This document shows, in pieces, positions 1 to 64,000 of a stretch of DNA of 64,000 bases. This stretch comes from Spirochaetales bacterium (GTDB lineage: Bacteria > Spirochaetota > Leptospiria > Leptospirales > Leptonemataceae). Positions within the stretch are counted from its first letter, which is position 1; every line of letters begins with the position of its first letter. Position numbers and translations under genes: made by a program. The notes beneath the pieces are model-generated. The model was not told where the DNA came from. It did no database searches and saw only the letters and a list, made by a program, of their open reading frames with translations. The DNA is taken from the NCBI GenBank assembly GCA_015075425.1, contig JABTUL010000001.1:1426001-1490000 (forward strand), in the 5' to 3' direction.

Positions 1-697
1 CGTAGAGTACCGTGCCCAGTTGAAAAATGTCACTTTGCGCGTTTACTTGCACCATTGGATCTTTGGCTCGGGCAACTAACTCCGGTGTCCTGTAGCGAAA
101 TGGCATCGCGGGGTACGGTGTGTGATGCCGTGGCAAGTCATCCTCATCGTCATCGGATTCCCGTTTCGCGCCGTTGTCATGGAGATCCTTGGCCAAGCCA
201 AAGTCGGCCAGCTTCGCACCGCTATCATTTACTAGAATATTCTCTGGCTTAATATCGCGATGCACGACGGGTTTTGCCGATCCATGGATGTAAACCAAAG
301 CCGACAAGCAGTTCAATACGATCCTCAAGGCCCGCACTCGATCGATCCGGTTTTCAAGAACAAGTTGCCGAACCGTCGTCGGGACATATTCCATCAGCGC
401 AAAAGGGAAGGCCGCAGAATGGGTATTGTATACGCCATCGTCAAACACGCGCACGATCGATGGGTGGTCAAATTCCTTGAGTTTCTTCACTTCTTCCAAG
501 AAGGCCGCTTTTCGCACCGGATCGCTGATTTTGTGGAAGACCTTGAGTACCATTTGCAGACCAGAGTAGCGGCCGGAAACGCCCGTGACGAGGAAGGCCG
601 TGCCATTACCCCCCTTGCCGAGAAACCGTTGGTTACAGTAGCGTCCCGACGCTGATTCCACTGCTTGTAGGTGATCTAGAAAAAATCCGTCTCTCAT
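1..697 (-). CDS. Ser/Thr protein kinase, C-terminus beyond window
   Basis: Translating the minus strand from ATG 697 gives 232 open codons that run off the window edge. A strong GGAGG lies just upstream of the ATG. The product is a Hanks-type kinase domain. It has a glycine-rich loop (GKGGNG, residues 27-32), invariant Lys52 in VLKVF, the catalytic loop HRDIKPEN (Asp148, Asn153), the ADFG motif (Asp165), a TPE motif standing for APE, and the SDIFQLG segment. These residues suggest an active kinase acting on cytoplasmic targets. Its ATG lies about 30 bases after an attC-like site, so it appears to be the first gene of the next cassette. Substrate and any C-terminal sensor domain cannot be seen. 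Confidence 0.9.
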   Translation of the reverse strand, partial: MRDGFFLDHLQAVESASGRYCNQRFLGKGGNGTAFLVTGVSGRYSGLQMVLKVFHKISDPVRKAAFLEEVKKLKEFDHPSIVRVFDDGVYNTHSAAFPFALMEYVPTTVRQLVLENRIDRVRALRIVLNCLSALVYIHGSAKPVVHRDIKPENILVNDSGAKLADFGLAKDLHDNGAKRESDDDEDDLPRHHTPYPAMPFRYRTPELVARAKDPMVQVNAQSDIFQLGTVLY

Positions 698-721
698 GGT
701 GATACCTCCAAGGCGTTGTTG

Positions 722-966
722 CGCATAACGACGCGGCTTATCGAAGTTGGGCCGAGAGGCCCAATTTGTCCGCCGTCTGGTTCGGTGCGCGCCATACGCA
801 CAGACCGAACCGGGCGCGCATCCGCACGACCCTTCACGATTCCGGCTTCCCTCAAAGCTTCTGCAACCATTTTTCCGGGAATGGTGGCCGGGAGAAGACC
901 ACGGCCGAGCGAACTTGAGCGAAGAGCGAAGGGAGCGAGCGAGCGCTAACCCACAAAGTTATCTGC
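722..966 (-). repeat. attC-like recombination site A (long form)
   Basis: This noncoding block has imperfect inverted termini of about 20 bases. On the minus strand it opens with GATAACTTTGTGGGTTAGCG and its other end, reverse-complemented, reads CATAACGACGCGGCTTATCG. It contains two further hairpins: TTGGGCC/GGCCCAA (747-764) and GGTTCGGT/ACCGAACC (779-811). Its arms and inner sequence are shared with the block at 2311-2483. The TAA stop of the upstream gene lies inside the opening TAAC, and the next ATG is about 30 bases beyond the closing GTT. This is the arrangement of integron cassettes. It is long for an attC, so a different repeat family remains possible. Confidence 0.6.
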
Positions 967-2284
967 CGTGCGGTTCTCCCGTCGCTACCTCTATCTGAAG
1001 TTTGAAGAATTGCGGGGAAGGATACTCACTGCAAATAATCGAGACATTTACAAAGAATGTACCAATTTCCGTTGGTATGATCGCGAATCCGTCAGAATGG
1101 TCGAAATGTGTTTGGCGCGTTTGCAGAAGGGATGCCTTATGCAGTCTCAACGCATGCGGTGCATCAACAGAAATCCAATGGTCCTTATTGTGGAAGAACT
1201 TCAGGGGAGAAGGTGAGAAAGCCGATTCTGGCAAAGAAAATACTCCTTGATAGGGTAAGCCACGGATCCGGGGACGCAACTCAGTCCGTGCGGTTTCGAT
1301 TGGATTTTCGGGAATAGGGCTCTTAGGAAGTGGGAAGAGTTTCTCCACGTCATGTGGATGCGAAGAAACAACATATATAGAGTCGGGAAACGTTAGGTCG
1401 ACAAATATGTCGGTCCCTTTAGCGGTACCTTCATTCGATAGGGTCAACGAAATTTCCTGCTTGGCATTCTTGGCGCAAAGGTATAATCTCATTGATTTCA
1501 AGTAAGTTTGAAATACTTCTGTGGTGGGAAGAGAATTGTTGTAGCGCGAGATGCTGTCCGGAGAAATGAATCCCGCTACATCGGCGGGAATGACTGTCTC
1601 AAGTGAGACGGGTTTCTCTGGCAAGGAGATATTGGGCAAAAACAGAGGAGGCAAAGCGATCATCAGATGCGGTGAACGGTTGTGCCCGGCACTCAGCCGA
1701 TCTAATTCTGCCCTGAGAACTCGATTTTCTCTGCTTAGGGTTGCCATTTCATCTAAGATCTCCGGTGAAGCTGCACGGCTTGCCCGAATATAGCCGATGC
1801 CGGGTTTGCGATCCATTTGTTTTTGCAGGGACAGTGAAACGAGGCGGCCGAGATCCTCGGCATTCCGCCAGAAACCGGCATTTTTCCCGTTCCTCTCAAC
1901 TTTATCGCGGAAGGCATTGAGTTGTTTGAGTTTCATTGGATCGGTCTCATTTTGTGTTCCGGCAGTCGGGGCAGATGGATCTATAAGAAAGGCAAGCACC
2001 GGAATTCCAGTCTGGCAAGCAAAATCGTATTCCTTTTCCGTGAAACCTATGCCGTCTGCCGTAGCGCTTCCATAGCGACGGCCCAGTATTAGGACGTAGT
2101 AATCCGAGTCCCTAATGGCATCCGATATCAGTTCCCATTGGTCCTCATCGGCAGCATTGAATAATTCCATGCCGATAGGGATATGATTCATACTGAGAAT
2201 AGTATAGAGAATATTATCACGCTCTTCCTGTAAATCCGCGTATGTTGAGCTTACAAAGATCTGATATTTGACAGCGGGGCGCAT
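959..2284 (-). CDS. DUF4062 domain protein, cassette gene
   Basis: The 441-residue product starts with a DUF4062 domain (about residues 6-110). It carries the typical FVSSTYADLQEER opening, a central EDQWELISDAIRDSDYYV segment and GFTEKEYDFA. DUF4062 has a TIR-like fold and often forms the N-terminus of NTPase or effector proteins linked to defence and signalling. A short coiled coil near residues 175-200 follows. The C-terminal half (about 210-440) is not recognised and may be a beta-rich sensor or effector. The gene is bounded on both sides by attC-like repeats, and its stop codon lies inside site A. No NTPase motif is visible. The function is inferred only from the domain. Confidence 0.8.
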   Translation of the reverse strand: MRPAVKYQIFVSSTYADLQEERDNILYTILSMNHIPIGMELFNAADEDQWELISDAIRDSDYYVLILGRRYGSATADGIGFTEKEYDFACQTGIPVLAFLIDPSAPTAGTQNETDPMKLKQLNAFRDKVERNGKNAGFWRNAEDLGRLVSLSLQKQMDRKPGIGYIRASRAASPEILDEMATLSRENRVLRAELDRLSAGHNRSPHLMIALPPLFLPNISLPEKPVSLETVIPADVAGFISPDSISRYNNSLPTTEVFQTYLKSMRLYLCAKNAKQEISLTLSNEGTAKGTDIFVDLTFPDSIYVVSSHPHDVEKLFPLPKSPIPENPIETARTELRPRIRGLPYQGVFSLPESAFSPSPLKFFHNKDHWISVDAPHALRLHKASLLQTRQTHFDHSDGFAIIPTEIGTFFVNVSIICSEYPSPQFFKLQIEVATGEPHGR

Positions 2285-2310
2285 TCATTCCTCTTTTGTA
2301 CCGCATGGCC

Positions 2311-2483
2311 GATAACGCCGCGGCTTAGCGAAGTTGGGCGCGCATCCGCACGACTCGCCACCATTCCGGCTTTTGTCGAGGCTTCTGCAACCCTATTCCC
2401 GGAATTGTGGCGGGGAGAAAACCAAGGCCGAGCGACCGGACCGCAGAGGGAAGGGAGTGAGCGCTAGGCCGCAAAGTTATGCG
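2311..2483 (-). repeat. attC-like recombination site B
   Basis: This is the second copy of the element described at 722-966, about 173 bases long. On the minus strand it begins CATAACTTTGCGGCCTAGCG and ends in a GTTATC core. Reverse-complementing the end gives GATAACGCCGCGGCTTAGCG, so the terminal arms pair nearly perfectly. The inner part shares long stretches with site A. The crossover-like GTT lies 29 bases before the ATG of the DUF4062 gene, and the TAA of the preceding small ORF falls in the opening TAAC. These details match a cassette boundary; no integrase gene is present in the window. Confidence 0.65.
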
Positions 2484-2620
2484 ACGGTCTGGGCCCGTGT
2501 GGACTTCTTGGCTTTCCGAATTCGTGAACGAACAGCGGTCACCACCTTCTTTCTTGCGGCATCATTTGCGGCGGCCTTGTCTACCTTAATTCCAATTGAG
2601 ATATTTGCCAATTTGCTCAT
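2477..2620 (-). CDS. small basic protein at cassette end
   Basis: A 47-residue lysine- and arginine-rich ORF starts at ATG 2620 behind a clear AAGGAG at good spacing. It overlaps the end of the upstream membrane-protein gene by 35 bases in another frame. The product begins MSKLANISIGIKVDKAA and ends in a basic tail (RSRIRKAKKSTRAQ). Its TAA stop lies in the opening TAAC of attC-like site B, exactly as the stop of the DUF4062 gene lies in site A. This parallel argues that it is the true last gene of its cassette. No family was recognised. It might bind nucleic acid, but that is a guess from composition. Confidence 0.5.
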   Translation of the reverse strand: MSKLANISIGIKVDKAAANDAARKKVVTAVRSRIRKAKKSTRAQTVA

Positions 2621-3608
2621 GATTTGCTCCTTTGTTCTTACAGGCGCGGATGAATTCATCGTACTCCAGTAATAACGGAAAAAGGATGTCCCCGATGCCC
2701 GCCAGGTAATCGATTGCCTCCCTGTGCTTGAAGCCCCCTTTGAAATTGTCAACACAAAGAAAACCCACGACAAGGCGTTGGTATGGAAGCTTTTTGTCGG
2801 GGATGATCGAGATCGGAACCACAAGACAAGCATTGTAGTGCGTGGACCATTGAGGATTAGAATTCGTGTATTCGCCGCGATCATAACGCTCTTTGAGATT
2901 TTCCGACACAAATATTGTGTCTTTGAAATGAGGGCTGCAAATAATGTTAAAGGCCGTATTCTCACGCACGGGGAATGTTCTTGTTTGCTTATTGTCGATG
3001 AAGTCATTGGATTTGCGGGAGCGATAGCTGCCGGAATCGCGATGAAGGGTCTTGCAAACAAGGTTGTGCCCTTTGGCGTGCGTAATCTTTATGCAAGATG
3101 AGCAGTCATCGCCGGTTAGCTTGTCAAAATGTGACTTAATGTTATCGAGAGTGAACACCATAAACAATGAGAAATCTCTTAAGATTTTCTCCATTCGCTC
3201 GCGGTCAATCTTGGTCCGCGCACTGCTTTGCGAAAAGGCGAAATTGAAGTCTGATAGAAGGTAGAGAATGTATCTCAATTGATGAAGGATATTGTGTATG
3301 CTTTTTGAGCGGTCCAGCAAGACTTGACGAGCAATTTTCAGATCCGCCGTTGTTTGAAAAGCCTCCAGCGGGAGCGCCATTATGGTATTTACTTTGAAGG
3401 CGTAGTAGAAATTCAGGCACGCTATGGAAATAATTAAAATGATGATCGTAACTGCAAGTGTAATAAACGTAGTGCCGAGATCCTTGGAAAGGGATTCTGG
3501 CAATCCGTTGATAACCGAATACAAAGGATAGATACTCAAAAGCAAGCCTGCGATACTTGCGAGTCCGCTGGTCCATCCGAATAGTTTCTCAATAATAGGT
3601 GTTTTCAT
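2586..3608 (-). CDS. two-TM protein with GAF-like domain
   Basis: The 340-residue product has two predicted membrane helices (about 12-32 and 47-70). A helical linker follows, then a C-terminal GAF-like region (about 170-325) containing LVVGFLCVDNFKGGF, a pattern typical of GAF beta strands. It looks like a membrane-anchored sensor with a cytoplasmic ligand-binding domain, but no output domain is seen. The base composition is clearly more AT-rich than the core genes downstream in the window. It precedes the small basic ORF and attC-like site B, so it may form a two-gene cassette. The specific function is unknown. Confidence 0.65.
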   Translation of the reverse strand: MKTPIIEKLFGWTSGLASIAGLLLSIYPLYSVINGLPESLSKDLGTTFITLAVTIIILIISIACLNFYYAFKVNTIMALPLEAFQTTADLKIARQVLLDRSKSIHNILHQLRYILYLLSDFNFAFSQSSARTKIDRERMEKILRDFSLFMVFTLDNIKSHFDKLTGDDCSSCIKITHAKGHNLVCKTLHRDSGSYRSRKSNDFIDNKQTRTFPVRENTAFNIICSPHFKDTIFVSENLKERYDRGEYTNSNPQWSTHYNACLVVPISIIPDKKLPYQRLVVGFLCVDNFKGGFKHREAIDYLAGIGDILFPLLLEYDEFIRACKNKGANHEQIGKYLNWN

Positions 3609-3667
3609 ATTCTAAATAGGCTCACCCTCTCTGCCAGCAAAGTTGCCGCCTCAAATGAGGTAGGAAC

Positions 3668-4401
3668 ATGGCAAGATATAATGTGAATTTCAAGGAAGCG
3701 GTCGTCAGAAAGATGCTGCTGCCAGGTGGCAAGGGGGTCCAGGCCACAGCGGAAGAGACTGGTGTCTCAGCACCGACCCTCTACGGATGGATCAGGAAGC
3801 TGAGGAGGACCGTGGAGATGGGAGAAGACAGGACCGGTCCGAACGAGCGGAGCCTGAGCGAGAAGCTTGAACTGCTGATGGAATCCGCGAACCTGGGACC
3901 GGATGCACTGGGTGAATGGCTTCGCGGACGGGGAGTCCATGAGGGCACCTGAAGCTGTGGCGCACCGAGGTACGCGAGGCTCTTGAGTCAGGTGGCTCGG
4001 CGACCCGCCGGATCTCCGCGCAGAGCCGCGGGGAGATCAAGGCCACGGAGAAAGTGCGCCGCAAGGACAAGGCGTTGGCCGAGCTGACCGCGATCGTGGT
4101 ACTCAAAAAAACTGGAGACCTTGTTGGGCGAGGAAAAGGAGCCTTGACCTCGTCGTCGGTCAGATCGCACCTCGTGGCCCTGGTCGCGGAGGCGATGGCC
4201 GCCGGTGCCCGCCTCAAGGTCATCGGAGAACACCTGAGGATCGACCACAGGACTCTGCAGCGATGGCGGAAGGACCCGGCCGGTGACGGCCGCAAGGACG
4301 CAGTCCGCAAGGTGCACAATAAACTCACCGACGCGGAGCGCGCGGAAATCCTCCGTGTCGTAAACTTGCCCGAATACCGCGACATGGCCCCGGCCTCATG
4401 A
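3668..4401 (+). pseudogene. IS3-type transposase remnant, frameshifted and truncated
   Basis: The first frame (3668-3952) encodes an IS3/IS911-type helix-turn-helix N-terminus (FKEAVVRKML ... SAPTLYGWIRKL). Near 3948 the frame breaks: GVHEG continues in another frame as HLKLWRTEVREALE through to 4401. One missing base in GAGGGCACCTG would explain this. The second part carries the helix-turn-helix DHRTLQRWRKDP and the start of the OrfB region (NLPEYRD), then stops at once. The DDE catalytic domain is absent, so the element cannot transpose. It follows the membrane-protein gene divergently, which suggests that the insertion cut off the upstream end of the cassette region. Confidence 0.8.
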
Positions 4402-4629
4402 TGAATGCGGAGTTGCATTTATGACTGCATCGCATTTCTGGAGGAGTTCAGGCAAACTGATGCTGGTAGCCTGACCGGATTCGATTTCGGCGAGCCTCCG
4501 ATCCAGAATGGCCCCGAGCTCCGGATAAATGGGAGACGGATCCACACTGGTATAAAGGGCATCTGCCAGCTCGATTCTGTCATGCGCAGTCAGGGTCAGA
4601 GCTGCTGCCTTGATTTCCTGCACGGTCAT
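4396..4629 (-). CDS. addiction-module antitoxin-like protein
   Basis: This 77-residue protein (MTVQEIKAAALTLTAHDRIE..) resembles the short 'putative addiction module component' family (TIGR02574-like). Members form the antitoxin of RelE/ParE-type pairs. The RIELADALYTSV core and the later RRLAEIESGQ helix fit. The last 15 residues (from about CDAVINA) look atypical and end against the transposase remnant. The expected toxin gene downstream is missing, probably removed with the insertion. It starts by ATGA overlap with the tail of another ORF. It is probably an orphan and may not be functional. Confidence 0.6.
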   Translation of the reverse strand: MTVQEIKAAALTLTAHDRIELADALYTSVDPSPIYPELGAILDRRLAEIESGQATSISLPELLQKCDAVINATPHSS

Positions 4630-4730
4630 ACCTGCACCCCCAGCGTTTTCAGTTCCCGTAGCACGATCCTTTTCTCTGGCCGGATATTTTCCAGCTTCTT
4701 TTGTACACTTTCTTCAATTTCGGATAGAAG
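4626..4730 (-). pseudogene. 3' remnant of gene coupled to the antitoxin
   Basis: A minus-strand open frame without a start codon encodes 34 residues, including EIEESVQKKLENIRPEKR. It ends in a TGA that overlaps the ATG of the antitoxin gene (ATGA). Such coupling is typical of a genuine upstream operon partner. The frame is cut by an in-frame TAA at 4731, just before the group II intron debris, so the rest of the gene was probably lost when that element arrived or decayed. The protein family cannot be named from 34 residues. Confidence 0.4.
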
Positions 4731-4744
4731 TTAGGACCCATTCT

Positions 4745-6315
4745 GTTAGCGCTTCATAGAAAGCTGTGTTGAAGGGCAGGGCGGCCTCGCCGCCTTCTCC
4801 GGGTGTGCCCGGCATGGGCGATGACTAAAGGGTGAGAGTCCCGAACAGGGGAGGTTGAACCCCCTGATAGCCAAGAGCAAGGGTGTCCATCGTGAGGTGG
4901 AATCTGAAGGAAGCTGGAGGCAAACTCCTGGCCTGACGCACAGGAACCTGATGAGGCCGTTAGTCTGGATGAGGCTGCCCGTGAAGCTGAAGTCCGTTCA
5001 ACCAAAGGGCGAAGCGGTAGATCAGGCAGGTAGATGGGAGGAAAGTCATCACCCTTACCCGGGGAGATCTGTAGGAACGTCGGCGGAGGGTCCGCGTGCG
5101 GAGGAAACCGACAACCATCATCATGAGATGATGCTGATCTTACAGAAGTCAGCAGAGGTCATAGTAAGTCCCACAAAAGGGTGCGGCTGGAAGGCGGCTC
5201 GGGGGAACGAAGGACCGAACATTAGTTTTGAGGAGAAACCTGTAGAATCATGATCATGCAAGGACAGCTGGAATTTCCATTTGCGGGGAGGCCGGACTCA
5301 AACGAAGGGGTGAAGCCCCGGGACCGCGAGCCGGTAGCGGAGCATGACACGGCTGAAGCAGGCATAGACCTCACGAACGGTAAGGAAAATCTCCTGGATC
5401 AATTGCTTGATCCGGGAAACATTGCAGAGGCCTGCAAGAAGGTCAAATCGAATAGAGGCGCAGCTGGAGTCGATGGTATCACGACCGGAGCTCTGGATGA
5501 ATTCATGACAGAGCACTGGTTGGGTATCGCCGATCGTATTCGCTCGAACAGCTACCGGCCACAGCCGGTGCGACGGGTGGAAATACCCAAGGCCGATGGC
5601 AGCAAACGTTTGCTCGGGATACCAACGGTAATTGACCGTGTAATCCAGCAGGCCCTGCTGCAAATCCTGATGCCGATCTTCGACCCGTACTTCTCCGAGT
5701 CGAGCTACGGATTTCGTCCGGGACGAAACTTGACAAGGAGTTGGAGAAACGTGGGCACAAGTTCTGTCGCTATGCAGACGACTGCAACATCTACGTGAAG
5801 GGCCGTCGATCGGGAGAAAGGGTATTCGAAAGCATCGTGCGCTTTCTGAGCAAGAGACTCAGGCTTGCGGTGAATGAAGAGAAGAGTGCTGTGGACCGTC
5901 CATCAGCCCGGAAGTTTCCGGGCTTCAGTTTTCTGCGGACTGGTCTCGGGGTGAGGATTTGCATATCCCGGCAGTCCATAAAGAAACTGAAAGACAAGAT
6001 CCGCGAGCATACCAGGGTTCGAAGAGGGAACATCACCCTCGAAGAAAGAATCAAGGTGCTCAGGCGATATCTGGTTGGATGGATGGGCTACTATGCACTC
6101 ACGGACGATCCTTCCATTCTTGGCAACATCACATCGTGGATGCGCCGACGAATGCGCATGGTAGTCTGGAACCAGTGGAAGAAGCCAATTGCCCGCTTCA
6201 GAGGCTTTCGGCGCCTCGGGCTGACCGCACGGGAGGCCCGCATGGCCGCCTACAATAGTCGGGGCAAATGGTGGAACTCCCGGATCAAACTGGCTCACGT
6301 AGCCCTGGGAAACTT
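4745..6315 (+). mobile_element. group II intron remnant
   Basis: From about 4803 the sequence shows the conserved 5' ribozyme features of a bacterial group II intron. These are GTGTGCCCGGCATGGGC, then AGGGTGAGAGTCCCGAAC, CAAGGGTGTCC, GAATCTGAAGGAAGC, CTTACCCGGGGAGATCTG, and CAGAAGTCAGCAGAGGTCAT shortly before the ORF. The encoded reverse transcriptase follows. The 5' limit is uncertain between about 4745 and 4803. The 3' part (domains V and VI) is not visible: the reverse-transcriptase reading frame runs straight into the palindrome before the ATPase gene. The intron therefore looks 3'-truncated and unable to splice. Confidence 0.8.
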
Positions 6316-6349
6316 TGCAAATTTAAAGTCTGATTTTAAATTTGCATAG
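5250..6349 (+). pseudogene. group II intron reverse transcriptase/maturase, central deletion
   Basis: The first frame (5250 to about 5727) encodes the RT N-terminus: SNRGAAGVDGI, RRVEIPKADGSKRLLGIPT, DRVIQQAL and SYGFRPGR. At about 5727-5730 it jumps, out of frame, to the segment encoding LDKELEKRGHKFCRYADDC, which continues to 6349. Roughly 100 residues are missing, including the part that normally carries the first catalytic Asp (the FFD/NHD region) and the TPQGG block. The YADD motif and maturase domain X remain. The C-terminus is also abnormal after AHVALGN. No HNH endonuclease domain is seen. The enzyme must be inactive. Confidence 0.9.
6316..6346 (+). promoter_or_regulatory. perfect 12-bp palindrome before ATPase gene
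   Basis: Arms TGCAAATTTAAA (6316-6327) and TTTAAATTTGCA (6335-6346) flank the centre GTCTGAT. The symmetry is perfect and the arms are AT-rich in a GC-rich setting. It sits directly before the DUF4143 ATPase gene and overlaps the first possible TTG codon of that ORF. An operator for autoregulation is the simplest reading; a recombination footprint is another. A second, slightly degenerate copy lies at 17584-17615. Confidence 0.55.
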
Positions 6350-6380
6350 ACCGGGTTTTACCATCGGCTACTCTGGTGCC

Positions 6381-7571
6381 GTGGACTATGTAGAGCGCGA
6401 CCAGGAGAGCAATGTTCGGAAGCTGGTGGCCTCATCGCCCTGTATGGCGCTGACGGGGCCCAGACAATCAGGGAAATCCACACTCTTGCGGCGCTGCCTG
6501 CCCAATTACCGGTATGAGACCCTGGATGATCCGCTTCTCAGGGAGCAGGCCACCACCGATCCGCTCCTTTTCCTGGAAAACCTGGGGGAGAGGGCGATCA
6601 TCGATGAAATCCAGTATGCGCCCGGGCTCCTGACGTATGTGAAAATGCACATCGACCGGAATCGCGCGCGCAAAGGCATATTTGTGTTCACTGGATCGCA
6701 GCAGTTTGCTCTCATCAAAGGACTGGGCGAAAGTCTGGCCGGGCGCATTGCCCTTGCGGAGCTCTTGCCCTTTTCCGTCACCGAAAAGCGGCGGAGCCTT
6801 GATTTGCCGGGTACGGAAATGGCATTTCGGCATGCGGCGCTGGTGGGCTCGTATCCAGAGCTGGTCACTGACCCGACCACCGATTCTCGAAATTGGTACG
6901 CATCTTATGTCCAGACCTACCTTGAGCGCGACATCCGTAGCATTTACGACATCGGAAAATTGGCCGACTTCCAGAGATTCCTGCGCCTGCTGGCGGCACG
7001 TACGGCGCAGCAGGTGAATATGTCGGACTATGCACGCGATCTGGGGATCACGGTCCCGACAGTGAAGAAGTGGCTTTCCATCCTTGAAGCAAGCCGGATC
7101 GTTTATCTTTTGCCACCCTATTACGCGAATTCAGGCAAACGGATCACGAAAGCCCCCAAGTCCTACTTTCTGGACATTGGGCTTGTTTGCTATCTCGCCG
7201 GTGTCCGCGACGAAGATCATCTTTTCCACGGCCCTATGGCCGGAGCGCTTTTCGAGAATTTCTGCATTCAAGAGGCGGTGAAGCGCAGCCTGCACAGAGG
7301 ATTCCGGCCCCAGCTCTATTACATTCGCACGGGCCAGGGTCTGGAAGTGGATCTGCTGATCGAGCCGCAGCCAGGCACTCTCATTCCTGTCGAATTTAAG
7401 ATGTCTCGAACCCCTTCGACGGCCCTTGCAAAAAACATTGCTGACTTTCGCGGCCAATTTTCCGGGCTTGGCGTATCGCCGGGCCATGTAGTCACCCTGA
7501 ATGATGAAGAACGATCCCTTACACGCGATGCCAGGATGACCTCCCTCGACACGTTTCTTCAGATGCTGTGA
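6381..7571 (+). CDS. AAA-type ATPase with DUF4143 domain
   Basis: The product has a Walker A motif (GPRQSGKST), a Walker B-like IIDEIQ, the GSQQF sensor segment and a C-terminal DUF4143 region. In this family (COG1373) that region ends in a nuclease-like fold with EVDLLIE and PVEFK. Such ATPases are common accessory genes of unknown biochemical role. The reading frame is open from TTG 6342, but that codon lies inside the palindrome. GTG 6381 (VDYVERDQ) matches where family members usually begin, so I prefer it. No disruption is seen. It stands alone between the intron debris and the defence island on the other strand. Confidence 0.85.
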   Translation: MDYVERDQESNVRKLVASSPCMALTGPRQSGKSTLLRRCLPNYRYETLDDPLLREQATTDPLLFLENLGERAIIDEIQYAPGLLTYVKMHIDRNRARKGIFVFTGSQQFALIKGLGESLAGRIALAELLPFSVTEKRRSLDLPGTEMAFRHAALVGSYPELVTDPTTDSRNWYASYVQTYLERDIRSIYDIGKLADFQRFLRLLAARTAQQVNMSDYARDLGITVPTVKKWLSILEASRIVYLLPPYYANSGKRITKAPKSYFLDIGLVCYLAGVRDEDHLFHGPMAGALFENFCIQEAVKRSLHRGFRPQLYYIRTGQGLEVDLLIEPQPGTLIPVEFKMSRTPSTALAKNIADFRGQFSGLGVSPGHVVTLNDEERSLTRDARMTSLDTFLQML

Positions 7572-7654
7572 AGGCAGAGAAAATCAAAGTAGGGTTGGCG
7601 TTTTTTTCTTTGGCCGCGCTTAAGCAGGTTGAAGCACGGCGGGCGGGCGCGGAA

Positions 7655-8443
7655 TCACCCCACGGCATATTTGAGTGCAGCTGCATCCGCCACCAGTGCA
7701 TAATCACCGTCTTCGAAAGGACGCCATCCTACTGGAAATTTTCCGCGCATGCTCATCAGCACAACATCCGGTAGCCATGCCCGTGCCGGACGATTGATGC
7801 GAACCACAATGAATTGAATGGATTCAGCGTCCTTCTTGAGCAGCGGTTGCAATTCACTTGAGTAATGGGCCGGAACGTAGCCCACCGTCCAATCATTTTC
7901 CTTTTTCAAGGCGATAGCATGCTTATCAAATCGATTCTGAACATCAAGCAATGGGTACAGACGATCGCCTTCACTTAGCTTTTCCACCACTTCATCAAGG
8001 TGCTCGAAAACTGGAGTGCGGCTCATGGAGCTAACAAAGCAATGGATCTGAAAATATCCTTTAACCTCAGCCGGTTTGCGAAAGATGCGAAACCGGTCCG
8101 TAACCTTGCGACCTTCCGAGCGCTCCAAAACCTCGAAAGGCAGAGCTACGCTGTCATGCACGTCCAGCCCCAGGGACTCAATGTATTCCGCAAAATCAGG
8201 GCGGCCTGGGTCCATCAGGCGGTTCTGAAAGAACGGAAACAGGTCAGCCGTATCATAGGTCTGGCCGACATCAGCGAATTCAGGGATCTGGCCCATGCCC
8301 TTAAGGATCGCTTTATGGACTCCTTGAACGTACCGGAACGTTGTCTTTCCTGGTTGGTGGTCAAGGCGGCCCACAGGGATGTGCTCTCCCGTGAGATTAG
8401 CTTTCCAGACCAGAAACAGAGTCCGTGATTTTCTGGATTTCAT
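7655..8443 (-). CDS. HIRAN-domain protein paired with HipA-like kinase
   Basis: The 262-residue protein has an N-terminal region (LFLVWKA, GRLDHQPGKTTFRYVQG, LFPFFQNRLM, PDFAEYIESLGLD). This pattern is typical of proteins encoded next to HipA-like kinases. A C-terminal HIRAN domain (about 150-240) includes DVQNRFDKHAIALKKE and VGYVPAHYS. HIRAN domains bind DNA ends or single-stranded DNA in repair and chromatin proteins. The start overlaps the kinase gene by 47 bases in another frame, so translation is probably coupled. It is likely a DNA-sensing partner of the kinase; that role is inferred from domains and position. Confidence 0.75.
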   Translation of the reverse strand: MKSRKSRTLFLVWKANLTGEHIPVGRLDHQPGKTTFRYVQGVHKAILKGMGQIPEFADVGQTYDTADLFPFFQNRLMDPGRPDFAEYIESLGLDVHDSVALPFEVLERSEGRKVTDRFRIFRKPAEVKGYFQIHCFVSSMSRTPVFEHLDEVVEKLSEGDRLYPLLDVQNRFDKHAIALKKENDWTVGYVPAHYSSELQPLLKKDAESIQFIVVRINRPARAWLPDVVLMSMRGKFPVGWRPFEDGDYALVADAAALKYAVG

Positions 8444-9896
8444 TTGCGGTTACCTGCAGGTATTGAACAAAAAACTGCCTATCCTGGTCACTAACAAAAT
8501 CGGCGGGAATGCGGCTCACCATACGCTCTATTCGAGTGGCCCCGAGCCCCACTATGCGGCGCACCATATCCTTACAAACATCGGGGTTGCCATGAGCAGC
8601 CACTTCCCAGGCAAAACAGGCCCTGACCAGGTCTGGAAACCTGAGATACCCTTGCTGGCCGTAGATGGCACTGCGGCCACTCTGATAAAAGCGGCGCAGT
8701 TTTTCAGAATCCTCCAAATAATCTCTGGTTGGCCACCCCGGAGGTCGCATCCCACCCAGGCAGGGACCATGATCAAAGGTTGGAGCAATTCTTTGTTTGC
8801 TTACGGTACCTTTCGAGGTTTGGATGATCATCCAGTTGTCATGATGCCGGTCAGTATTCCCAACAAAGGCATCGAAAATGAAATACCGGAGCAGTACATC
8901 GCTATGTGGCCATGGTACACCAAACACTTCCAGAGCATGGAAGATATTCACCAGATTATAGGCGCTTTGTTTGCGTTTCTTGTCGCAGTCGTATCCGCTC
9001 AACTCAGGGCTCAAGCGCATGCATTCGCCACCAAGGACTGGACGGTCCGCATTGAAATCCAGGTATGATCTTCTCTTGCGCGATCCCTTGCGCGCTCCCG
9101 GAAAATCTGCCGAATCCTCCGGTGCAGGGATTACAAAGGATACAGATATAACACCGGGCTCTCCATTGGGGTCACGTCCCAGAAGCGTTATGGGAGCAGG
9201 CAGTCCGAGTTCCATAGCCAATTCTGCGCAGATTTTTTCGGACGCTGCTTCCACTGAGCCTGGCCGTTGCCATTTAAAAAGGCCTATCAACCCTCCGGGC
9301 TCCCGCAGCCAGTACCAGCGTTTTCTTTTTTTGCCCGTGCTCTCCGCTCCTGCAGAAATCAATTTCCCGACATCCATTACTGTGCATTGGCTCAATTCGG
9401 GATGCTCCCTCAGTATTTCCTCCGCCCGAAACTCTGGTTGAGTCGCTGGAACGCTGCTGTCGTCCAGGAAAACATGTGGGATGCGATCGGCATCTCTGAC
9501 AAAAATACAACAATCACCCTTATTATAATTCTTTAGCTGATCTCTCAGAATATGTGGATAGTAGAGGCGAAATTCCGGATCGCGTGGCTTGTCGGCGCGC
9601 ACATTATAGTAACACGAACTTACGAATTGTTCCTGAATTTCAGTGTCCGAATGCTGCTTTCTGAAAAGGTAGTGTACCGGCACCCAGCGATGGGCCAGCG
9701 GAAAGAGGCGTTCGGCGGAACGCGGAATTCCTATCTCATGTTGGTGAGAAGTGCCCGCCGGTAGATCCACCGCCGCGAGGCGCTTTTTAATGCAGACAAT
9801 GTCGGTTGAGGGGCCATTCCGGTTCTCCGCGTTCAACTCCGCATCATCCGCTGGGCCGTTGCCACCAGCAGTAAAACGCCTATTCCCTCGATCCAT
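8397..9896 (-). CDS. HipA-like kinase with EcoRII-N-like N-terminus
   Basis: The C-terminal two-thirds is a HipA-like kinase. It has a Lys in GLFKWQRPG, the loop GNTDRHHDNW (catalytic Asp and metal-binding Asn), and TFDHG in the DFG position. The N-terminal part (about 35-150 from this start) has KKRLAAVDLPAGTSHQHEI followed by GIPRSAERLFPL, and later RDQLKNYNKGDCCIFVRD. This resembles the effector-binding DNA-recognition domain of EcoRII-type restriction enzymes (a B3-like pseudobarrel). The open frame extends to 9923, but ATG 9896 has a good AAGGA upstream and is preferred. HipA kinases phosphorylate translation factors or other targets; the target here is unknown. The downstream partner encodes a HIRAN protein. 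Confidence 0.75.
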   Translation of the reverse strand: MDRGNRRFTAGGNGPADDAELNAENRNGPSTDIVCIKKRLAAVDLPAGTSHQHEIGIPRSAERLFPLAHRWVPVHYLFRKQHSDTEIQEQFVSSCYYNVRADKPRDPEFRLYYPHILRDQLKNYNKGDCCIFVRDADRIPHVFLDDSSVPATQPEFRAEEILREHPELSQCTVMDVGKLISAGAESTGKKRKRWYWLREPGGLIGLFKWQRPGSVEAASEKICAELAMELGLPAPITLLGRDPNGEPGVISVSFVIPAPEDSADFPGARKGSRKRRSYLDFNADRPVLGGECMRLSPELSGYDCDKKRKQSAYNLVNIFHALEVFGVPWPHSDVLLRYFIFDAFVGNTDRHHDNWMIIQTSKGTVSKQRIAPTFDHGPCLGGMRPPGWPTRDYLEDSEKLRRFYQSGRSAIYGQQGYLRFPDLVRACFAWEVAAHGNPDVCKDMVRRIVGLGATRIERMVSRIPADFVSDQDRQFFVQYLQVTANEIQKITDSVSGLES

Positions 9897-9920
9897 CCGT
9901 TCCTTTGAACTTTCACAGAG

Positions 9921-10055
9921 CATAGCATTGCCACTAGAAACTGCACCGTGCTATCCATGACCTGGATGCTGGCAGAGAGGGATGATCCGAACAGGATTGA
10001 AAGACTGGACGATGCGGTCCTGCATCATGTTGATTTCCTGCTCAGCTACGGTCAT
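9921..10055 (-). pseudogene. MNT-type nucleotidyltransferase remnant
   Basis: ATG 10055 has a strong GGAGGA upstream, yet the frame ends after 34 residues (stop TAG near 9953). The peptide contains QDRIVQSFNPVRIIPL, which matches the start of minimal nucleotidyltransferases, where VRIILFGSRA normally follows. Another frame then gives MDSTVQFLVAML, like the usual DSDIDLLVVM metal-binding strand. The GS and DxD core is destroyed. These proteins pair with HEPN toxins, so this may be a decayed MntA-like antitoxin. It occupies most of the gap between the kinase gene and the HEPN-like gene. Nothing else was recognised from 10056 to 10217. Confidence 0.45.
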
Positions 10056-10217
10056 ATACTATCCTCCATTCTCTCCAGGCTATTCAGACCGCCTCAGAAA
10101 GGATCCCTTCCAAATTTCCCTGAAACGTGTTGAACGCGTTCAGGGGCATCAAAAAAAATCCGTTCTGCGTTAGCAACCTCTGGTTCGGGATAAGGCCGAC
10201 TTTTGAGGCGCTATCCT

Positions 10218-10886
10218 CTAATCCAAAATTCTGAATGCAATTTTTCTTTTAACTATTTTCATTGTATAGCGGGCGATCAATTCTTGCGCCCCCTTTTTCA
10301 GGGCGATTTCTAAATCACCTCTTGAAGCGTAGGACTTTGCATTCTCTACTGCATCTTCGGCAATATCGGAAAATTTCAGCAAATTTACAAAGGTTGCGCT
10401 ATTTTGATCTGGACTGGCAAAAGTGCCATCCCATTGTTCATCAGGGTGAATAAACAAAGGGAGTTCTTCATCAGCGCCTAAGGTGAAACTTCTTAAAAGC
10501 TCCTTGTCGTTTGCGTTGCTTCCCTTTGGGATATTGACAAGGGAGTAATCGTGTATTATCGCGCACCTGAGCGCATACAAAACCTTGCATTCTGAGGAAT
10601 TCAAGTTCGAGAAATATCTGAGTGCATTAATGATTGATGGGCCTTTTTCGGGCTGCGCGCCTTTTGGCTTCACGGCAGTGCCAATCTGGTCAAGAACAGT
10701 GAAATATCCCATAGCCCCGAGCCAGCATCCAGCTTTTGCATCATCAATCAGGTTGCCTGTAATTAAATCCCGGCCAGTTGCAGCGCGTGCATCGCGCAAA
10801 ATAGCTATTAAGGTGGATATATGCGGAAATTTTCCATCAATGCCATCTTCTGACAAATACAATGAAATGGCCTCTTCTTCAGTCAT
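10218..10886 (-). CDS. HEPN-like protein in type I RM operon
   Basis: The 222-residue protein overlaps the end of hsdS by ATGA, so it belongs to the restriction operon. It contains LRCAIIHDYSL, an R-x4-H pattern like the active site of HEPN ribonucleases, within a helical context (SSECKVLYALRCAIIHDY). No other motif is recognised. It is AT-rich like hsdS. It could be an RNase-type effector or an accessory protein of the RM system. The nucleotidyltransferase remnant immediately downstream fits the MNT/HEPN pairing, though in the opposite order to some known pairs. The HEPN call is tentative. Confidence 0.6.
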   Translation of the reverse strand: MTEEEAISLYLSEDGIDGKFPHISTLIAILRDARAATGRDLITGNLIDDAKAGCWLGAMGYFTVLDQIGTAVKPKGAQPEKGPSIINALRYFSNLNSSECKVLYALRCAIIHDYSLVNIPKGSNANDKELLRSFTLGADEELPLFIHPDEQWDGTFASPDQNSATFVNLLKFSDIAEDAVENAKSYASRGDLEIALKKGAQELIARYTMKIVKRKIAFRILD

Positions 10887-12598
10887 CCAGCTAACTCCTC
10901 CACAACCGCATCCAGCATCTTTCGCCCTTCGTTCCGAGAGCTTGCAAGCCTTTCCTCCAGCTCATCGCAATATGCCATTAACCGTTCCACTTTTTCGGAA
11001 ATGCGCTCTTGCTCAGATAATGGAGCTATCGGAATTATTGCCGTATTCATTTTCGATAGAGTGACGCGCGGAATTCCCACGCCAGTCATATCTCCGCGTG
11101 TTTCGCTGTAGTAGAAGGGTGATCGCAGTACATGGAGCATGTATTTGTTATTTATTTCTTTTGGCAGCTTTAATAATGCTACGCTCGAAAGCATGCTAAA
11201 GGGTTCTTTCAGATGATTTATTGTTGCGATTCCAGTTGTTGCTCCGTCCTTGATATATAGAAGATCACCTTTTTCAGGATCGCAGCGCGAATAAATTTCA
11301 TCGTGAACTTTCTTTGTTACATATGTGATTCCATGTAGAAGGATTCCGCTTTCTTTTATATTTTTAGCAGTAACATATTTATAAGCGCCTGATTCGCTAT
11401 TTGGTGGCGAATGGTGGGTCCCGTCTGTAATTTTAGTACATGCTTCCCCCAGCCTCACCCACTCCCATCCTTTCGGCAACGCAAACGGTTTCTCATCTTC
11501 CCCAATCGGTGGCAGCTCCTTCTGTCTCTTGATCTTCCCCTCCTCTATCAGCTTCTCCTTCTCAGCCTTGATCCGCTTTAGCAGCTCACTGGCTGGCTCA
11601 TCGTTCGGGTCTTGCTTCACCAGCTTCCCCATCACCGCCAGTTGTAGTATCGTTTCGCGCAGAATCTTCACGTTCTCAGGCCGCCGCACCAGTAGATCAA
11701 AATTGGACTTCACTCGATTCAGATTGACCTGGAAGCTTTTCTGATCCTGCTCCTGGGTGAGCGCACCAAACGCCGCGCCATTCAAGGAAACCTGCACCGT
11801 ATCGCGCTCATTCTGCTGCGCTTCCAGCTCATCGCACAGGGCCATCAGTCGATCCACTTTTTCGATAATACGCTTTTGTTCTGCCAATGGCGGAAAAGGG
11901 AATGGTGCTAATTCAAATTTTTCATATTCAAGACTTTGCACAGTCATCCCAGTTTTAACTAACTTTTGTAAAATATATTGCTCAAAACCCTTCAGGACTA
12001 ATTTAATATATTCTGATATTCCTGATATAAACGGAATAATAACTTTCATATCTTGATTTACTGTGCAATCAACAAGATTGATCGCTACAGGAAGCTTTCT
12101 TTTAAGGATTCCGCTTCTAGCTACTATCAAAACTGAATTCTTTGGGATAAGTTTGACAGCAGAATTTTTTACTCCTTCCTCTGAAATTTTAAGTTCAGAA
12201 GTTGTAATATGTTCTTTGGCCATATCTTTTGGCGATACCCACAAAATTGGTCCGTCCCAAAAGCTGCTTTTGTTTTTGGAAGGCGTTCCTCCTCCTGCAA
12301 AAGTGCCAAGTTCGCATAAGCGTATCCATGCCCAGCGTTTAGGAGATTTAAAAAATTCATTATGTTCTGATATTTGAGGGAACGTTCTGCTCTTCTTGAT
12401 TTCGCCTTTGTTAATTAGCTTCTGCTTTTCTGAAAATAGTTTCTCAAGCAACTTGCTGGCTGGCTCATCGTTCGGGTCTTGCTCTACCAGCTTACCCATC
12501 ACAGCCAGTTGCAGAATTAGCGCGCGCATTTTTGAAATGGATTCTGGCGCATCCAGCACTAGATCGAATTCATCTTTCAGAATTTTTGTGATCTTCAT
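10883..12598 (-). CDS. hsdS: type I restriction specificity subunit HsdS
   Basis: About 571 residues with two target-recognition domains. The first contains KRWAWIRLCELGTFAGGG and the second PKGWEWVRLGEACTKITDG, and each is followed by a helical spacer ending in LAEQKRIIEKVDRLMALCDELE or SEQERISEKVERLMAYCDELE. The repeated LILQLAVMGKL / QDPNDEPAS segments mark the conserved central and proximal regions that bind HsdM. ATG 12598 has GAGGA at good spacing and begins MKITKILKDEFD; the open frame extends further upstream to 12664 without support. The subunit sets the bipartite DNA target. Target-recognition domains are lower in GC than the rest, as expected for exchangeable parts. Confidence 0.93.
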   Translation of the reverse strand: MKITKILKDEFDLVLDAPESISKMRALILQLAVMGKLVEQDPNDEPASKLLEKLFSEKQKLINKGEIKKSRTFPQISEHNEFFKSPKRWAWIRLCELGTFAGGGTPSKNKSSFWDGPILWVSPKDMAKEHITTSELKISEEGVKNSAVKLIPKNSVLIVARSGILKRKLPVAINLVDCTVNQDMKVIIPFISGISEYIKLVLKGFEQYILQKLVKTGMTVQSLEYEKFELAPFPFPPLAEQKRIIEKVDRLMALCDELEAQQNERDTVQVSLNGAAFGALTQEQDQKSFQVNLNRVKSNFDLLVRRPENVKILRETILQLAVMGKLVKQDPNDEPASELLKRIKAEKEKLIEEGKIKRQKELPPIGEDEKPFALPKGWEWVRLGEACTKITDGTHHSPPNSESGAYKYVTAKNIKESGILLHGITYVTKKVHDEIYSRCDPEKGDLLYIKDGATTGIATINHLKEPFSMLSSVALLKLPKEINNKYMLHVLRSPFYYSETRGDMTGVGIPRVTLSKMNTAIIPIAPLSEQERISEKVERLMAYCDELEERLASSRNEGRKMLDAVVEELAG

Positions 12599-12779
12599 TT
12601 TCCTCAAATTTCCGCTGCATTTCGCGCAATACTTCAACTCTGCCCTGCACAATTTTCCCACCAATCATATGCACGACCTCTTCGCCCAGTTTTTCATGGC
12701 GGTCCAGGGCATCGGCAACTGCTTTCTGTACGGCCTGAGTTATTATCTTGCTAAACGCCTTCATTTCGTCCTGAGTCAT
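12570..12779 (-). CDS. small helical protein between antitoxin and hsdS
   Basis: A 69-residue ORF from ATG 12779 (MTQDEMKAFSKIITQAV..) begins four bases after the antitoxin stop and overlaps the hsdS start by 29 bases. The product is charged and helical, with VADALDRHEKLGEEVVHMI and a C-terminal EVLREMQRKFEENEDHK. It has no recognised domain. Tight packing and a consistent amphipathic pattern favour a real gene over chance. It might be a DNA-binding or coiled-coil accessory to the toxin-antitoxin pair or to HsdS assembly. The function is unknown. Confidence 0.5.
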   Translation of the reverse strand: MTQDEMKAFSKIITQAVQKAVADALDRHEKLGEEVVHMIGGKIVQGRVEVLREMQRKFEENEDHKNSER

Positions 12780-12783
12780 ATTC

Positions 12784-13008
12784 TCAAGCAACGTAGCGCA
12801 TAATCTCAACTTCGGCCTGCCTTTGGGCTGCTGCTTGTACACTTTCTTGCACGCGGCTGGCCACAGTCTGGCTTAAATAGTATTCGCCGCAGTTTTCGCA
12901 AATTTCCGCCGGAACTTCTTTGATTACCACAATCGTGCTGGCCCGCTCCAGTGTTACAGTTGTGGTGCCTGAGCTGGTTTCTCCGTTCTTGCAGATAACG
13001 CACTTCAT
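12784..13008 (-). CDS. YgiT/MqsA-type zinc-finger antitoxin
   Basis: The 74-residue protein has two CxxC knuckles, CVICKNG at the start and CENCGEYYLSQTVASRV, separated by a beta-rich stretch. This is the N-terminal zinc domain of the YgiT/MqsA antitoxin family. Following family practice, it should bind and neutralise the DUF4258 toxin encoded just upstream, with a four-base overlap of the two genes. The helix-turn-helix half found in full-length MqsA is absent, which is normal for the short YgiT-type members. The pair lies inside the hsd operon, between hsdM and hsdS. Confidence 0.85.
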   Translation of the reverse strand: MKCVICKNGETSSGTTTVTLERASTIVVIKEVPAEICENCGEYYLSQTVASRVQESVQAAAQRQAEVEIMRYVA

Positions 13009-13289
13009 ACTTTTTTCCTTATTTTGAATTTGCTATCCCATTGTTCAGGGTCAGGATAATAGGCGGTGATTAATATGCATTCCATTGTTTCTGTCCTGGC
13101 CACAACCAGATGAAGCGGAGACTTTCCAGCAAAGCCAAGCAGCAAATAGCTGGGATGGGGCCTATCATCCAGATATTCTTCAATAACAGCGCTTGCCGCT
13201 ATGACCGCGGGCAGGGAGCCGATGTGGATGTCTCTGGAAACGATTCTTTCCATAGCATGCTTGCTGATATGCAGGGACCGGCATTCCAT
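13005..13289 (-). CDS. DUF4258 toxin-like protein
   Basis: The 94-residue protein opens LHISKHAMERIVSRDI and continues with LLGFAGKSPLHLVVAR, then ECILITAYYPDP near the end. These are the hallmarks of DUF4258 proteins, RelE-like predicted mRNA interferases found with YgiT-type antitoxins. The toxin gene comes first and the antitoxin second, as in mqsRA. It starts six bases after the hsdM stop. Location within an RM operon suggests a guard or addiction role, but that is inference. Confidence 0.8.
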   Translation of the reverse strand: MECRSLHISKHAMERIVSRDIHIGSLPAVIAASAVIEEYLDDRPHPSYLLLGFAGKSPLHLVVARTETMECILITAYYPDPEQWDSKFKIRKKV

Positions 13290-13295
13290 GAGTGG

Positions 13296-14735
13296 CTATC
13301 TTTCCAGGGCCTGCATCAGTTCGGTTTTTAATTCTCCACGCTTTTTTGCCACCTCTTCCAGCAGGGCTTTATAGCTTTTTAGCAATTCTTCCGGATCACC
13401 ATGACTTTCTTCCACGGCATTGGGATTCTTTATGTCCAGATTGTAATTGTTGGCCTTGATCCGATCGATCGGCACCTTCCAGGCGCGTTCGCTTTCTTTG
13501 CGCTTGTTCCACCATTTCTTTTCTGACTCGAATTCCTGAATGGTTATGGGTCGCGTTTTATTATAGGCTTTAGCTCCTTCGGGCAGGGGATGTTCATAGA
13601 ACCAGATTTCTTTGGTTGGCTCGCCTTTTTCAAAGAAGAGCAGATTCGTCTTTATGCTGGTATAGGGCGCGAACACCGAATTGGGCAGCCGGACGATCGT
13701 GTGCAAATTGCATTCTTCCAGCAGCTTTTCTTTGATTTTGGTCTTCACGCCCTCGCCAAACAGCGTCCCATCGGGCAAAACGATGGCAGCGCGCCCGCCT
13801 GATTTCAGAACATGCATGATCAAAACCAGAAAGAGATCGGCTGTTTCGCGTGTGCGCACCGCAGCCGGAAAGTTATTCTCAATGCCGTCTTCTTCCTGCC
13901 CACCAAAAGGCGGATTGGTCAAAATCACATCGACGCGATCTTTAGGGCCGTAGTCTTTGAGCGGTCTGGAAAGAGCATTGTCGCGCCGGATATTCGTGGG
14001 CACTTCCAGGCCGTGCAGGATCATATTGGTGATGGCCAGCAGGTGCGGCAGCGGCTTCTTGTCGATGCCCGTCAGCATCTCCTGAAGTTTTTCGCGATCC
14101 TTTGTGGTCTTGACATAGTTCGCGCGCACATGCTCGATCACCGAAGCCATAAAGCCGCCCGTGCCGCAGGCTGGATCGAGCACCTTTTCGCCCAGCTTTG
14201 GATCGATCATTTCCGTCATAAACTGCGTCACCGCGCGCGGCGTGTAGTATTCGCCCGCGTTCCCGGCGCTCTGCAAATCCTTGAGAATCTTTTCGTAGAT
14301 ATCGTTGAATAAATGCCGATCGTCTTTTTTATTAAAGTCAATCGCATTGATTTTGTTGGCCACCTGGCGCATCAGCGTGCCCGACTTCATGTAGTTGTAA
14401 GCGTCCTCAAAGACAGAGCGAATGATTCGGGTGCGCGGGTTTTTCTCAGAAACGGGAAGCTCCTTGAGCTTCGGGAACATATCGTTGTTCACAAAGTTCA
14501 AAAGTTCATCGCCGGTCATGCCTTCTTCGTTGGCCGCCCAGGCGCTCCAGCGATACTTTTGGGGCAGCGCCGATTTGTAGCTGTCGTCCATCAGTTCTTT
14601 TTCCAGCTCCAGATCGTCGTAAATCTTGAGGAAAAGCATCCAGACAAGCTGGCTGATGCGCTGTGCGTCGCCGTCCACGCCCACATCCTTGCGCATAATA
14701 TCCTGGATGGATTTTATAGTAGTGCTGACGCTCAT
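13296..14735 (-). CDS. hsdM: type I restriction DNA methyltransferase HsdM
   Basis: The 479-residue subunit has the HsdM N-terminal helical domain (SLVWMLF-type region at about 25-50, here SQLVWMLFLKIYDDLELE). The SAM-binding motif I LDPACGTGGF is at about 186-195, and the adenine-N6 methyltransferase motif IV NPPFGG at about 274-279. Motif X-like GEYYTPRAV precedes motif I. It modifies adenine in the HsdS-defined target and forms the M2S core of the complex. The gene follows hsdR by 12 bases and precedes the toxin gene by six, all on the minus strand. It looks intact. Confidence 0.96.
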   Translation of the reverse strand: MSVSTTIKSIQDIMRKDVGVDGDAQRISQLVWMLFLKIYDDLELEKELMDDSYKSALPQKYRWSAWAANEEGMTGDELLNFVNNDMFPKLKELPVSEKNPRTRIIRSVFEDAYNYMKSGTLMRQVANKINAIDFNKKDDRHLFNDIYEKILKDLQSAGNAGEYYTPRAVTQFMTEMIDPKLGEKVLDPACGTGGFMASVIEHVRANYVKTTKDREKLQEMLTGIDKKPLPHLLAITNMILHGLEVPTNIRRDNALSRPLKDYGPKDRVDVILTNPPFGGQEEDGIENNFPAAVRTRETADLFLVLIMHVLKSGGRAAIVLPDGTLFGEGVKTKIKEKLLEECNLHTIVRLPNSVFAPYTSIKTNLLFFEKGEPTKEIWFYEHPLPEGAKAYNKTRPITIQEFESEKKWWNKRKESERAWKVPIDRIKANNYNLDIKNPNAVEESHGDPEELLKSYKALLEEVAKKRGELKTELMQALER

Positions 14736-14747
14736 TTTTTCTCCGTA

Positions 14748-17147
14748 TCAGGCAGTTTCATAAATATGGCTCTCCAACTCGCGGAGCGCGTCCCGGTAAC
14801 CATCCTTGCCGCCAAAGCTCTGGATGATCTCCACCGGCGTTCCGATGTCACTCATGGGCTTGAGCTTCAGGACTTCCATTTTCTCCAGCTCAGTGATCCC
14901 GCGGTCAGCATACTTGTCCAGCAGAGCTTCCAGCACGATACGCGCTTTATCTGTGTATTTGCCGAAATAATTGCGCTTCTTTACATTCTGTGCCCGCTCG
15001 TGCCGCGTAAGAGGAGGCTGGCCATAGGCCACATGGCAAATTAGATCGAAGGCTTCATAATCGCGACCGACTTCATCCGCAAGCGCTTCAAAAAGCACGC
15101 CTTCTTCTTCCAGCTCTTCAATGACGGCCTGCTTCTTTTCCTCTGCGGTCCACTTTTTCAAGAACTCATTCAAGGTGCGATATTGTTTCTGGATTGCCTT
15201 GCGCGTGTAATCTTTGAGCGATTCAGTGATCAGTTTGCCATCCTTGTCATAGTACTGCACCCGTTCGCCCACTACCTGGACCAGCACATCTTTCACATAA
15301 AACTTGCGTCTTCTGGAAATATTTTTTCCGTCCGGCATATCCGGCGATTCCGGCCAGGGCTCAACGACGGTTACGCCATCTGCGCTGCCTTCGATTTCGT
15401 CTTCTGTTGGCTCTCCCTGATCCACATCTGGCGGCACTGGCGGCTCGCCGGGCCCGGGCTCATAGATTTGCACCGGATCTCCATCGAAGTTCGGATCGGC
15501 GAATAGCTCGGTCGCTTTCTTGAAGTCCATGATCGTGAACGATGTTTTGCCGTAGTCTTCTTCTACGCGCGTGCCGCGCCCGATGATCTGCTTGAATTCA
15601 GTCATGGAACTGATGGTCTGATCGAGGACAATCAGCTTGCAGGTTCTCACATCCACGCCCGTGGTCAGGAGCCTGGAAGTAGTGGCTATGACCGGATACT
15701 TTTCTTCCGGCATCTGAAAGTATTCGACCTGCTCTTTGCCTTCCGGGTTGTCCCCGGTAATCTGCATGATGTATTTCTGGTTTTCGCGGTAACGCTGCGG
15801 GTTCTCATTGATCAGAGCCTGGCGCATACGACCGGCGTGCTCAATATCTTCACAGAACACGATGGTTTTATCAAAGGGGTTTGTGCCTTCCAGAAATTCA
15901 GTGATGAGTCGCGCCACAAGTTCAGTGCGTTGGTCGAGCACCAACTGCCGATCAAAATCCTTCTGGTTGTAAATACGATCTTCGATCAGATTGCCGTGCT
16001 TGTCACGCTGTCCTTTGCTGGGTCGCCAGCCTTCAAGGTCTTTGTCCATATCGATGCGCACCACGCGATAGGGCGCCAGAAAACCGTCCTGAATTCCCTG
16101 GCGCAGCGAATAGCTATAGAGCGGCTCGCCAAAATAATCGATGTTGGAAACGTATTTTGTCTCTTTAGGAGTGGCCGTCAGTCCGATTTGCGTGGCCCCG
16201 GAAAAGTATTCCAGAATTTCCCTCCAGGCGCTATCGGCCGCCGCGCTGCCCCGGTGGCATTCATCAATCACGATCAGATCAAAGAAATCAGGCGTGAATT
16301 CTTTGAACGCTTTCTGGCTTTCTTCCGGGCCCGTGAGCTGCTGATACAGCGCCAGAAAGACTTCATACGATTTGTCGATTTTACGGCTGGTGATCTTCGC
16401 CATCACCGATCCAAACGGCTTGAAATCGCCGGTTTTCGCCTGGTCCACAAGGATGTTGCGATCCGCAAGGAAGAGGATGCGTTTCTTGATTCCCGCCTTC
16501 CACAATCTGTAAATGATCTGAAATGCCGTCTGGGTTTTGCCGCAGCCTGTAGCCATCACAAGCAAGATGCGATCCTGCCCTTTAGCAATCGCCTCTACAA
16601 CGCGATTGATGGCGATGCGCTGGTAGTAGCGCGGCTCTTTATTACCATCGATATAGTAGGCCTGAGATATGATTTCTTTTTGTGGATCTGTGAACCCCTT
16701 CCAGGTGCAATAGCGCTCCCAGAGGCTATCCGGCGAAGGGAACTCATCCAGAGCCAGTTCGCGCTCAATCTTGCCCTTGTCTCTGGTGCGATCGTGCTCA
16801 ATAAATCCATCGCCGTTGGAGCTGTACACAAAGGGAATATCCAGTAAATCGCCATACTCCAGAGCCTGCTGCATCCCGGCTCCAATGGGATGCTTGTTGT
16901 CTTTCGCTTCAATGATTGCCAGCGGAATATTGGGCTTCAAGTACAGAATATAATCCGCGCGCTTGCTTTTGCCCCGGCTGGTGAGCTTGCCCCGGATCAC
17001 AATGCGGCCTTTTGTGAAGGTCACTTCCTCCCGGATTTGCAGGTCAATATCCCAGCCAGCTTTGAGCACTGCAGGCGTGATGTATTTAGTGCAAATATCC
17101 TTTTCAGACAGGGCCTTCTTTTCGTCCGATGTGAGCATCCGGGGCAT
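14748..17147 (-). CDS. hsdR: type I restriction endonuclease subunit HsdR
   Basis: The product (about 799 residues from ATG 17147) has an N-terminal PD-(D/E)xK nuclease: ADYILYL followed by [11 protein letters not shown]. The SF2 translocase follows, with Walker [12 protein letters not shown], the DECHRGS motif [10 protein letters not shown], and a late [12 protein letters not shown] motif VI. The C-terminal domain should contact the MTase core. The frame is open to 17204, but [18 protein letters not shown] is the typical beginning, so I prefer 17147. It is the first gene of the island operon. All key motifs are present, so it is probably active. Confidence 0.94.
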
Positions 17148-17235
17148 ATATGGCAAAATGTGATGGGTCAGGCAAGTCTGTTTTAATAGCGTAAGGCTTG
17201 ACAAAAAAACTCAAGCAGGCTTAGATCAGGGATGT

Positions 17236-17565
17236 ATGCAACCTGTCTCTGAGTGGTATACCGTCACCTTCGACGATGCAGAGGTGCGTAGAAATGTCCG
17301 CCCGCCGTCCAGAGAACCCTGGACGGATTCGTTTTCCTGGTCGGAAATCATTCGCGTCTGTTACGAGCCCGGTGAATTTCTGGCCTCGGATACGTTCTAT
17401 TTCTTTCTGCGCGGGCGGGAAGCAAGCTATGCCGTCCCCTCAGAAGCAGAGGGAGCGGTCGAGCTGTGGGGAGAAGTGATTCGCCGCGGTCTCTTTGATG
17501 CCGGAATCTCTATCAAAGTCAGCACAGGGCAACTGGGATTGACCTGCTGGCCTCCGGTAGCTTAA
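17236..17565 (+). CDS. conserved small protein of unknown function
   Basis: The 109-residue protein starts at ATG 17236, divergently from hsdR, with about 30-90 bases between them. It reads SEWYTVTFDDAEVRRNVRPP and has TDSFSWSEIIRVCYEPGEF and AVELWGEVIRRGLFDA. I recall similar short proteins in many bacteria, but know no function for them. There is no signal peptide and no membrane helix. It may mark the edge of the defence island or be an immunity-like protein; neither is shown by the sequence. Confidence 0.65.
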   Translation: MQPVSEWYTVTFDDAEVRRNVRPPSREPWTDSFSWSEIIRVCYEPGEFLASDTFYFFLRGREASYAVPSEAEGAVELWGEVIRRGLFDAGISIKVSTGQLGLTCWPPVA

Positions 17566-17583
17566 TAAGGCATCGTCTTTTTT

Positions 17584-17615
17584 CAAATGTAAAGTCTGAT
17601 TTTAAATTAGCATAG
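17584..17615 (+). repeat. second copy of the 6316-6346 palindrome, degenerate
   Basis: About 32 bases match the palindrome upstream of the DUF4143 ATPase gene, including the whole centre AAAGTCTGATTTTAAATT and the following GCATAG. Two or three bases differ and spoil the symmetry: CAAATGTAAA instead of CAAATTTAAA, and AAATTAGC instead of AAATTTGC. No ATPase gene follows here. It starts 18 bases after the stop of the small unknown gene. It may be a footprint of a lost ATPase gene or an independent repeat. Confidence 0.5.
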
Positions 17616-17639
17616 TTCTGGGGACGTCAGTGAACCGGA

Positions 17640-17787
17640 TATTTTTTGATTGACGCCGGCTCCAATCAACGGAGAAATATAGGGCCCGCGCACCTGCTAT
17701 TGCCTGAATCCAGAAGTGGCGCTCGAGCTTGTGGATGCCCTGGCAGGCCTGCGCGCCCTCATGCAGAATCCCGGGGGCTGTTGTTAA
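17640..17787 (+). pseudogene. arsR-family regulator remnant
   Basis: Just upstream of arsM, one reading frame gives LTPAPINGEI, a TAG stop, then GPRTCYCLNPEVALELVDAL and a C-terminal GGCC. GPRTCYCLNPE with a Cys-Cys tail is the familiar end of ArsR-type repressors encoded with arsenic genes. The helix-turn-helix part is missing and the reading frame has stops (near 17660 and 17680). It is a decayed 3' fragment. The frame of the rest of the 17616-17853 interval shows nothing else I can identify. Confidence 0.6.
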
Positions 17788-17853
17788 GCCGCCGGTACTT
17801 CTGATTCTACACGGAATAAATCAAAAATCAAAGGAAAAAGGGGAACAGAGAAA

Positions 17854-18717
17854 ATGCAAACAGCGGAAGAGATTAAGAAAATGGTGCGATCTACCTATGG
17901 CCAGATTGCGGAGCAATCCTATGCCACCAACGCCACAAGCTGCTGCGGAGCCGGCTCCTGCAGCACCGAATCCTTCATGCTGGCCGGCGAAGATTACGCA
18001 GCCATGCCGGGCTATGTAGCCGAGGCCGACCTGGGCCTGGGCTGTGGCATTCCCACGGCCTTTACGGCCCTGCAACCGGGCGAACGCGTGCTCGACCTGG
18101 GTTCGGGAGCCGGCAATGATGTCTTCATAGCCAGAAGAGGCGTTGGCCCCGGCGGGCAGGTGATAGGCGTGGACATGACGGCGGCCATGATTGAAAAGGC
18201 GCGGGCCAACAACCACAAACTGGGCTACCAGAATGTGGAATTTCGCCTGGGCGAAATTGACCATTTGCCCGTCGAAAGCGGCCAGGTGGACGTCATTGTC
18301 AGCAATTGTGTCCTGAACCTGGTGCCGGACAAGAAACGGGCCTTCACGGAGATGTTCCGGGTCCTTGCTCCCGGCGGACGCTTTGTGATATCAGACATCG
18401 TCCTGGAGGGACAGATTCCCTCCGGTCTGGAAAAAGCCGCGGAGATGTATGCTGGCTGTATTTCCGGAGCTGCGCAAAAGGCCGACTATCTGAACTATAT
18501 CGCTGATGCGGGCTTCCAGGATGTCTTGATTCTCAAGGAAAAGGATATTGTCCTGCCTCAGGAAATTCTGGAAACCTATTTGAATGACCAGGAACTAACC
18601 GCCTTTCGCACTTCCGGGGTGGGCATAAGGAGCGTTACCGTTTCTGCTCGCAAACCCGGCGGCGAAGCGTCAGAACAAAGCCCCGACAGCGCCTGCTGCG
18701 GCGGTGGTTGCTGCTAA
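17854..18717 (+). CDS. arsM: arsenite S-adenosylmethionine methyltransferase
   Basis: The 287-residue enzyme methylates As(III) in the cytoplasm, using SAM. Motif I is LDLGSGAGNDVF. The As-binding cysteines are present: the N-terminal CCGAGSC pair (residues 30-36), Cys152 in SNCVLN and Cys202 in AGCISGA. A C-terminal CCGGGCC tail, common in this family, adds further thiols. The N-terminus (VRSTYGQIAEQ) is typical. No other ars gene is intact nearby; the repressor remnant upstream suggests that expression is no longer controlled by ArsR from this locus. Confidence 0.95.
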   Translation: MQTAEEIKKMVRSTYGQIAEQSYATNATSCCGAGSCSTESFMLAGEDYAAMPGYVAEADLGLGCGIPTAFTALQPGERVLDLGSGAGNDVFIARRGVGPGGQVIGVDMTAAMIEKARANNHKLGYQNVEFRLGEIDHLPVESGQVDVIVSNCVLNLVPDKKRAFTEMFRVLAPGGRFVISDIVLEGQIPSGLEKAAEMYAGCISGAAQKADYLNYIADAGFQDVLILKEKDIVLPQEILETYLNDQELTAFRTSGVGIRSVTVSARKPGGEASEQSPDSACCGGGCC

Positions 18718-18773
18718 ATTTTGCGGATTCAAATCCCTGGGTTTGCCAGAAATACGTTGATACCAGGATCATT

Positions 18774-19901
18774 GTGAAACTGAGAATCTGCTATGAGCTA
18801 TTGGTGATTGCAGTCATTTTCGCGGTCATTGTAGCGTTCGCACAGCTGCCCCCGGACTCTTTTGCGACGTCACTGCGTCTGGCCCTGATAACTATAGTTA
18901 TAATAAAAATGATTTTATTCTATAGGTACTGGCTGAAGAAAGTCAAGGCTGGCGAATCGGCCCGCAACGCCGGCCTTGGTGTCCTCTCCTTGTTTATTGC
19001 AACGCTACTGCTTGAAGCTTTCTTTATGTTTCTCCCGCGCACGCATGGAATAGGTTATTCACTGGCGAACCGGCTATGGTTCAATCGCTACTGGAAACCC
19101 ATCAATTCTTTTGGCAACCGCGACGTAGAGCCCGATAAGGGAATCAAGACCAATGTTTTTTTTGTGGGAGATTCCTTCACGGCCGGGCATGGAATCAAAG
19201 ATGCAACGGACCGGTTTTCCGATATTGTCAAAGCCAATCTGGCCGGAAGGCAAGGCGCTATCCAGACCCTGAATCTGGCGCACAACAGCTTCGATACAAA
19301 ATCCGAATATGATTCCATGTTAAAATTCATGGAAGCGAGCGGCATCCAGCCGGACTTCATCGTACTGCAGTACTACGGAAATGATATTGACCCGGTAGCC
19401 AGAAAACACGGCCTGAAGGGCGATGGAGAAGGCTTCTCCCCCTATAGCGGGCATAACCCTCTTTCGCGAGGGATTGTCAATGGCTCATACCTCATAAATT
19501 TCCTGTACTGGTTGTTTCCGGGGCAGGACGTCGTCGGCTATGCGAACTATTTGGAAAAAGCGTATTCCACTGAATCCATCTTCAACGAGCATATGCAAGA
19601 AATCCTTGCATTCAAACGGTTCGCTGACGCAAAGGACATCTCTTTACTGGTTATTATTTTTCCGCTCATGACAGAAATAGAAATGAGCCAGAAATTGTAC
19701 ACACAAAAAGTCAGCCGTTTTCTGGCGAATCATGAAATAGACCACGTCGATCTTTCTTTTTTATTTCGGGACATGGAACTTTCCGAGCGCATCGTCAATG
19801 TCAACGACGCCCATCCTTCCCGAAAAGCGCATCGTCTGGTGGGAGAGGAACTTGGCAGGCTTATTTCCCTAAAATTACAAAATGACAGACCAGTCCAATA
19901 A
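18774..19901 (+). CDS. membrane-tethered SGNH/GDSL hydrolase-like protein
   Basis: About 375 residues from GTG 18774; the frame is open from TTG 18708, but that would overlap arsM, and GTG has AGGAT upstream. Three hydrophobic segments occupy the first 110 residues. The catalytic domain then shows block I GDSFTAG, an FIVLQYYGNDID segment resembling block III (GxND), and DAHPSRKAH with the catalytic Asp-His. SGNH proteins of this shape act as esterases or acyltransferases on surface glycans. It begins a set of envelope genes and probably works on a polymer made nearby. Confidence 0.75.
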   Translation: MKLRICYELLVIAVIFAVIVAFAQLPPDSFATSLRLALITIVIIKMILFYRYWLKKVKAGESARNAGLGVLSLFIATLLLEAFFMFLPRTHGIGYSLANRLWFNRYWKPINSFGNRDVEPDKGIKTNVFFVGDSFTAGHGIKDATDRFSDIVKANLAGRQGAIQTLNLAHNSFDTKSEYDSMLKFMEASGIQPDFIVLQYYGNDIDPVARKHGLKGDGEGFSPYSGHNPLSRGIVNGSYLINFLYWLFPGQDVVGYANYLEKAYSTESIFNEHMQEILAFKRFADAKDISLLVIIFPLMTEIEMSQKLYTQKVSRFLANHEIDHVDLSFLFRDMELSERIVNVNDAHPSRKAHRLVGEELGRLISLKLQNDRPVQ

Positions 19902-19944
19902 TTAAATAAGGTCCTGGCCCCGCCAAACAGCGACTTATTTGCAG

Positions 19945-21543
19945 ATGCGCGCAATTTTTGGAGAAAAGAATGGTTATGCGGGGAAGGGCAGTTTGCCATC
20001 AGGGCTTCTGTACTTCCCCGCGGTGCTGTTTATCTATTCCATGTTTGCCGGCGGAACGACCTATGGCAGAAGCCCCAACGAGCAGAGTCGGCTGGAGCTG
20101 ACCATCGCGCTGGCCCGATACGGATCGGTGGCACTGGACGACGTTTTAGAAACTTACGGTGTTCCATTTGATCGTGCCATCCGCGATGGCCAGACTTATT
20201 CAGACAAAGCGCCAGGGCTTTCGCTCCTGGGCGTGCCAATTGCATGGCTTTCCGATCCCTTTCTGCCCAGAGAAAAAGGAAGCGATCTCCCGGCGTACTG
20301 GGGCCTGCGGCACCTTCTCGTCTGGCTCCTCATAGCTTTGCCGGCAGCAGCCTTCCCCTTTCTGGCTCTGAGGTCCGTGACCGGGCCGACCGGCAACTCC
20401 CATAGCCAGGTAGCGCTTGTCTTCGCCCTGGCCACGCCGATGGTCACCTATTCAGGAGTTTTGTTCGGCCATGTGCCGGCAGGCGTTCTGGCTGCCCTGG
20501 CATGGATGCTCTTACTAAAGCCCGGCCAGCAGGATGAAGTGCCTTCCTGGCGTGCGGCGCTGCTGGCCGGTCTGCTGATTTCAGCGGCCGTCACGATCGA
20601 ATACCCGACGGCGATCGTTGGCCCGGTAATGTTTGCGACAATGGCGCTGCGCCGCTTCCCGCCCGGCGTCCTTGTGGCTTTCGCCGGGGCCGCAGGCATT
20701 GGATTGCTACCGCTTCTTGCCTACCATCAGCTGGCATTCGGGTCTCCCTTCACGACAGGGTACGCTTTTAAGAGCGATTGGTTTCATGGGACGCTTCACC
20801 GGAGTGGCCTCTTTGGCGTTACGATTCCTCGCCTTGAGCACCTCCGGGGAATTCTGGCCGGTACAAGCCGTGGCGTTTTGTTTTACAGCCCGATTCTCGC
20901 GCTCATTCCCCTGGGCTTTTTCCAGCAGGAGCGCCAAAAAAAATACAGTTCACTTCCCTATATAGCGCTGGGCGCATTGTATCTGCTTTTTGCATCGGGC
21001 TTTTCCGATTGGCAGGCCGGCTGGAGCGCGGCGGCGCGGCATCTGGTTCCTTGTATCATGATTTTTATTTTTCCTTTCGCGGCCGCGGTGGAATGTATCA
21101 TGCGCGACGGACAAAAGTATTTCTATTTACGCTGGTTGTTGCCCTGCGCGGTTGCTCTGTCCCTTACGGGTTCTTTGCTCAGCTTGAGTTTGACGCCTTT
21201 TTTTCCCGAGCATTTTTCTTCTCCACTGGGTCAACTGGTCCTCCCTTCCCTGGCCCAGGGTTTTTTTGCTCCTACGCTTATTTCCGGATCCCATCTCGCC
21301 TGGCGAGGCTATGCAATGGGACTCTTGACTCTGATCAGCTTTGCCGTGATGTCCCATGCATTGTTTTCCCAATTGCCCGCCTCAAAAATGAAAAGGTTCG
21401 GTCCCGTGGCTTTGTTCGCGATCGCGCTTGCGTATGCCGGGCTCATCTGGCATAGCGCACCACCCCTGGCAGGAGAGCAATGGCAAATGCGCCACGATGT
21501 CCTCAGGCACATCGGATATTTTGCAGAGGCGCAAACGCCATGA
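19945..21543 (+). CDS. multi-TM envelope protein
   Basis: About 532 residues with roughly ten hydrophobic segments. The N-terminal loop carries TTYGRSPNEQSRLEL and SDKAPGLSLLGVPI, a pattern seen in family 39-like glycosyltransferases and related lipid-sugar enzymes, where an acidic loop residue binds metal. I cannot assign a donor or acceptor. The last codon overlaps the start of the GT2-GH16 gene by ATGA, so the two should be made together in the membrane. ATG 19945 is the first plausible start; TTG 19939 is possible. Confidence 0.65.
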   Translation: MRAIFGEKNGYAGKGSLPSGLLYFPAVLFIYSMFAGGTTYGRSPNEQSRLELTIALARYGSVALDDVLETYGVPFDRAIRDGQTYSDKAPGLSLLGVPIAWLSDPFLPREKGSDLPAYWGLRHLLVWLLIALPAAAFPFLALRSVTGPTGNSHSQVALVFALATPMVTYSGVLFGHVPAGVLAALAWMLLLKPGQQDEVPSWRAALLAGLLISAAVTIEYPTAIVGPVMFATMALRRFPPGVLVAFAGAAGIGLLPLLAYHQLAFGSPFTTGYAFKSDWFHGTLHRSGLFGVTIPRLEHLRGILAGTSRGVLFYSPILALIPLGFFQQERQKKYSSLPYIALGALYLLFASGFSDWQAGWSAAARHLVPCIMIFIFPFAAAVECIMRDGQKYFYLRWLLPCAVALSLTGSLLSLSLTPFFPEHFSSPLGQLVLPSLAQGFFAPTLISGSHLAWRGYAMGLLTLISFAVMSHALFSQLPASKMKRFGPVALFAIALAYAGLIWHSAPPLAGEQWQMRHDVLRHIGYFAEAQTP

Positions 21544-24119
21544 GCCTGATGCTCTGGATTTGCACGATTTTGATCATCGGTCTTACCGCGTACTCTCTGG
21601 TGCACTACTTTTGCGTGCTCGTGTTTCTTCGAGGCCTTCCGGCGGCCCGCAAATTTGAGGGATCGACGCAAAATTCCGTGGCGATCCTCATCCCCGCGCG
21701 CAACGAAGGCGAGGGTGCCATGCGAGCCATCCGTTCCGCACTGGATCAAGATCACGGCGGGCCGATTGAAATCTACCTGCTTGTGAAAGATCATGCAGAT
21801 TCTTCCATGCAATTTCTTAAAAAGGCTTTCCCGGAAGCCCACCTTACTGATGCGCCGGCGTACATAGTTGAACTGTATAACAAAGACAATCGCAAAGTGT
21901 TTGTTGCTTTTACAGGCGACGACTCGAAAAGCGCAAAGCTCAACTGGATGGCGGAGCGGCTGAACAGCGATTTCCTTGCCATCCTGGACAGCGATCACCA
22001 GGCCCATTCTGCCTGGATCCGGTCTTCCTTAATCTTGATGAACGAGAAAAAGGCTCGCATTATCCAGGGATGGCGGGGGCCCCTTTCCGCGCCCGGCTTC
22101 TTTCAGCTATGGGATTCGCTCCACCAGCACATTGGCTGCGAAATGTTCAACACCGCATTTGCCAGGCTCAATCTCACGCTTTTCATTACCGGAACAACAG
22201 TCGTCATGCAAACCGGGCTTTTGCAGAAGAATAAACTGAGTGAATGCGTGACGGAAGATGTGGAATTCAGCTACCGGATCCTTTTGCAGGGAGAAAAGAT
22301 TATCTACAATCCTTATTATGGTTCCGACGAAGAAGTGTCGCCCGATATGTACAGCTTTATTGCGCGCCGGCGTCGTTGGGCCAACGGACATACCGGCGCA
22401 TTCTTTGACCACCTGCGCGGAATCTACTCGGCGCCGCTCAAATTACGGGATCGCATTCAATTTGTATTCCATGGCCTGCACTATCTGGTCGCGCTGTTTG
22501 TTTTTGCGCTGCATCTGGATATTGGACTCATCCTCATGCAAAAGATGTCACCTATTTCGCAGCTGACCGCCCTTCTTTCAAGTTTCATACTCAGCGCCAT
22601 GATCACAAAAACGCAGCGCTCTCCGGGGTTTGGCGCTCGATTTTCAGAAATTGCAATTGTTTTCGCCTGGATTTTCCCGGCAATTTTGATCCTGCTCAGT
22701 CTGGCGCTTGCGTATCTGGCCAGTGACATCACGCAGGCGGCGTTGCCCATCCCAGGCTACCTGCAGGTATTGGGGCTTATTGGCCTGTGCGCGCCGCTGG
22801 TGGTTTTGCTTGCTGGCCTGGCTGGTTTTCGACAGCTCAACCTGGGTACATTGCTCTGGGTTCTTCTAACCTACCCAATTGCGTTTTATCTTGATGTCGC
22901 AGCCGTTCTGATCGGTCTTGTTGATTACATTACGAGTAGAAAATACTGGCATGCTGTGGCACGATCACCGCAGAAGCCAGACCGGGGCAATCAAACTGGC
23001 GAAATACCGGACGTCCCGGCAGCCGGTATTAAAGCCAGTCTGGGATTTTCATCCATCATCAAAGCTTCGCGTATGACATTGTATCGCTTTTTTGCTTTTT
23101 TCCTGAAACCTTCGCGGGCTGCCGCCCTGCTGGCCTTATCCGGCCTGCTCTTCATTGGAATCATGTATACGCCATCTTTGATGATACCGGTGGCCGCAGC
23201 GCCCTGCGAAGCGCTAAAACATGATACGGACCCCTGGATCGTGCCGGCCAAAAAAATCCCGGGTTACTGCGAATCTTCCCCGGCCAGGCAAAAGGCAGGC
23301 TGGTCAAAGCGCACGGGCAGCTACCATCCGGTGCGGCAGGATGATCTGCGCCAGATTGATCCGGCGTTCTGGGAAAAACTCGACTCAACTTTTTTCTGCA
23401 ATCAAGCGGCTTTTACGCCCGACAATGTCGTCCTGCAGCGCCAGGGCGGCGTAGGATTTCAGTTGCGCAGGGAACAAAAAGGCGACAAAGCCTTCACCTC
23501 CGGCTCGATTGCGACTAAAGATAGCCCCGAAGCTCATTTTCTCTACGGTCGCTTTGAAACGGTCATGAAGCCGATCAAAGTGTCCGGCGTGGTGAGTGCG
23601 CTTTTTCTCTATCGCTTTGATCCCTGGCAGGAAATCGACATGGAGTTTGTGGGGCGCGATACTACGCGAATTTTACTGAACGTTTACTACAATCCAGGCA
23701 ACCCGGGCGATCTTTACAACTATGGATACCGGGGAACGCCAGTGCTGGTGGATCTGGGCTTTGACGCGGCGGACGATTTTCATCGCTATGCCATTGAATG
23801 GGATCCGGAAGAAATACGCTGGTTTGTGGATGACCGCTTGATTCACAGAAGAAGGGCTGGCTATCCCACGCCCATCCCGCATTTACCGATGCGTTTTTTT
23901 CTGAATACCTGGCCAACCTGCAGCGAAGAACTGGCCGGACCTTTTCTCCCCACAGGGGAGAACCTGCAGGCGGATTTTAAGTCCGTTGCGATTTACAAAT
24001 GGAAAGCTGCCCCACTGCCCTGGTTATCTTCTTTTGTCGATGGTCTGTTTTCGAGTTCGGAGCCGGGCGAGAACTGGCGCAAAAAGGCTGAGTGGATCCA
24101 ACCGGGTCCATCGCCTTAA
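21540..24119 (+). CDS. GT2 synthase fused to GH16 glycosidase
   Basis: One 859-residue chain joins two enzymes. The N-terminal half is a processive family 2 glycosyltransferase: VAILIPARNEGEG, the DSD motif in AILDSDHQAHS, the TED motif in CVTEDVEF, and RRRRWANG in the place of the QxxRW motif. Several membrane helices follow (about 300-460), then one more at about 540-560. The C-terminal domain (about 590-840) is GH16, with catalytic EIDME (Glu698, Asp700, Glu702) and WFVDDRLIHR. The GT works at the cytoplasmic face, while the GH16 part should lie outside. The design suggests synthesis and trimming or transglycosylation of a beta-glucan-type polymer. The actual sugar is unknown. Confidence 0.85.
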   Translation: MSLMLWICTILIIGLTAYSLVHYFCVLVFLRGLPAARKFEGSTQNSVAILIPARNEGEGAMRAIRSALDQDHGGPIEIYLLVKDHADSSMQFLKKAFPEAHLTDAPAYIVELYNKDNRKVFVAFTGDDSKSAKLNWMAERLNSDFLAILDSDHQAHSAWIRSSLILMNEKKARIIQGWRGPLSAPGFFQLWDSLHQHIGCEMFNTAFARLNLTLFITGTTVVMQTGLLQKNKLSECVTEDVEFSYRILLQGEKIIYNPYYGSDEEVSPDMYSFIARRRRWANGHTGAFFDHLRGIYSAPLKLRDRIQFVFHGLHYLVALFVFALHLDIGLILMQKMSPISQLTALLSSFILSAMITKTQRSPGFGARFSEIAIVFAWIFPAILILLSLALAYLASDITQAALPIPGYLQVLGLIGLCAPLVVLLAGLAGFRQLNLGTLLWVLLTYPIAFYLDVAAVLIGLVDYITSRKYWHAVARSPQKPDRGNQTGEIPDVPAAGIKASLGFSSIIKASRMTLYRFFAFFLKPSRAAALLALSGLLFIGIMYTPSLMIPVAAAPCEALKHDTDPWIVPAKKIPGYCESSPARQKAGWSKRTGSYHPVRQDDLRQIDPAFWEKLDSTFFCNQAAFTPDNVVLQRQGGVGFQLRREQKGDKAFTSGSIATKDSPEAHFLYGRFETVMKPIKVSGVVSALFLYRFDPWQEIDMEFVGRDTTRILLNVYYNPGNPGDLYNYGYRGTPVLVDLGFDAADDFHRYAIEWDPEEIRWFVDDRLIHRRRAGYPTPIPHLPMRFFLNTWPTCSEELAGPFLPTGENLQADFKSVAIYKWKAAPLPWLSSFVDGLFSSSEPGENWRKKAEWIQPGPSP

Positions 24120-25705
24120 AAAGTGTGCCCGGGAACCGATTCGATGATCCACAGTTCCAGATGCAGGTCTTGAAAGAGCAGGCGAGTGCGGACATTTTTA
24201 GCCTTCTCCAGGCTGCGCCGAAATTCGTCGACGGGGCTGTAAAGGAAGTAAGTGAAGTTTCCAGGAAGCCTGTACTCCGCTTCCGTCATGGCCGGGGTTA
24301 AAAATTGCATTCTGGTCCCGGGTTTGAGCAAGTAGCTCAACGCCAGCAGGTTGCCCGGATGATGTCGCTCGCGATTGCCGATCACCAGGGGAGCCGGGGC
24401 CTGATTGATAAACTGCGCCACTTTCGGGAGGTTGTAGCTGATGCCTTTGGTCCAGACTATTTCCTGTGCCGAATTATGAAAACAGCTGGCGATGCGCAAA
24501 ACCAGAGCGAGAGTCAGGATTACAGAACCCGACCACTTCCTGCCCATGCTTGCATAAAAAAACGCCAGAGCCAGCTCCAGTCCGATCAACGACGGCGCGA
24601 TGTACCGGGCCGAAACCGAACGGATGCCCCCCCATAGCAGGTCAGGCCCGAGGAGCATCATGATGGGTACCAGAATAAGCGCAAGGGCAAGTCCTGCCGC
24701 TTTCAAGCGCGAGCGAATGAGCAAAAAACCGATGGCTGAGACTGCGGTCAGCGTGGCCAGGCCAATCCCTGCCGCCGTTAGCAGGCCACCGTGATTGCGG
24801 TCCGGCCAGAAATCTATGGAGGGTCGACTGATGTTCAGGGCGTTGATTTCCAGCAAGCTTCGTGTGGGAATGGAAATCACTTTAGACCAGGCCATGGAAA
24901 TCGCAAAGGCCTCCCAACGCATCAAAAGGGCGATAGCCCAGGGCAAGAATAATAGAACGACAATGGCAAATGCGCCGGCGCTTATCAGGCTGATGCGGGT
25001 AATTCTAAACTTTTCTCGAAACATTATGTAAATGGCCTGCGCAATCATGATCGATGCACTTGCAAGCGAAGTATAAAGCGCTAGAATTGAAAGTGCAGCG
25101 AACAGGGCCCAGGCAGCCAGGCATCGAGAATCCAGGCGTGTGCCTTCGCTCAATCGAATCGCTCGGAGCAGGGAAGCATTGGAGAAAAGAATCAAGACGA
25201 AGTAGAGCGCATACTCGCGCCCTTCCTGAGCATATAGAACGAAAAACGGAGAAACAGCGATGAGCGCGACTGCAGTCCAGGAAGTCCCGTGCCCACCGAA
25301 CAATTCCCGGCCCAGCCAATACATTGCGGGAAGGGCGAGCAGGCTGAGTAGAGCGGAAAGCAACCTGAGCGTTGCAATGGAATCGCCAAAGGCATGCGTC
25401 CAGATTCCGGCAAGGATATAGTAGAGCGGCGGATGCTGCGGATCATCGAGCATCAATCCCTTTATGACCTCAAGCGGCCCCCTAATATTGCGCCGATGTA
25501 TCGCCTGGACAACTGCAACGTCAAGAACAGCTCCTGTATACAACACGCTCTGCCACTCATCTATGGGGAGGCCTGCGGAAAACAATCGGGTTCCAACTTC
25601 ATCGTGCCAGATGAGCTTTTTATCAAGCTCCTCAAAGCGAAAGTAAAGACCCAGGCAGAGGGATACAGCTATCAGGCATTTATGGAAAAATGGAAGACTT
25701 AACAC
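24116..25705 (-). CDS. family 39-like multi-TM glycosyltransferase
   Basis: The 529-residue protein has ten or more hydrophobic segments. Its first loop has KLIWHDEVGTR (acidic motif after the first helix) and then DDPQHPPLYYILAG, both hallmarks of PMT/ArnT-type transferases that use a polyprenyl-phosphate sugar. A soluble C-terminal part follows. It converges on the GT2-GH16 gene, and the two tails share four bases. It would add a sugar to an acceptor on the outer face of the inner membrane. The acceptor is unknown. Confidence 0.75.
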   Translation of the reverse strand: MLSLPFFHKCLIAVSLCLGLYFRFEELDKKLIWHDEVGTRLFSAGLPIDEWQSVLYTGAVLDVAVVQAIHRRNIRGPLEVIKGLMLDDPQHPPLYYILAGIWTHAFGDSIATLRLLSALLSLLALPAMYWLGRELFGGHGTSWTAVALIAVSPFFVLYAQEGREYALYFVLILFSNASLLRAIRLSEGTRLDSRCLAAWALFAALSILALYTSLASASIMIAQAIYIMFREKFRITRISLISAGAFAIVVLLFLPWAIALLMRWEAFAISMAWSKVISIPTRSLLEINALNISRPSIDFWPDRNHGGLLTAAGIGLATLTAVSAIGFLLIRSRLKAAGLALALILVPIMMLLGPDLLWGGIRSVSARYIAPSLIGLELALAFFYASMGRKWSGSVILTLALVLRIASCFHNSAQEIVWTKGISYNLPKVAQFINQAPAPLVIGNRERHHPGNLLALSYLLKPGTRMQFLTPAMTEAEYRLPGNFTYFLYSPVDEFRRSLEKAKNVRTRLLFQDLHLELWIIESVPGHTF

Positions 25706-25851
25706 CAGTTAGACCACCCCTGGAGTCGGAGGAATCAGGGGATTGGCCGTACTGTAAACAGCTTTTCTTCAAGCTAAACCGGGGCGTTTTTTGTCGCGCC
25801 TCTTTTTTCAAGGCTTTCCACCGTAGGGGGAGTCTTTTTTAAGGTAATTTC

Positions 25852-27078
25852 ATGAGCGTAGATTTTATGCGCGCAATGGATAAGTGGCTGGGGGTCCCTG
25901 GTTGCTTGCTGATTTCTTTGCTGGAATTCTTTTTGCGGCCATTTTTGCCTGTACGCTCGCGTCCCGTAAAAAAAATTCTCTTTTTGCAGATATCAGAAAT
26001 GGGCTCAAGCATTTCGGCTTACAGCTCTATTGTAAAGGCCAGAGAACTTTTTCCGAACGTGGAAATCTATTATTTTATTTTCCGGGAAATGCAGGATAGC
26101 GTGCACTTGCTCGGAGCCGTCAAACCTCAAAATGTATTCACAGTCAGCTCTAAATCTTTCCTGAGTTTTAGCGCGGGACTTCTAAGGATGATCTGGAGCA
26201 TGCGCAGGCAAAATTTCGACGCGATTCTGGATCTTGAGCTATTTTCGCGTTTAAGCAGCATCCTTTGCTTTCTGTTTGGCGCGCCATCGCGCGCAGGGTT
26301 CAATCGCTTTCATATGGAAGGACTTTATCGGGGCAGCACGCAGACGCATAAAGTCGTATACAACCATACGCAACACATCAGTCAGAATTTTCTCTCGCTG
26401 GTTTACGCCTTACAAGAGGACCCTGCCGGCTCGCCTCTCGCCAAAAGGACCATTTCACCAGAGGATATTCGGGAGCTAAAGATTCGCTCCAGCAAAGCGG
26501 AAAAAAAATCCATACGGGACCGGATTCGCGCTGAGTGCCCCGCCATCTCAGCGAAAACAAAAATCATATTGTTTAATCCGAACGCCAGCGATCTACTGCC
26601 GCTGCGCCGCTGGCCGCTGGAGAATTATATTCAGACAGCAATTCGCCTGCTACAGCATCCTGATTTCAGCGTTGTCATTACAGGAGTTCAATCCGAATTC
26701 GATCGGGCGGCCCAAATTTGCCAGGCAGTGCAGAACAGGCGTTGCCTGAATTTTGCCGGTAAGACAACGCTGCGCGAGCTGATCGATCTTTACAATGCTT
26801 CTGATCTGCTTTTGAGCAATGATTCCGGACCGCCGAATTTTGCTTCTTTAACAGATATCCACACTCTGGTTTTCTTTGGTCCGGAAACCCCTCTTTGCTA
26901 CAAGCCTACCGGAAAAAATATTGAAGCGCTTTACGCGAATTATCACTGTAGCCCCTGCGTTTCAGCATACAATCATCGCAAATCAGCCTGCACCGATAAC
27001 AAATGCCTGCAGGCGATTACGGTTGATGAGGTTTACAGGCAAATCCTGTCCAGAATGTTGCCAGTGCCCCATCCATGA
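25852..27078 (+). CDS. glycosyltransferase family 9 (heptosyltransferase-like)
   Basis: The 408-residue protein has the GT9 layout. The N-terminal fold begins KKILFLQISEMGSS, with a membrane-associating hydrophobic stretch before it. The C-terminal donor site has IILFNPNASD, RRWPLENY, DLLLSNDSGPPNFA and VFFGPETP. GT9 enzymes transfer heptose or similar sugars in LPS core synthesis. A late Cys-rich patch (HCSPCVSAY and CTDNKCLQ) is typical of GT9 proteins. The 146 bases upstream are AT-rich and probably hold the promoter; no clear -35/-10 pair was identified. Confidence 0.88.
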   Translation: MSVDFMRAMDKWLGVPGCLLISLLEFFLRPFLPVRSRPVKKILFLQISEMGSSISAYSSIVKARELFPNVEIYYFIFREMQDSVHLLGAVKPQNVFTVSSKSFLSFSAGLLRMIWSMRRQNFDAILDLELFSRLSSILCFLFGAPSRAGFNRFHMEGLYRGSTQTHKVVYNHTQHISQNFLSLVYALQEDPAGSPLAKRTISPEDIRELKIRSSKAEKKSIRDRIRAECPAISAKTKIILFNPNASDLLPLRRWPLENYIQTAIRLLQHPDFSVVITGVQSEFDRAAQICQAVQNRRCLNFAGKTTLRELIDLYNASDLLLSNDSGPPNFASLTDIHTLVFFGPETPLCYKPTGKNIEALYANYHCSPCVSAYNHRKSACTDNKCLQAITVDEVYRQILSRMLPVPHP

Positions 27079-27162
27079 GGACATGATTGATGGAAAATGG
27101 ATCTTCCCCGATTTGCTGGACACCCCGACACTAAAGAGGAAGAAATCTAAATTTTTTGATAT

Positions 27163-27894
27163 ATGAAAGCTGCAGTAACAACAAAAGCGGGAGGGCCAGA
27201 AGTCATACAGATAAAAGAAGTACCCCGGCCCGAAGTGAAATCTGGTTGGATACTGATCAACGTAAAGGCTTTTGGACTGAACCGATCAGAAATTTTCACC
27301 CGAAGAGGTGAATCTCCGGGAGTTGAATTTCCGCGAATCCAGGGAATCGAATGTGTAGGTGTTGTTGCGAAAGATCCGTCCGGGTATTATGAGAAAGGTC
27401 AGAAAGTTGCAGCCATTATGGGCGGAATGGGCAGATTCTTCGATGGGGGATACGCTGAATATGCCCTTGTACCTTCTGAAATCGTATTTCCGTTCACCAG
27501 TACTTTATCATGGGATATTCTTGGAGCTATTCCGGAGATGTTTCAGACCGTTTCAGGCTCACTGAACCAGGCGCTGGAAATCGAACCGGGTGAAACCCTG
27601 CTGATCAGAGGAGGCACATCTTCAATTGGGATGCTTGCCTGCCAGCTGGCTAAAGCGACACTGAAAGAATTTACTCCGATGGGGGATATTCCCTCGTTAG
27701 GCAGGCTCACTGTCTATATGGGGGAATCAAATAGCCTGTCCAGGGACCATTTACAAGAATTTATTGATAAAATTGAAGAAGGAGCAATTGAATTGAACAT
27801 TGACAGGGTTTTCTGTCTTGACCAGGTTTCTGAAGCGCATCAATACATGGAAGCTAACCGGGCAAAAGGCAAGATTGTCGTAATCGTGGGATAG
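27163..27894 (+). pseudogene. MDR quinone-oxidoreductase-like gene with internal deletion
   Basis: The frame encodes a zinc-independent MDR enzyme N-terminus (MKAAVTTKAGGPEVIQI, PRIQGIECVGVV) and the nucleotide-binding start (IRGGTSSIGMLACQLAKA). Directly after AKA, at about 27656, it jumps to TLKEFTPMGDIPS and the normal C-terminus. From family knowledge, about 75-85 residues are missing in frame: the rest of the Rossmann fold, including the dinucleotide-binding acidic/basic strand and the VIDD-type segments. The 243-residue product should not bind NADPH normally. Its base composition is more AT-rich than its neighbours, which suggests recent transfer followed by decay. Confidence 0.75.
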
Positions 27895-27919
27895 GAAGGC
27901 GTACGGAGCGGAATAGATC

Positions 27920-29212
27920 GTGAGCGCAGATACTCCATTTCGAATCGTTTTGCTTCTGCTCAACGTGATCATGCTCGCCACAGAGATCGCACTGTACAGG
28001 CAGATGCGGACTCTGATGGAGCGTCCGCTTTTTAAGCGCGGTCTGCTGCTCCTGTTTCTTTGCGGCGGCCTTCTGGCTCATCTCCCCTGGCTTCTCATGG
28101 TGTTTGCCGGTCGGGGTGCGATTCGCGGTCCTTTTGATGGTGCGCTGGAAATCCCTTATTTTCTGTCAATAGCCTGGAGTTACAGCTTTCTGTTCTTTGC
28201 GCCGCTGTATGCCCTGGCAGCTATTGCACTGGCAATCTGGCGTTTCTTTCAGCGGACGCTCCGTACTCCCCTTTCCGGGCCGATCCAGGGCAGTCGTGAA
28301 ACAATAAGTCGCTCTACTTTTCTTAAGGCTTCTCTGGGCAGTCTGCCCGTCATAGCTGCTGGATCGGCGTTCAGTGGCATGGCCCTGGGCTCTCGTGAGA
28401 TCATTACTCAGGAACTCTCCATTCCTATTGCCCGACTGCATCCGGATCTTGAAGGCCTGCGGATCCTGCATATCTCTGACCTTCATGTGGGCCTTTACAT
28501 CAATGATCGTTACCTGGATTACTGCGCGAATTTGATTCAAAGCTTGCGTGCCGATGTTCTTGTGGTAACAGGGGATATCATTGATAATAACAATTACTAT
28601 CTACCGGTCGCCGGTCGCTTTTTTAGACGAATTTCTAATTCCTTTGTAAACGGGACCTTTGGATCTCTGGGCAATCACGATCATATTGATGACCCCTTCG
28701 TGGTTTTTCGGACGCTGCGTCAGTCGGGGTTAAATCTGGGTCGTAATTCGTTGCAAGAGATTCGACGCGGTAAAGGGAAGCTCGATGTGATCAGCCTTGA
28801 CTGGCCACGATGGAACTTTGGAGCCAGAAAAAATCGCCGGGATCTAACGGCTGACTATTTCCGTTCTGTCGACAAGGAGCGCAAGGGAGATCATCCGCTT
28901 CTTATCCTCAACCATCACCCGGAAGATTTCCTTTTTTTCCAGCGTCAGCCGGTGGACCTGGTTCTTTCCGGGCATACACACGGTGGACAGATCGCCTTTC
29001 AAAGCAATCGCGATCATGCGCCGGGGCTCATCACGCCATTTTATACGTACTACAAAGGATACTACCGGGAACAGGGCAGCCAGCTCTATGTGAATTCGGG
29101 TTTAGGACACTGGTTCCCTCTGCGCATTCAGTGCCCGGCGGAAATCACGCTGATCACCCTGGTGGCCGCGCACAGCTCTCAGTCTACTGCGTTTTCCTGG
29201 CAAGCCAGGTAA
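27920..29212 (+). CDS. membrane-anchored metallophosphoesterase
   Basis: The 430-residue product has three or four N-terminal hydrophobic segments (to about 115), a Tat-like SRSTFLKASLGSLP stretch, and a calcineurin-type phosphoesterase domain. Metal motifs are all present: SDLHVG, GDIID, GNHDH, NHHPED and SGHTHGGQ. Related proteins (YkuE/YaeI type) hydrolyse phospholipid or UDP-sugar phosphates. It begins at GTG 27920, 26 bases after the broken oxidoreductase. Its end overlaps a convergent DUF1304 gene by 29 bases. Confidence 0.88.
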   Translation: MSADTPFRIVLLLLNVIMLATEIALYRQMRTLMERPLFKRGLLLLFLCGGLLAHLPWLLMVFAGRGAIRGPFDGALEIPYFLSIAWSYSFLFFAPLYALAAIALAIWRFFQRTLRTPLSGPIQGSRETISRSTFLKASLGSLPVIAAGSAFSGMALGSREIITQELSIPIARLHPDLEGLRILHISDLHVGLYINDRYLDYCANLIQSLRADVLVVTGDIIDNNNYYLPVAGRFFRRISNSFVNGTFGSLGNHDHIDDPFVVFRTLRQSGLNLGRNSLQEIRRGKGKLDVISLDWPRWNFGARKNRRDLTADYFRSVDKERKGDHPLLILNHHPEDFLFFQRQPVDLVLSGHTHGGQIAFQSNRDHAPGLITPFYTYYKGYYREQGSQLYVNSGLGHWFPLRIQCPAEITLITLVAAHSSQSTAFSWQAR

Positions 29213-29558
29213 AAAGCAGAGCAAGGGCCGCTGGCACGGTCTGCACCAGAACGATATTCATTTTACCCGTTGTCACCGTGCCAACGATACCCATGGCGCA
29301 AATGGAGAGCAGGAAAAAAGTGGCAATGTTGCGGGCCCACTGCGCATCTTTAATGAAGAAAACCCAGATGAGACCTGCCGCCAGGACTCCATTGTACCAG
29401 CCCTGATTTATGGCCAGAATATGAGTGGTCTGGGCATACTCAGCTGTCATGTTAAAGACAACCAGTCCCCGGGTGGTCCACAGGAGAGTCTCAAGGATCA
29501 TGATATAAAGGTGGATAAGGGCCACAAGGCCGGTCAGAATCCGGGCAGCGATTTTCAT
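29184..29558 (-). CDS. DUF1304 membrane protein
   Basis: The 124-residue protein has four hydrophobic helices. It carries family features: LVALIHLYIMILE near the start and NQGWYNGVLAAGLIW in the middle. DUF1304 proteins are widespread small inner-membrane proteins with no known function. The 3' end overlaps that of the metallophosphoesterase gene. Between its start and the cyclase gene (29559-29643) lies only a short AT-rich gap. Confidence 0.85.
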   Translation of the reverse strand: MKIAARILTGLVALIHLYIMILETLLWTTRGLVVFNMTAEYAQTTHILAINQGWYNGVLAAGLIWVFFIKDAQWARNIATFFLLSICAMGIVGTVTTGKMNIVLVQTVPAALALLFTWLARKTQ

Positions 29559-29643
29559 GGGCTACTTCTATCAGGGGAACGTAAAATCGGCTACAACAAT
29601 TTTTTTGGCTTGTCCACGGATTTCACCGGGATAAAGTTCCAGA

Positions 29644-30897
29644 ATGAATCTGGCGGAGCGGTACCTGAATCTGGCGGACAGACCGGGCGATTCCTACGAC
29701 GTCCGGGCCCAGAAGCGCATCTATCTGCCTATGATCACGTCGGGATTGTTCGTCTCTGCCTCTTTGACCGTATTTGAATTCTGGCTGGTGGACTCACCCG
29801 CCTTCATTTTTCCGGCCCTGCTATTTTGTGTTTTCATCGTTGCCTGGCTTGTGCTCATTTTCAGTGGAAACCTGCCTGTATCGCATTACATATCATTTCT
29901 GGGCCTCTTGCTTGCGCCACCACTCAATCAGTGGTCGCTGGGGGGGCTGGCGGGCGGCGGCGCCATGATGCTCTGGGGCATCGCTGCTCCGTTTGGCGCG
30001 ATTCTGTTTCAAAGTGTAAAAACTGCCCTTCCACAATTTTTGCTCTACATTATGGTGTGCGTTGGCGTACTCATCATGGAATTCTATTTTCCTCCGGGAT
30101 GGGAACGCCCCGGCGCTGCGGCATCTTTTGGTCTGTTGCTCGCTAATTTCAGTGGATTTATTTTTTTTATTTATGTAAATCTTGCCCATTACGCACGGGC
30201 ACGCGAGGTGGCCATGCAATCACTCGACCAGGAGCATCGGTTACTCAAGGAGGAGCAGGATCGTTCCGAGCGCCTGCTCCTGAACATTTTGCCTCCGGCA
30301 ATTGCCCGTCGCTTGAAAGGCAATGAGAAGTACATTGCCGATGCGCATCGTGAGGTGACTATCTTGTTTGCGGACATTGTAGATTTCACACCACTTTCAG
30401 TCAGGTTATCCGCAGAGGATCTGGTTCAGATCCTCAATCAAGTTTTTTCTCATTTTGATGTGCTCGCGGAAAAATACGGGCTTGAGAAAATCAAAACGAT
30501 CGGTGATGCCTATATGGTTGCTGGCGGTCTGCCGGAGTTGCGCAAAGATCATGCGGAAGCCTGCGCGCTCATGGCACTTGATATGCAGTCTGTAATGGAG
30601 ACTTTTGAATATGGAGAGGTTCGCAACCTGAAGCTGCGGATTGGAATCAATACGGGACCTGTTGTGGCCGGAGTGATCGGTTCGCGCAAGTTTATTTATG
30701 ATCTCTGGGGTGACGCCGTGAATACGGCCAGTCGGATGGAATCTCACGGTGCGGCCGGGGAAATCCAGATCTCTGCGCGGACCAGAGAAGGCCTGGGATC
30801 CCGATTCCATTGTGAGGAGCGGGGAATCATTGAGATAAAAGGGAAGGGGCCCATGATGACTTACATATTGCGTGGGCAACTTCATCCACCCGGTTAA
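29644..30897 (+). CDS. membrane class III adenylate/guanylate cyclase
   Basis: The 417-residue protein has six hydrophobic segments (about 28-180), a short coiled linker (SLDQEHRLLKEEQDRSERLL) with the NILPPAIARRLK junction, and a class III cyclase domain (about 230-415). Metal-binding residues lie in LFADIVDFT and TIGDAYMVAGG, and the second half shows LRIGINTGPVVAGVIG, DLWGDAVNTASRME. The Lys in KIKTIGD and the Asp in DLWGD suggest ATP specificity, as in adenylate cyclases. cAMP made here could act on the gated channel encoded about 2 kb away, but that link is inference. Confidence 0.9.
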   Translation: MNLAERYLNLADRPGDSYDVRAQKRIYLPMITSGLFVSASLTVFEFWLVDSPAFIFPALLFCVFIVAWLVLIFSGNLPVSHYISFLGLLLAPPLNQWSLGGLAGGGAMMLWGIAAPFGAILFQSVKTALPQFLLYIMVCVGVLIMEFYFPPGWERPGAAASFGLLLANFSGFIFFIYVNLAHYARAREVAMQSLDQEHRLLKEEQDRSERLLLNILPPAIARRLKGNEKYIADAHREVTILFADIVDFTPLSVRLSAEDLVQILNQVFSHFDVLAEKYGLEKIKTIGDAYMVAGGLPELRKDHAEACALMALDMQSVMETFEYGEVRNLKLRIGINTGPVVAGVIGSRKFIYDLWGDAVNTASRMESHGAAGEIQISARTREGLGSRFHCEERGIIEIKGKGPMMTYILRGQLHPPG

Positions 30898-31311
30898 CCG
30901 CAGCGCGAGCTGCAGGCTGGATTGGGACACTTCGATTACAAAAACGTCTGTGCCTGGATGCTCATAAGCCATATCTTCCGGCTGCCCGCTGACAAGGGCC
31001 AGATCCGGCTCGGGTTCTGATCCACCAATAGCCAGAGGCTGCTCAATCTGAAGTGTGTAGCCTTCAGGAACCTGCGGCCCCAGCAGCTTCTGCAGTAGCT
31101 TAACAACGGCCGCATGCCGGGGTGATTTGCTCACCTTGTCTACCAGGATACCTTCAATGAGTTCCGTGCTTTCGCCAATCAGGCCCGCCTCTGATAGCAG
31201 ACGGTAGGCAGCACGACTGAGCGGGGCTGCAGCTTCACGGATGGATGATTTTTCCAGGAGCTCAATCACAGAGTTGATAGTTGCAGCAATTGAGCCGGCT
31301 GTCAAGCCCAA
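30898..31311 (-). pseudogene. Uma2-family nuclease-like gene, 3' truncated
   Basis: The frame encodes SRAAYRLLSEAGLIGESTEL, IEGILVDKVSKSPRHAAVVK, EQPLAIGGSEPEPDLALV and ending VFVIEVSQSSL. This is the Uma2 (DUF820) PD-(D/E)xK-like fold up to its catalytic PDLALV and IEV strands. Immediately after, the frame runs into antisense sequence of the cyclase gene, where it stays open down to 30406 by chance. The normal C-terminal part (LYAEAGVPEYWIV-type) is absent. The truncation point coincides with the cyclase stop codon, so a deletion or the arrival of the cyclase segment probably broke it. Confidence 0.65.
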
Positions 31312-31429
31312 CAGAAGCGAGTGCCCGGGTCTATTCTGATCCTGCGACAGGAGAGGAACCGCAACAAGAATAGCCCGGACAAACGGATTCTCTGGACGAT
31401 GGTCCTTTGCTCTTGAACTGACTGAGGAG

Positions 31430-31447
31430 GCCTCCGAATACGGAGGC
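31430..31447 (-). terminator. hairpin downstream of doxX
   Basis: A perfect seven-base-pair stem, GCCTCCG / CGGAGGC, encloses the loop AATA about 30 bases beyond the doxX stop. It could end the doxX transcript. No T-run follows on either strand, so it is not a classic intrinsic terminator. The rest of the 31312-31476 interval shows nothing I can identify. Confidence 0.3.
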
Positions 31448-31476
31448 GCTCCAATGCACCTTTGTTTGCTGGCCGC

Positions 31477-31878
31477 TCAGATGTTCCCCGGGATACCGCG
31501 CCAGAGTGGGAGCCAGTGCGATCTTCTTTGTCCCAGCAAAAACGCGCTCATTCCTGCAAGAAAACCAGACATAACGAAAGGCGCGACACCAACTCCTTGT
31601 TGCAAAATCAAAAGGTATGCTATGATGTTGATAATGATCGGAAGCAGCAGCGCCAGGCCGTGCAGGACTGTCCTCTGCCAGAGGAGCAGCAAAGCTCCCG
31701 CGATTTCGAAGAGCCCCACCACTTCCCATAAATAGCCGGTTTGCACCAGGGCTCCGATAAAACGTGCCGCTTCGGGGGTCATCGGCGGGGTTGGCATAAA
31801 TGCGTGGAACTTACTCGCTCCAAAGAGTATAAATGGTAGACCCAGCATGATGCGCGCCGTGAGATCCAGAAGTTTCAT
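31477..31878 (-). CDS. DoxX-family membrane protein
   Basis: About 133 residues from ATG 31878, which has a clear GGAGGA; the frame is open upstream to 31905 without such support. Four hydrophobic helices carry the DoxX pattern: RIMLGLPFILFGASKF, LVQTGYLWEVVGLFEIAG, and a central GLALLLPIIINI. DoxX proteins take part in respiratory or redox-related functions that are poorly defined. It is divergent from a MarR regulator and shares the 38-base intergenic region, with a palindromic operator. MarR control of doxX is likely. Confidence 0.82.
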   Translation of the reverse strand: MKLLDLTARIMLGLPFILFGASKFHAFMPTPPMTPEAARFIGALVQTGYLWEVVGLFEIAGALLLLWQRTVLHGLALLLPIIINIIAYLLILQQGVGVAPFVMSGFLAGMSAFLLGQRRSHWLPLWRGIPGNI

Positions 31879-31890
31879 ACTATCCTCCGA

Positions 31891-31908
31891 TAGTTGTCTG
31901 AACAACTA
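31891..31908 (+). promoter_or_regulatory. palindromic operator between doxX and marR
   Basis: TAGTTGT and ACAACTA form a perfect seven-base inverted repeat around CTGA. It lies in the short gap between the divergent doxX and marR-type genes, 12 bases from the doxX ATG. MarR dimers commonly bind such 16-20 base palindromes in their own divergent promoters. The site would allow the regulator to repress both genes. Confidence 0.65.
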
Positions 31909-31916
31909 AATCCAGG

Positions 31917-32438
31917 TTGGTGTCAGGCCGCCCGGATGGCAAGGAATTTATTGCCTGGACAAATGAATTGTGGAAAAAATTTTCGGATCGGTTGGGAGGT
32001 AGGTCGGAAGTGTTCGTACTGGAAGATCAACTGGGGTTCAATTTGCACCGGGTGGCGCTACTGTTCCGCCGGGAGTTGATCCGCTGCTTGCGCGTCTTTG
32101 ATCTGACGCCGGAGCAATGGCAGGTTATGGCGACGCTCTGGCAACAGCAGGTTATGACTCAGAAGCAAATTATCGAGCTCACCCTGCAGGATGCGCCTTC
32201 CGTGTCACGCATGTTGGGCCGAATGCAGCGCAAGGGGCTGGTACGCCTGAACCGAACTCCAGCTGATGCCAGGGCCGTTGAGGTGCAATTGACGGCTGCG
32301 GGGAAAAGAATGGAGAGAAGGGTCCCGCAGGCGGTGCTTGCGCATTTTGCGCCTGTTCTCTCGCGCATTCCGGATCGGGAGCGAACAGACTTGCTCCGCT
32401 CGCTCAAGAAGATTCGAGTCTTACTGGAGGATGCCTGA
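31917..32438 (+). CDS. MarR-family transcriptional regulator
   Basis: The product is up to 173 residues. The core is a winged helix: LTPEQWQVMATLWQQQ, the recognition helix in DAPSVSRMLGRMQRKGLV and the wing RTPADARAVEVQLTAAGK. The end is a dimerisation helix. The start is uncertain: TTG 31917 is the longest choice, and GTG 31920 and GTG 32010 are alternatives. It is divergent from doxX, with a seven-base-arm palindrome in the gap. It probably senses a phenolic or oxidative signal, as relatives do; the ligand is unknown. Confidence 0.85.
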   Translation: MVSGRPDGKEFIAWTNELWKKFSDRLGGRSEVFVLEDQLGFNLHRVALLFRRELIRCLRVFDLTPEQWQVMATLWQQQVMTQKQIIELTLQDAPSVSRMLGRMQRKGLVRLNRTPADARAVEVQLTAAGKRMERRVPQAVLAHFAPVLSRIPDRERTDLLRSLKKIRVLLEDA

Positions 32439-32526
32439 AGCGGAAAAAAATCGTTTTACGATGCAATCCGCAAAGGCCGGCTTAAGCCGGATGACTTTCC
32501 GGGGGAGTGGACCCGCGCTTGACCGG

Positions 32527-34155
32527 TCACTCCGAACGTATGCTGGTAATTTCGCTCCAGGCGCCTGTTCCGGCCTGATTGAGCGCTCGCACGCGATAGC
32601 TGTGTTCTGTCTGGTCCAGTGGTTCCCAATCCACATAGCTGGAAATCTGAATGCATTTGTTGAGATACATCCAGCGGCGTTCCCTCTGATTGTAGCGGAT
32701 GATCTGATAAATGGCCGCATCAACAAGAGCGGGCCAGTCAATTAAGATTCCCATTGCTTCTTTCTTGAGAAGCACGCGCTCGACGGGTACAGGTGCGTGG
32801 CGCGGAAGGCCGGTGACCGCGTTCTGTGCCGTGCTGTCGATTTCGGCCTGACGTTGCTGCACCATGTCATGGATTTTATCGGCGAATTCCGGGAAGTCTG
32901 TAAGGATACGGTTGAAGGTTTCTTGTTCGATCAAATACAGGTCGCAATAGTCCACTGCTTTGATGCTGGCCGTGCGCGGCTGTTTTAAGAGCAGGGCAAT
33001 TTCTCCAAAAAAGTTGCCCTCTGTTAGTGTGGCAAATACTGTCTGCCCATCCTCAGAGACCACCTCTACGGATCCTTTACTGATAAAGTACATAGAAGTT
33101 CCGACCTCGCCCTTTCGGAAAATATAATCTCCCGGTGTGTAGACCACGGGTCTGAGATTCATGATAATCTGGCGGATGAGTTCGTCGCTGGCGCCTTTGA
33201 AGATCGGGACTTTTTCGATGATGTTGCGATTTAAAAACATCGCTACCTGCAGGCGAAGCGAAGATGGCAGGTCCTCAAGAATATGCAATTCGTCGTAACC
33301 GCGCCTGCTTTCCCATAGATAGGAGTAATAATTTCGAATGCTCTCCTGGATATCCAGCGGAATCTGGCGATAACGCATAAAGTAGTTGATCTTCTCCATT
33401 TTCTCAAGCCAGTTAGCGCGGGCCACGTCGATGTTGGCCAGCAAGCTGGCGATATTACCAATTACATAGCCATACATTCCCGCGCCCAAAAGTTCGATGA
33501 AGATTGTATAGAGAGTCTGCGGCCCGTTCTGTGGTGTGATATCTCCAAAGCCAATTGTCGTGATCGTGGTCACCGACCAGTAGAGCGATCTCAGGTATCG
33601 ATACGATTCAGGCGAGTCGTTGGGATTGCCGCCCAATGCCATCCAGATGCATGCGTTCCAGTGCATGATCAGGATCATCCAGAAAATAAAAAAGATCATG
33701 CGCAGAATGCTGGTGTTGATGATATCGGCGCGGCCGATTTTTTGCATGACCTGCGCGAGGCGAGAGAGGCGCATCAAACGAAACAGGCGCAGAATTCTGG
33801 TCGCGTCCGTGAGTTTGATCAGACCAGGGCCGACAAGCAGGTCGAAGGGAAAAGCGGCGACGAAATCTATTATGAACCAGGTCTTCAAATACTGGATAGC
33901 TATACGCCGTTTGCTGCTCACTGGTTTGCCGGCGACGTAGATTTTTGTGAAAAAGTTCAGAACGATGTCGATCAAAAAGCTTGCTACGACGGTGGTATCA
34001 ACGACGGCCAGCCAGTGAGGCATCTCGTATTTGAGTACAAACCGCAAGGGTAGCTCAATTGAGGCGAAGATGGTTAGAAGGACGACCCATCCGTCCCAGG
34101 CCTGCTTGAGTCGATGGTCCGGGTCGATGAGCAGTCGAATTTTCTGAGCCTTCAT
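32527..34155 (-). CDS. cyclic-nucleotide-gated K+ channel with FN3-like tail
   Basis: The 542-residue protein has six membrane helices, with the Arg-rich S4 RILRLFRLMRLSRL and the selectivity filter TTIGFGD. A C-linker and cyclic-nucleotide-binding domain follow (about 310-430), with FGEIALLLKQPRTASIKA as phosphate-binding cassette. This matches SthK-type spirochaete channels. The last 85 residues (about 455-542) look like a fibronectin type III domain: ILIDWPALVDAAIYQIIRY, YVDWEPLDQ and YRVRALNQAGTGAWSE. FN3 after a cytoplasmic CNBD is unusual. The downstream 32439-32526 gap, between this gene and the convergent marR, has a CCGGCTTAAGCCGG palindrome without a T-run. Confidence 0.9.
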   Translation of the reverse strand: MKAQKIRLLIDPDHRLKQAWDGWVVLLTIFASIELPLRFVLKYEMPHWLAVVDTTVVASFLIDIVLNFFTKIYVAGKPVSSKRRIAIQYLKTWFIIDFVAAFPFDLLVGPGLIKLTDATRILRLFRLMRLSRLAQVMQKIGRADIINTSILRMIFFIFWMILIMHWNACIWMALGGNPNDSPESYRYLRSLYWSVTTITTIGFGDITPQNGPQTLYTIFIELLGAGMYGYVIGNIASLLANIDVARANWLEKMEKINYFMRYRQIPLDIQESIRNYYSYLWESRRGYDELHILEDLPSSLRLQVAMFLNRNIIEKVPIFKGASDELIRQIIMNLRPVVYTPGDYIFRKGEVGTSMYFISKGSVEVVSEDGQTVFATLTEGNFFGEIALLLKQPRTASIKAVDYCDLYLIEQETFNRILTDFPEFADKIHDMVQQRQAEIDSTAQNAVTGLPRHAPVPVERVLLKKEAMGILIDWPALVDAAIYQIIRYNQRERRWMYLNKCIQISSYVDWEPLDQTEHSYRVRALNQAGTGAWSEITSIRSE

Positions 34156-34213
34156 ACCGGTCCCTGTCCTGTTACAGGATCAAAAGTTAGTTTAACATTT
34201 AGAATGTTTTGCG

Positions 34214-34699
34214 CTATTTCCGTACGCGACCAACAATACCCTCACCCGGGAAAGGTCCCAGGCCAGTGGAATCCATACTGTCTTCACTTTTAAGGCTGAG
34301 CGCATAGAATTCATTTTCTGCCAGCTTTCCGGCAATTGGCCTGAGAATCGTCGTCTTGGCGGCAATCGGCCTGCCGTTGATGCGCACTTCCTGCCCCCGT
34401 GCCTCGATTTCATCGCCGGGGAGCCCGACCAGTTGCAGGAGCAGTTCATACTGACCGGAAAGCGGATGTTTGACGAGAATTGCATCCTGCCGTTTTAGAT
34501 TCTCGTTGCCCCGTAAAATAAAAACAGTAGATTCGCTATGGAGCTGGCCTTGCAGGCTATCTGTCGTTACTTTGAGCGGGAAAAAAAAGAAGGAATGAAC
34601 CGTCAGGCGGATCAAAAACGCCATACCCAGAGCGAGCACCAACGTAAACAGGATGAGTTTCCATTCTGTCTTGCGGGACTGGACGGACTGGTAATCCAT
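34214..34699 (-). CDS. signal peptidase I-like protein lacking the general-base Lys
   Basis: The 161-residue protein has one N-terminal membrane helix and an S26 fold. VTTDSLQGQL aligns with the usual PSGSMxPTL, so the Ser seems kept. LLLQLVGLPGDEI aligns with IKRxVGLPGD, so the catalytic Lys is Leu and the next Arg is Gln. The C-terminal box DSMDSTGLGPFPGEGIVGRV is normal. It is probably a non-catalytic S26 paralogue or works with another base. The ATG at 34699 is divergent from the htrA gene, with an 80-base gap. Confidence 0.75.
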   Translation of the reverse strand: MDYQSVQSRKTEWKLILFTLVLALGMAFLIRLTVHSFFFFPLKVTTDSLQGQLHSESTVFILRGNENLKRQDAILVKHPLSGQYELLLQLVGLPGDEIEARGQEVRINGRPIAAKTTILRPIAGKLAENEFYALSLKSEDSMDSTGLGPFPGEGIVGRVRK

Positions 34700-34779
34700 C
34701 CAGCAGACCTGATGGATCCCTCGCGTCAGTCAATGATTTTCGGTTGCCCCCCGTTGGCCTCGTCTGGTCGTGTCTAATA

Positions 34780-35898
34780 ATGGAAACGAATCGCAATCCT
34801 TCCCGCCTCACCCTGATCAACGCAGTTTTACTGGCATTTTTTGTGGGAGCATTCGTCAGTCCCATTGTTTACAGCGGTCTGCGTAGCTCGCTCTTTATGG
34901 ACAAAGGGGAGGCCACGCCTCTGAGCGCTCAAGAACAGCAGGCAGCCCTTTCCATTGAGAAGGCCTACACCAATATTTTTCGTAAAGCATCTCCCTCCGT
35001 TGTCTTTATTAAGGCAAATGTACTGGTACGGCCCCGTTTCTGGTTTGAAATGTACCAGCAGGTGGAGGGTGCCGGTTCCGGTTTTATTATCGATAACGAA
35101 GGTTACATTGTTACCAACAGCCACGTGGTGGCCGGAGCGCAGAAAATTGAGGTCACCTTCAATGACGATACCAAAACCAGTGCCGTTTTGATCGGCCGTG
35201 ATGAAGCTTCTGATGTAGCGCTCATTAAAGTAAATCCCAATGAAAATTTAGTTCCTGCCATTCTGGGCGATTCGGACCGGGTAGAACCGGGGCAGCTGGC
35301 CTTTGCTCTGGGCGCGCCCTTTGGCCTGTCCAAAACATTCACGGTCGGCACTATTTCTGCCAAGCAGCGTTTCATTGACAATTCCCGATTTTCACGGATT
35401 CAAACGGATGCTTCGATCAATCCAGGAAACTCTGGCGGGCCTCTGCTCAATGTATTGGGTGAGGTCGTGGGAATCAATCAGTCGATCATATCTCCCGGCC
35501 GCGAGGGGGGCAGTGTGGGCATTGGTTTTGCCATTCCCATCAACGAAGCGCGTAATATCATTGATCAACTCAAAAAAGAGCGCCGGGTTATAGGGCGGCC
35601 TTCTCTGGGTGTGCAGGTGGCACAGCCTTCCCGGGCATTGCGCGCTGAGCTGGGCCTTGGAAATCGTGATGGCATTGTCGTTTCTCTGGTCATCCCGGGT
35701 TCAGCAGCTGAAGATGCGGGACTCAGTGAGCAGGATTTTTTGCTCAGCGCCGATGGGGAACCGCTCAAAGAACCAGGGGACCTGATCAAAAAGGTGCAGA
35801 AGACGGGCGTGGGCGGAAAAATCGTCTTTGTTTTGATTCGCAATGGTCAGGAAATGACGATCACCGCAGTCGTGGGAGAAGATACCTCGAATCGATGA
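34780..35898 (+). CDS. HtrA/DegP-type serine protease with one PDZ
   Basis: About 372 residues from ATG 34780 (METNRNPSRL); the frame is open upstream from 34744, but this start precedes the N-terminal membrane anchor (TLINAVLLAFFVGAFV). The catalytic triad is present: His in TNSHVVAG, Asp in SDVALIKV, Ser in NPGNSGGPLL. One PDZ domain (about 280-370) follows. It is a periplasmic, membrane-anchored DegS/HtrA-like quality-control protease. The end overlaps the biotin ligase gene by four bases. Confidence 0.93.
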   Translation: METNRNPSRLTLINAVLLAFFVGAFVSPIVYSGLRSSLFMDKGEATPLSAQEQQAALSIEKAYTNIFRKASPSVVFIKANVLVRPRFWFEMYQQVEGAGSGFIIDNEGYIVTNSHVVAGAQKIEVTFNDDTKTSAVLIGRDEASDVALIKVNPNENLVPAILGDSDRVEPGQLAFALGAPFGLSKTFTVGTISAKQRFIDNSRFSRIQTDASINPGNSGGPLLNVLGEVVGINQSIISPGREGGSVGIGFAIPINEARNIIDQLKKERRVIGRPSLGVQVAQPSRALRAELGLGNRDGIVVSLVIPGSAAEDAGLSEQDFLLSADGEPLKEPGDLIKKVQKTGVGGKIVFVLIRNGQEMTITAVVGEDTSNR

Positions 35899-36611
35899 GG
35901 CTCAGCCCGGACCCGGCCGACTGGATCCTTGCAGAATCTTTACCTTCGAGCAATGACTACTTGATGCGCGGAGATTTTCCTGCGGGAACCGTTGTGCTTA
36001 CACAGAGCCAGACGGCCGGTAAAGGTTCGCATGGCAGAAGCTGGTCGGCAACGCCGGGGGCTTTTCTTTTTTCCGGTCTCCTGTGCCGTGGAGAAATGCC
36101 GTTGCCCTCGCAGCTCTTACCGATTCGGATGGGCCTGGCTCTGGCCCAGGCGCTGGAAAAAAAACATGGTGTTTTCCTGTTTCTCAAATGGCCCAACGAT
36201 TTGATGCTTCCATGCGGCCGGACCTTCCTGAAGGTCGGCGGCGTGCTGATTGAAAGTTCCAATCACCCTGAATGGCGTATCGTTGTCGGGCTGGGACTGA
36301 ACTGGACGACTGCTCCGCCCACTCCGGGCGCTGCTTCGCTTGGGCTGGATCCAGACTTTCGGCTGCCATTTTTACCTGACCTCATCAAGTCCATGAACGA
36401 GTGGACCGGCTATGAGAACAAGACTATCCTTTCTGCTTTTGAAGAAAGGTCGGTTTTTCAAACGCACGGTGCCCGGTATGGTCAAAAGGTATATCCTTCT
36501 GCCAGGCTTGGCGAGGATGGACAGCTCTGGCTGTATCCACAGTCGGGCGCAGCGCTTTGCATTGGTGATGTTCGCGAACGACTGGAAATCGTGGAAAGAG
36601 AGGGTTCATGA
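35895..36611 (+). CDS. birA: biotin-[acetyl-CoA carboxylase] ligase
   Basis: The 238-residue protein is a single-domain biotin ligase. It has LPSSNDYLMR, SQTAGKGSHGRSW in place of the QTxGRGRxGRxW biotinyl-AMP loop, LKWPNDLML and KVGGVLIES. It lacks the N-terminal helix-turn-helix of bifunctional BirA, so it should not regulate transcription. It attaches biotin to acyl-CoA carboxylase carrier protein. It is joined to htrA and coaX by four-base ATGA overlaps. The Lys in AGKGSHG, where most enzymes have Arg, is a modest deviation. Confidence 0.9.
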   Translation: MRLSPDPADWILAESLPSSNDYLMRGDFPAGTVVLTQSQTAGKGSHGRSWSATPGAFLFSGLLCRGEMPLPSQLLPIRMGLALAQALEKKHGVFLFLKWPNDLMLPCGRTFLKVGGVLIESSNHPEWRIVVGLGLNWTTAPPTPGAASLGLDPDFRLPFLPDLIKSMNEWTGYENKTILSAFEERSVFQTHGARYGQKVYPSARLGEDGQLWLYPQSGAALCIGDVRERLEIVEREGS

Positions 36612-37387
36612 AATACATTCTGGGCGTGGATACGGGCAATACCAATACCGTGTTCGGGCTTTTTGCCCCGGACGGTGACTTTGAAATTCTGCATCACTGG
36701 CGTACCGTCTCGCGTCGCGATCGCACATCTGATGAACTGGGCATCTTTTTGATCGGCTTTTTGCAGGCAGCGGGCATTGCTGTGGATTCCATTGGTGGCT
36801 TCTTGTATTCCTCTGTTGTGCCTTCGTTCAACCCGATTGTGGAGCGAATGGCCCGTGACTATTTTCACTGTTCTGCCCTGCGCGTTTCGCATGAGTTGCC
36901 CATGGGCCTCGAATATGATTATCCCCGTCCCGATGAGATTGGAGCCGATCGACTGGTGAACGCAGTGGCGGCACACACTCTCTACGGCGGGGATCTCATT
37001 GTCATTGATATGGGAACGGCAACCACCTTCTGCAAGCTGCACGGAAATCGTTACCAGGGCGGCTGCATCGCTCCCGGCCTCAAGCTCTCCATTGAAGCGC
37101 TCTGGCGTAATACCGCCCAGTTGCCTCCTGTCGAATTTGTGCGACCCGAGGCTGTTACCGGACATTCGACCATCAAAGCTCTGCAATCCGGTTTCTACTA
37201 CGGCTGGATTGGACTTTTGAAAGAAGTTATCTCCGAGCTCAAATCGGAAAACCCGGAGCGCACCTACCGGACCGTTGCCACCGGTGGTTTGTCAGCTCTG
37301 ATTCAATCAGACGCACGCATCTTCGATGTAGTGGATCCTCTCCTGACACTGCGGGGGCTCAAAGCCATTTACGGAAAAAAACCCTGA
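36608..37387 (+). CDS. coaX: type III pantothenate kinase
   Basis: The 259-residue enzyme phosphorylates pantothenate, the first step in CoA synthesis. It is an ASKHA-fold protein with DTGNTNTVFG at the phosphate-binding loop, EIGADRLVNAVAAH, the catalytic VIDMGTATTFC and GGCIAPGLKLS. Type III enzymes are standard in spirochaetes. It overlaps birA by ATGA, and its stop overlaps the next start by one base. The birA-coaX neighbourhood is common in bacteria and links the cofactors of fatty acid synthesis. Confidence 0.95.
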   Translation: MKYILGVDTGNTNTVFGLFAPDGDFEILHHWRTVSRRDRTSDELGIFLIGFLQAAGIAVDSIGGFLYSSVVPSFNPIVERMARDYFHCSALRVSHELPMGLEYDYPRPDEIGADRLVNAVAAHTLYGGDLIVIDMGTATTFCKLHGNRYQGGCIAPGLKLSIEALWRNTAQLPPVEFVRPEAVTGHSTIKALQSGFYYGWIGLLKEVISELKSENPERTYRTVATGGLSALIQSDARIFDVVDPLLTLRGLKAIYGKKP

Positions 37388-37779
37388 TGTACTGGTGGGT
37401 TACGGGCGGGATGACCGTCACCTTGCTTCTCTTTGCTCGTGGCTGGCAGATGCGGGGGGAAGAAGTGAGCCATCGGCGCTGGATGACGGCCGGTGTCATG
37501 GTGAATCTTTTGTCTGCACTGCTGCTTGTCGGCTCTATCTATGGATACTACGAAGGGGACGCCGTGCGAGCGGGTTTTCTGTCCTGTTTCCACCCGGCCT
37601 TTAGCATTGCTCATCGCCTGCTGGCCGGGATGGCGGCTCTGCTTATGCTGGCACAGGGGCTCACCGGCTATTTGCGCGCCGGGAGTATCCACCGGACGTT
37701 GCAACGCTTTTTTATTCCGCTTTACCTGATCGTTTATTTCTCCGGTCTGGTCTTATTCTATCCGGGCCAGGTATGCTGA
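37387..37779 (+). CDS. small four-helix membrane protein
   Basis: The 130-residue protein has four hydrophobic helices, a conserved-looking FHPAFSIAHRLLAGMAALLM segment with two His residues, and SIHRTLQRFFIPLYLIV with a third. The His pairs in helices recall heme-binding cytochrome b561-like or DUF4079-type proteins, but this is only suggestive. It is translationally coupled to coaX and overlaps the transketolase gene by seven bases. Confidence 0.6.
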   Translation: MYWWVTGGMTVTLLLFARGWQMRGEEVSHRRWMTAGVMVNLLSALLLVGSIYGYYEGDAVRAGFLSCFHPAFSIAHRLLAGMAALLMLAQGLTGYLRAGSIHRTLQRFFIPLYLIVYFSGLVLFYPGQVC

Positions 37780-38624
37780 AATTGGATTATGATCTTGAAA
37801 CTGTAAAGGCAAAGGCGCAATGGATTCGTTGCCTGATTATCGAAGCTGTGCACGCCGCTCGTTCCGGCCATCCAGGCGGTCCGCTGGGTCTGGCCGATAT
37901 TTTTGCTCATCTTTTCTTTGGAGTGTTGCGCCACCAGCCCGCGCGTCCGGACTGGGCAGATCGGGATCGCCTTTTGATCTCCAACGGTCACGTCTGCGCC
38001 GTTCGTTATGCGGCCATGGCACTGTCCGGCTACTTTCCGAGGGAAGAGCTAAAATCGTTTCGTCGACTGGGCAGTTTCTTGCAGGGGCATCCCTCTACCA
38101 AATTTCTTCCGGCCGTGGAAAATTCAAGCGGCTCGCTGGGGCAGGGACTTTCGCAAGCAACAGGCCTTTCCCTTGGACTGCGGATGCAAAAGAATCCTGC
38201 ACGTGTATTCTGTGTCATGTCCGATGGAGAGTGCGGTGAGGGAATGACCTGGGAAGCCGCGCAGGCAGCCGTGCACTACCAGGCTCCCGTCATCGGGATC
38301 CTTGATTACAATGGCATTCAGATTGATGGATTTGTGAAGGATGTACTGAACCTCGGTGACCTGAGCGCGAAATTCCGGGCGATGGGAATGCGCACCCTGG
38401 AGGCAGATGGTCACGATCACTCCGCCATCCACGCGGCATTCCAGGATGCACTGGCCTTCACTTCGGGGCCGCAAATGATTCTGTTTCGCACGGTACTTGG
38501 CAAAGGTGTCTCCTTTATGGAAAACGATCCTGCCTGGCACGGAAAGCCACCGTCAGATAGCGAGGCAGCTCAGGCGCTGCAAGAGCTGGGCCTTGCCAAT
38601 CTCCCGGCCTTGAGCGTCGCTTGA
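37773..38624 (+). CDS. transketolase N-terminal subunit
   Basis: The 283-residue protein is the thiamine-diphosphate-binding half of a split transketolase: ARSGHPGGPLGLADI, FLQGHPSTK, SSGSLGQGLSQATGLSLG, the MSDGECGEGMTWEA metal-binding loop and a final FMENDPAWHGKPP. The C-terminal half (pyrimidine-binding domain) is not adjacent and must be elsewhere. Split transketolases form heterotetramers in the pentose phosphate pathway. The gene overlaps both neighbours by a few bases. Confidence 0.92.
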   Translation: MLKLDYDLETVKAKAQWIRCLIIEAVHAARSGHPGGPLGLADIFAHLFFGVLRHQPARPDWADRDRLLISNGHVCAVRYAAMALSGYFPREELKSFRRLGSFLQGHPSTKFLPAVENSSGSLGQGLSQATGLSLGLRMQKNPARVFCVMSDGECGEGMTWEAAQAAVHYQAPVIGILDYNGIQIDGFVKDVLNLGDLSAKFRAMGMRTLEADGHDHSAIHAAFQDALAFTSGPQMILFRTVLGKGVSFMENDPAWHGKPPSDSEAAQALQELGLANLPALSVA

Positions 38625-39541
38625 TGGCGAACATTGCCGCATTCAACAGGAAGCTGGATGCCATCATCCGCGAAGATTTGCCCGTACTTAAAAAAGTAAA
38701 AAAATTTGTGATTCAGAGTGGCGGCAAGAGGATCCGTCCCCTTTTGCACTATCATACCTGTGCCCTTCTGGAATACCAGGGAAAGGTGTGGCAGGACGTG
38801 GGAGCCATTGGCGAACTCATTCACGCAGCTTCTCTGCTTCATGACGATGTAGTCGACGAATCGAAGACGCGTCGCGGTCAGCCCTCAACCAATGCGTTGC
38901 ACGGAAATAAAACTGCGGTGCTGTGCGGAGACTATCTGCTGGCCTGCGGACTCGACCACCTGCGCACGCTACCAGGATCTCAAGAATTGCTGCGTATCTT
39001 CACTGTCGTGATCCGGAAACTGGCAGTGGGAGAATTACTGCAGTTGCAATGGGAATCGAACATCAGGCTGGATCGAAAAACATACGAACAGATCATCCAC
39101 TGCAAAACCGGAGCTCTTTTTGGAGCCATGACTGAGTCTGCTGCGCTTCTGGCCGCGCACTCTTCTTTGAAAGAGTATGCCCGCTTTGGCGAAGAGCTGG
39201 GACTTTTATTTCAGCTGCGCGATGATTACCTGGATTATTTCCCGGGGAAAGGGGATGGCAAGCCGGCTTTTCAGGACTTCAAACGAGGTCTGGTTACCTT
39301 CCCGTTCCTTTTGCTACTGGAAGAACGGAAGAACCGTAAGGAGCTGGTGCGCCTCTTTGCTATGGAGGACAGGGAGGCAGCTCTCGAGGAACTGATGCCT
39401 TTTTTAACGACCAGGGTTCAAAAAACTCTGGCGATCAGCATCGAGTCAAAAGTACATGAAGCTATGCATTTTGTTCGCCGGCATCCGCCTTTGCCGGCGA
39501 GGGCGCTGCTCATTGATCAGTTGCATGCACTTCAAGTATAA
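38621..39541 (+). CDS. polyprenyl (octaprenyl-type) diphosphate synthase
   Basis: The 306-residue enzyme has GGKRIRPLL, the first Asp-rich motif LHDDVVDE (DDxxD), and the second motif LRDDYLDYF. GDYLLACGLDHL and KTGALFGAMTES are also typical. It condenses isopentenyl diphosphate units into a long prenyl chain for menaquinone or related quinones. The residues before the first DDxxD (AASLLHDD) fit long-chain enzymes. The start is coupled to the transketolase gene by a four-base overlap. Confidence 0.92.
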   Translation: MMANIAAFNRKLDAIIREDLPVLKKVKKFVIQSGGKRIRPLLHYHTCALLEYQGKVWQDVGAIGELIHAASLLHDDVVDESKTRRGQPSTNALHGNKTAVLCGDYLLACGLDHLRTLPGSQELLRIFTVVIRKLAVGELLQLQWESNIRLDRKTYEQIIHCKTGALFGAMTESAALLAAHSSLKEYARFGEELGLLFQLRDDYLDYFPGKGDGKPAFQDFKRGLVTFPFLLLLEERKNRKELVRLFAMEDREAALEELMPFLTTRVQKTLAISIESKVHEAMHFVRRHPPLPARALLIDQLHALQV

Positions 39542-40409
39542 ATTATTGGTTTTTGTTGCTATTTTGGCTCCGATTTCTCTGGAGTGTATTTTACGTACGC
39601 GCGAAGATATCCGTTTTGAGCTGGAGTACAGACGGGCCCACTGCCTCTTTGATTCAGTTATCCTTCTCTGTCCCAACAAAAAGTCTCAATTGCGAGCTGG
39701 ATCGCGGGTTTTCACCCTCACAACCAATGAGCGGGGAGAAAGGATAAGCGCAGCGGATGCTACCGGGACTCCGGTTGTGGTCTTTGGAGATTCTCTCAGC
39801 ATGGGGTATGGCCTTTCGGATGAAGAGACGGTGCCCTTCTTGCTCAGCCAGTCTGGCCTCCCGGCGCTCAATCTGGCTGTTGATTCTCTGGGGCCATCCG
39901 GGATGGAGCTGGTATTGCGTAATCGAAGCCCGGAAGATGTGCGCGCCTATGTCTGGGTATTTTCCCCCTCAGATTTTGTCGATGAAGGGAAGCCCGGGAG
40001 GAATGCCGTCATCGGTTTTGTATACAAAATATACTTTTGGGCTCGTAAACATCTGGCCGTTCTGGCGTTGCTTCGTCGCGGCAGTGAGCAGCCTGTGAGT
40101 GAAAGTATGCCCGTAGCCCCACCCGCTCTGGATCATCCGGCCTGGACTGTTATGGATCGGATTTTTCAGAATTATCGACCGCTCATCTTATTATTCTACC
40201 CGGCTGCTCCGGGTGCCTCTATGGTGGTAGAAAGGCGTGTTGCCGATTTTGCTCGTGAGCGCGGTGTAAAGGTACTCTGGCTTGAAGCAGAGTTTCGTGA
40301 AGCGGTGAGCCAGGGAAAGTCAGCCGAGCTTTTCATTCCGGACGATGGTCACCCGGGTCCACTGGCCGCGCGGCTTTTTACCAGCGCTGTTCTTTCCAGT
40401 ATTCAGTAA
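39525..40409 (+). CDS. SGNH hydrolase-like secreted protein
   Basis: About 294 residues from ATG 39525 (MHFKYKLLVFVAILAP), overlapping the end of the prenyl synthase gene; the frame is also open further upstream. A signal anchor leads to an SGNH fold: block I VFGDSLSMGYG and the last block DDGHPGPLAA. ENG-type oxyanion motifs are weak (VFSPSDF). It resembles SGNH proteins at 18774 and 52669 and may share an envelope function. Its 3' end overlaps the convergent ferredoxin-NADP reductase gene by seven bases. Confidence 0.7.
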   Translation: MHFKYKLLVFVAILAPISLECILRTREDIRFELEYRRAHCLFDSVILLCPNKKSQLRAGSRVFTLTTNERGERISAADATGTPVVVFGDSLSMGYGLSDEETVPFLLSQSGLPALNLAVDSLGPSGMELVLRNRSPEDVRAYVWVFSPSDFVDEGKPGRNAVIGFVYKIYFWARKHLAVLALLRRGSEQPVSESMPVAPPALDHPAWTVMDRIFQNYRPLILLFYPAAPGASMVVERRVADFARERGVKVLWLEAEFREAVSQGKSAELFIPDDGHPGPLAARLFTSAVLSSIQ

Positions 40410-41257
40410 AGAATTTCCTGGTAACGGCCTTCTGACCTCATCCGGCCTTTCAACTCTTGCCAGTTTTCTGTTCCGCCACAAATACGCGCAAAACTATTTT
40501 CAAGCCTCTCCTCGAGCAGGCTCAGTCCGGCCAGAAAAAGGTAGCTGTCCTTTTTCTCGAGCAACGACAGGACTTCCCGGGCTCTCTCTTCGAGAGATCG
40601 GGCCAGGCTGTCCGCAATCCGCGACTGGGCATTTCCCGCCGGAATGGAAACCACAGCCTGAATGGCTTCAAACGTATTCCGGTCATAGTACTGAAGAAAA
40701 TCCTCCGCGTCATTAAGGTAGGGCACTTCCAGGCCGCTGCGTGTGCCGTAGAAAAGGCGAATCGTGCCCCGGTACTTACCGTAGCGGGCCTGCAGAGCCC
40801 GCAAATAGGCTCGGAACGGTGCGATCCCTGTTCCCATTCCGATCATGACGATATTCGCAGTATCTTCCGCGGGGATGACAAAAGGGCGATCATAGGGTCC
40901 GAGCAAATCCAGTCGGTCTCCCTTTTTTGCGTCACAGAGATAGTGCGATGCAATTCCCGGATACTCCTGACCATTGACTTCGTCGATGTAGAAGCAGCGC
41001 TTCACCAGTAAATCGATACGATCTTTTGTATGATGCGCAACCGTATAAAGTCTGAAGTGGTAGTCATTGCCAAAGGGGTGTGGGCCACGGACGATAAGAC
41101 CTATGCTCTGGCCCGGCTGGATGCTCATTTCCGGACGATCAATAGAAAGTTCTATTTCATGAATTTCCTCCCGAAGACCTGCGGGAGTCAGGACATTGTT
41201 GCGCACAACATGGGCAGAGAAGGTCTCACTGAGGTCTTTGCGATTTAGCGTTTTCAT
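40403..41257 (-). CDS. ferredoxin-NADP+ reductase
   Basis: The 284-residue flavoenzyme has the FAD-binding RLYTVA motif, HYLCDAKKGDRLDLLGPYDRPF, and the NADP-binding GMGTGIAPFRAYLR, with RLFYGTRSG and a C-terminal Tyr in the usual stacking position. The layout fits plant-type FNR. It would exchange electrons between ferredoxin and NADP+. It is the last gene of the rnf/PFOR operon, directly after the ferredoxin gene, so it could draw on the ferredoxin reduced by PFOR. Confidence 0.9.
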   Translation of the reverse strand: MKTLNRKDLSETFSAHVVRNNVLTPAGLREEIHEIELSIDRPEMSIQPGQSIGLIVRGPHPFGNDYHFRLYTVAHHTKDRIDLLVKRCFYIDEVNGQEYPGIASHYLCDAKKGDRLDLLGPYDRPFVIPAEDTANIVMIGMGTGIAPFRAYLRALQARYGKYRGTIRLFYGTRSGLEVPYLNDAEDFLQYYDRNTFEAIQAVVSIPAGNAQSRIADSLARSLEERAREVLSLLEKKDSYLFLAGLSLLEERLENSFARICGGTENWQELKGRMRSEGRYQEILY

Positions 41258-41268
41258 GTTTTATTCCT

Positions 41269-41646
41269 TCAGTGATTGTATCGCTCTGAGCGCTTTATCC
41301 AGCGATCCAGATCCTTTTCTTTTAAATCCAGAGGGCTTCCGGGATGGATGATTCGTGCAGCACATTTTTCCGCTGCACGTACCAGATCCCTGAAAGGTCC
41401 ACCACGGGCATTTTTGACGATCGCCTTTTTATTTGCATTGTAAGTAAAGATATTACTATTGATCATTATGCATTCACCACAGCCTGTGCATAAATCGGTC
41501 TGGATCCATGGTTCATCGGAGGCAATAGTCCGGGTGAGATTTGCGGCAGGCTTTTCATCCCGACTGGCTGTTTCAACAGTGTGTTCCATCTGTAGTAGAT
41601 TTTCTACTACAGTTCGTAAGGCAATTTTAAGTTCCTGCTCTTCCAT
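41269..41646 (-). CDS. single-cluster [4Fe-4S] ferredoxin
   Basis: The 125-residue protein has CTGCGECIMINSNIF and, later, AAEKCAARIIHPG. Together these supply a CxxCxxC...C set for one [4Fe-4S] cluster, with Pro replaced by His-Pro after the last Cys. A 45-residue N-terminal extension of unknown role is rich in charged residues. It lies six bases downstream of rnfA and before the FNR gene, so it probably carries electrons among PFOR, Rnf and FNR. Confidence 0.85.
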   Translation of the reverse strand: MEEQELKIALRTVVENLLQMEHTVETASRDEKPAANLTRTIASDEPWIQTDLCTGCGECIMINSNIFTYNANKKAIVKNARGGPFRDLVRAAEKCAARIIHPGSPLDLKEKDLDRWIKRSERYNH

Positions 41647-41652
41647 TGTTCT

Positions 41653-42231
41653 TCAGCCGGCCATTCCAGCAAAACCCATAAAGGCCATAGAAAGGATTCC
41701 GGCCAGTATCAAAGTCAAGGCCGCACCGCGAAAGATACGGGGCGGATCAGAGAGTTCTACTTCCTCGCGGAGTGTAGCCATGAGGATCAGCGCCAGAGTG
41801 AATCCAGCCCCGGCACCCAGGGCAAAGACAGCCGACTCCATCAAATTGTATTCGCGATTGGTTTGAAAAAGAGCCACACCCAGAATGGCACAATTGGTGG
41901 TAATCAAGGGCAGAAAGATCCCCAGAGCTTCAAAGAGGGCGGGCGATGTTTTTTTTAGAAACATTTCGACAAGCTGTACCGTGGCGGCAATGACTGTGAT
42001 ATAGGCTATCAATTGGAGATACAGAGCATCCAGGAGAACCAGAAGGTAGTGGATGCCGCTTGCAGACAGGGAACTGACCAGCATGACAAAAATAACGGCC
42101 AGACCCATGCGGCTGGCCGTTGCCACCTTACCGGATACACCGAGGAATGGGCAGATGCCCAGAAAGTAGCTGAGTACAAAGTTGTTTACCAGGCAGGCAT
42201 TGATGAAGATATTTCCTAAAGATTCAAACAT
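41653..42231 (-). CDS. rnfA: Rnf complex subunit A
   Basis: About 192 residues from ATG 42231 (MFESLGNIFINACLVNNF) with AAGGAG upstream; the longer open frame to 42300 is unsupported. Six membrane helices match RnfA/NqrE, including FLGICPFLGVSGK and ITTNCAILGVALF, with the conserved Cys residues thought to hold an FeS centre in the membrane. It overlaps rnfE by eight bases. It is part of the ion channel of the ferredoxin:NAD+ oxidoreductase. Confidence 0.94.
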   Translation of the reverse strand: MFESLGNIFINACLVNNFVLSYFLGICPFLGVSGKVATASRMGLAVIFVMLVSSLSASGIHYLLVLLDALYLQLIAYITVIAATVQLVEMFLKKTSPALFEALGIFLPLITTNCAILGVALFQTNREYNLMESAVFALGAGAGFTLALILMATLREEVELSDPPRIFRGAALTLILAGILSMAFMGFAGMAG

Positions 42232-42838
42232 GCTTTGCTCCTTTCTTATCCCCGATCCAGCTGTAGAGGAGCAGAAAAAAACCAAGAACAAAAAAACCAC
42301 CCCCCGGCAGGATCATGATGACCCAGGGTTCAAAGGAGTCTCCGAGGATCGGATAGTTAAGCAGGGAACCAGAGCCGAGTAATTCTCGCACCACCCCCAT
42401 GGCAATGATTGCCAGACCAAAACCTGCTCCAGTTCCGGCGGCATCGAGCAGGGAAGGGAGTACGGGATTTCTGGAAGCAAAGGCTTCCTGACGTCCGAGA
42501 ATATTACAATTGACAACGATCAGTGCCAGGAAAGCACCCAGGTTGCGGTGGATCTCCAGACTGAAGGCCTGGATCAGATATTCTGCCATCGTTACAAAAG
42601 TCGCTATAATCAAAATAAAAGATGCTATACGAATTGGCCCGGGGATCCAGTGGCGCAGAGTGGAAACCAGTAAACTGGAAAAAAGAAGCACTCCGAGTGT
42701 GGCCAGGGCCATGGCGATGGCGTTGGAAACGGAATTGGAAACGGCGAGGACGGGGCACAGTCCAAGCAGTTGTGCGAGTACCGGATTTTCCCGCCAGATG
42801 CCCCGGGAAAGAACCTGGCCTGGGGGTAATTCAGTCAT
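42224..42838 (-). CDS. rnfE: Rnf complex subunit E
   Basis: About 204 residues from ATG 42838 (MTELPPGQVL) with GAGGTG upstream. It is homologous to RnfA but from the E/NqrD branch: NPVLAQLLGLCPVLAVSNSV and VVNCNILGRQEAFASRNP, in six helices. RnfA and RnfE pack as an inverted pair that sandwiches an FeS centre. It lies between rnfG and rnfA with short overlaps on both sides. Confidence 0.94.
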   Translation of the reverse strand: MTELPPGQVLSRGIWRENPVLAQLLGLCPVLAVSNSVSNAIAMALATLGVLLFSSLLVSTLRHWIPGPIRIASFILIIATFVTMAEYLIQAFSLEIHRNLGAFLALIVVNCNILGRQEAFASRNPVLPSLLDAAGTGAGFGLAIIAMGVVRELLGSGSLLNYPILGDSFEPWVIMILPGGGFFVLGFFLLLYSWIGDKKGAKHV

Positions 42839-43478
42839 GATCACCTCTTCTGGCCCAAACACGTCTGACTTCTGGCAGGGCCTTTGCAGCACTGGTATTG
42901 ATGATGGTCACCACGGCGCGGGAGGAAATGGTAGCACCGGTTATACCATCGAGTTCGTGTCCTTTTTTACTCCTACCTGGTGAAGCCAGGACCAGTGGAG
43001 AAAAATAGCTGTTTTCCGTGAGCTTTACTTCGCGGTTTCTAAAGTTAGCCAGAAAGGCTGGATCTTTTCCGATTTTATCGCCCAGTCCAGGGGTTTCTTT
43101 ACTTTCCATTATGTGAATTCCTGTAAGAGTTTCAGATGCGGGGTCGTAGCCGTAGAGAAGGACGATTTTATCCTGGAAGCCACTGCCACTGGCCTCAATG
43201 ACAAATCCGGTCGATTTTTCTCCAGCCAGGCTTTCGAAAATTCGTAGATCGCCTTTTTCCGCCAATCCATCGCTAAGGATTCCCTGACTCAGTCGAAAGT
43301 GCCGGATCTTTTGCGTTTGTGGAATGATTTTGCGTATGGCCTGCTCGAGATCAAGAGCCCGGCTCTGTTTTATAACAGGTTCAGTCAGATAATAGATCAA
43401 AACCAGCCCGGCTCCACAAAAAGTGGAGAGGAGGGTTAGAGTAAGGATCAGGCGGAGATTTTCGAGATTAGCTGCCAT
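42831..43478 (-). CDS. rnfG: Rnf complex subunit G
   Basis: About 215 residues from ATG 43478 (MAANLENLRLIL). One N-terminal membrane helix precedes an FMN-binding domain with DGITGATISSRAVV, in which the Thr receives covalent FMN. KETPGLGDKI is also typical. It relays electrons on the outer side of the membrane. It overlaps the rnfD end by 11 bases and rnfE by eight. Confidence 0.94.
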   Translation of the reverse strand: MAANLENLRLILTLTLLSTFCGAGLVLIYYLTEPVIKQSRALDLEQAIRKIIPQTQKIRHFRLSQGILSDGLAEKGDLRIFESLAGEKSTGFVIEASGSGFQDKIVLLYGYDPASETLTGIHIMESKETPGLGDKIGKDPAFLANFRNREVKLTENSYFSPLVLASPGRSKKGHELDGITGATISSRAVVTIINTSAAKALPEVRRVWARRGDHD

Positions 43479-44460
43479 AGACCCGGTTTTCGGTGAATCG
43501 ATTGATGAGCGGTGTACAGGCGTTGCCCAGAAGAATGGCATACATCACACCTTCAGGGAGGCCTCCGTAGGAGCGGATCAGGAAAGTAACAAAGCCAATG
43601 AAGATCCCATAGACAAACATCCCTTTATGAGTCAAAGGTGAAGTGACCGGATCGGTGGCCAGGAAAAAGGCCCCGAGAGCCAGACCGCCCGAAAGCAGTT
43701 GAAAAAGAAAATCGGCATAACGCACAGGGTCGATCTGATGGGATACAAAACCACACAATGCAACGGACATAAGGATGCTCGCTGGAATCCGCCAATTGGA
43801 CAGCCCCTTAAAAGCCAGGTAGCTGCCACAAACGGCAATCAGGGCAAAGGAAGTTTCTCCCAGGCTGCCGGAAACCTGTCCGCTCAGCAAGAGCCAGGAG
43901 TCCGCAGTTTGACCTTCGAATTTCTGACTGGCCAGAGCGGTGGCTGCGGTAAGACCATCATATTGTGGCCTTAGAAAAGGCAGAGTCAAAGTTGCAGCTG
44001 GCACTGCAAAAAAATCGGCCTGCGGTTCCTGCCATCTTGTCATTGCGCCCGGAAATGCGGCCAGAAGAAAAGCGCGTCCCACAAGAGACGGATTGAACGG
44101 ATTCTGTCCCAGGCCACCAAAAACAAGTTTTCCTGCGGCGATGGACACGGCGCTTCCCACGGCGGCCATCCAGAGGGGAAGACCGGGTGGCAGGGTAAGG
44201 GCAAAAAGGATGGCCGTTACGACAGCAGAGTAATCGCCGAGGGTGGAAGCTTTGCTCTGGAGTCGGTTGAAAAACCACTCGGTGCCAAGGGAAAAGAAAA
44301 GGGCAGTCAAAAGGAGCAGGATTGCGGCGACTCCAAAAAGGTAGGCGCTGAAAACACAGACGGGTAAAAGGGAGAAGCAAAGTCGGCGCATGATGACAGG
44401 CGTGCTCTCCGGACGATGCAGATGGGGAGCTGTCCGGATATGCAATGCTTCTTGTATCAT
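43468..44460 (-). CDS. rnfD: Rnf complex subunit D
   Basis: About 330 residues from ATG 44460, coupled to rnfC by ATGA. The frame upstream to 44547 overlaps rnfC and is not used. It is a multi-helix membrane protein with GGLGQNPFNPSLVGRAFLL and the FMN-attachment region, DGLTAATALASQ, and a final TDPVTSPLTHKGMFVYG. In the first of these motifs relatives have the covalent FMN at SGAT/TGAT; here it is TAAT, so check it. RnfD is part of the ion-translocating core. Confidence 0.92.
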   Translation of the reverse strand: MIQEALHIRTAPHLHRPESTPVIMRRLCFSLLPVCVFSAYLFGVAAILLLLTALFFSLGTEWFFNRLQSKASTLGDYSAVVTAILFALTLPPGLPLWMAAVGSAVSIAAGKLVFGGLGQNPFNPSLVGRAFLLAAFPGAMTRWQEPQADFFAVPAATLTLPFLRPQYDGLTAATALASQKFEGQTADSWLLLSGQVSGSLGETSFALIAVCGSYLAFKGLSNWRIPASILMSVALCGFVSHQIDPVRYADFLFQLLSGGLALGAFFLATDPVTSPLTHKGMFVYGIFIGFVTFLIRSYGGLPEGVMYAILLGNACTPLINRFTENRVYGS

Positions 44461-45767
44461 CCCTTTTTCCTGAGTTGCTTCTTGGCCATGCGAAAGTGCT
44501 GTACCAGAGGGATGCGCGAAGGGCAAACATAGCTGCAGCAACCGCATTCAAAACAATCAAACAGATGATAGGACTCGGCCATTTCCAAAAAACGATCCTT
44601 CAATGCCAGCATGCCCATTTTACCGGGATTTAAGTGCAGCGGACAGGCTTGAAGGCATGCCCCGCAACGGATGCACGGCTTCGTTTCTTCTTTTGATCCT
44701 GTTGCAAGGACAAGAATGCCGGAAATAGCTTTGGTGACGGAAGTGGAAAGCCTGGCGATTGAGAGCCCCATCATGGGCCCGCCGCTGATAACCTCTGTGG
44801 CATCATCTGTGATTCCAACCGTCTCCAGGAGAAAATCAAGCGGCGTGCCGATGGGTACCAGATAATTTCCGGCCTGTTTGACTCCCGGCCCGCTGACGGT
44901 AATGACGCGTTCGATGAGCCCGTTACCGGCAGGAACAAGAAGCGCGATTTCTGCCAGGGTGGAAACATTGGACACGAGAATGCCCAGATCCAGAGGTAGC
45001 TGGCCGGGCTTTAGTTCCATCCCGAGGAGAGCGGCCAGGAGGATCTTTTCTGCCCCCTGGGGGTAGCGGGAGGGAAGAACCTGGACTTCTATACCAGGAG
45101 GCGCTTGATTCAGGGCGGTCCTCAGGGCTGCAATCGCATCCGGTTTGTTGTCTTCAACAGCAATGATGGCCCGCTCAGCTCCGGCTGCATGTATGGCAAT
45201 GGCTGCGCCGTCTATGATCCGGTCCGGCATTTCGACCATAACCCGGTGGTCCGCTGTGAGGTAGGGTTCACATTCGCATCCATTGATGATGAGGGTGTGG
45301 ATGCGTTTTTCGCCCGGAGCAAATTTGACGTGCGTCGGGAAGGCCGCACCGCCCAGTCCGACCATGCCTGCACCTTGAATCCGTACCACAATTTCTTCCG
45401 CTTTCCATTGCAGCGGATCGTCTTTTTTCTTCTCTGCGAGGATTTGTGGGTCTCCCGGCCAGGCCTTGATGCTGATGCCTTCTTTCATTTCTCCGGACAG
45501 GGAAGGAAAGAGTCCCACCTGTTGCACCTGGCCGTTCACCGGTGAATGCATGGGGACTGAGAAAAAGCCATCGGCACGGGCGATGCACTCTCCGCGTTCC
45601 ACCTCCTGTCCTGGACGGACGAGTGGGATGGCCGGATTTCCTGTGTGCTGAGAGCATAAAATGGTGAATACATCCGCAAAGGGAAGACGCCGGATAGGCA
45701 AGGCTGCGGTTCGCTCTTTGTGGTGCGGCAGGTTCACTCCACCCTGAAAAGCGGACCGGGAAAACAT
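44457..45767 (-). CDS. rnfC: Rnf complex subunit C
   Basis: The 436-residue peripheral subunit oxidises or reduces NAD(H). It has GVNLPHHKERTA at the start, the FMN/NADH-binding GMVGLGGAAFPTHVK, INGCECEPYLTAD, and two [4Fe-4S] ferredoxin sets, CIRCGACLQACPLHLNP and CFECGCCSYVCPSRIP. The start shares one base with the PFOR stop. It is intact and typical. In the complex it takes electrons from RnfB and passes them to NAD+. Confidence 0.95.
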   Translation of the reverse strand: MFSRSAFQGGVNLPHHKERTAALPIRRLPFADVFTILCSQHTGNPAIPLVRPGQEVERGECIARADGFFSVPMHSPVNGQVQQVGLFPSLSGEMKEGISIKAWPGDPQILAEKKKDDPLQWKAEEIVVRIQGAGMVGLGGAAFPTHVKFAPGEKRIHTLIINGCECEPYLTADHRVMVEMPDRIIDGAAIAIHAAGAERAIIAVEDNKPDAIAALRTALNQAPPGIEVQVLPSRYPQGAEKILLAALLGMELKPGQLPLDLGILVSNVSTLAEIALLVPAGNGLIERVITVSGPGVKQAGNYLVPIGTPLDFLLETVGITDDATEVISGGPMMGLSIARLSTSVTKAISGILVLATGSKEETKPCIRCGACLQACPLHLNPGKMGMLALKDRFLEMAESYHLFDCFECGCCSYVCPSRIPLVQHFRMAKKQLRKKG

Positions 45768-48700
45768 CAGGCTTTCCGCGCCAGGGCAACAAGTGAGTTG
45801 GTGAAGCGTTCGATCATTTCGGATTGCACCTGCTTGCGCAGCCCCTGCTCATCAAAGGGTTCAAGATCCAGGCGCGCGATATTTTTTAGCATACGGAAGT
45901 AATTACGCCGATCTTCACAGGATTGGACGATCATCTCTGATACAATCACGCGGATGAGCTCTTGCTTTTTACTTATGGCCCAGATGAAAGGAAAGAGTCC
46001 TTCACGATCGACGCTATCTTTGTCCAGGTAATCAATGAGCGGGATCATCGATGCGTTCCAGCTTTCCCGGGGGGCCGTGCGAAAGTGGCGGGCGAAGCGT
46101 GCTTCGGTCAGGGCAAAATCTGCAAAGGTTACCGGCAGGCGCAGAGTTTCTTCCTGACCGGTTTCCGACAGGTATTTGAGGTCATAAGCGGGCCAGTCCT
46201 GGTCAAGGTCGGGATTCCCGGAGAGGTCCAGGCATTCAGAAAGCGACGGGCCACGGTCGGGATTGTATTTGATCAACGGGTAAGCGCGCGATTCCAGAGC
46301 CAGGCGCGCCTGCCTGGTGGCCACATCATCGGCTGTGCCATGTTCCGGCGGGCAGTTACAATAGACATTAAACAGGGCGGGGCGGCGGCTGCGCAGACCT
46401 TCTATAAAACCTTCCAGTAAATGGCCGACACTGGCCTGGCTTCCCTGCAGGACATAGCTTGTGCGATGAGCTATAGCAATCAGAGCAATTTCTTTACGAA
46501 TTTCTTCCTTGCCCTGGCGGGCGCGGCCATAGGCCGCCATATCGGAGATTTGCCCGGTGAAGCCGGAAGTACAGGCCTGCCCGCCAGTATTGGAATAAAC
46601 CTGAGTATCGAGAGCCAGCACTTTGACAGGCATACCGGACATCATGAGTCGTGATAGATTCTGAAAACCAATGTCGTACAGGGCGCCATCGCCGCCAATG
46701 ACGGCAAGTGGTGGGCAGAGCAGGTATTCTTCTTCCGTAAAGTCGCGCCAGGTTAAGTAGGTAAAATCCGGCCGTTTCTCCACAGGATTGGCCAGCCAGC
46801 GGGCAAGACGAATGGTTTTGAAGCCATCGGCCATTTTCTGCATATGTCCCTCAAAAACACCCATCGCCATCGAGGGCGCATCCTGGAAGAGGTGGTTAAC
46901 CCAGGGAAAGGGATACGGATTTATGGGGTAGGTGGATCCCCAGACAGAAGAACAACCCGTAGCATTCACAGCTCCCAGAGCGGTCCGTCCCTGACCGGTG
47001 ATTCCCTCTGTATATTTAGAATGTAATTCCTTTAGTTTAGTTACTGTTGTAGCCAGTTCTTTAAGTCTCCCGACGTCAAGGGGTTCTCCCTGAGCCAGTC
47101 TGGCGGACAGGTCAAAAGCGTGGACTTCTTCTTTATGGATACTGGCAAGAGCAGCTTCCAGTTCTCGGGGATTGATTTCTCCAAGGAGGCTCTGCTGCAT
47201 TTGCCGTTCCAGTTTTTCGATCAGATCCTGGATGTGAATGAGGTGCTGTTTCACCCGCTTCTGCATGAGTGCGGTAACCGTGGCAGTGAAGAGATGAAGG
47301 ACCGTCTTCTCGGCACAGCCAAGACAGGCCCCGTCGCCACCGCTCATCGAGTTGTAGATGCTTTTGTTCAGCAACAGGGTTTCCAGCGCTCCCACGCCCT
47401 CTTCGAGATCATCAATGCGCTGAAATCGTTCCTGCACTTCCGGCAGATCCAGCCAGAAGTCCCAACCAGCCTTCTGTTCCTTCGTGCGCTCACGGGTCTG
47501 GGGAATGGCCACCAGAGCATCGTCGCTACAAACAGCGACGCACTCCATGCAACCCTTGCAGGTGTACGGATTGATGGTAATGGAAAGAAGGCCACCCTTG
47601 CCTGGCTGCTGCTCGTCCGGCAGTGTGAAGAACGGCCGGGTCAAAGCAAAGTCAAAACCGTTCCATTCTTCACGAAAGGCCTGAACTTCCCGCCGCAATG
47701 CTTCGCGTCCGATTTCCTGCTCGGCGGCAATCTGTTCCTCAAGGGCACGGTCCAGATGCGTCAGCACCGTCTTCTCTTCTCCTCCTTCCTTACAGAGCTG
47801 GTAGAGGCGTTTTTCGAGCGGGCGTAGCACCCTTTGCAGATGCTCGCAGCTGTGCCCCTTTTTTTGCAAACGAGAGACAACCGTGAAAAAGATCTCCCCC
47901 ACTTCATGAACAAGTCCGGGGATGGCAGTATCCGGGCAGGCCGTCCAGCAATGCCCGCACCCGGTGCAGCGATCCGCCTTCCACTGCGGCACTTCAAAGC
48001 GGATCTCTGTCATATCCTTGAAGACGCCCGTTGAGGCCGGTATGGCCGAAACGGCCATAGAGGGCGAGGCCGGCAGGCTGGCCGGATTCCCGGCACGGTA
48101 GAACATTCCCGTGTCCTCCCAGAAATGATGGATGTCACTTTCCCGGTCTTTACTCTGTGGCATGGATTTGAGCATGATGGGCAGCTTGCGTGCTGCCTCC
48201 ACAGCCGGTGGAATATCACTCCCTGTAAGGGCAGGTCGGTGCTCAAGTAGCCGGCATTCTTGATAACCGCGCAGAACGACGCGCAAATTATCTTCCACAA
48301 TCCTGCGACCCTTGCTGCCAAATTTCTGCTCTAACTTTTGCTCGATCATCTGGAAGAGTCCAGCCTCGGTAAGTCCTTTCTTTTGAAAGATTTCCAGATC
48401 CCGGGTTGCCTGGAAAAATGCGCCCTGAAAGGCCATTCCCTGCATGCGGTACTGTAGTTCGGCGTCCGTTGCTTCTGCCCGGGCTATCTTGAAAGCATCC
48501 AGATAGTAGAGCTGAATTTCATTTTTAACGATGACCTTCTGATAGTACGCCGGTATGCTTTCCCAGACCTGATCCGGATCTCCCAGATCGCTCTGGATAA
48601 TAAAGATACCTTTTTTTCGCAGTCCAGCCAGGGGATTGGAGTGAGAGAATACATGCGGATCCGGGGAAAGCACTGCATCCACAAAATGAAATTCACAATT

Positions 48701-50314
48701 CACGGCAATGGGCTGCGGGGCCACGGCCAGATAGTAAGTTGTGGGCTGGCCCTTTTTTTCTGAACCGTAGCGCGGGTTGGCTTTCACATGAAAATCCAGC
48801 AGAGTGGCCAGAGTCATGGTCAGATTTTTCCCCGTAGCCATGGCTCCCCAGCCACCGACAGAATGGATACGGACGGCTATGGATCCTTCCGGCATGAGAC
48901 CAGGATTCTCCGAGCCTTTCACGGTCAATTTAGCAAGGTCGGGATAGTTCTCGCGCAAGCTGTCATTGGCAATCTCTCCCTTGGGACCGGCGGGGTTGCT
49001 GCTTAAAAAATCAATAGATAAATAGAATTGTCTTTCCCCGCGCCCACCGGGCAACATATTTTCTACCGCACCAATGATATCGCCGGGCTGCAGGTCGCGC
49101 GATCCGAGTCCAAAGGATCCGGAGTAGAGTCGGGGCATTTCTTCCGGTCGAATCGTCGCATAGCCGGGAAAGGCATCGCCCTGCAGGCTGTTTTCCAGGC
49201 AGCGCGAAAGAGTGGCCCGTATTTCCCGCATCAAGGGCTGGTCCACGGCGAGCGGTTGATCGACCCGCTCAAGAACTGTGACCCCTTTGCGGCCCTTTAA
49301 GAGGATTCCCAGCAGATCAGCCGGGAAGGGACGGAACATAACCAGATTGACCACGCCGATGCGAAGGCCACGACTTTCTGATAGATATTCGGACACAGCT
49401 TCTGCGTTGGCCACCACGCTTCCCTGGCCGATGATTAAATAATCCGCCTCGGGATGAATGGCCATGACACGCGCATAGGCGCGACCTGTGAGCGCGGCAA
49501 ACTCCCGCATGGCCATATCTGTGAGCTCTGGCAGGTGAGCAAAAAAATAGGGACGCTGGGCGGCCACGCTCTGCATGTAGGATTCTTGGTTTTGTACTGT
49601 ACCCAGCATGCGTGCATTGTCCACGTCCCAGGCGACGGGGATGCGGCGTCTTCGCTGGCCAAAGAGCATGCGTTGTGCCGGTGTGGGACAATCGATCCAG
49701 TCGTCCGGACGGCCCAGATATTCGGCAATGAGTTCCCGTTCCGGTAGCCGGATGCTCTCCATTACATGGGTGGTCAAGAAACCATCCTGAGCGACTATTC
49801 CGGGATTCAGGGCCAGTTCCGCAATGCGATGAGCGATTACATTGAGATCCGCCGCTTCCTGTACACCCTTCGCAAAAAGCTGAAAAAACCCCGTATCATC
49901 GATGGCATGATAGTCGTCATGGGCTGCATGCACGTTGAGCGTCGCTTTGGTCATGGCCCGGCAACCCATATTGAGCACGTAGGTCAGCCTTTTGCCCACA
50001 GCTGCATAAAGTGACTCATGCATGTAGGCGATCCCCTGGCCGGAGGAGAAATTGGTGGAACGCATTCCGGTGAGGGAGAGGCCGGCGGTGACAGCGGCGG
50101 CTGCATGTTCCCCTTCAGGTTCTATGAAAACCAGCGGCCGCCCGGAAATGTTCAGATGGCCGGCCGCAGTTTCTGCAGCCCAGTATTCGCCCATCTGCGT
50201 GGAAGGCGTAATGGGATAGGCACCGGCAGCATCCGATGATTCTCTTTCGCACATGACAACGGCTGTATTGCCGTCCATGACACTCGGGATTCCAGGATAG
50301 CGGGGTTCTTTCAC
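45767..50314 (-). CDS. giant pyruvate:ferredoxin oxidoreductase (PFOR)
   Basis: The 1515-residue protein is about 300 residues longer than usual PFOR/NifJ (about 1170-1200). The order is: POR N-terminal domain (AGAYPITPSTQMGEY, FIEPEGEHAA), domain II, gamma domain (HSVGGWGAMATGKNL, about 485), a first cluster CTGCGHCWTACP (783-794), and a second cluster CKGCMECVAVCS (919-930). Then come CLGC (997-1000) and the thiamine-diphosphate domain (ATGCSSVWGSTYP, IGGDGALYDIG, SNTGGQACT). Extra charged, helical segments lie between the clusters and after CLGC (about 1015-1100). It oxidises pyruvate to acetyl-CoA and CO2 with ferredoxin as acceptor; other 2-oxoacids are possible. It lies inside the rnf operon, coupled by ATGA to rnfB. 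Confidence 0.92.
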   Translation of the reverse strand: MKEPRYPGIPSVMDGNTAVVMCERESSDAAGAYPITPSTQMGEYWAAETAAGHLNISGRPLVFIEPEGEHAAAAVTAGLSLTGMRSTNFSSGQGIAYMHESLYAAVGKRLTYVLNMGCRAMTKATLNVHAAHDDYHAIDDTGFFQLFAKGVQEAADLNVIAHRIAELALNPGIVAQDGFLTTHVMESIRLPERELIAEYLGRPDDWIDCPTPAQRMLFGQRRRRIPVAWDVDNARMLGTVQNQESYMQSVAAQRPYFFAHLPELTDMAMREFAALTGRAYARVMAIHPEADYLIIGQGSVVANAEAVSEYLSESRGLRIGVVNLVMFRPFPADLLGILLKGRKGVTVLERVDQPLAVDQPLMREIRATLSRCLENSLQGDAFPGYATIRPEEMPRLYSGSFGLGSRDLQPGDIIGAVENMLPGGRGERQFYLSIDFLSSNPAGPKGEIANDSLRENYPDLAKLTVKGSENPGLMPEGSIAVRIHSVGGWGAMATGKNLTMTLATLLDFHVKANPRYGSEKKGQPTTYYLAVAPQPIAVNCEFHFVDAVLSPDPHVFSHSNPLAGLRKKGIFIIQSDLGDPDQVWESIPAYYQKVIVKNEIQLYYLDAFKIARAEATDAELQYRMQGMAFQGAFFQATRDLEIFQKKGLTEAGLFQMIEQKLEQKFGSKGRRIVEDNLRVVLRGYQECRLLEHRPALTGSDIPPAVEAARKLPIMLKSMPQSKDRESDIHHFWEDTGMFYRAGNPASLPASPSMAVSAIPASTGVFKDMTEIRFEVPQWKADRCTGCGHCWTACPDTAIPGLVHEVGEIFFTVVSRLQKKGHSCEHLQRVLRPLEKRLYQLCKEGGEEKTVLTHLDRALEEQIAAEQEIGREALRREVQAFREEWNGFDFALTRPFFTLPDEQQPGKGGLLSITINPYTCKGCMECVAVCSDDALVAIPQTRERTKEQKAGWDFWLDLPEVQERFQRIDDLEEGVGALETLLLNKSIYNSMSGGDGACLGCAEKTVLHLFTATVTALMQKRVKQHLIHIQDLIEKLERQMQQSLLGEINPRELEAALASIHKEEVHAFDLSARLAQGEPLDVGRLKELATTVTKLKELHSKYTEGITGQGRTALGAVNATGCSSVWGSTYPINPYPFPWVNHLFQDAPSMAMGVFEGHMQKMADGFKTIRLARWLANPVEKRPDFTYLTWRDFTEEEYLLCPPLAVIGGDGALYDIGFQNLSRLMMSGMPVKVLALDTQVYSNTGGQACTSGFTGQISDMAAYGRARQGKEEIRKEIALIAIAHRTSYVLQGSQASVGHLLEGFIEGLRSRRPALFNVYCNCPPEHGTADDVATRQARLALESRAYPLIKYNPDRGPSLSECLDLSGNPDLDQDWPAYDLKYLSETGQEETLRLPVTFADFALTEARFARHFRTAPRESWNASMIPLIDYLDKDSVDREGLFPFIWAISKKQELIRVIVSEMIVQSCEDRRNYFRMLKNIARLDLEPFDEQGLRKQVQSEMIERFTNSLVALARKA

Positions 50315-51180
50315 AGATGAGCTCCAGTGGGCAGGGGGGATTTCCGTAGAGGGATGCGGGCACGGTAACCGCGTTCCATCTGATTTTCATCCAGCCAGAC
50401 GATGGCTCCCGTGGGACAGCGCTCAATGGCCTGACGATCTTCCCTGGCTATCCGATTATAGTTGATACGGGCCAGAGATTCCTCAATATGGATAAGATCC
50501 GGTGCATCTGCCGCGCAAAGCCCGCAGCCGGTGCAGGCCACGCGGCAATCGGCCAGAGCTGCTTCGCCCTCAAGGAGCGATTTACAGGCAACGAAGAGGT
50601 GGTAGTTGACCGGTAGCAGGGAAAAGAGATCGCGCGGGCAGACTTCCACGCAATCGCCACAGGCTGTGCATCGTGCGCTGTCCACGACCGGCAAAGATTG
50701 TGGATTCATGGAAATAGCTTCAAATTCGCAATGGAAGGCGCAGTCTCCAAGGCCCAGGCAACCCCAACTGCAACCCTTGCCACCGCCGCCGACAAGCGCT
50801 GCTGACCGGCAACTTGCCTGTCCTTCATAAAAAACGATCTGGCGGGCCACATTGCGTCCGCCGGCACAGGCCAGCCGTGCCACCCGTCGTTCTGTTTCTC
50901 CTGGAGCCACACCCAGAAGATGTGCGATGCTGTCCCGCGTTTCGGGCGGCGCTACAGTGCAGGCCGATGGGTTCTTCTTATGTTCCAGGAGGGCCCGGGC
51001 AAAGGCGGAACAGCCGGCTTCTCCGCAGGCACCGCAATTGTTTCCCGGAAGTAGTCCGCGGACCTCCCTTAAGAGAGGATCTTCTGCTACCTTGAGCCGA
51101 TTGTGGGCGAGGGCAATAGCCGTCGAAAGGAAAAAACCAAGGCAGCCCATAAAAGCCACCGCTGCCAGGGCTGAATACAC
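50311..51180 (-). CDS. rnfB: Rnf complex subunit B
   Basis: The 289-residue protein has an N-terminal helix and the RnfB FeS domain NNCGACGEAGCSAFA. Further cysteine sets follow: GCSWGCLGLGDCAFHC, CTACGDCVEVCP and ACTGCGLCAADAP. Together they could hold about four [4Fe-4S] clusters and receive electrons from ferredoxin. It is the first gene of the operon, and the next gene (PFOR) starts by ATGA overlap. The upstream gap to the MBOAT gene (51181-51248) is short, so the promoter lies there or in front. Confidence 0.94.
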   Translation of the reverse strand: MYSALAAVAFMGCLGFFLSTAIALAHNRLKVAEDPLLREVRGLLPGNNCGACGEAGCSAFARALLEHKKNPSACTVAPPETRDSIAHLLGVAPGETERRVARLACAGGRNVARQIVFYEGQASCRSAALVGGGGKGCSWGCLGLGDCAFHCEFEAISMNPQSLPVVDSARCTACGDCVEVCPRDLFSLLPVNYHLFVACKSLLEGEAALADCRVACTGCGLCAADAPDLIHIEESLARINYNRIAREDRQAIERCPTGAIVWLDENQMERGYRARIPLRKSPLPTGAHL

Positions 51181-51248
51181 AGTTCATGTATGGGCCAGCA
51201 ATTTAGCCGGTAAAGCGAAATTTGACCCATTCTTATGATCTGGATCAG

Positions 51249-52679
51249 TTAGAACTGAAAGTACAGAAAGGGTGCGCTGGTGGTTACAGAGTAGATGAAA
51301 AAACAAAGCCCGAGAATAGTAAGTGAGCTTGTGTATAAAAATATTCTATTCGACGCGATCTTCTCAGCAAGACTACTTTTCCATTCCATGAGGGCATCAA
51401 CAGTAAAGAGGATAATCATGGGAATGATTACAGATGCAAGCATTGCGATGTGTTCGCCGCCCTCAAGGCTGAATGTTCGTTTGAGCATGGTTGTGCCCAA
51501 GTCTGTTGGACCGCTGTAACCCTCCGCCGGTCGCGCCCGAAAGTAAAACAGCGGAACGGAAAAAACAAAAATTGTATATTGCATCCGGAGCAGAAAGGGA
51601 ACCTTTTCCCACAAAGTCCGAATTCTATCAAATGAGAGAAAGAAGCGCTCCACGATGAGAGCCACAGAACACAGCGTTCCCCACAGAATAAAGTGCCAGT
51701 CAGAACCATGCCAGAGACCGGAAATGAACATAACCAGAAAAACATTGATGTAGGAACGCACTACACTTACCCGGCTGCCTCCCAGAGGAAAGTAAACGTA
51801 ATCGCGCAGCCAGGCCATGAGGGAAATGTGCCATCTCTGCCAGAGTTCTGCAATGGATCCGGAAAAAAACGGCCGGCGAAAATTTTCCGGAATGCGATAA
51901 CCCATGATTCTGCCGGCACCGATGGCAATGTCAGAGTATCCAGAGAAATCACAGTAGATCTGAATCCCGTGGAAGTAGGCGGCAAGCAAGAGTCCCAGAC
52001 TGTTATAGTTTTGGGGAGCAGCGTAGACGGGATCAACGATCGTTCCGATGGGATCGGCAACAAGAGTCTTTTTGAAAAATCCCCAGGCAAGCAGGCGTAG
52101 ACCCGCTTCAAAGTTTTCCCGGGAAAAGCCGTGACTTTCTTTAAACTGATGGAGCAGGTCTTTAGCCCGCATAATCGGCCCGGCCACAAGCTGCGGAAAG
52201 AAAGCCAGAAACAGATTGAAATCAAAAGCGGACGTCTTTTTTTCAAAGGTATGCCGGTAAACATCAATCGCATAGGCCATGGCCTGCAGGGTAAAAAAGG
52301 AAATGCCCATGGGCAGGACAACACCCACCGGTTCCAGATATCGAGAATCGCAGGAGGAAACGCCGCGCAAATAGTTGATACACCAGATGGAGAAATCTAT
52401 GTATTTAAAAAAGTAAAGGATACTGACATTGCACAGAATTGCCAGAGTCAGGTAAGCTTTGCGGGCCCGCTCTACGGCGGTTCTCTCCATGAGCCGGACA
52501 CAGGCAAAGGTGGCCAGTGCAGAAAACAGGAGTAACAGAGTGAAAGGGGCTTCAAATGCTGCATAGAAATAGATACTCGCCAGCAGGAGCCAGGTCTTCT
52601 GACCCTTCCGCTTGAGTAAAAAATAGACACCCATGACGATAGGTGCAAAAACAAAGAAATGTATGGAATTAAAAAGCAT
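51249..52679 (-). CDS. MBOAT O-acyltransferase (AlgI-like)
   Basis: The 476-residue membrane protein has about ten helices and the MBOAT core: FFPQLVAGPIMRAKDLL, FCDFSGYSDIAIGAGR-like text (IYCDFSGYSDIAIG), RWHISLMAWLRDYVYFPLGG, and the catalytic His in SGLWHGSDWHFILWG. AlgI-type proteins take acyl groups across the membrane for O-acetylation of exopolysaccharide. It overlaps its upstream SGNH partner by 11 bases, the usual AlgI/AlgJ-style pairing. The target glycan is unknown. Confidence 0.93.
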   Translation of the reverse strand: MLFNSIHFFVFAPIVMGVYFLLKRKGQKTWLLLASIYFYAAFEAPFTLLLLFSALATFACVRLMERTAVERARKAYLTLAILCNVSILYFFKYIDFSIWCINYLRGVSSCDSRYLEPVGVVLPMGISFFTLQAMAYAIDVYRHTFEKKTSAFDFNLFLAFFPQLVAGPIMRAKDLLHQFKESHGFSRENFEAGLRLLAWGFFKKTLVADPIGTIVDPVYAAPQNYNSLGLLLAAYFHGIQIYCDFSGYSDIAIGAGRIMGYRIPENFRRPFFSGSIAELWQRWHISLMAWLRDYVYFPLGGSRVSVVRSYINVFLVMFISGLWHGSDWHFILWGTLCSVALIVERFFLSFDRIRTLWEKVPFLLRMQYTIFVFSVPLFYFRARPAEGYSGPTDLGTTMLKRTFSLEGGEHIAMLASVIIPMIILFTVDALMEWKSSLAEKIASNRIFLYTSSLTILGLCFFIYSVTTSAPFLYFQF

Positions 52680-53916
52680 TGCCGGTCAATTTGCTCTTTA
52701 TGGCTCTTGCGGCCCAGACGTTACCGGCCACGGTGAGATGTCCGTCCCCCGGAATAAAAAAATCTTTAATTTGTAGACGGCGCGGAGGTTTCCTGCTCTC
52801 ATCAATGAAGCCGCACATGTCACGACTGTGTTCGCGAAGATCGAGCGTCCGGATGCCCCGCTCTTCAAAAAACTTTCCGGCTCTCAAGGCAAAATTGTAG
52901 AAAGGCGAGTATTGATTGTTGGAAGTGCAGTGGTGTGTTTCTACTTCAATCGGCAGGAAGACCACAATGAGTTCGAATTGTTTTTCCTGCGACAGATCAA
53001 TCAACTTTTGAAACGTTTGTGCTGTGATTTCCGGTAGCGGCTCAAGTGCTGCCGGATCGGGCAGGCCCGCTTCGCAGGTGATTCCGGCAGGGACAGGTTC
53101 CGGGCAAGAAAACGGGGCAACGGGACGTGGATTGCAATCCGGGGCCGGTCGCGGGCGGTAGAAGGCAGACCGAAGGTACTCCCCGAAGCCATGGAGTGGA
53201 CGATCGAGTCGCAGGCCCGAGCGCTCCAGCTCCGAACGGAAGGCCTGTCCTGTCATAAGGGTACGTACCTTCAATTGTTCCACAGAAAGGACCAGGGCAT
53301 TGAGCAGATAGCTCAGCCGGGTTGCTTCAAACTGGAGGAAGAAAAGTTTCTTATAGGAAGGGTCCCGGTCACGTAGCACGGAGACTTCATCATCCGGCAG
53401 AATTCCCTGAGCTTTGAGAGGTTCCGGAAGGGTAAAATCATTGGGGGAAACAAAGTAAAGAGCGGTCTTCAAATTCAGATGTTCCGTTGCCTCCTTGAGG
53501 CGCTGGTAGTTGCCAACAGAACCAAAAGCATCCACTCCCAGGTTGACCGCCTGAAGAGTTTCACCGCCGTGCTGCAGATCGTTTAGATGGTGGCAGAAAG
53601 TATCTTCATCGGAAACACCAAAGCCCATAACCAGGCTGTCGCCCACGCAGGCCAGGTGTGAGCGGTGTGGATTCACTTCCGGTCCGCGATAGCCAAGGCT
53701 GTTGATCCGAAACGTTCCCGACCAGGTTTTATTGTAGTGGGTAACATGCTGCTCCATCCCGGGCATCAGGCCTACGTAGTATTCGGGGTGGTAAGAATGT
53801 AACAATTTGATGCGCCGGTAGTATTCCAGATTAGGGTTTGCGATGAGACGCAGTCCCAGCTCCAGGCCAATGAGCGTGGTAAGTAGCACGGCCACGATGG
53901 ATCCAGCTTTCTTCAT
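52669..53916 (-). CDS. AlgJ/PatB-like SGNH acyltransferase partner
   Basis: About 415 residues from ATG 53916 (MKKAGSIVAVLLTT), with GGGG upstream; a longer open frame to 54138 would run over the PsiE-like gene on the other strand and is rejected. A signal anchor is followed by an SGNH domain: block I VGDSLVMGFG, FVSPNDF, and the last block GDGHLTVAGNVWAA. Such proteins transfer acetyl groups supplied by the MBOAT. Two other SGNH proteins (18774, 39525) are built alike. Confidence 0.82.
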   Translation of the reverse strand: MKKAGSIVAVLLTTLIGLELGLRLIANPNLEYYRRIKLLHSYHPEYYVGLMPGMEQHVTHYNKTWSGTFRINSLGYRGPEVNPHRSHLACVGDSLVMGFGVSDEDTFCHHLNDLQHGGETLQAVNLGVDAFGSVGNYQRLKEATEHLNLKTALYFVSPNDFTLPEPLKAQGILPDDEVSVLRDRDPSYKKLFFLQFEATRLSYLLNALVLSVEQLKVRTLMTGQAFRSELERSGLRLDRPLHGFGEYLRSAFYRPRPAPDCNPRPVAPFSCPEPVPAGITCEAGLPDPAALEPLPEITAQTFQKLIDLSQEKQFELIVVFLPIEVETHHCTSNNQYSPFYNFALRAGKFFEERGIRTLDLREHSRDMCGFIDESRKPPRRLQIKDFFIPGDGHLTVAGNVWAARAIKSKLTGNAF

Positions 53917-54028
53917 TCCCCGTCCAGAGCCTGGGCTCAGCTCAGGTTCGCAAGAAAAATCAGCAAGAGAGTGAGGAGGAGAATGAAAATCCTTGTATTT
54001 GCGTCCGCCTCGCTTTTTCTGTCGGGTC

Positions 54029-54472
54029 ATGCATAAAGACGAGTTTGGCAATCCCGATGACCTGCAGGTGCGAATCATCAAAAAAATCGTACATGCAGCT
54101 GTGCGTATTCTTGCCGCAATGATGGTGGTTGTAATCATCCTCGGGGTTATTGATGTTGCCTACCTTTTGCATCAGAAGGCCATGGCGCCTCCGCGCTTCA
54201 TTTTGACCATCAATGACATTCTGGCCACCTTTGGCGCATTCATCGCCGTCCTTATTGCTATTGAAATTCTGGTGAATATATTGCTTTATTTGCGTGACGA
54301 TGTGATTCATGTGAAAATAGTAATGGCCACAGCACTCATGGCTATAGCCCGTAAAGTGATCATTCTCGATTACGATACCATGACGCCCATGTATCTTTTT
54401 GCCACAGCAGCGGTTGTTCTGGCAATGAGTGCCGGCTATTATATGGTTGTAAAGATCAGCGAAGACCGTTAA
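54029..54472 (+). CDS. PsiE-like membrane protein
   Basis: About 147 residues from ATG 54029 (MHKDEFGNPDD). Four hydrophobic helices carry the PsiE family pattern: AAMMVVVIILGVIDVAYLL, TINDILATFGAFIAVLIAIE, YLRDDVIHVKIVMATALMAIARKVIILD. PsiE is a phosphate-starvation-inducible protein of unknown action. The end is three bases before the stop of the convergent coiled-coil gene. The start is divergent from the SGNH gene. Confidence 0.85.
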   Translation: MHKDEFGNPDDLQVRIIKKIVHAAVRILAAMMVVVIILGVIDVAYLLHQKAMAPPRFILTINDILATFGAFIAVLIAIEILVNILLYLRDDVIHVKIVMATALMAIARKVIILDYDTMTPMYLFATAAVVLAMSAGYYMVVKISEDR

Positions 54473-54475
54473 GCA

Positions 54476-57160
54476 TCAGGCGCTGTTGATCACTGTGCGC
54501 ACAACGGCCGGATCCAGTTTCATCTTCCGGGCGATAAGTTCAGGGTCCCATTTATGGTTTAAGTAAAGTTGCAGAATGCTATCGCGTTTCCAGTCGGTCA
54601 GAGCGCCTTTGCCTTTTTTGGCGCGCACAGGCGTCGCTGTAACTTCAGCCAGTTCTCCTTCCCCGGCGCGCTCCATTCCCCGGTCGATCATTCCAAAAAG
54701 GGATCCCAGGCGATCCATTTTCTCTTCCGCCTCGCCAATCAGAGATTCCAGTTCTGATTTCACTTCCAGGCTTTTATCTTTCATTTCATCGGTTCTTTTG
54801 TACATGGTACTGATCTGGCCGGATTTTTCGGAAAGATCAAGCAGGAGGCCATCCATCTGTTCAAAGCGGGATTCGATTTTCTTAAATTCATTTTTGAGCT
54901 GACCGAGTTGTGAGGAGCGGCTTTCCAGGGATTTGAGCTCGTTGTGAAGTTCTGTCTGGCGCAATTCTGCGCGTTCCAGGGCAGCGAGCAGTTTGCTCGC
55001 ATTCTCTGCGGCATCGCGAGCCTCTTTGCGTGATTTTTCCAGGCTTGTCATGGTGGTTTCCACGAATTTGCGCTTTTCCAGCAGGCCGGCGGCGTACACT
55101 TCCATTTCTTTACGGAATTCATCGACCTGATCGAGCCTCTCTTCCAGGGAAGAGAGCAACTTCTCCCGCGAAGACACCTGGTCGATACGGGAAAGCAGTT
55201 CAGCCACATGTCGATCAATGCTGTGGATTTCACGTTCCGATTCATCGATACGCCGCTTCTGGATTTCCAGCAGTTTCAGTTCCGAATCGACATCTTTGCG
55301 GTATTGACGCATCGATTCGATATTGTGCATGTACTCATCAATTTTGCTATTCTCTTCCCGGGCCGCTTCCAGGCGTGCGGTGAAAACTTCGAGGGTTTCA
55401 TCAAGCTTGACGGCGTAGTCATCAATCCGTTCAATTACTTTGATCTTCTCCATGAAATGCTGCAGGCTGCTTTCATGGTCACGGATTTCGCGCAGAGCTT
55501 CTTCCCTCGAAGACCTGACCTGCTGTATCTCCTGGTTTGCTTCACTGATGAGTTTTTTGAAATGATGCCGGGCCTCTTCTATGCGCGTATCGAGTTGCGT
55601 GGCCAATTGCTCCTGTAATGTTTGCATTTTCTGCTCTGCAACGGTCAGCGTCTCCTGGGAGGCTGCTGCCACGTCGGCTTTGAGGGCTTCATGCAGAGTG
55701 CGGATATCTTCGATGGATTTCTCGCTGACTTCCTCAATACGTGCGCGATTACGATTCACATCACGGATCTGACTTTGCAGGGCATCAAGCCGATCGGACA
55801 GATCATGTTTGATTTCTTGAATGTCCTCAATGGTTTTGTGAAGTTTGCTTTCTTCTTTCTGTCTGGCCTCAGCAATGCGACCGATCGCCTGATCTCCTTC
55901 CTGGCGCATATGTTGTTTGATATCCCCGGCGAGAATTTCCAGATTTTCTGATAGCTCTCCCATTTCTGCCCGAATCGCTGTGAGATTTAAGTCCGCAAAT
56001 TTGCGGATCTCTTCGCGTTGCGACTCTGTTTCTGCCTGAAGCCCCGCAGACACCTCTGAGCGAATCCTGGTCATCTCCCGGTCCAGCTGGGTCAGCCTGT
56101 CTTTAAGCTCCGCGGCTCGCCGACGATCCATGTCCCGCCATGTTTCTTCGCTTTGATCAATGCGATCCATGAGCTGCCTTTTTTGTTCCTCAACAAATTC
56201 ATTGAGTCGATTTTCAGCACTCAGATACTTTTCCTGAAAGCGCTGAATCTGGTCATCCATACCGGTGAGCATTTTTTTGCTCTGGTTGATGATATCATCG
56301 CGCTTGGCTATGGCATCCAGGTTGAAGTGCTCCAGGTCAGCGCGAATGCGGCTGATTTCTGATTGCAGAGCTTCCACGGCGGTGTTGCGAATGCTGGCCA
56401 GCCCCGCTTCCATTGATGCTGTCCTTTCCTGGATCTTGCGTTCAAAATTGCTGAAACGGTGTTCCACGATGTTTTCTGCGGCCAGCCATTTATCATCAAG
56501 TCTCTGATTGAACTGGGCTATTCGATCCAGGACCAGGTCAACGTCTGTTGAGGCCTCGGCGACTTTGTTGATAATCGTTTGCCCGTCATTTTGCAGTATT
56601 TCATAGGATGACTGAACACGGGCAACCAGGGCATCGGTGTCTGCCTGCGCCTGCTTCACGAGTCCGGCCACGGCATTGCCGAGCTTGATCTGTGCATCCT
56701 TTTCCTGCAATGACAGCCTGGCTGTTAAATCATCCATCTGGTTTTGAACCTCCTGGATCTCTTTCTGGGCCAGTTGCAATCGTTCCAGTCCCAGATCCAG
56801 GCGTTCCACCTGCAAACCCACGGATTGTGCCCCGGCTGATATTTGAGCAATTTCTGCAGATATCTCACTGATCAGCCTTTGATCGTTTTCGAGTTCAGCG
56901 ACCTTTTCCTGATAGGATTTAAGGGTGGCAGAGAGTTCATTCTGGGTCTGTTTGCTCTGCCGGACCAGAAGCTCAAACTCAAGAGCTGCATCCTTGATTT
57001 CCTGGACATTCTTCTGGGTGGCCTCTTTAAGCTGGGTAACATAGATTTCCCCCATTCGTTTGATCTGGGCCATCCTCAGGCTGCTCCGGTCAAATCGGCG
57101 CAGCAGCAGGGAAAAAAGGATGGAGCTTAAAAGCGATAGGATAATCAAGGTATAGATCAT
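54476..57160 (-). CDS. SpiroCoCo-type giant coiled-coil protein
   Basis: The 894-residue protein has an N-terminal membrane helix (MIYTLIILSLLSSILFSLLL) and then about 750 residues of nearly continuous coiled coil rich in Glu, Lys, Gln and Arg. A short C-terminal module (about 845-894) follows a basic KKGKGALTDWKRD linker and includes LYLNHKWDPELIARKMKLDPAVVRT, a helix-turn-helix-like sequence. The plan is typical of SpiroCoCo proteins of Leptospira and relatives, long coiled-coil proteins proposed to work in cell shape or motility. It is a strong marker of spirochaetes. The helix-turn-helix end could tether DNA, but this is not shown. Confidence 0.85.
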   Translation of the reverse strand: MIYTLIILSLLSSILFSLLLRRFDRSSLRMAQIKRMGEIYVTQLKEATQKNVQEIKDAALEFELLVRQSKQTQNELSATLKSYQEKVAELENDQRLISEISAEIAQISAGAQSVGLQVERLDLGLERLQLAQKEIQEVQNQMDDLTARLSLQEKDAQIKLGNAVAGLVKQAQADTDALVARVQSSYEILQNDGQTIINKVAEASTDVDLVLDRIAQFNQRLDDKWLAAENIVEHRFSNFERKIQERTASMEAGLASIRNTAVEALQSEISRIRADLEHFNLDAIAKRDDIINQSKKMLTGMDDQIQRFQEKYLSAENRLNEFVEEQKRQLMDRIDQSEETWRDMDRRRAAELKDRLTQLDREMTRIRSEVSAGLQAETESQREEIRKFADLNLTAIRAEMGELSENLEILAGDIKQHMRQEGDQAIGRIAEARQKEESKLHKTIEDIQEIKHDLSDRLDALQSQIRDVNRNRARIEEVSEKSIEDIRTLHEALKADVAAASQETLTVAEQKMQTLQEQLATQLDTRIEEARHHFKKLISEANQEIQQVRSSREEALREIRDHESSLQHFMEKIKVIERIDDYAVKLDETLEVFTARLEAAREENSKIDEYMHNIESMRQYRKDVDSELKLLEIQKRRIDESEREIHSIDRHVAELLSRIDQVSSREKLLSSLEERLDQVDEFRKEMEVYAAGLLEKRKFVETTMTSLEKSRKEARDAAENASKLLAALERAELRQTELHNELKSLESRSSQLGQLKNEFKKIESRFEQMDGLLLDLSEKSGQISTMYKRTDEMKDKSLEVKSELESLIGEAEEKMDRLGSLFGMIDRGMERAGEGELAEVTATPVRAKKGKGALTDWKRDSILQLYLNHKWDPELIARKMKLDPAVVRTVINSA

Positions 57161-57179
57161 GGATTGATTCCGGATAATT

Positions 57180-57208
57180 ATAATATTCTTAATGTCTGAT
57201 TATGTCAC
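57180..57208 (-). promoter_or_regulatory. sigma-70-like promoter for coiled-coil gene
   Basis: On the minus strand GTGACA (57208-57203) and TATTAT (57185-57180) are separated by 17 bases, and each matches the consensus in five of six positions. The -10 is 19 bases from the ATG at 57160, so the leader would be short. The -35 lies in the first codons of the divergent methyltransferase gene. This is a prediction from sequence only. Confidence 0.35.
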
Positions 57209-58029
57209 ATAAGGCAAGCTTTTTTCCTGCCCCACCTGCTGCCGGCAAGCAAAAAAATTCCAGGTCCCGGACAGCCGTCGAGGCCCGTAAAAGTGCTCCC
57301 TACACCGCTCTGGCCGCCTCCTACGATGCCATGATGGGGCACGTGGATTTTTCCGGCTGGGCCCGCTATCTTTGCCGGTCCCGGGAGGAGATCCGGGGAG
57401 GAATTTGCCGTAGTGTTCTGGATTTGGGCTGCGGGACCGGCCAACTTCTCTTAGCTATGGTTCCCTTTTTACCCCCCGGCTGCCGGCTGGAGGGTATGGA
57501 CCGATCCGCCGCCATGCTGCGAGTCGCTCGAAAGCATGTTCCCGCCGCCCGGTTTCAAAGATCGGAATTGAGCCACCTCCGCGGGCTCAAGGGACCCTGT
57601 GACTGGCTTGTTTCGACCCACGATGCCTTGAACTATTTGACTGAACCGGCCCGTTTGAAAGAACATTTCAGCAATGCCACCCGCCTCATGAGCGAGACAG
57701 GCCTGTACAGCTTTGATCTGGTCACCCAGGAAAATATCGAGGCTCATTTTGCCGGCCAGAGCGGAGAGGAAGATCTGGGAGAGGTCAGAATTCTCTATCG
57801 ACACGAGTACAATCGGTCCAGACAGATCCTTACCAGTGAACTGGATATCATCTGCGGCACCCGGGTGGCAACGGAGCTGCATGTTCAGCGCTACTACAGT
57901 CCACCGGAAGTAGAGGAGTTGCTTCGTGCTGCCGGGCTCCGTGTTCTTTCCAGGGGAAAGAATTACGGCCGCCGAGAGACCATTACCGATTTTTACAATT
58001 ACCACGTGGCCTGTGACAGAGGAACGTAA
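57202..58029 (+). CDS. class I SAM-dependent methyltransferase
   Basis: The 275-residue enzyme has a basic N-terminal tail, then YTALAASYDAMM and the SAM-binding motif I VLDLGCGTGQLLLAM, with the acidic motif II GMDRSAAML. The C-terminus has EELLRAAGLRVL. The substrate is unknown. The ATG has no clear ribosome-binding site and its first codons overlap the promoter of the divergent gene. The last 17 bases overlap recX. Confidence 0.8.
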   Translation: MSHKASFFPAPPAAGKQKNSRSRTAVEARKSAPYTALAASYDAMMGHVDFSGWARYLCRSREEIRGGICRSVLDLGCGTGQLLLAMVPFLPPGCRLEGMDRSAAMLRVARKHVPAARFQRSELSHLRGLKGPCDWLVSTHDALNYLTEPARLKEHFSNATRLMSETGLYSFDLVTQENIEAHFAGQSGEEDLGEVRILYRHEYNRSRQILTSELDIICGTRVATELHVQRYYSPPEVEELLRAAGLRVLSRGKNYGRRETITDFYNYHVACDRGT

Positions 58030-58435
58030 ACAAGAGCTGTTAAAAAAGCTGCAGCGCTTTTTGTCCCAGCGGGAACGTTCCCGACAGGAAATCACAAAGA
58101 GGATCATTGAAAAGGGAATTTGCGAAGGGTCAGAAGTGCCCGCTCTGCTTGCTGTTCTGGAAGACCTGGGTATGATTGATGATCAGAGATTTGCCCGCGA
58201 GCGAGCCCGTTACAGACTGCGCAACGGCTATGGCCCCCTGGTCATTGCCCGCGAACTTGCACTTCTGGGGGTGACACGCAGCATTGTGGATCGCAGCATG
58301 CCTCCTCCGGAAGAAATCGTGGAAAGCATTGTGCAGTTTAAAAAGAGCAGAGACGGCGGGGTAGATCAAAACTTTCTGCTTCGGCGCGGCTTTCCCCAGC
58401 GCCTGATCCGCCAGGCAGAGAAGCTTTCCGATTAA
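58013..58435 (+). CDS. recX: RecX-family regulatory protein
   Basis: About 140 residues from GTG 58013 (VTEERKQEL). The RecX three-helix repeats are clear: LQRFLSQRERSRQEITKRI, LEDLGMIDDQRFARERARYR, and GVTRSIVDRSMPPPEE with LLRRGFPQRLIRQ. RecX limits RecA filament growth. recA is not in the window. The start overlaps the methyltransferase end, and the 3' end overlaps the convergent DUF1232 gene by four bases. Confidence 0.85.
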   Translation: MTEERKQELLKKLQRFLSQRERSRQEITKRIIEKGICEGSEVPALLAVLEDLGMIDDQRFARERARYRLRNGYGPLVIARELALLGVTRSIVDRSMPPPEEIVESIVQFKKSRDGGVDQNFLLRRGFPQRLIRQAEKLSD

Positions 58436-58710
58436 CCTTTGTGCCTCTTTTTGATAAAACGATCCAGCAGCGGTATACGTATCCCCAGATAAGAGAGTAC
58501 CGAGAGTAATATCACGCCAGCGGTGGCTTCGTCCAGCCAGCCCAGAATGGGATACAGATCCGTGGGTTCCGGAAAAATGATCCAGAAACCGCAAAACAGG
58601 GCTACGGCAATCAAGAAAAGCCTTTTGATCCCTTTTACTTCTACCGGGGCTTCCACTTTTTCAATGCGGGGCTTCTCTACGGACTTTGTTAATTCTTTCT
58701 GTTCTTCCAT
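58432..58710 (-). CDS. DUF1232 membrane protein
   Basis: The 92-residue protein has a charged N-terminus and two hydrophobic segments. It contains FPEPTDLYPILGWLDEATAG and LLSVLSYLG, the signature of DUF1232 (YkvA-like). The family is small, membrane-associated and functionally unknown. It follows the citrate-synthase-like gene by 11 bases on the same strand and may be co-transcribed. Confidence 0.8.
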   Translation of the reverse strand: MEEQKELTKSVEKPRIEKVEAPVEVKGIKRLFLIAVALFCGFWIIFPEPTDLYPILGWLDEATAGVILLSVLSYLGIRIPLLDRFIKKRHKG

Positions 58711-58721
58711 GATACGTTCCT

Positions 58722-60023
58722 TTAGCTGCGTTCGTCAAGTTTCTGGTACGGTCGCTCCAGGGGCCCGGTGTAGATTTGCTGGGGTCGTATCTGCCCTCCG
58801 CCCCCGGAACCCAGGTTTTCCCGGACATCGGACCAGTGGGCGAGCCAACCCGCCAGTTTTCCGATGGCCCGCACAACATTGTGCATCTCTGCGGGAATCC
58901 CCAGCAGCTCAAAAATAAGGGACGAATAAAAATCGAGGTTGGGATAAAGATTTAGATCAATGAAATAAGGATGTCCCAGCACGAACTGCTCCACTTCTGC
59001 CGCCTTATCAATGAGCGGGCGACGTCCGCCAGCGCCTTTGGCGGCAAGGAAAGTCCGATAGAGCTGCTTGCTCAGGTCCGCCCGTGGATCCGTGAGTGCG
59101 TACTTTTTATGTCCCAGTCCATTGGTGCGCAGGGTGCCCGTTCCCTTGATAAAAGGTTCAAAGTATTTTTCCGGAGTCTGGTTACTTTCCACCATGGCCT
59201 GTAGCATGCGGATGGGAGATACATTGCTAAAACTTTCCCGTGCACCCCAGAGTGCGCAGAGTCCGGCGCTGATGGACGCAAAAAGATTGGCCTGCGTTGA
59301 AGCGACCAGCCGGACCGTGGTTGTGGCTACATTTTGCTCGTGATCGGCGTAGAGGATAAGCATCTGATTGAGAATTCGCGCATCTGCCGGGTTTACGTTG
59401 TAGGGCTCTGTAGGCAGCGCAAACATCATGTTCAGAAAATTCTCGCAGTAGGGCAGGGCATCACGGGGGTAAATAATGGGCTCGCCAATGGACCGCTTGT
59501 AAGACCAGGCAGCCAGCGTTCGTACTTTGGCCAACAGTCGCGTCTTGACATCAATGCCTTTGCGTTTGTTTTCCTCATAGGAGGCCGGATAATAACTGGA
59601 TAGAGACGTGACCATTGTAGACAGCATGCCCAGAGGGTGAGACCTGCCGGGGAAGGCATCGAAGAAGAGCTTCATCTGCTCATGGATCATGGAGTGTTTG
59701 GAGAGGGAGAGAGAGAATTCGCGCAGTTCCTCACGATTGGGTAGTTTTCCCCGAATCAATAGATAAGACGTTTCTACAAAAGTGGAGTGTTCGATCAGAT
59801 CCTTGATATTATAGCCACGGTAGAAAAGCCTCCCCTGCCTGGTATCGATCCAGGTTATATCGCTTAAGGCGATTGCCGTGTTGAGCAGGCGCGGATCGTA
59901 AAGGGCATAGCCTGTTTTCGCAAGCAGCCGGTCAACATTGACAGCTTTGCTGCCATCCGCTCCAGTGATAACAGGAAGGGCAATGGACTGGCCTCCCAAG
60001 CGAAGCTCTGCTTGTTCTGACAT
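58722..60023 (-). CDS. citrate synthase-like protein without the usual catalytic His
   Basis: The 433-residue protein has the type II citrate synthase fold: LFYRGYNIKDLIEHS, LILYADHEQN (oxaloacetate-binding His228), NGLGHKKY (His305) and YPNLDFYSS (Asp364). In the position of the WGPxHGGAN loop that carries the catalytic His, it has LWGARESFSNV, so Glu263 stands where the His should be. Normally that His activates acetyl-CoA. The rest is intact, so it may use another mechanism, another acyl-CoA, or have a non-catalytic or regulatory role. A true citrate synthase may be encoded elsewhere. Start ATG 60023 is clear of the next gene by 45 bases. Confidence 0.85.
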   Translation of the reverse strand: MSEQAELRLGGQSIALPVITGADGSKAVNVDRLLAKTGYALYDPRLLNTAIALSDITWIDTRQGRLFYRGYNIKDLIEHSTFVETSYLLIRGKLPNREELREFSLSLSKHSMIHEQMKLFFDAFPGRSHPLGMLSTMVTSLSSYYPASYEENKRKGIDVKTRLLAKVRTLAAWSYKRSIGEPIIYPRDALPYCENFLNMMFALPTEPYNVNPADARILNQMLILYADHEQNVATTTVRLVASTQANLFASISAGLCALWGARESFSNVSPIRMLQAMVESNQTPEKYFEPFIKGTGTLRTNGLGHKKYALTDPRADLSKQLYRTFLAAKGAGGRRPLIDKAAEVEQFVLGHPYFIDLNLYPNLDFYSSLIFELLGIPAEMHNVVRAIGKLAGWLAHWSDVRENLGSGGGGQIRPQQIYTGPLERPYQKLDERS

Positions 60024-60068
60024 GCCGACAGTAACCCCGAATCGTCAAGTCCTGACAAGCCCAAATTT

Positions 60069-60632
60069 TCAGGGCAGCAGCGCCGGGGGCAGGTCTGTGA
60101 GAATGCGTTTGCCTTCCGGGGTTCGGGCAAATTCATTCAGAAAAGTCAGGCGGTCACGGTAGCCGTAGATTTCACACAGGCTGCGCAGATGCAAATAGTG
60201 CAGGGTGGCAAGCGACAGAATCTCTCTCTTTTTACCGAGCCAGAGCTCCCGGAGTGCCAGTCGGTCCCTTGAATGCAACCAGGCGGCATCCGCCTGAGCA
60301 GCGGCCAGGTCAAAACGGACGTGCGGCGGGGGTTTTTTCCCGGCTGGCAGCCTGTCTGCGACGCGCGAGGCCTCCATCAGGGCGAGCTGCATCCGCCTGG
60401 CCGCGACGGGTGTGGTCTGCGGAGTCTGTAACTGGCTGCAAAGCTCTCCAGAGCGGGCCAGACAATTTCTATTTGTGCGCAGAAAATCAAAGTATGACTG
60501 ATAGCTGCGATCTCCGCTGCTCGTTGCCTGAAAAAGAGCCAGGGATAACTGGTGGATGAGGTAGAGATCCTGGTTACTATCGGCTTTTACTTCCAGGGAG
60601 AGCAAGACAAGAAGAAGGGCTGCTTTTCTCAA
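60069..60632 (-). CDS. secreted protein of unknown function
   Basis: The 187-residue protein starts with a signal peptide (MRKAALLLVLLSLEVKA) and is otherwise helical and charged, with no recognised domain. It has four Cys residues (CLARSGELC and SLCEIYGY among them), possibly disulphide-bonded outside. The start overlaps the pseudokinase gene by ATGA, so it is translated with the sensor pair and may be a periplasmic partner of it. Confidence 0.65.
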   Translation of the reverse strand: MRKAALLLVLLSLEVKADSNQDLYLIHQLSLALFQATSSGDRSYQSYFDFLRTNRNCLARSGELCSQLQTPQTTPVAARRMQLALMEASRVADRLPAGKKPPPHVRFDLAAAQADAAWLHSRDRLALRELWLGKKREILSLATLHYLHLRSLCEIYGYRDRLTFLNEFARTPEGKRILTDLPPALLP

Positions 60633-62560
60633 GCGGATCGTTTGAGACGGGATTTGATATAGCTGCCCAGTTCGCCCAGACTCATATTGGCCCGTAATTT
60701 GCCCACCGGCTCGGCTGTCACTTCCACGGGAGAGATGGCCGGCTCAAGGGTGGAAGCCACTTTGATTTCCGCTGTTTTGAGCTGGGAGCCATCGGTGGAG
60801 AACGCGGGCAGTTTGATGTCGATGCGCAGATACTTGCGGTTGATGATGTGGATATTAAGCTCACCGGACAGGATACGGACAATCTGGCGGATGATAGCCC
60901 ACTTGACCCATTGAGAACTCTGGTCGGGATTTTCACTGGTGAGAAGCTCATACAGGCGACGGGTGTGGCGAAATTCAGGATGGAACATGAGAAAACGGAA
61001 ATGGACATTGTTTTTGAGATCGGATGTGATGATCAGGTCGATATGGCGGAAGCGGCGGAAGCCCGGAAAGTCAATCAGGCGTATGACAATGGAATTCACC
61101 AGTTCAAGGCTTGTGGACAGAACAATGTCCGGGTTAACTTTGATGTGGCAGGTAATGATATTCTGGGGGATCACCGCCGTAATAAAATCATTGAAGTTGA
61201 CCTGCTCTGTGTACTCTGGCCGGGAGATCACTTCCAGTCGGCTGAGTTCCAGGATATCATCCAGGTTGGCCTGCAGTTGTTCGATCTCCAACTTGAGCTC
61301 AGGGATACGTTCCGTTGCATTTTCAGTTTGAATGTTTGCGTAAATTTCAGAAATGCGATCTGCGGGTTTGCGAATGATGGTATGCAGATAGGCAAAGATG
61401 CGATCGCGCAGTTCATTTACCGTGTTGAGTTGCTCGCGGCGTCCCTTCACACTCTGCTGCAGTTTGATCAAGCGATGGATGAGAGCCACGGAAACGAAAA
61501 GATTAAAGAGCAGTCCGCCACCGCTGAGGCTGCTCTGGCCTTCCAGCCAGCCATGCTCGGTGGCGTAATAGTAGATGGCATTGATGGTCATAAAGAGAAT
61601 GCCAACGCCAATGATGATGGCCGTTTTTTCCCGCTTTTCCACGGCTCGCCGGTAGGTAGAAATTAAGTAGAAAGCAAACACCGGTAAATTGAGCAGAAAC
61701 CAGATGCTGATGATGTAGTTCCAGATCAACGGACTGAAGGTGACAAGGATTCCAGTGGCGGTGATGGCGTTGAACAGAGGATAGCTTCGCAGTAGCCCCT
61801 GAGGCTTTATGTGAAAGATCTTGATGAAAAAGAAGTAGAAAGCCGTCGGCATGGCAATGTAGGAAAGCTGCTCCGCCAGTTTCAGCGGAAAGAAAAGCTG
61901 GGGCATGATATCCATGCGAATTTCGTTCCGGAGGAACAGTTGCACTCCAAAGCTGATAGCGAATACCCCATACCACAGATATTCGCCAAACTGTCTCATT
62001 CGTCGGTAGAGGATGATGAAAAATGAGCCGGAGATAAAAAATAGAGCGGCAAAGATCAGATCGTAAATATCGTTCTTGAGAAATTGCCAGCTGGCATCTG
62101 AAACAATCTGCAATCCCAGTGGCCCGGCTGTAATGCCGATTTGATCATAGAATTGACCCGTAATACGAATCGCGATGACATTTTCACCATTGTGAATGAG
62201 TCGTCGCGGAAGGGGGTAGATGCGCGGATGTCCGTAGCCGGCTTTCCGCCTGCCGATCAGTTCGCCGTTGAAATAGGTTTCATCCTGATCGTAAACCGCT
62301 CCCAGTACGAGGGCTACAGAACCATTGAATTGATCGGGAGAGAGTTCTACTCTTTTTCTGAGCCAGAAAACGCCGCCTTTACCGGCCCGGCTCAGGTTGC
62401 CGGGTAACTGCACATCTGTCCAGTTCTGGTCGGCAAGATCCATGCGGCTGAAATTTTGCTGATCCACAGTGCTGAATTTCCAGGGTCCGCTCAGGGAGAA
62501 AAGGTTCTCCTGGGCCAGAAGGGGCAGCGCCAGAAAGTAGATAACGTAAATAACTCTCAT
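60629..62560 (-). CDS. 7TM-DISM sensor with degenerate histidine-kinase region
   Basis: The 643-residue protein has a signal peptide, a galactose-binding-like beta domain (LSGPWKFST, WLRKRVELSPD, NGENVIAIRITGQF), seven membrane helices (about 165-375), a DHp-like helix with AYLHTIIRKPAD, and a C-terminal kinase-like region. It has no recognisable ATP-binding N, G1 or G2 boxes; ELVNSIVIRLIDF stands near the N-box position. It is probably an inactive sensor that may pair with its intact upstream paralogue. It overlaps that gene and the downstream gene by ATGA. Confidence 0.8.
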   Translation of the reverse strand: MRVIYVIYFLALPLLAQENLFSLSGPWKFSTVDQQNFSRMDLADQNWTDVQLPGNLSRAGKGGVFWLRKRVELSPDQFNGSVALVLGAVYDQDETYFNGELIGRRKAGYGHPRIYPLPRRLIHNGENVIAIRITGQFYDQIGITAGPLGLQIVSDASWQFLKNDIYDLIFAALFFISGSFFIILYRRMRQFGEYLWYGVFAISFGVQLFLRNEIRMDIMPQLFFPLKLAEQLSYIAMPTAFYFFFIKIFHIKPQGLLRSYPLFNAITATGILVTFSPLIWNYIISIWFLLNLPVFAFYLISTYRRAVEKREKTAIIIGVGILFMTINAIYYYATEHGWLEGQSSLSGGGLLFNLFVSVALIHRLIKLQQSVKGRREQLNTVNELRDRIFAYLHTIIRKPADRISEIYANIQTENATERIPELKLEIEQLQANLDDILELSRLEVISRPEYTEQVNFNDFITAVIPQNIITCHIKVNPDIVLSTSLELVNSIVIRLIDFPGFRRFRHIDLIITSDLKNNVHFRFLMFHPEFRHTRRLYELLTSENPDQSSQWVKWAIIRQIVRILSGELNIHIINRKYLRIDIKLPAFSTDGSQLKTAEIKVASTLEPAISPVEVTAEPVGKLRANMSLGELGSYIKSRLKRSA

Positions 62561-64000
62561 GAGGCCCTGCCCGGTACTACGAAGGAAAAAACAGAATGGA
62601 AGCCAGGGGCGCTGCGCAGTTCTACCTTGCCGCGTAAATGGCGCGCTATGAGCTCTACCAGAGTCAGACCGATTCCGATTCCGGGCTTTTCTTGTTCGTC
62701 CGGACCGCGCACAAACTTCTGGAAAATCAAAGCCTGCTGCTCGGGGGGCAGACCCGGACCTTCGTCAACAACGTCAAAGCGAGTGCGGCCATCGTCATTA
62801 CTGACAATGACCTCAACGCGTCCGGTCGAATAGAGCAGCGCATTTTCAATGAGGTGATAAAGGGCCATGCCATACAGGTCAGGATCCCCCAGGATCTCAA
62901 AATCGTTCTCCGGCAGGATTGCCTGCAGGCGGCTTTTGCCGGCACCCGTGCCGAGTAGCGCGCTTTCAATCTGCTCTTTAACCAGGTTCTGGACGGAAAA
63001 ACGGACGTTACGGTCCGCGTAATCTTTTTGCTCGAGCAGGCGCATCAGATTGCTTTCATTTACAATATTATTCAGATTATGGAGCGACGATTCCAGCCTG
63101 ACCGGTCCACTACCCCCTTTCTTTCCCTGTTCCAGGGCCGTCACTCCGGCCATGAGTCCTTCAAGGAGGATCCTGAATTCGTTGGAAAAATGGAAGATGG
63201 AACGGGTCTTCTTGCGCTCCAGTTCCACGAGCCCCTTTTCCTGCTCCTGCATGGCGCGGTAGAGGCCTAAAATGGAGTCAGCGAGTTGCAGGGCAATGAA
63301 CGTTAAAAATACGGCAAAAAAATACACAGTAAGGCGGGGCCATGGCAGGGAAAGAAAGGTAACCAGCATATCGTAGAGAATGGCCGGAACAAGGCTCAGC
63401 ATGCCCATCACCACGTAGTAGAGTTTGTCTCTGTGGCTGTGGTAATACTGGCGGATAATCCAGAGGGCCAGAATCAAAGCAAATGCGATTGCTGCCAGAT
63501 TTAAGTCTATGATATAGTTCCACTGTCTGGTGGTGCGAGCAAACAAAGTGACCAGAAGTAAAAGACCGGCATAGGCATGGTAGCCCCAGATCAGCGGATG
63601 ATAATTTATCTTCAGTAAATGCACCAAATAATTTATGAAAAGGGCCGGCAGGATGATAATGAGCACCAGTTCTACCTGAAAGCTGGTAACAAAAGAGTCA
63701 AAAAGTTCATAGCGCATCCAGCTGCGGATCAGGTTGTACAATCCGAGAGTGAGTGCAAACAGAGCAAAGAACAGATTTTCCCGTTGTTCCCAGAAGAAGA
63801 CCGTGAAAAGAAAGAAAAACGCGGCGACCAGAATATAAGTAAAACTGGCGATGATTACCGGAACGTCGCGCAAAATGGTGCTGCGTCGCAATTCTCTTTC
63901 CGGCCCGATTCGCGGGACTCCCAGGATGCCGGCATCATTGACCGTGCCCTGAACCTTCACAGCTATGACGTTCAGTCCTTTTTTCCAGAGCTGTTCGGGA
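62557..64000 (-). CDS. 7TM-DISM histidine kinase, N-terminus beyond window
   Basis: The open frame continues past the apparent start (GTG 63960) to the window end: PEQLWKKGLNVIAVKVQGTV reads on in frame and matches the extracellular beta domain of the paralogue. The gene is therefore 5'-incomplete. Seven membrane helices follow (about 63850-63250). Then come a coiled DHp-like region and an intact ATPase: N box HLIENALLYS, G1 DEGPGLP and G2 GIGIGLTLV. The DHp region is weak: it lacks a clear HExxxP motif, and SIFHFSNEF is the likely site. It is a sensor for an external sugar or similar ligand; no response regulator is adjacent. Confidence 0.85.
   Translation of the reverse strand, partial: PEQLWKKGLNVIAVKVQGTVNDAGILGVPRIGPERELRRSTILRDVPVIIASFTYILVAAFFFLFTVFFWEQRENLFFALFALTLGLYNLIRSWMRYELFDSFVTSFQVELVLIIILPALFINYLVHLLKINYHPLIWGYHAYAGLLLLVTLFARTTRQWNYIIDLNLAAIAFALILALWIIRQYYHSHRDKLYYVVMGMLSLVPAILYDMLVTFLSLPWPRLTVYFFAVFLTFIALQLADSILGLYRAMQEQEKGLVELERKKTRSIFHFSNEFRILLEGLMAGVTALEQGKKGGSGPVRLESSLHNLNNIVNESNLMRLLEQKDYADRNVRFSVQNLVKEQIESALLGTGAGKSRLQAILPENDFEILGDPDLYGMALYHLIENALLYSTGRVEVIVSNDDGRTRFDVVDEGPGLPPEQQALIFQKFVRGPDEQEKPGIGIGLTLVELIARHLRGKVELRSAPGFHSVFSFVVPGRAS

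Follow-up and report, generated by a model that had tools for sequence, protein, structure and literature searches.

Within the window examined here, a stretch of 64,000 nucleotides from a Spirochaetales bacterium, a single gene was found to join a cellulose-synthase-like glycosyltransferase of family GT2, membrane helices and a GH16 glycosidase in one protein, and a convergent GT39-like gene beside it was identified as the almost obligate partner of this fusion, an association that is new here. The reading that we favour, with a probability of roughly 0.6, is that the two genes together build and export a beta-glucan-like polymer, which they also decorate and either trim or transglycosylate. 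What the sequence itself shows is that the two domains are fused, that the catalytic sets of both are present and conserved, and that there is a partner gene. The fusion occurs here and there among unrelated bacteria and seems undescribed; a literature search on GT2-GH16 fusions found no paper, CAZy and subscription papers being outside its scope and a listing there being possible.

The fusion occupies positions 21540–24119 of the plus strand, to which all of its features given below belong, as one intact ORF of 859 aa with no internal stop, and its ATG at 21540 overlaps the stop of the upstream gene (21543) by 4 bp. It opens with one membrane helix, followed by the GT2 domain and a membrane bundle; a last membrane helix then leads to the GH16 domain. 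Residues 47–283 match two GT2 families of Pfam, both above cut-off (PF13641, E 1.9e-14; PF13632, E 5.1e-13), and residues 629–795 match GH16 (PF00722, E 1.4e-27, 96.7 bits with a cut-off of 22). The claim of an earlier, sequence-only reading that GT2, membrane helices and a GH16 domain with the motif EIDME reside in one protein was thus confirmed, the motif lying at residues 698–702 (23631–23645). The fusion is single-copy, and a genome scan showed its GH16 domain to be the only one of the genome. A check for foreign base composition gave the genes of the cassette a GC content of 47 to 57%, on both sides of the window mean of 52%; a promoter scan gave hits at chance level and a terminator scan slightly above it.

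It had also been considered that a frameshift might have merged two genes. The near-identical Alcaligenaceae copies L050 and L051 are indeed each split into two ORFs near residue 520. However, the junction is read through in one frame in the window and at most of the 27 related loci, which come from independent and unrelated assemblies; an artefact of sequencing or assembly is already refuted for the window locus and has a negligible probability overall. These 27 loci encode the same fusion (43–63% identity) in MAGs of Leptospirota, Myxococcota and beta/gamma-Proteobacteria, spreading the architecture over three phyla, and all full-length homologues from the genome scan were MAG-derived. No relative of the fusion was found on viral contigs, and a viral origin was set aside on that basis. 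Plasmids yielded no full fusion and, for the GT2 half, one match of 22% identity.

The GT2 catalytic domain (residues ~47–300, 21678–22439; supported by Pfam, a BcsA profile match and an AF2 model) is predicted to be cytoplasmic. By sequence profile, residues 31–316 match BcsA (E 7e-9), and the motif set of BcsA-type processive GT2 enzymes is conserved in full: D84, the DxD motif D150-S-D152 (21987–21995), TED at residues 238–240 (22251–22259) and R276-R-R-R279-W280 (22365–22379), which takes the Q/RxxRW position of processive enzymes. Both aspartates of DxD and the whole TED motif are invariant in all alignment rows covering these sites, and RxxRW is invariant in 22/22 rows. Since these residues and the E-D-E of the GH16 domain are invariant among the homologues, both halves of the fusion are under selection for catalysis. 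The AF2 model of residues 1–480 (pLDDT 91.7) gave hyaluronan, cellulose (BcsA) and chitin synthases as top Foldseek matches for the GT2 and membrane part, with a TMq of only about 0.5. The DxD, TED and (Q/R)xxRW motifs and the membrane-embedded fold are held in common with the BcsA and hyaluronan synthase type, from which the fusion differs in the RxxRW form of the last motif and in having one N-terminal helix. When compared to the bacterial cellulose synthase Bcs, it lacks a PilZ match and no BcsB gene was found, and the neighbours of the 27 loci include no recurrent outer-membrane porin, BcsB-like, PilZ or flippase gene. With moderate confidence, the GT2 domain can be taken as a processive polymerase and, likewise with moderate confidence, its product as a beta-1,4-containing glucan.

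A non-processive GT2 domain could instead supply the GT39-like enzyme with its donor (compare the ArnC/ArnT and GtrB/Gtr pairs), in the form of a glycolipid such as a polyprenyl-phosphate-sugar or of a short glycan linked to lipid, with GH16 editing or transferring glycan outside. An almost obligate GT-C partner suits such a pairing of donor-maker and donor-user, the RxxRW form together with weak Glyco_transf_21 matches in 7/22 family members recalls ceramide glucosyltransferase, and the fold matches include PcManGT (TMt 0.69), which we take to be non-processive. However, PcManGT is not among the PDB matches of the GT2 part by sequence, all of which are cellulose synthases apart from one chondroitin synthase; GH16 substrates are polymers or long oligosaccharides; and we know of no polyprenyl-phosphate-sugar synthase with the TED and Q/RxxRW motifs, both of which the fusion carries. 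We consider this alternative unlikely.

The arrangement of the protein across the membrane agrees with the favoured polymer-making reading. Hydropathy over 22 homologues and the AF2 model place an N-terminal membrane helix at residues 3–30 (21546–21629), predicted to run out-to-in, a bundle of five hydrophobic helices at residues 317–464 (22488–22931) and a last membrane helix at residues ~524–545 (23109–23174), predicted to run in-to-out. Between the last two lies a K/R-rich linker (residues 465–523, 22932–23108), predicted from family charge counts to be cytoplasmic; over residues 461–527 the family mean is 9.8 K+R and 4.8 D+E. Positive charges are found in loops 286–310, 357–369 and 461–527 and are few in 331–338 and 393–408. 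The fusion family has exactly four invariant cysteines, all confined to the GH16 half (556, 577, 620 and 794; 22/22), and this set is missing from GT25-GH16 relatives that have no TM helix. Together, loop charges and cysteines strongly suggest that GT2 is cytoplasmic and GH16 periplasmic, which upholds, by reasoning from sequence, the earlier proposal of synthesis inside and cleavage outside and argues against both domains lying on the same side. A point against this layout is the number of hydrophobic helices after GT2: if all five spanned the membrane, GH16 would be placed in the cytoplasm, and the layout would require helix 435–464 to be re-entrant or interfacial.

The GH16 domain with its N-terminal extension (residues 551–822, 23190–24005; supported by Pfam, Foldseek and the four cysteines) matches licheninases by sequence and by fold, with a TMt of 0.84–0.87 to Bacillus enzymes. 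Its predicted catalytic residues are the nucleophile E698, D700 and the acid/base E702, all invariant (22/22) and aligned with E105-D107-E109 of licheninase, and EIDME agrees with the EXDXE motif without a beta-bulge that is characteristic of the GH16_21 licheninases (PMC6827312). In common with the GH16_21 licheninases (Bacillus BglS; PDB 1gbg, 3o5s; fold TMt 0.87), the domain also has the Phe platform of subsite -1 (F689, invariant, aligned with F92) and equivalents of W103, N182 and W184. It differs from them in an invariant L798 in place of the +1 Trp (residue 192), in an invariant extra loop (N718-P734, about 10 residues longer, following N714-Y717), in a two-Cys N-terminal extension and in the membrane fusion itself, and its module has 270 residues, unlike the short-loop licheninases of ~210 residues. 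Laminarin, which had been put forward for activity tests, is an unlikely substrate and a poor choice, as within GH16 the domain groups with the EXDXE enzymes (licheninase/XTH/CRH), and licheninases, whose target is the beta-1,4 bond adjoining a beta-1,3 bond in mixed-linkage glucan, leave beta-1,3-only glucan uncut (PMC6827312).

Its closest GH16 relatives, about 37–49% identical, occur in plasmid-borne GT25-GH16 proteins (L021–L025, L059), which have the same extra loop and a Leu at the +1 Trp position. In these proteins GT25 and a weak sulfotransferase-like match replace GT2. The GH16 domain of the fusion belongs to a separate lineage that is otherwise seen fused to GT25 proteins. The neighbours of the GT25-GH16 genes include GT32-like and carbamoyltransferase genes. 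An anti-phage role of these plasmid clusters was considered, and PADLOC gave no match.

Periplasmic hydrolases are often part of synthase systems. The GH16 domain may be a hydrolase with an editing role alone, removing stalled chains from the periplasm as the periplasmic BcsZ (GH8) or AlgL do, here fused and with no transfer or cyclisation; what the favoured reading says of the synthase could hold alongside this. Its best matches, the licheninases, are hydrolases. Against this stand the changed acceptor side, with L798 and the invariant loop, and the strict fusion, which suggests an obligate rather than a clean-up step; we regard simple editing as possible but doubtful.

The partner gene (24116–25705, minus strand) encodes a GT39-like GT-C transferase (PMT_2, E 5e-8) with an invariant H34-D35-E36, and overlaps the fusion tail-to-tail by 4 bp; no solved structure was related to it by sequence. 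At 22 of 26 informative loci it adjoins the fusion, and 20 of 23 pairs are no more than 85 bp apart. L031, L039 and L040 come from genomes that still have it, at an unlinked position. It occurs in exactly 4 of 61 relatives, those carrying the fusion, and among 379 Myxococcota genomes 13 have both genes and one has only one of them (Fisher 4.5e-22, uncorrected for relatedness). We weakly infer that the enzyme decorates the polymer made by the fusion.

In the proposed mechanism, the cytoplasmic GT2 domain would use a nucleotide sugar to polymerise a beta-linked, glucan-like chain, which would be exported through the bundle of helices in the fusion itself. Held at the exit by the last helix, the GH16 domain would cleave the chain as a retaining enzyme, and would either set free pieces of defined length or transfer chain ends in a transglycosylation. 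The GT39-like enzyme would modify this polymer on the periplasmic side, most likely by attaching side sugars taken from a polyprenyl-phosphate donor. A single-chain synthase and glycosidase with polymer remodelling as its likely purpose, as first suggested, is supported.

The closest precedent appears to be the Pseudomonas GH17-GT2 protein 'Orphan'/NdvB, a proposed cyclic beta-1,3-glucan synthase which likewise has in each chain a cytoplasmic BcsA-like GT2, a bundle of helices and a single glycosidase domain in the periplasm, and for which a comparable mode of action is proposed (PMC10237404), the side of the fusion's own domain being judged from loop charge and Cys. Its glycosidase is an N-terminal GH17 TIM barrel, whereas that of the fusion is a C-terminal GH16 jelly roll; its motif is Q(Q/R)xRW rather than RxxRW; and, unlike for the fusion, no GT-C partner is mentioned in the passages of its description consulted (PMC10237404). 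By analogy, with the same membrane layout and a glycosidase at the exit, GH16 might cyclise the chain, in line with the proposal for 'Orphan'/NdvB (PMC10237404). However, the sequence gives no hint of intramolecular transfer, and the cyclisation suggested earlier gained no specific evidence. Ring closure does not require a GT-C decorator and we know of no GH16 cyclase, which makes it quite improbable. Cgs (GT84-GH94) resembles the fusion in that a single membrane protein holds both a synthase and a domain for processing or chain length, but belongs to different GT and GH families and has all its soluble domains in the cytoplasm.

Polymer synthesis and processing on opposite membrane faces are usually split between proteins, and the control of length or attachment is often unclear. 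The fusion and its one almost obligate partner, with no other conserved neighbour, make up a small testable system for which two genes should suffice. Transglycosylases with practical applications may be found in this GH16 lineage, given its ties to glycosyltransferases. More speculatively, and with rather low probability, the pair could be a horizontally spread, self-contained pathway to a new kind of bacterial surface glycan, its GH16 domain a membrane-tethered transglycosylase (a bacterial counterpart of XTH/CRH) joining or anchoring emerging chains, and its GH16 subfamily one devoted to partnership with glycosyltransferases.

The SGNH, GT39-like and GT9 genes previously noted nearby are all present, but they are of unequal standing, with only the downstream convergent GT39-like gene widely conserved; clustering of neighbours over the 27 loci found no other widespread gene, and a larger conserved operon was rejected. 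Upstream on the plus strand lie a membrane-anchored SGNH/GDSL hydrolase or acyltransferase candidate (18708–19901; Pfam Lipase_GDSL) and a multi-pass protein (19939–21543), whose GT39-like call is weak, with no Pfam hit and an LA_3751-type match below the NCBIfam cut-off. Both are conserved only in L030, a locus of a related MAG. The GT9 glycosyltransferase (25852–27078, plus strand; PF01075, E 1.4e-22) also occurs in L030 (72%) and at one other locus, L032 (39%). Any further neighbour genes in common are shared only among closely related Alcaligenaceae, between two loci at a time, or with L030.

The coordinates and domain calls of the sequence-only reading, which placed GT2 and GH16 domains in one protein, were correct: an 859-codon open frame occupies window positions 21540–24119 (+). 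It begins with ATG, in a 4-base overlap with the stop codon of the preceding gene, and every Pfam match (GT2 models at residues 47–283, GH16 at 629–795) was above cut-off. The fusion is single-copy in the window genome, in which no second GH16 was found.

A single scan of GTDB genomes identified 27 fusion loci sharing 43–63% identity, all in MAGs, with labels of Leptospiraceae, Spirochaetia, Myxococcota, Deltaproteobacteria, Alcaligenaceae and other Proteobacteria. The whole protein lies in one frame at 16 of the 27, and several further loci are interrupted solely by contig ends. At three loci (L050, L051, L055) it occurs as two ORFs; in L050 (4644–7294) and L051 (1557–4206) the break falls in the linker near residue 520, in differing frames, leaving a GT2 ORF (520 aa) and a TM-GH16 ORF, either through recent natural fission or through a frameshift or error. 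Both are close Alcaligenaceae relatives, and the Bordetella parapertussis label on one MAG looks doubtful. Distribution is patchy, with the fusion present in 4/30 genomes of the window's order and 14/379 sampled Myxococcota genomes. This count leaves out G427, a Myxococcota genome whose match is confined to the GH16 half (C44:19840–20592, a 754-aa frame, 41% match); this is perhaps a chromosomal GT25-GH16 protein. As the G011 copy, although from a genome of the window's family, is no nearer to the window protein (46–51%) than several Myxococcota copies (52–57%), these sequences suggest transfer between phyla.

The strongest new result is the association of the fusion with a convergent gene for a GT39-like (PMT_2) GT-C transferase (window 24116–25705, −), which is better supported than any claim on the product. 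The two genes lie tail to tail at 22 of the 26 loci having downstream sequence. With the window counted in, 20 of 23 pairs are spaced by no more than 85 bp and three overlap by 4 bp. At L031 (where the contig ends), L039 and L040 the gene is non-adjacent and present elsewhere in the genome; no copy was found in the L048 and L055 genomes, both incomplete MAGs. Among 61 relatives it is limited to the four genomes having the fusion (p = 2e-6), and 13 of the 14 sampled Myxococcota genomes with a strong match to it (E at most 1e-57) also carry the fusion (p = 4.5e-22, relatedness not corrected). No other widely recurring neighbor was found at the fusion loci. H34-D35-E36 is invariant in the GT39-like protein; GT-C enzymes of this type usually keep such a motif.

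In 22 aligned fusions, the GT2 half keeps D150, D152, T238-E239-D240 and R276xxR279-W280 without exception in all rows that cover them, and in the PDB its profile matches cellulose synthase BcsA (E 7e-9). The best fold matches of an AlphaFold model of residues 1–480 (pLDDT 91.7, pTM 0.89) were hyaluronan, cellulose and chitin synthases, but TM-scores were no higher than about 0.5 and PcManGT also appeared among the matches. Because of these motifs, the BcsA match and the synthase-like fold, GT2 is likely to be processive. Most likely, GT2 would polymerise and export a beta-linked chain, which GH16 would cut or transfer at the exit and to which the GT-C enzyme would add sugars from a lipid donor. 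In the main competing reading, the GT2 product would be a lipid-linked donor, consumed by the GT-C enzyme.

The best matches of the GH16 module, by sequence and fold alike, are Bacillus licheninases, whose E105-D107-E109, F92, Y94, W103, N182 and W184 align with E698-D700-E702, F689, Y691, W696, N789 and W791 of the fusion; E698, D700 and E702 are invariant where covered (22 aligned fusions). The GH16 roadmap lists a strict +1 Trp and short loops as licheninase hallmarks (PMC6827312). Both fail here, the tryptophan being replaced by Leu798 and an invariant loop being added (N718-P-G..GD..NYG..GTP734). In a tree of 41 GH16 domains, GT2-fused and GT25-fused domains group together against stand-alone enzymes (support 89/85), the latter fused type forming one clade (100/100); deep branches are long, and the tree does not resolve the GT2-fused domains as a single clade. 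Because of the failed hallmarks and this grouping, the sequences place the fusion GH16 in a lineage near GH16_21 and outside that subfamily. Given the altered acceptor-side residues, transglycosylation is possible.

On family averages, K+R content is high in loops 286–310, 357–369 and 461–527 and low in 331–338 and 393–408. Cysteines 556, 577, 620 and 794 of the GH16 half occur in 22/22 members, with other cysteines almost never present, whereas the TM-less GT25-GH16 relatives are without this set. The charge pattern and cysteines argue for a periplasmic GH16, which demands that helix 435–464 does not cross the membrane, the weak point of this topology. The processing domains of Cgs are cytoplasmic (PMC10901819). 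Pseudomonas GH17-GT2 proteins also join a glycosidase and GT2 in one chain (PMC10237404), but the fusion has a different glycosidase and the reverse domain order. A search of a limited literature collection found no paper on a GT2-GH16 fusion.

The GT25-GH16 proteins (L021:5748–8780, L022:5796–8822, L024:3972–8681, L025:4150–8789, L059:896–4625; L023 partial) are carried by plasmids from Aliarcobacter, Klebsiella, Citrobacter (IncC), Sphingobium and Rhizobium, and also by R. wittichii pSWIT02; typing marks three of the first five as conjugative. They comprise GT25, a weak sulfotransferase-like match and GH16, with no evident TM helix; a GH16 domain without a signal peptide is odd. A GT32-like transferase and a carbamoyltransferase often accompany them, and integrase, IS21, Shedu, DUF262 or Abi genes lie nearby. 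PADLOC gave no match on these clusters.

The fusion belongs to a five-gene cassette (SGNH, multi-pass protein, GT2-GH16, GT39-like, GT9; window 18708–27078) whose gene order and orientations recur, at 58–72% identity, in L030 (5643–14132), a Leptospiraceae MAG of a family other than the window's. It is absent in most relatives, and was likely transferred. The SGNH, second multi-pass and GT9 proteins may contribute acyl groups or additional sugars; their presence in the cassette is local to the window and L030, not a general feature. Directly upstream lies a methyltransferase (17854–18717) that starts with a Cys-rich stretch, ends in CCGGGCC and resembles arsenite methyltransferases. Window 14748–17204 (−) encodes HsdR, the R subunit of a type I restriction system (ResIII and EcoEI_R_C).
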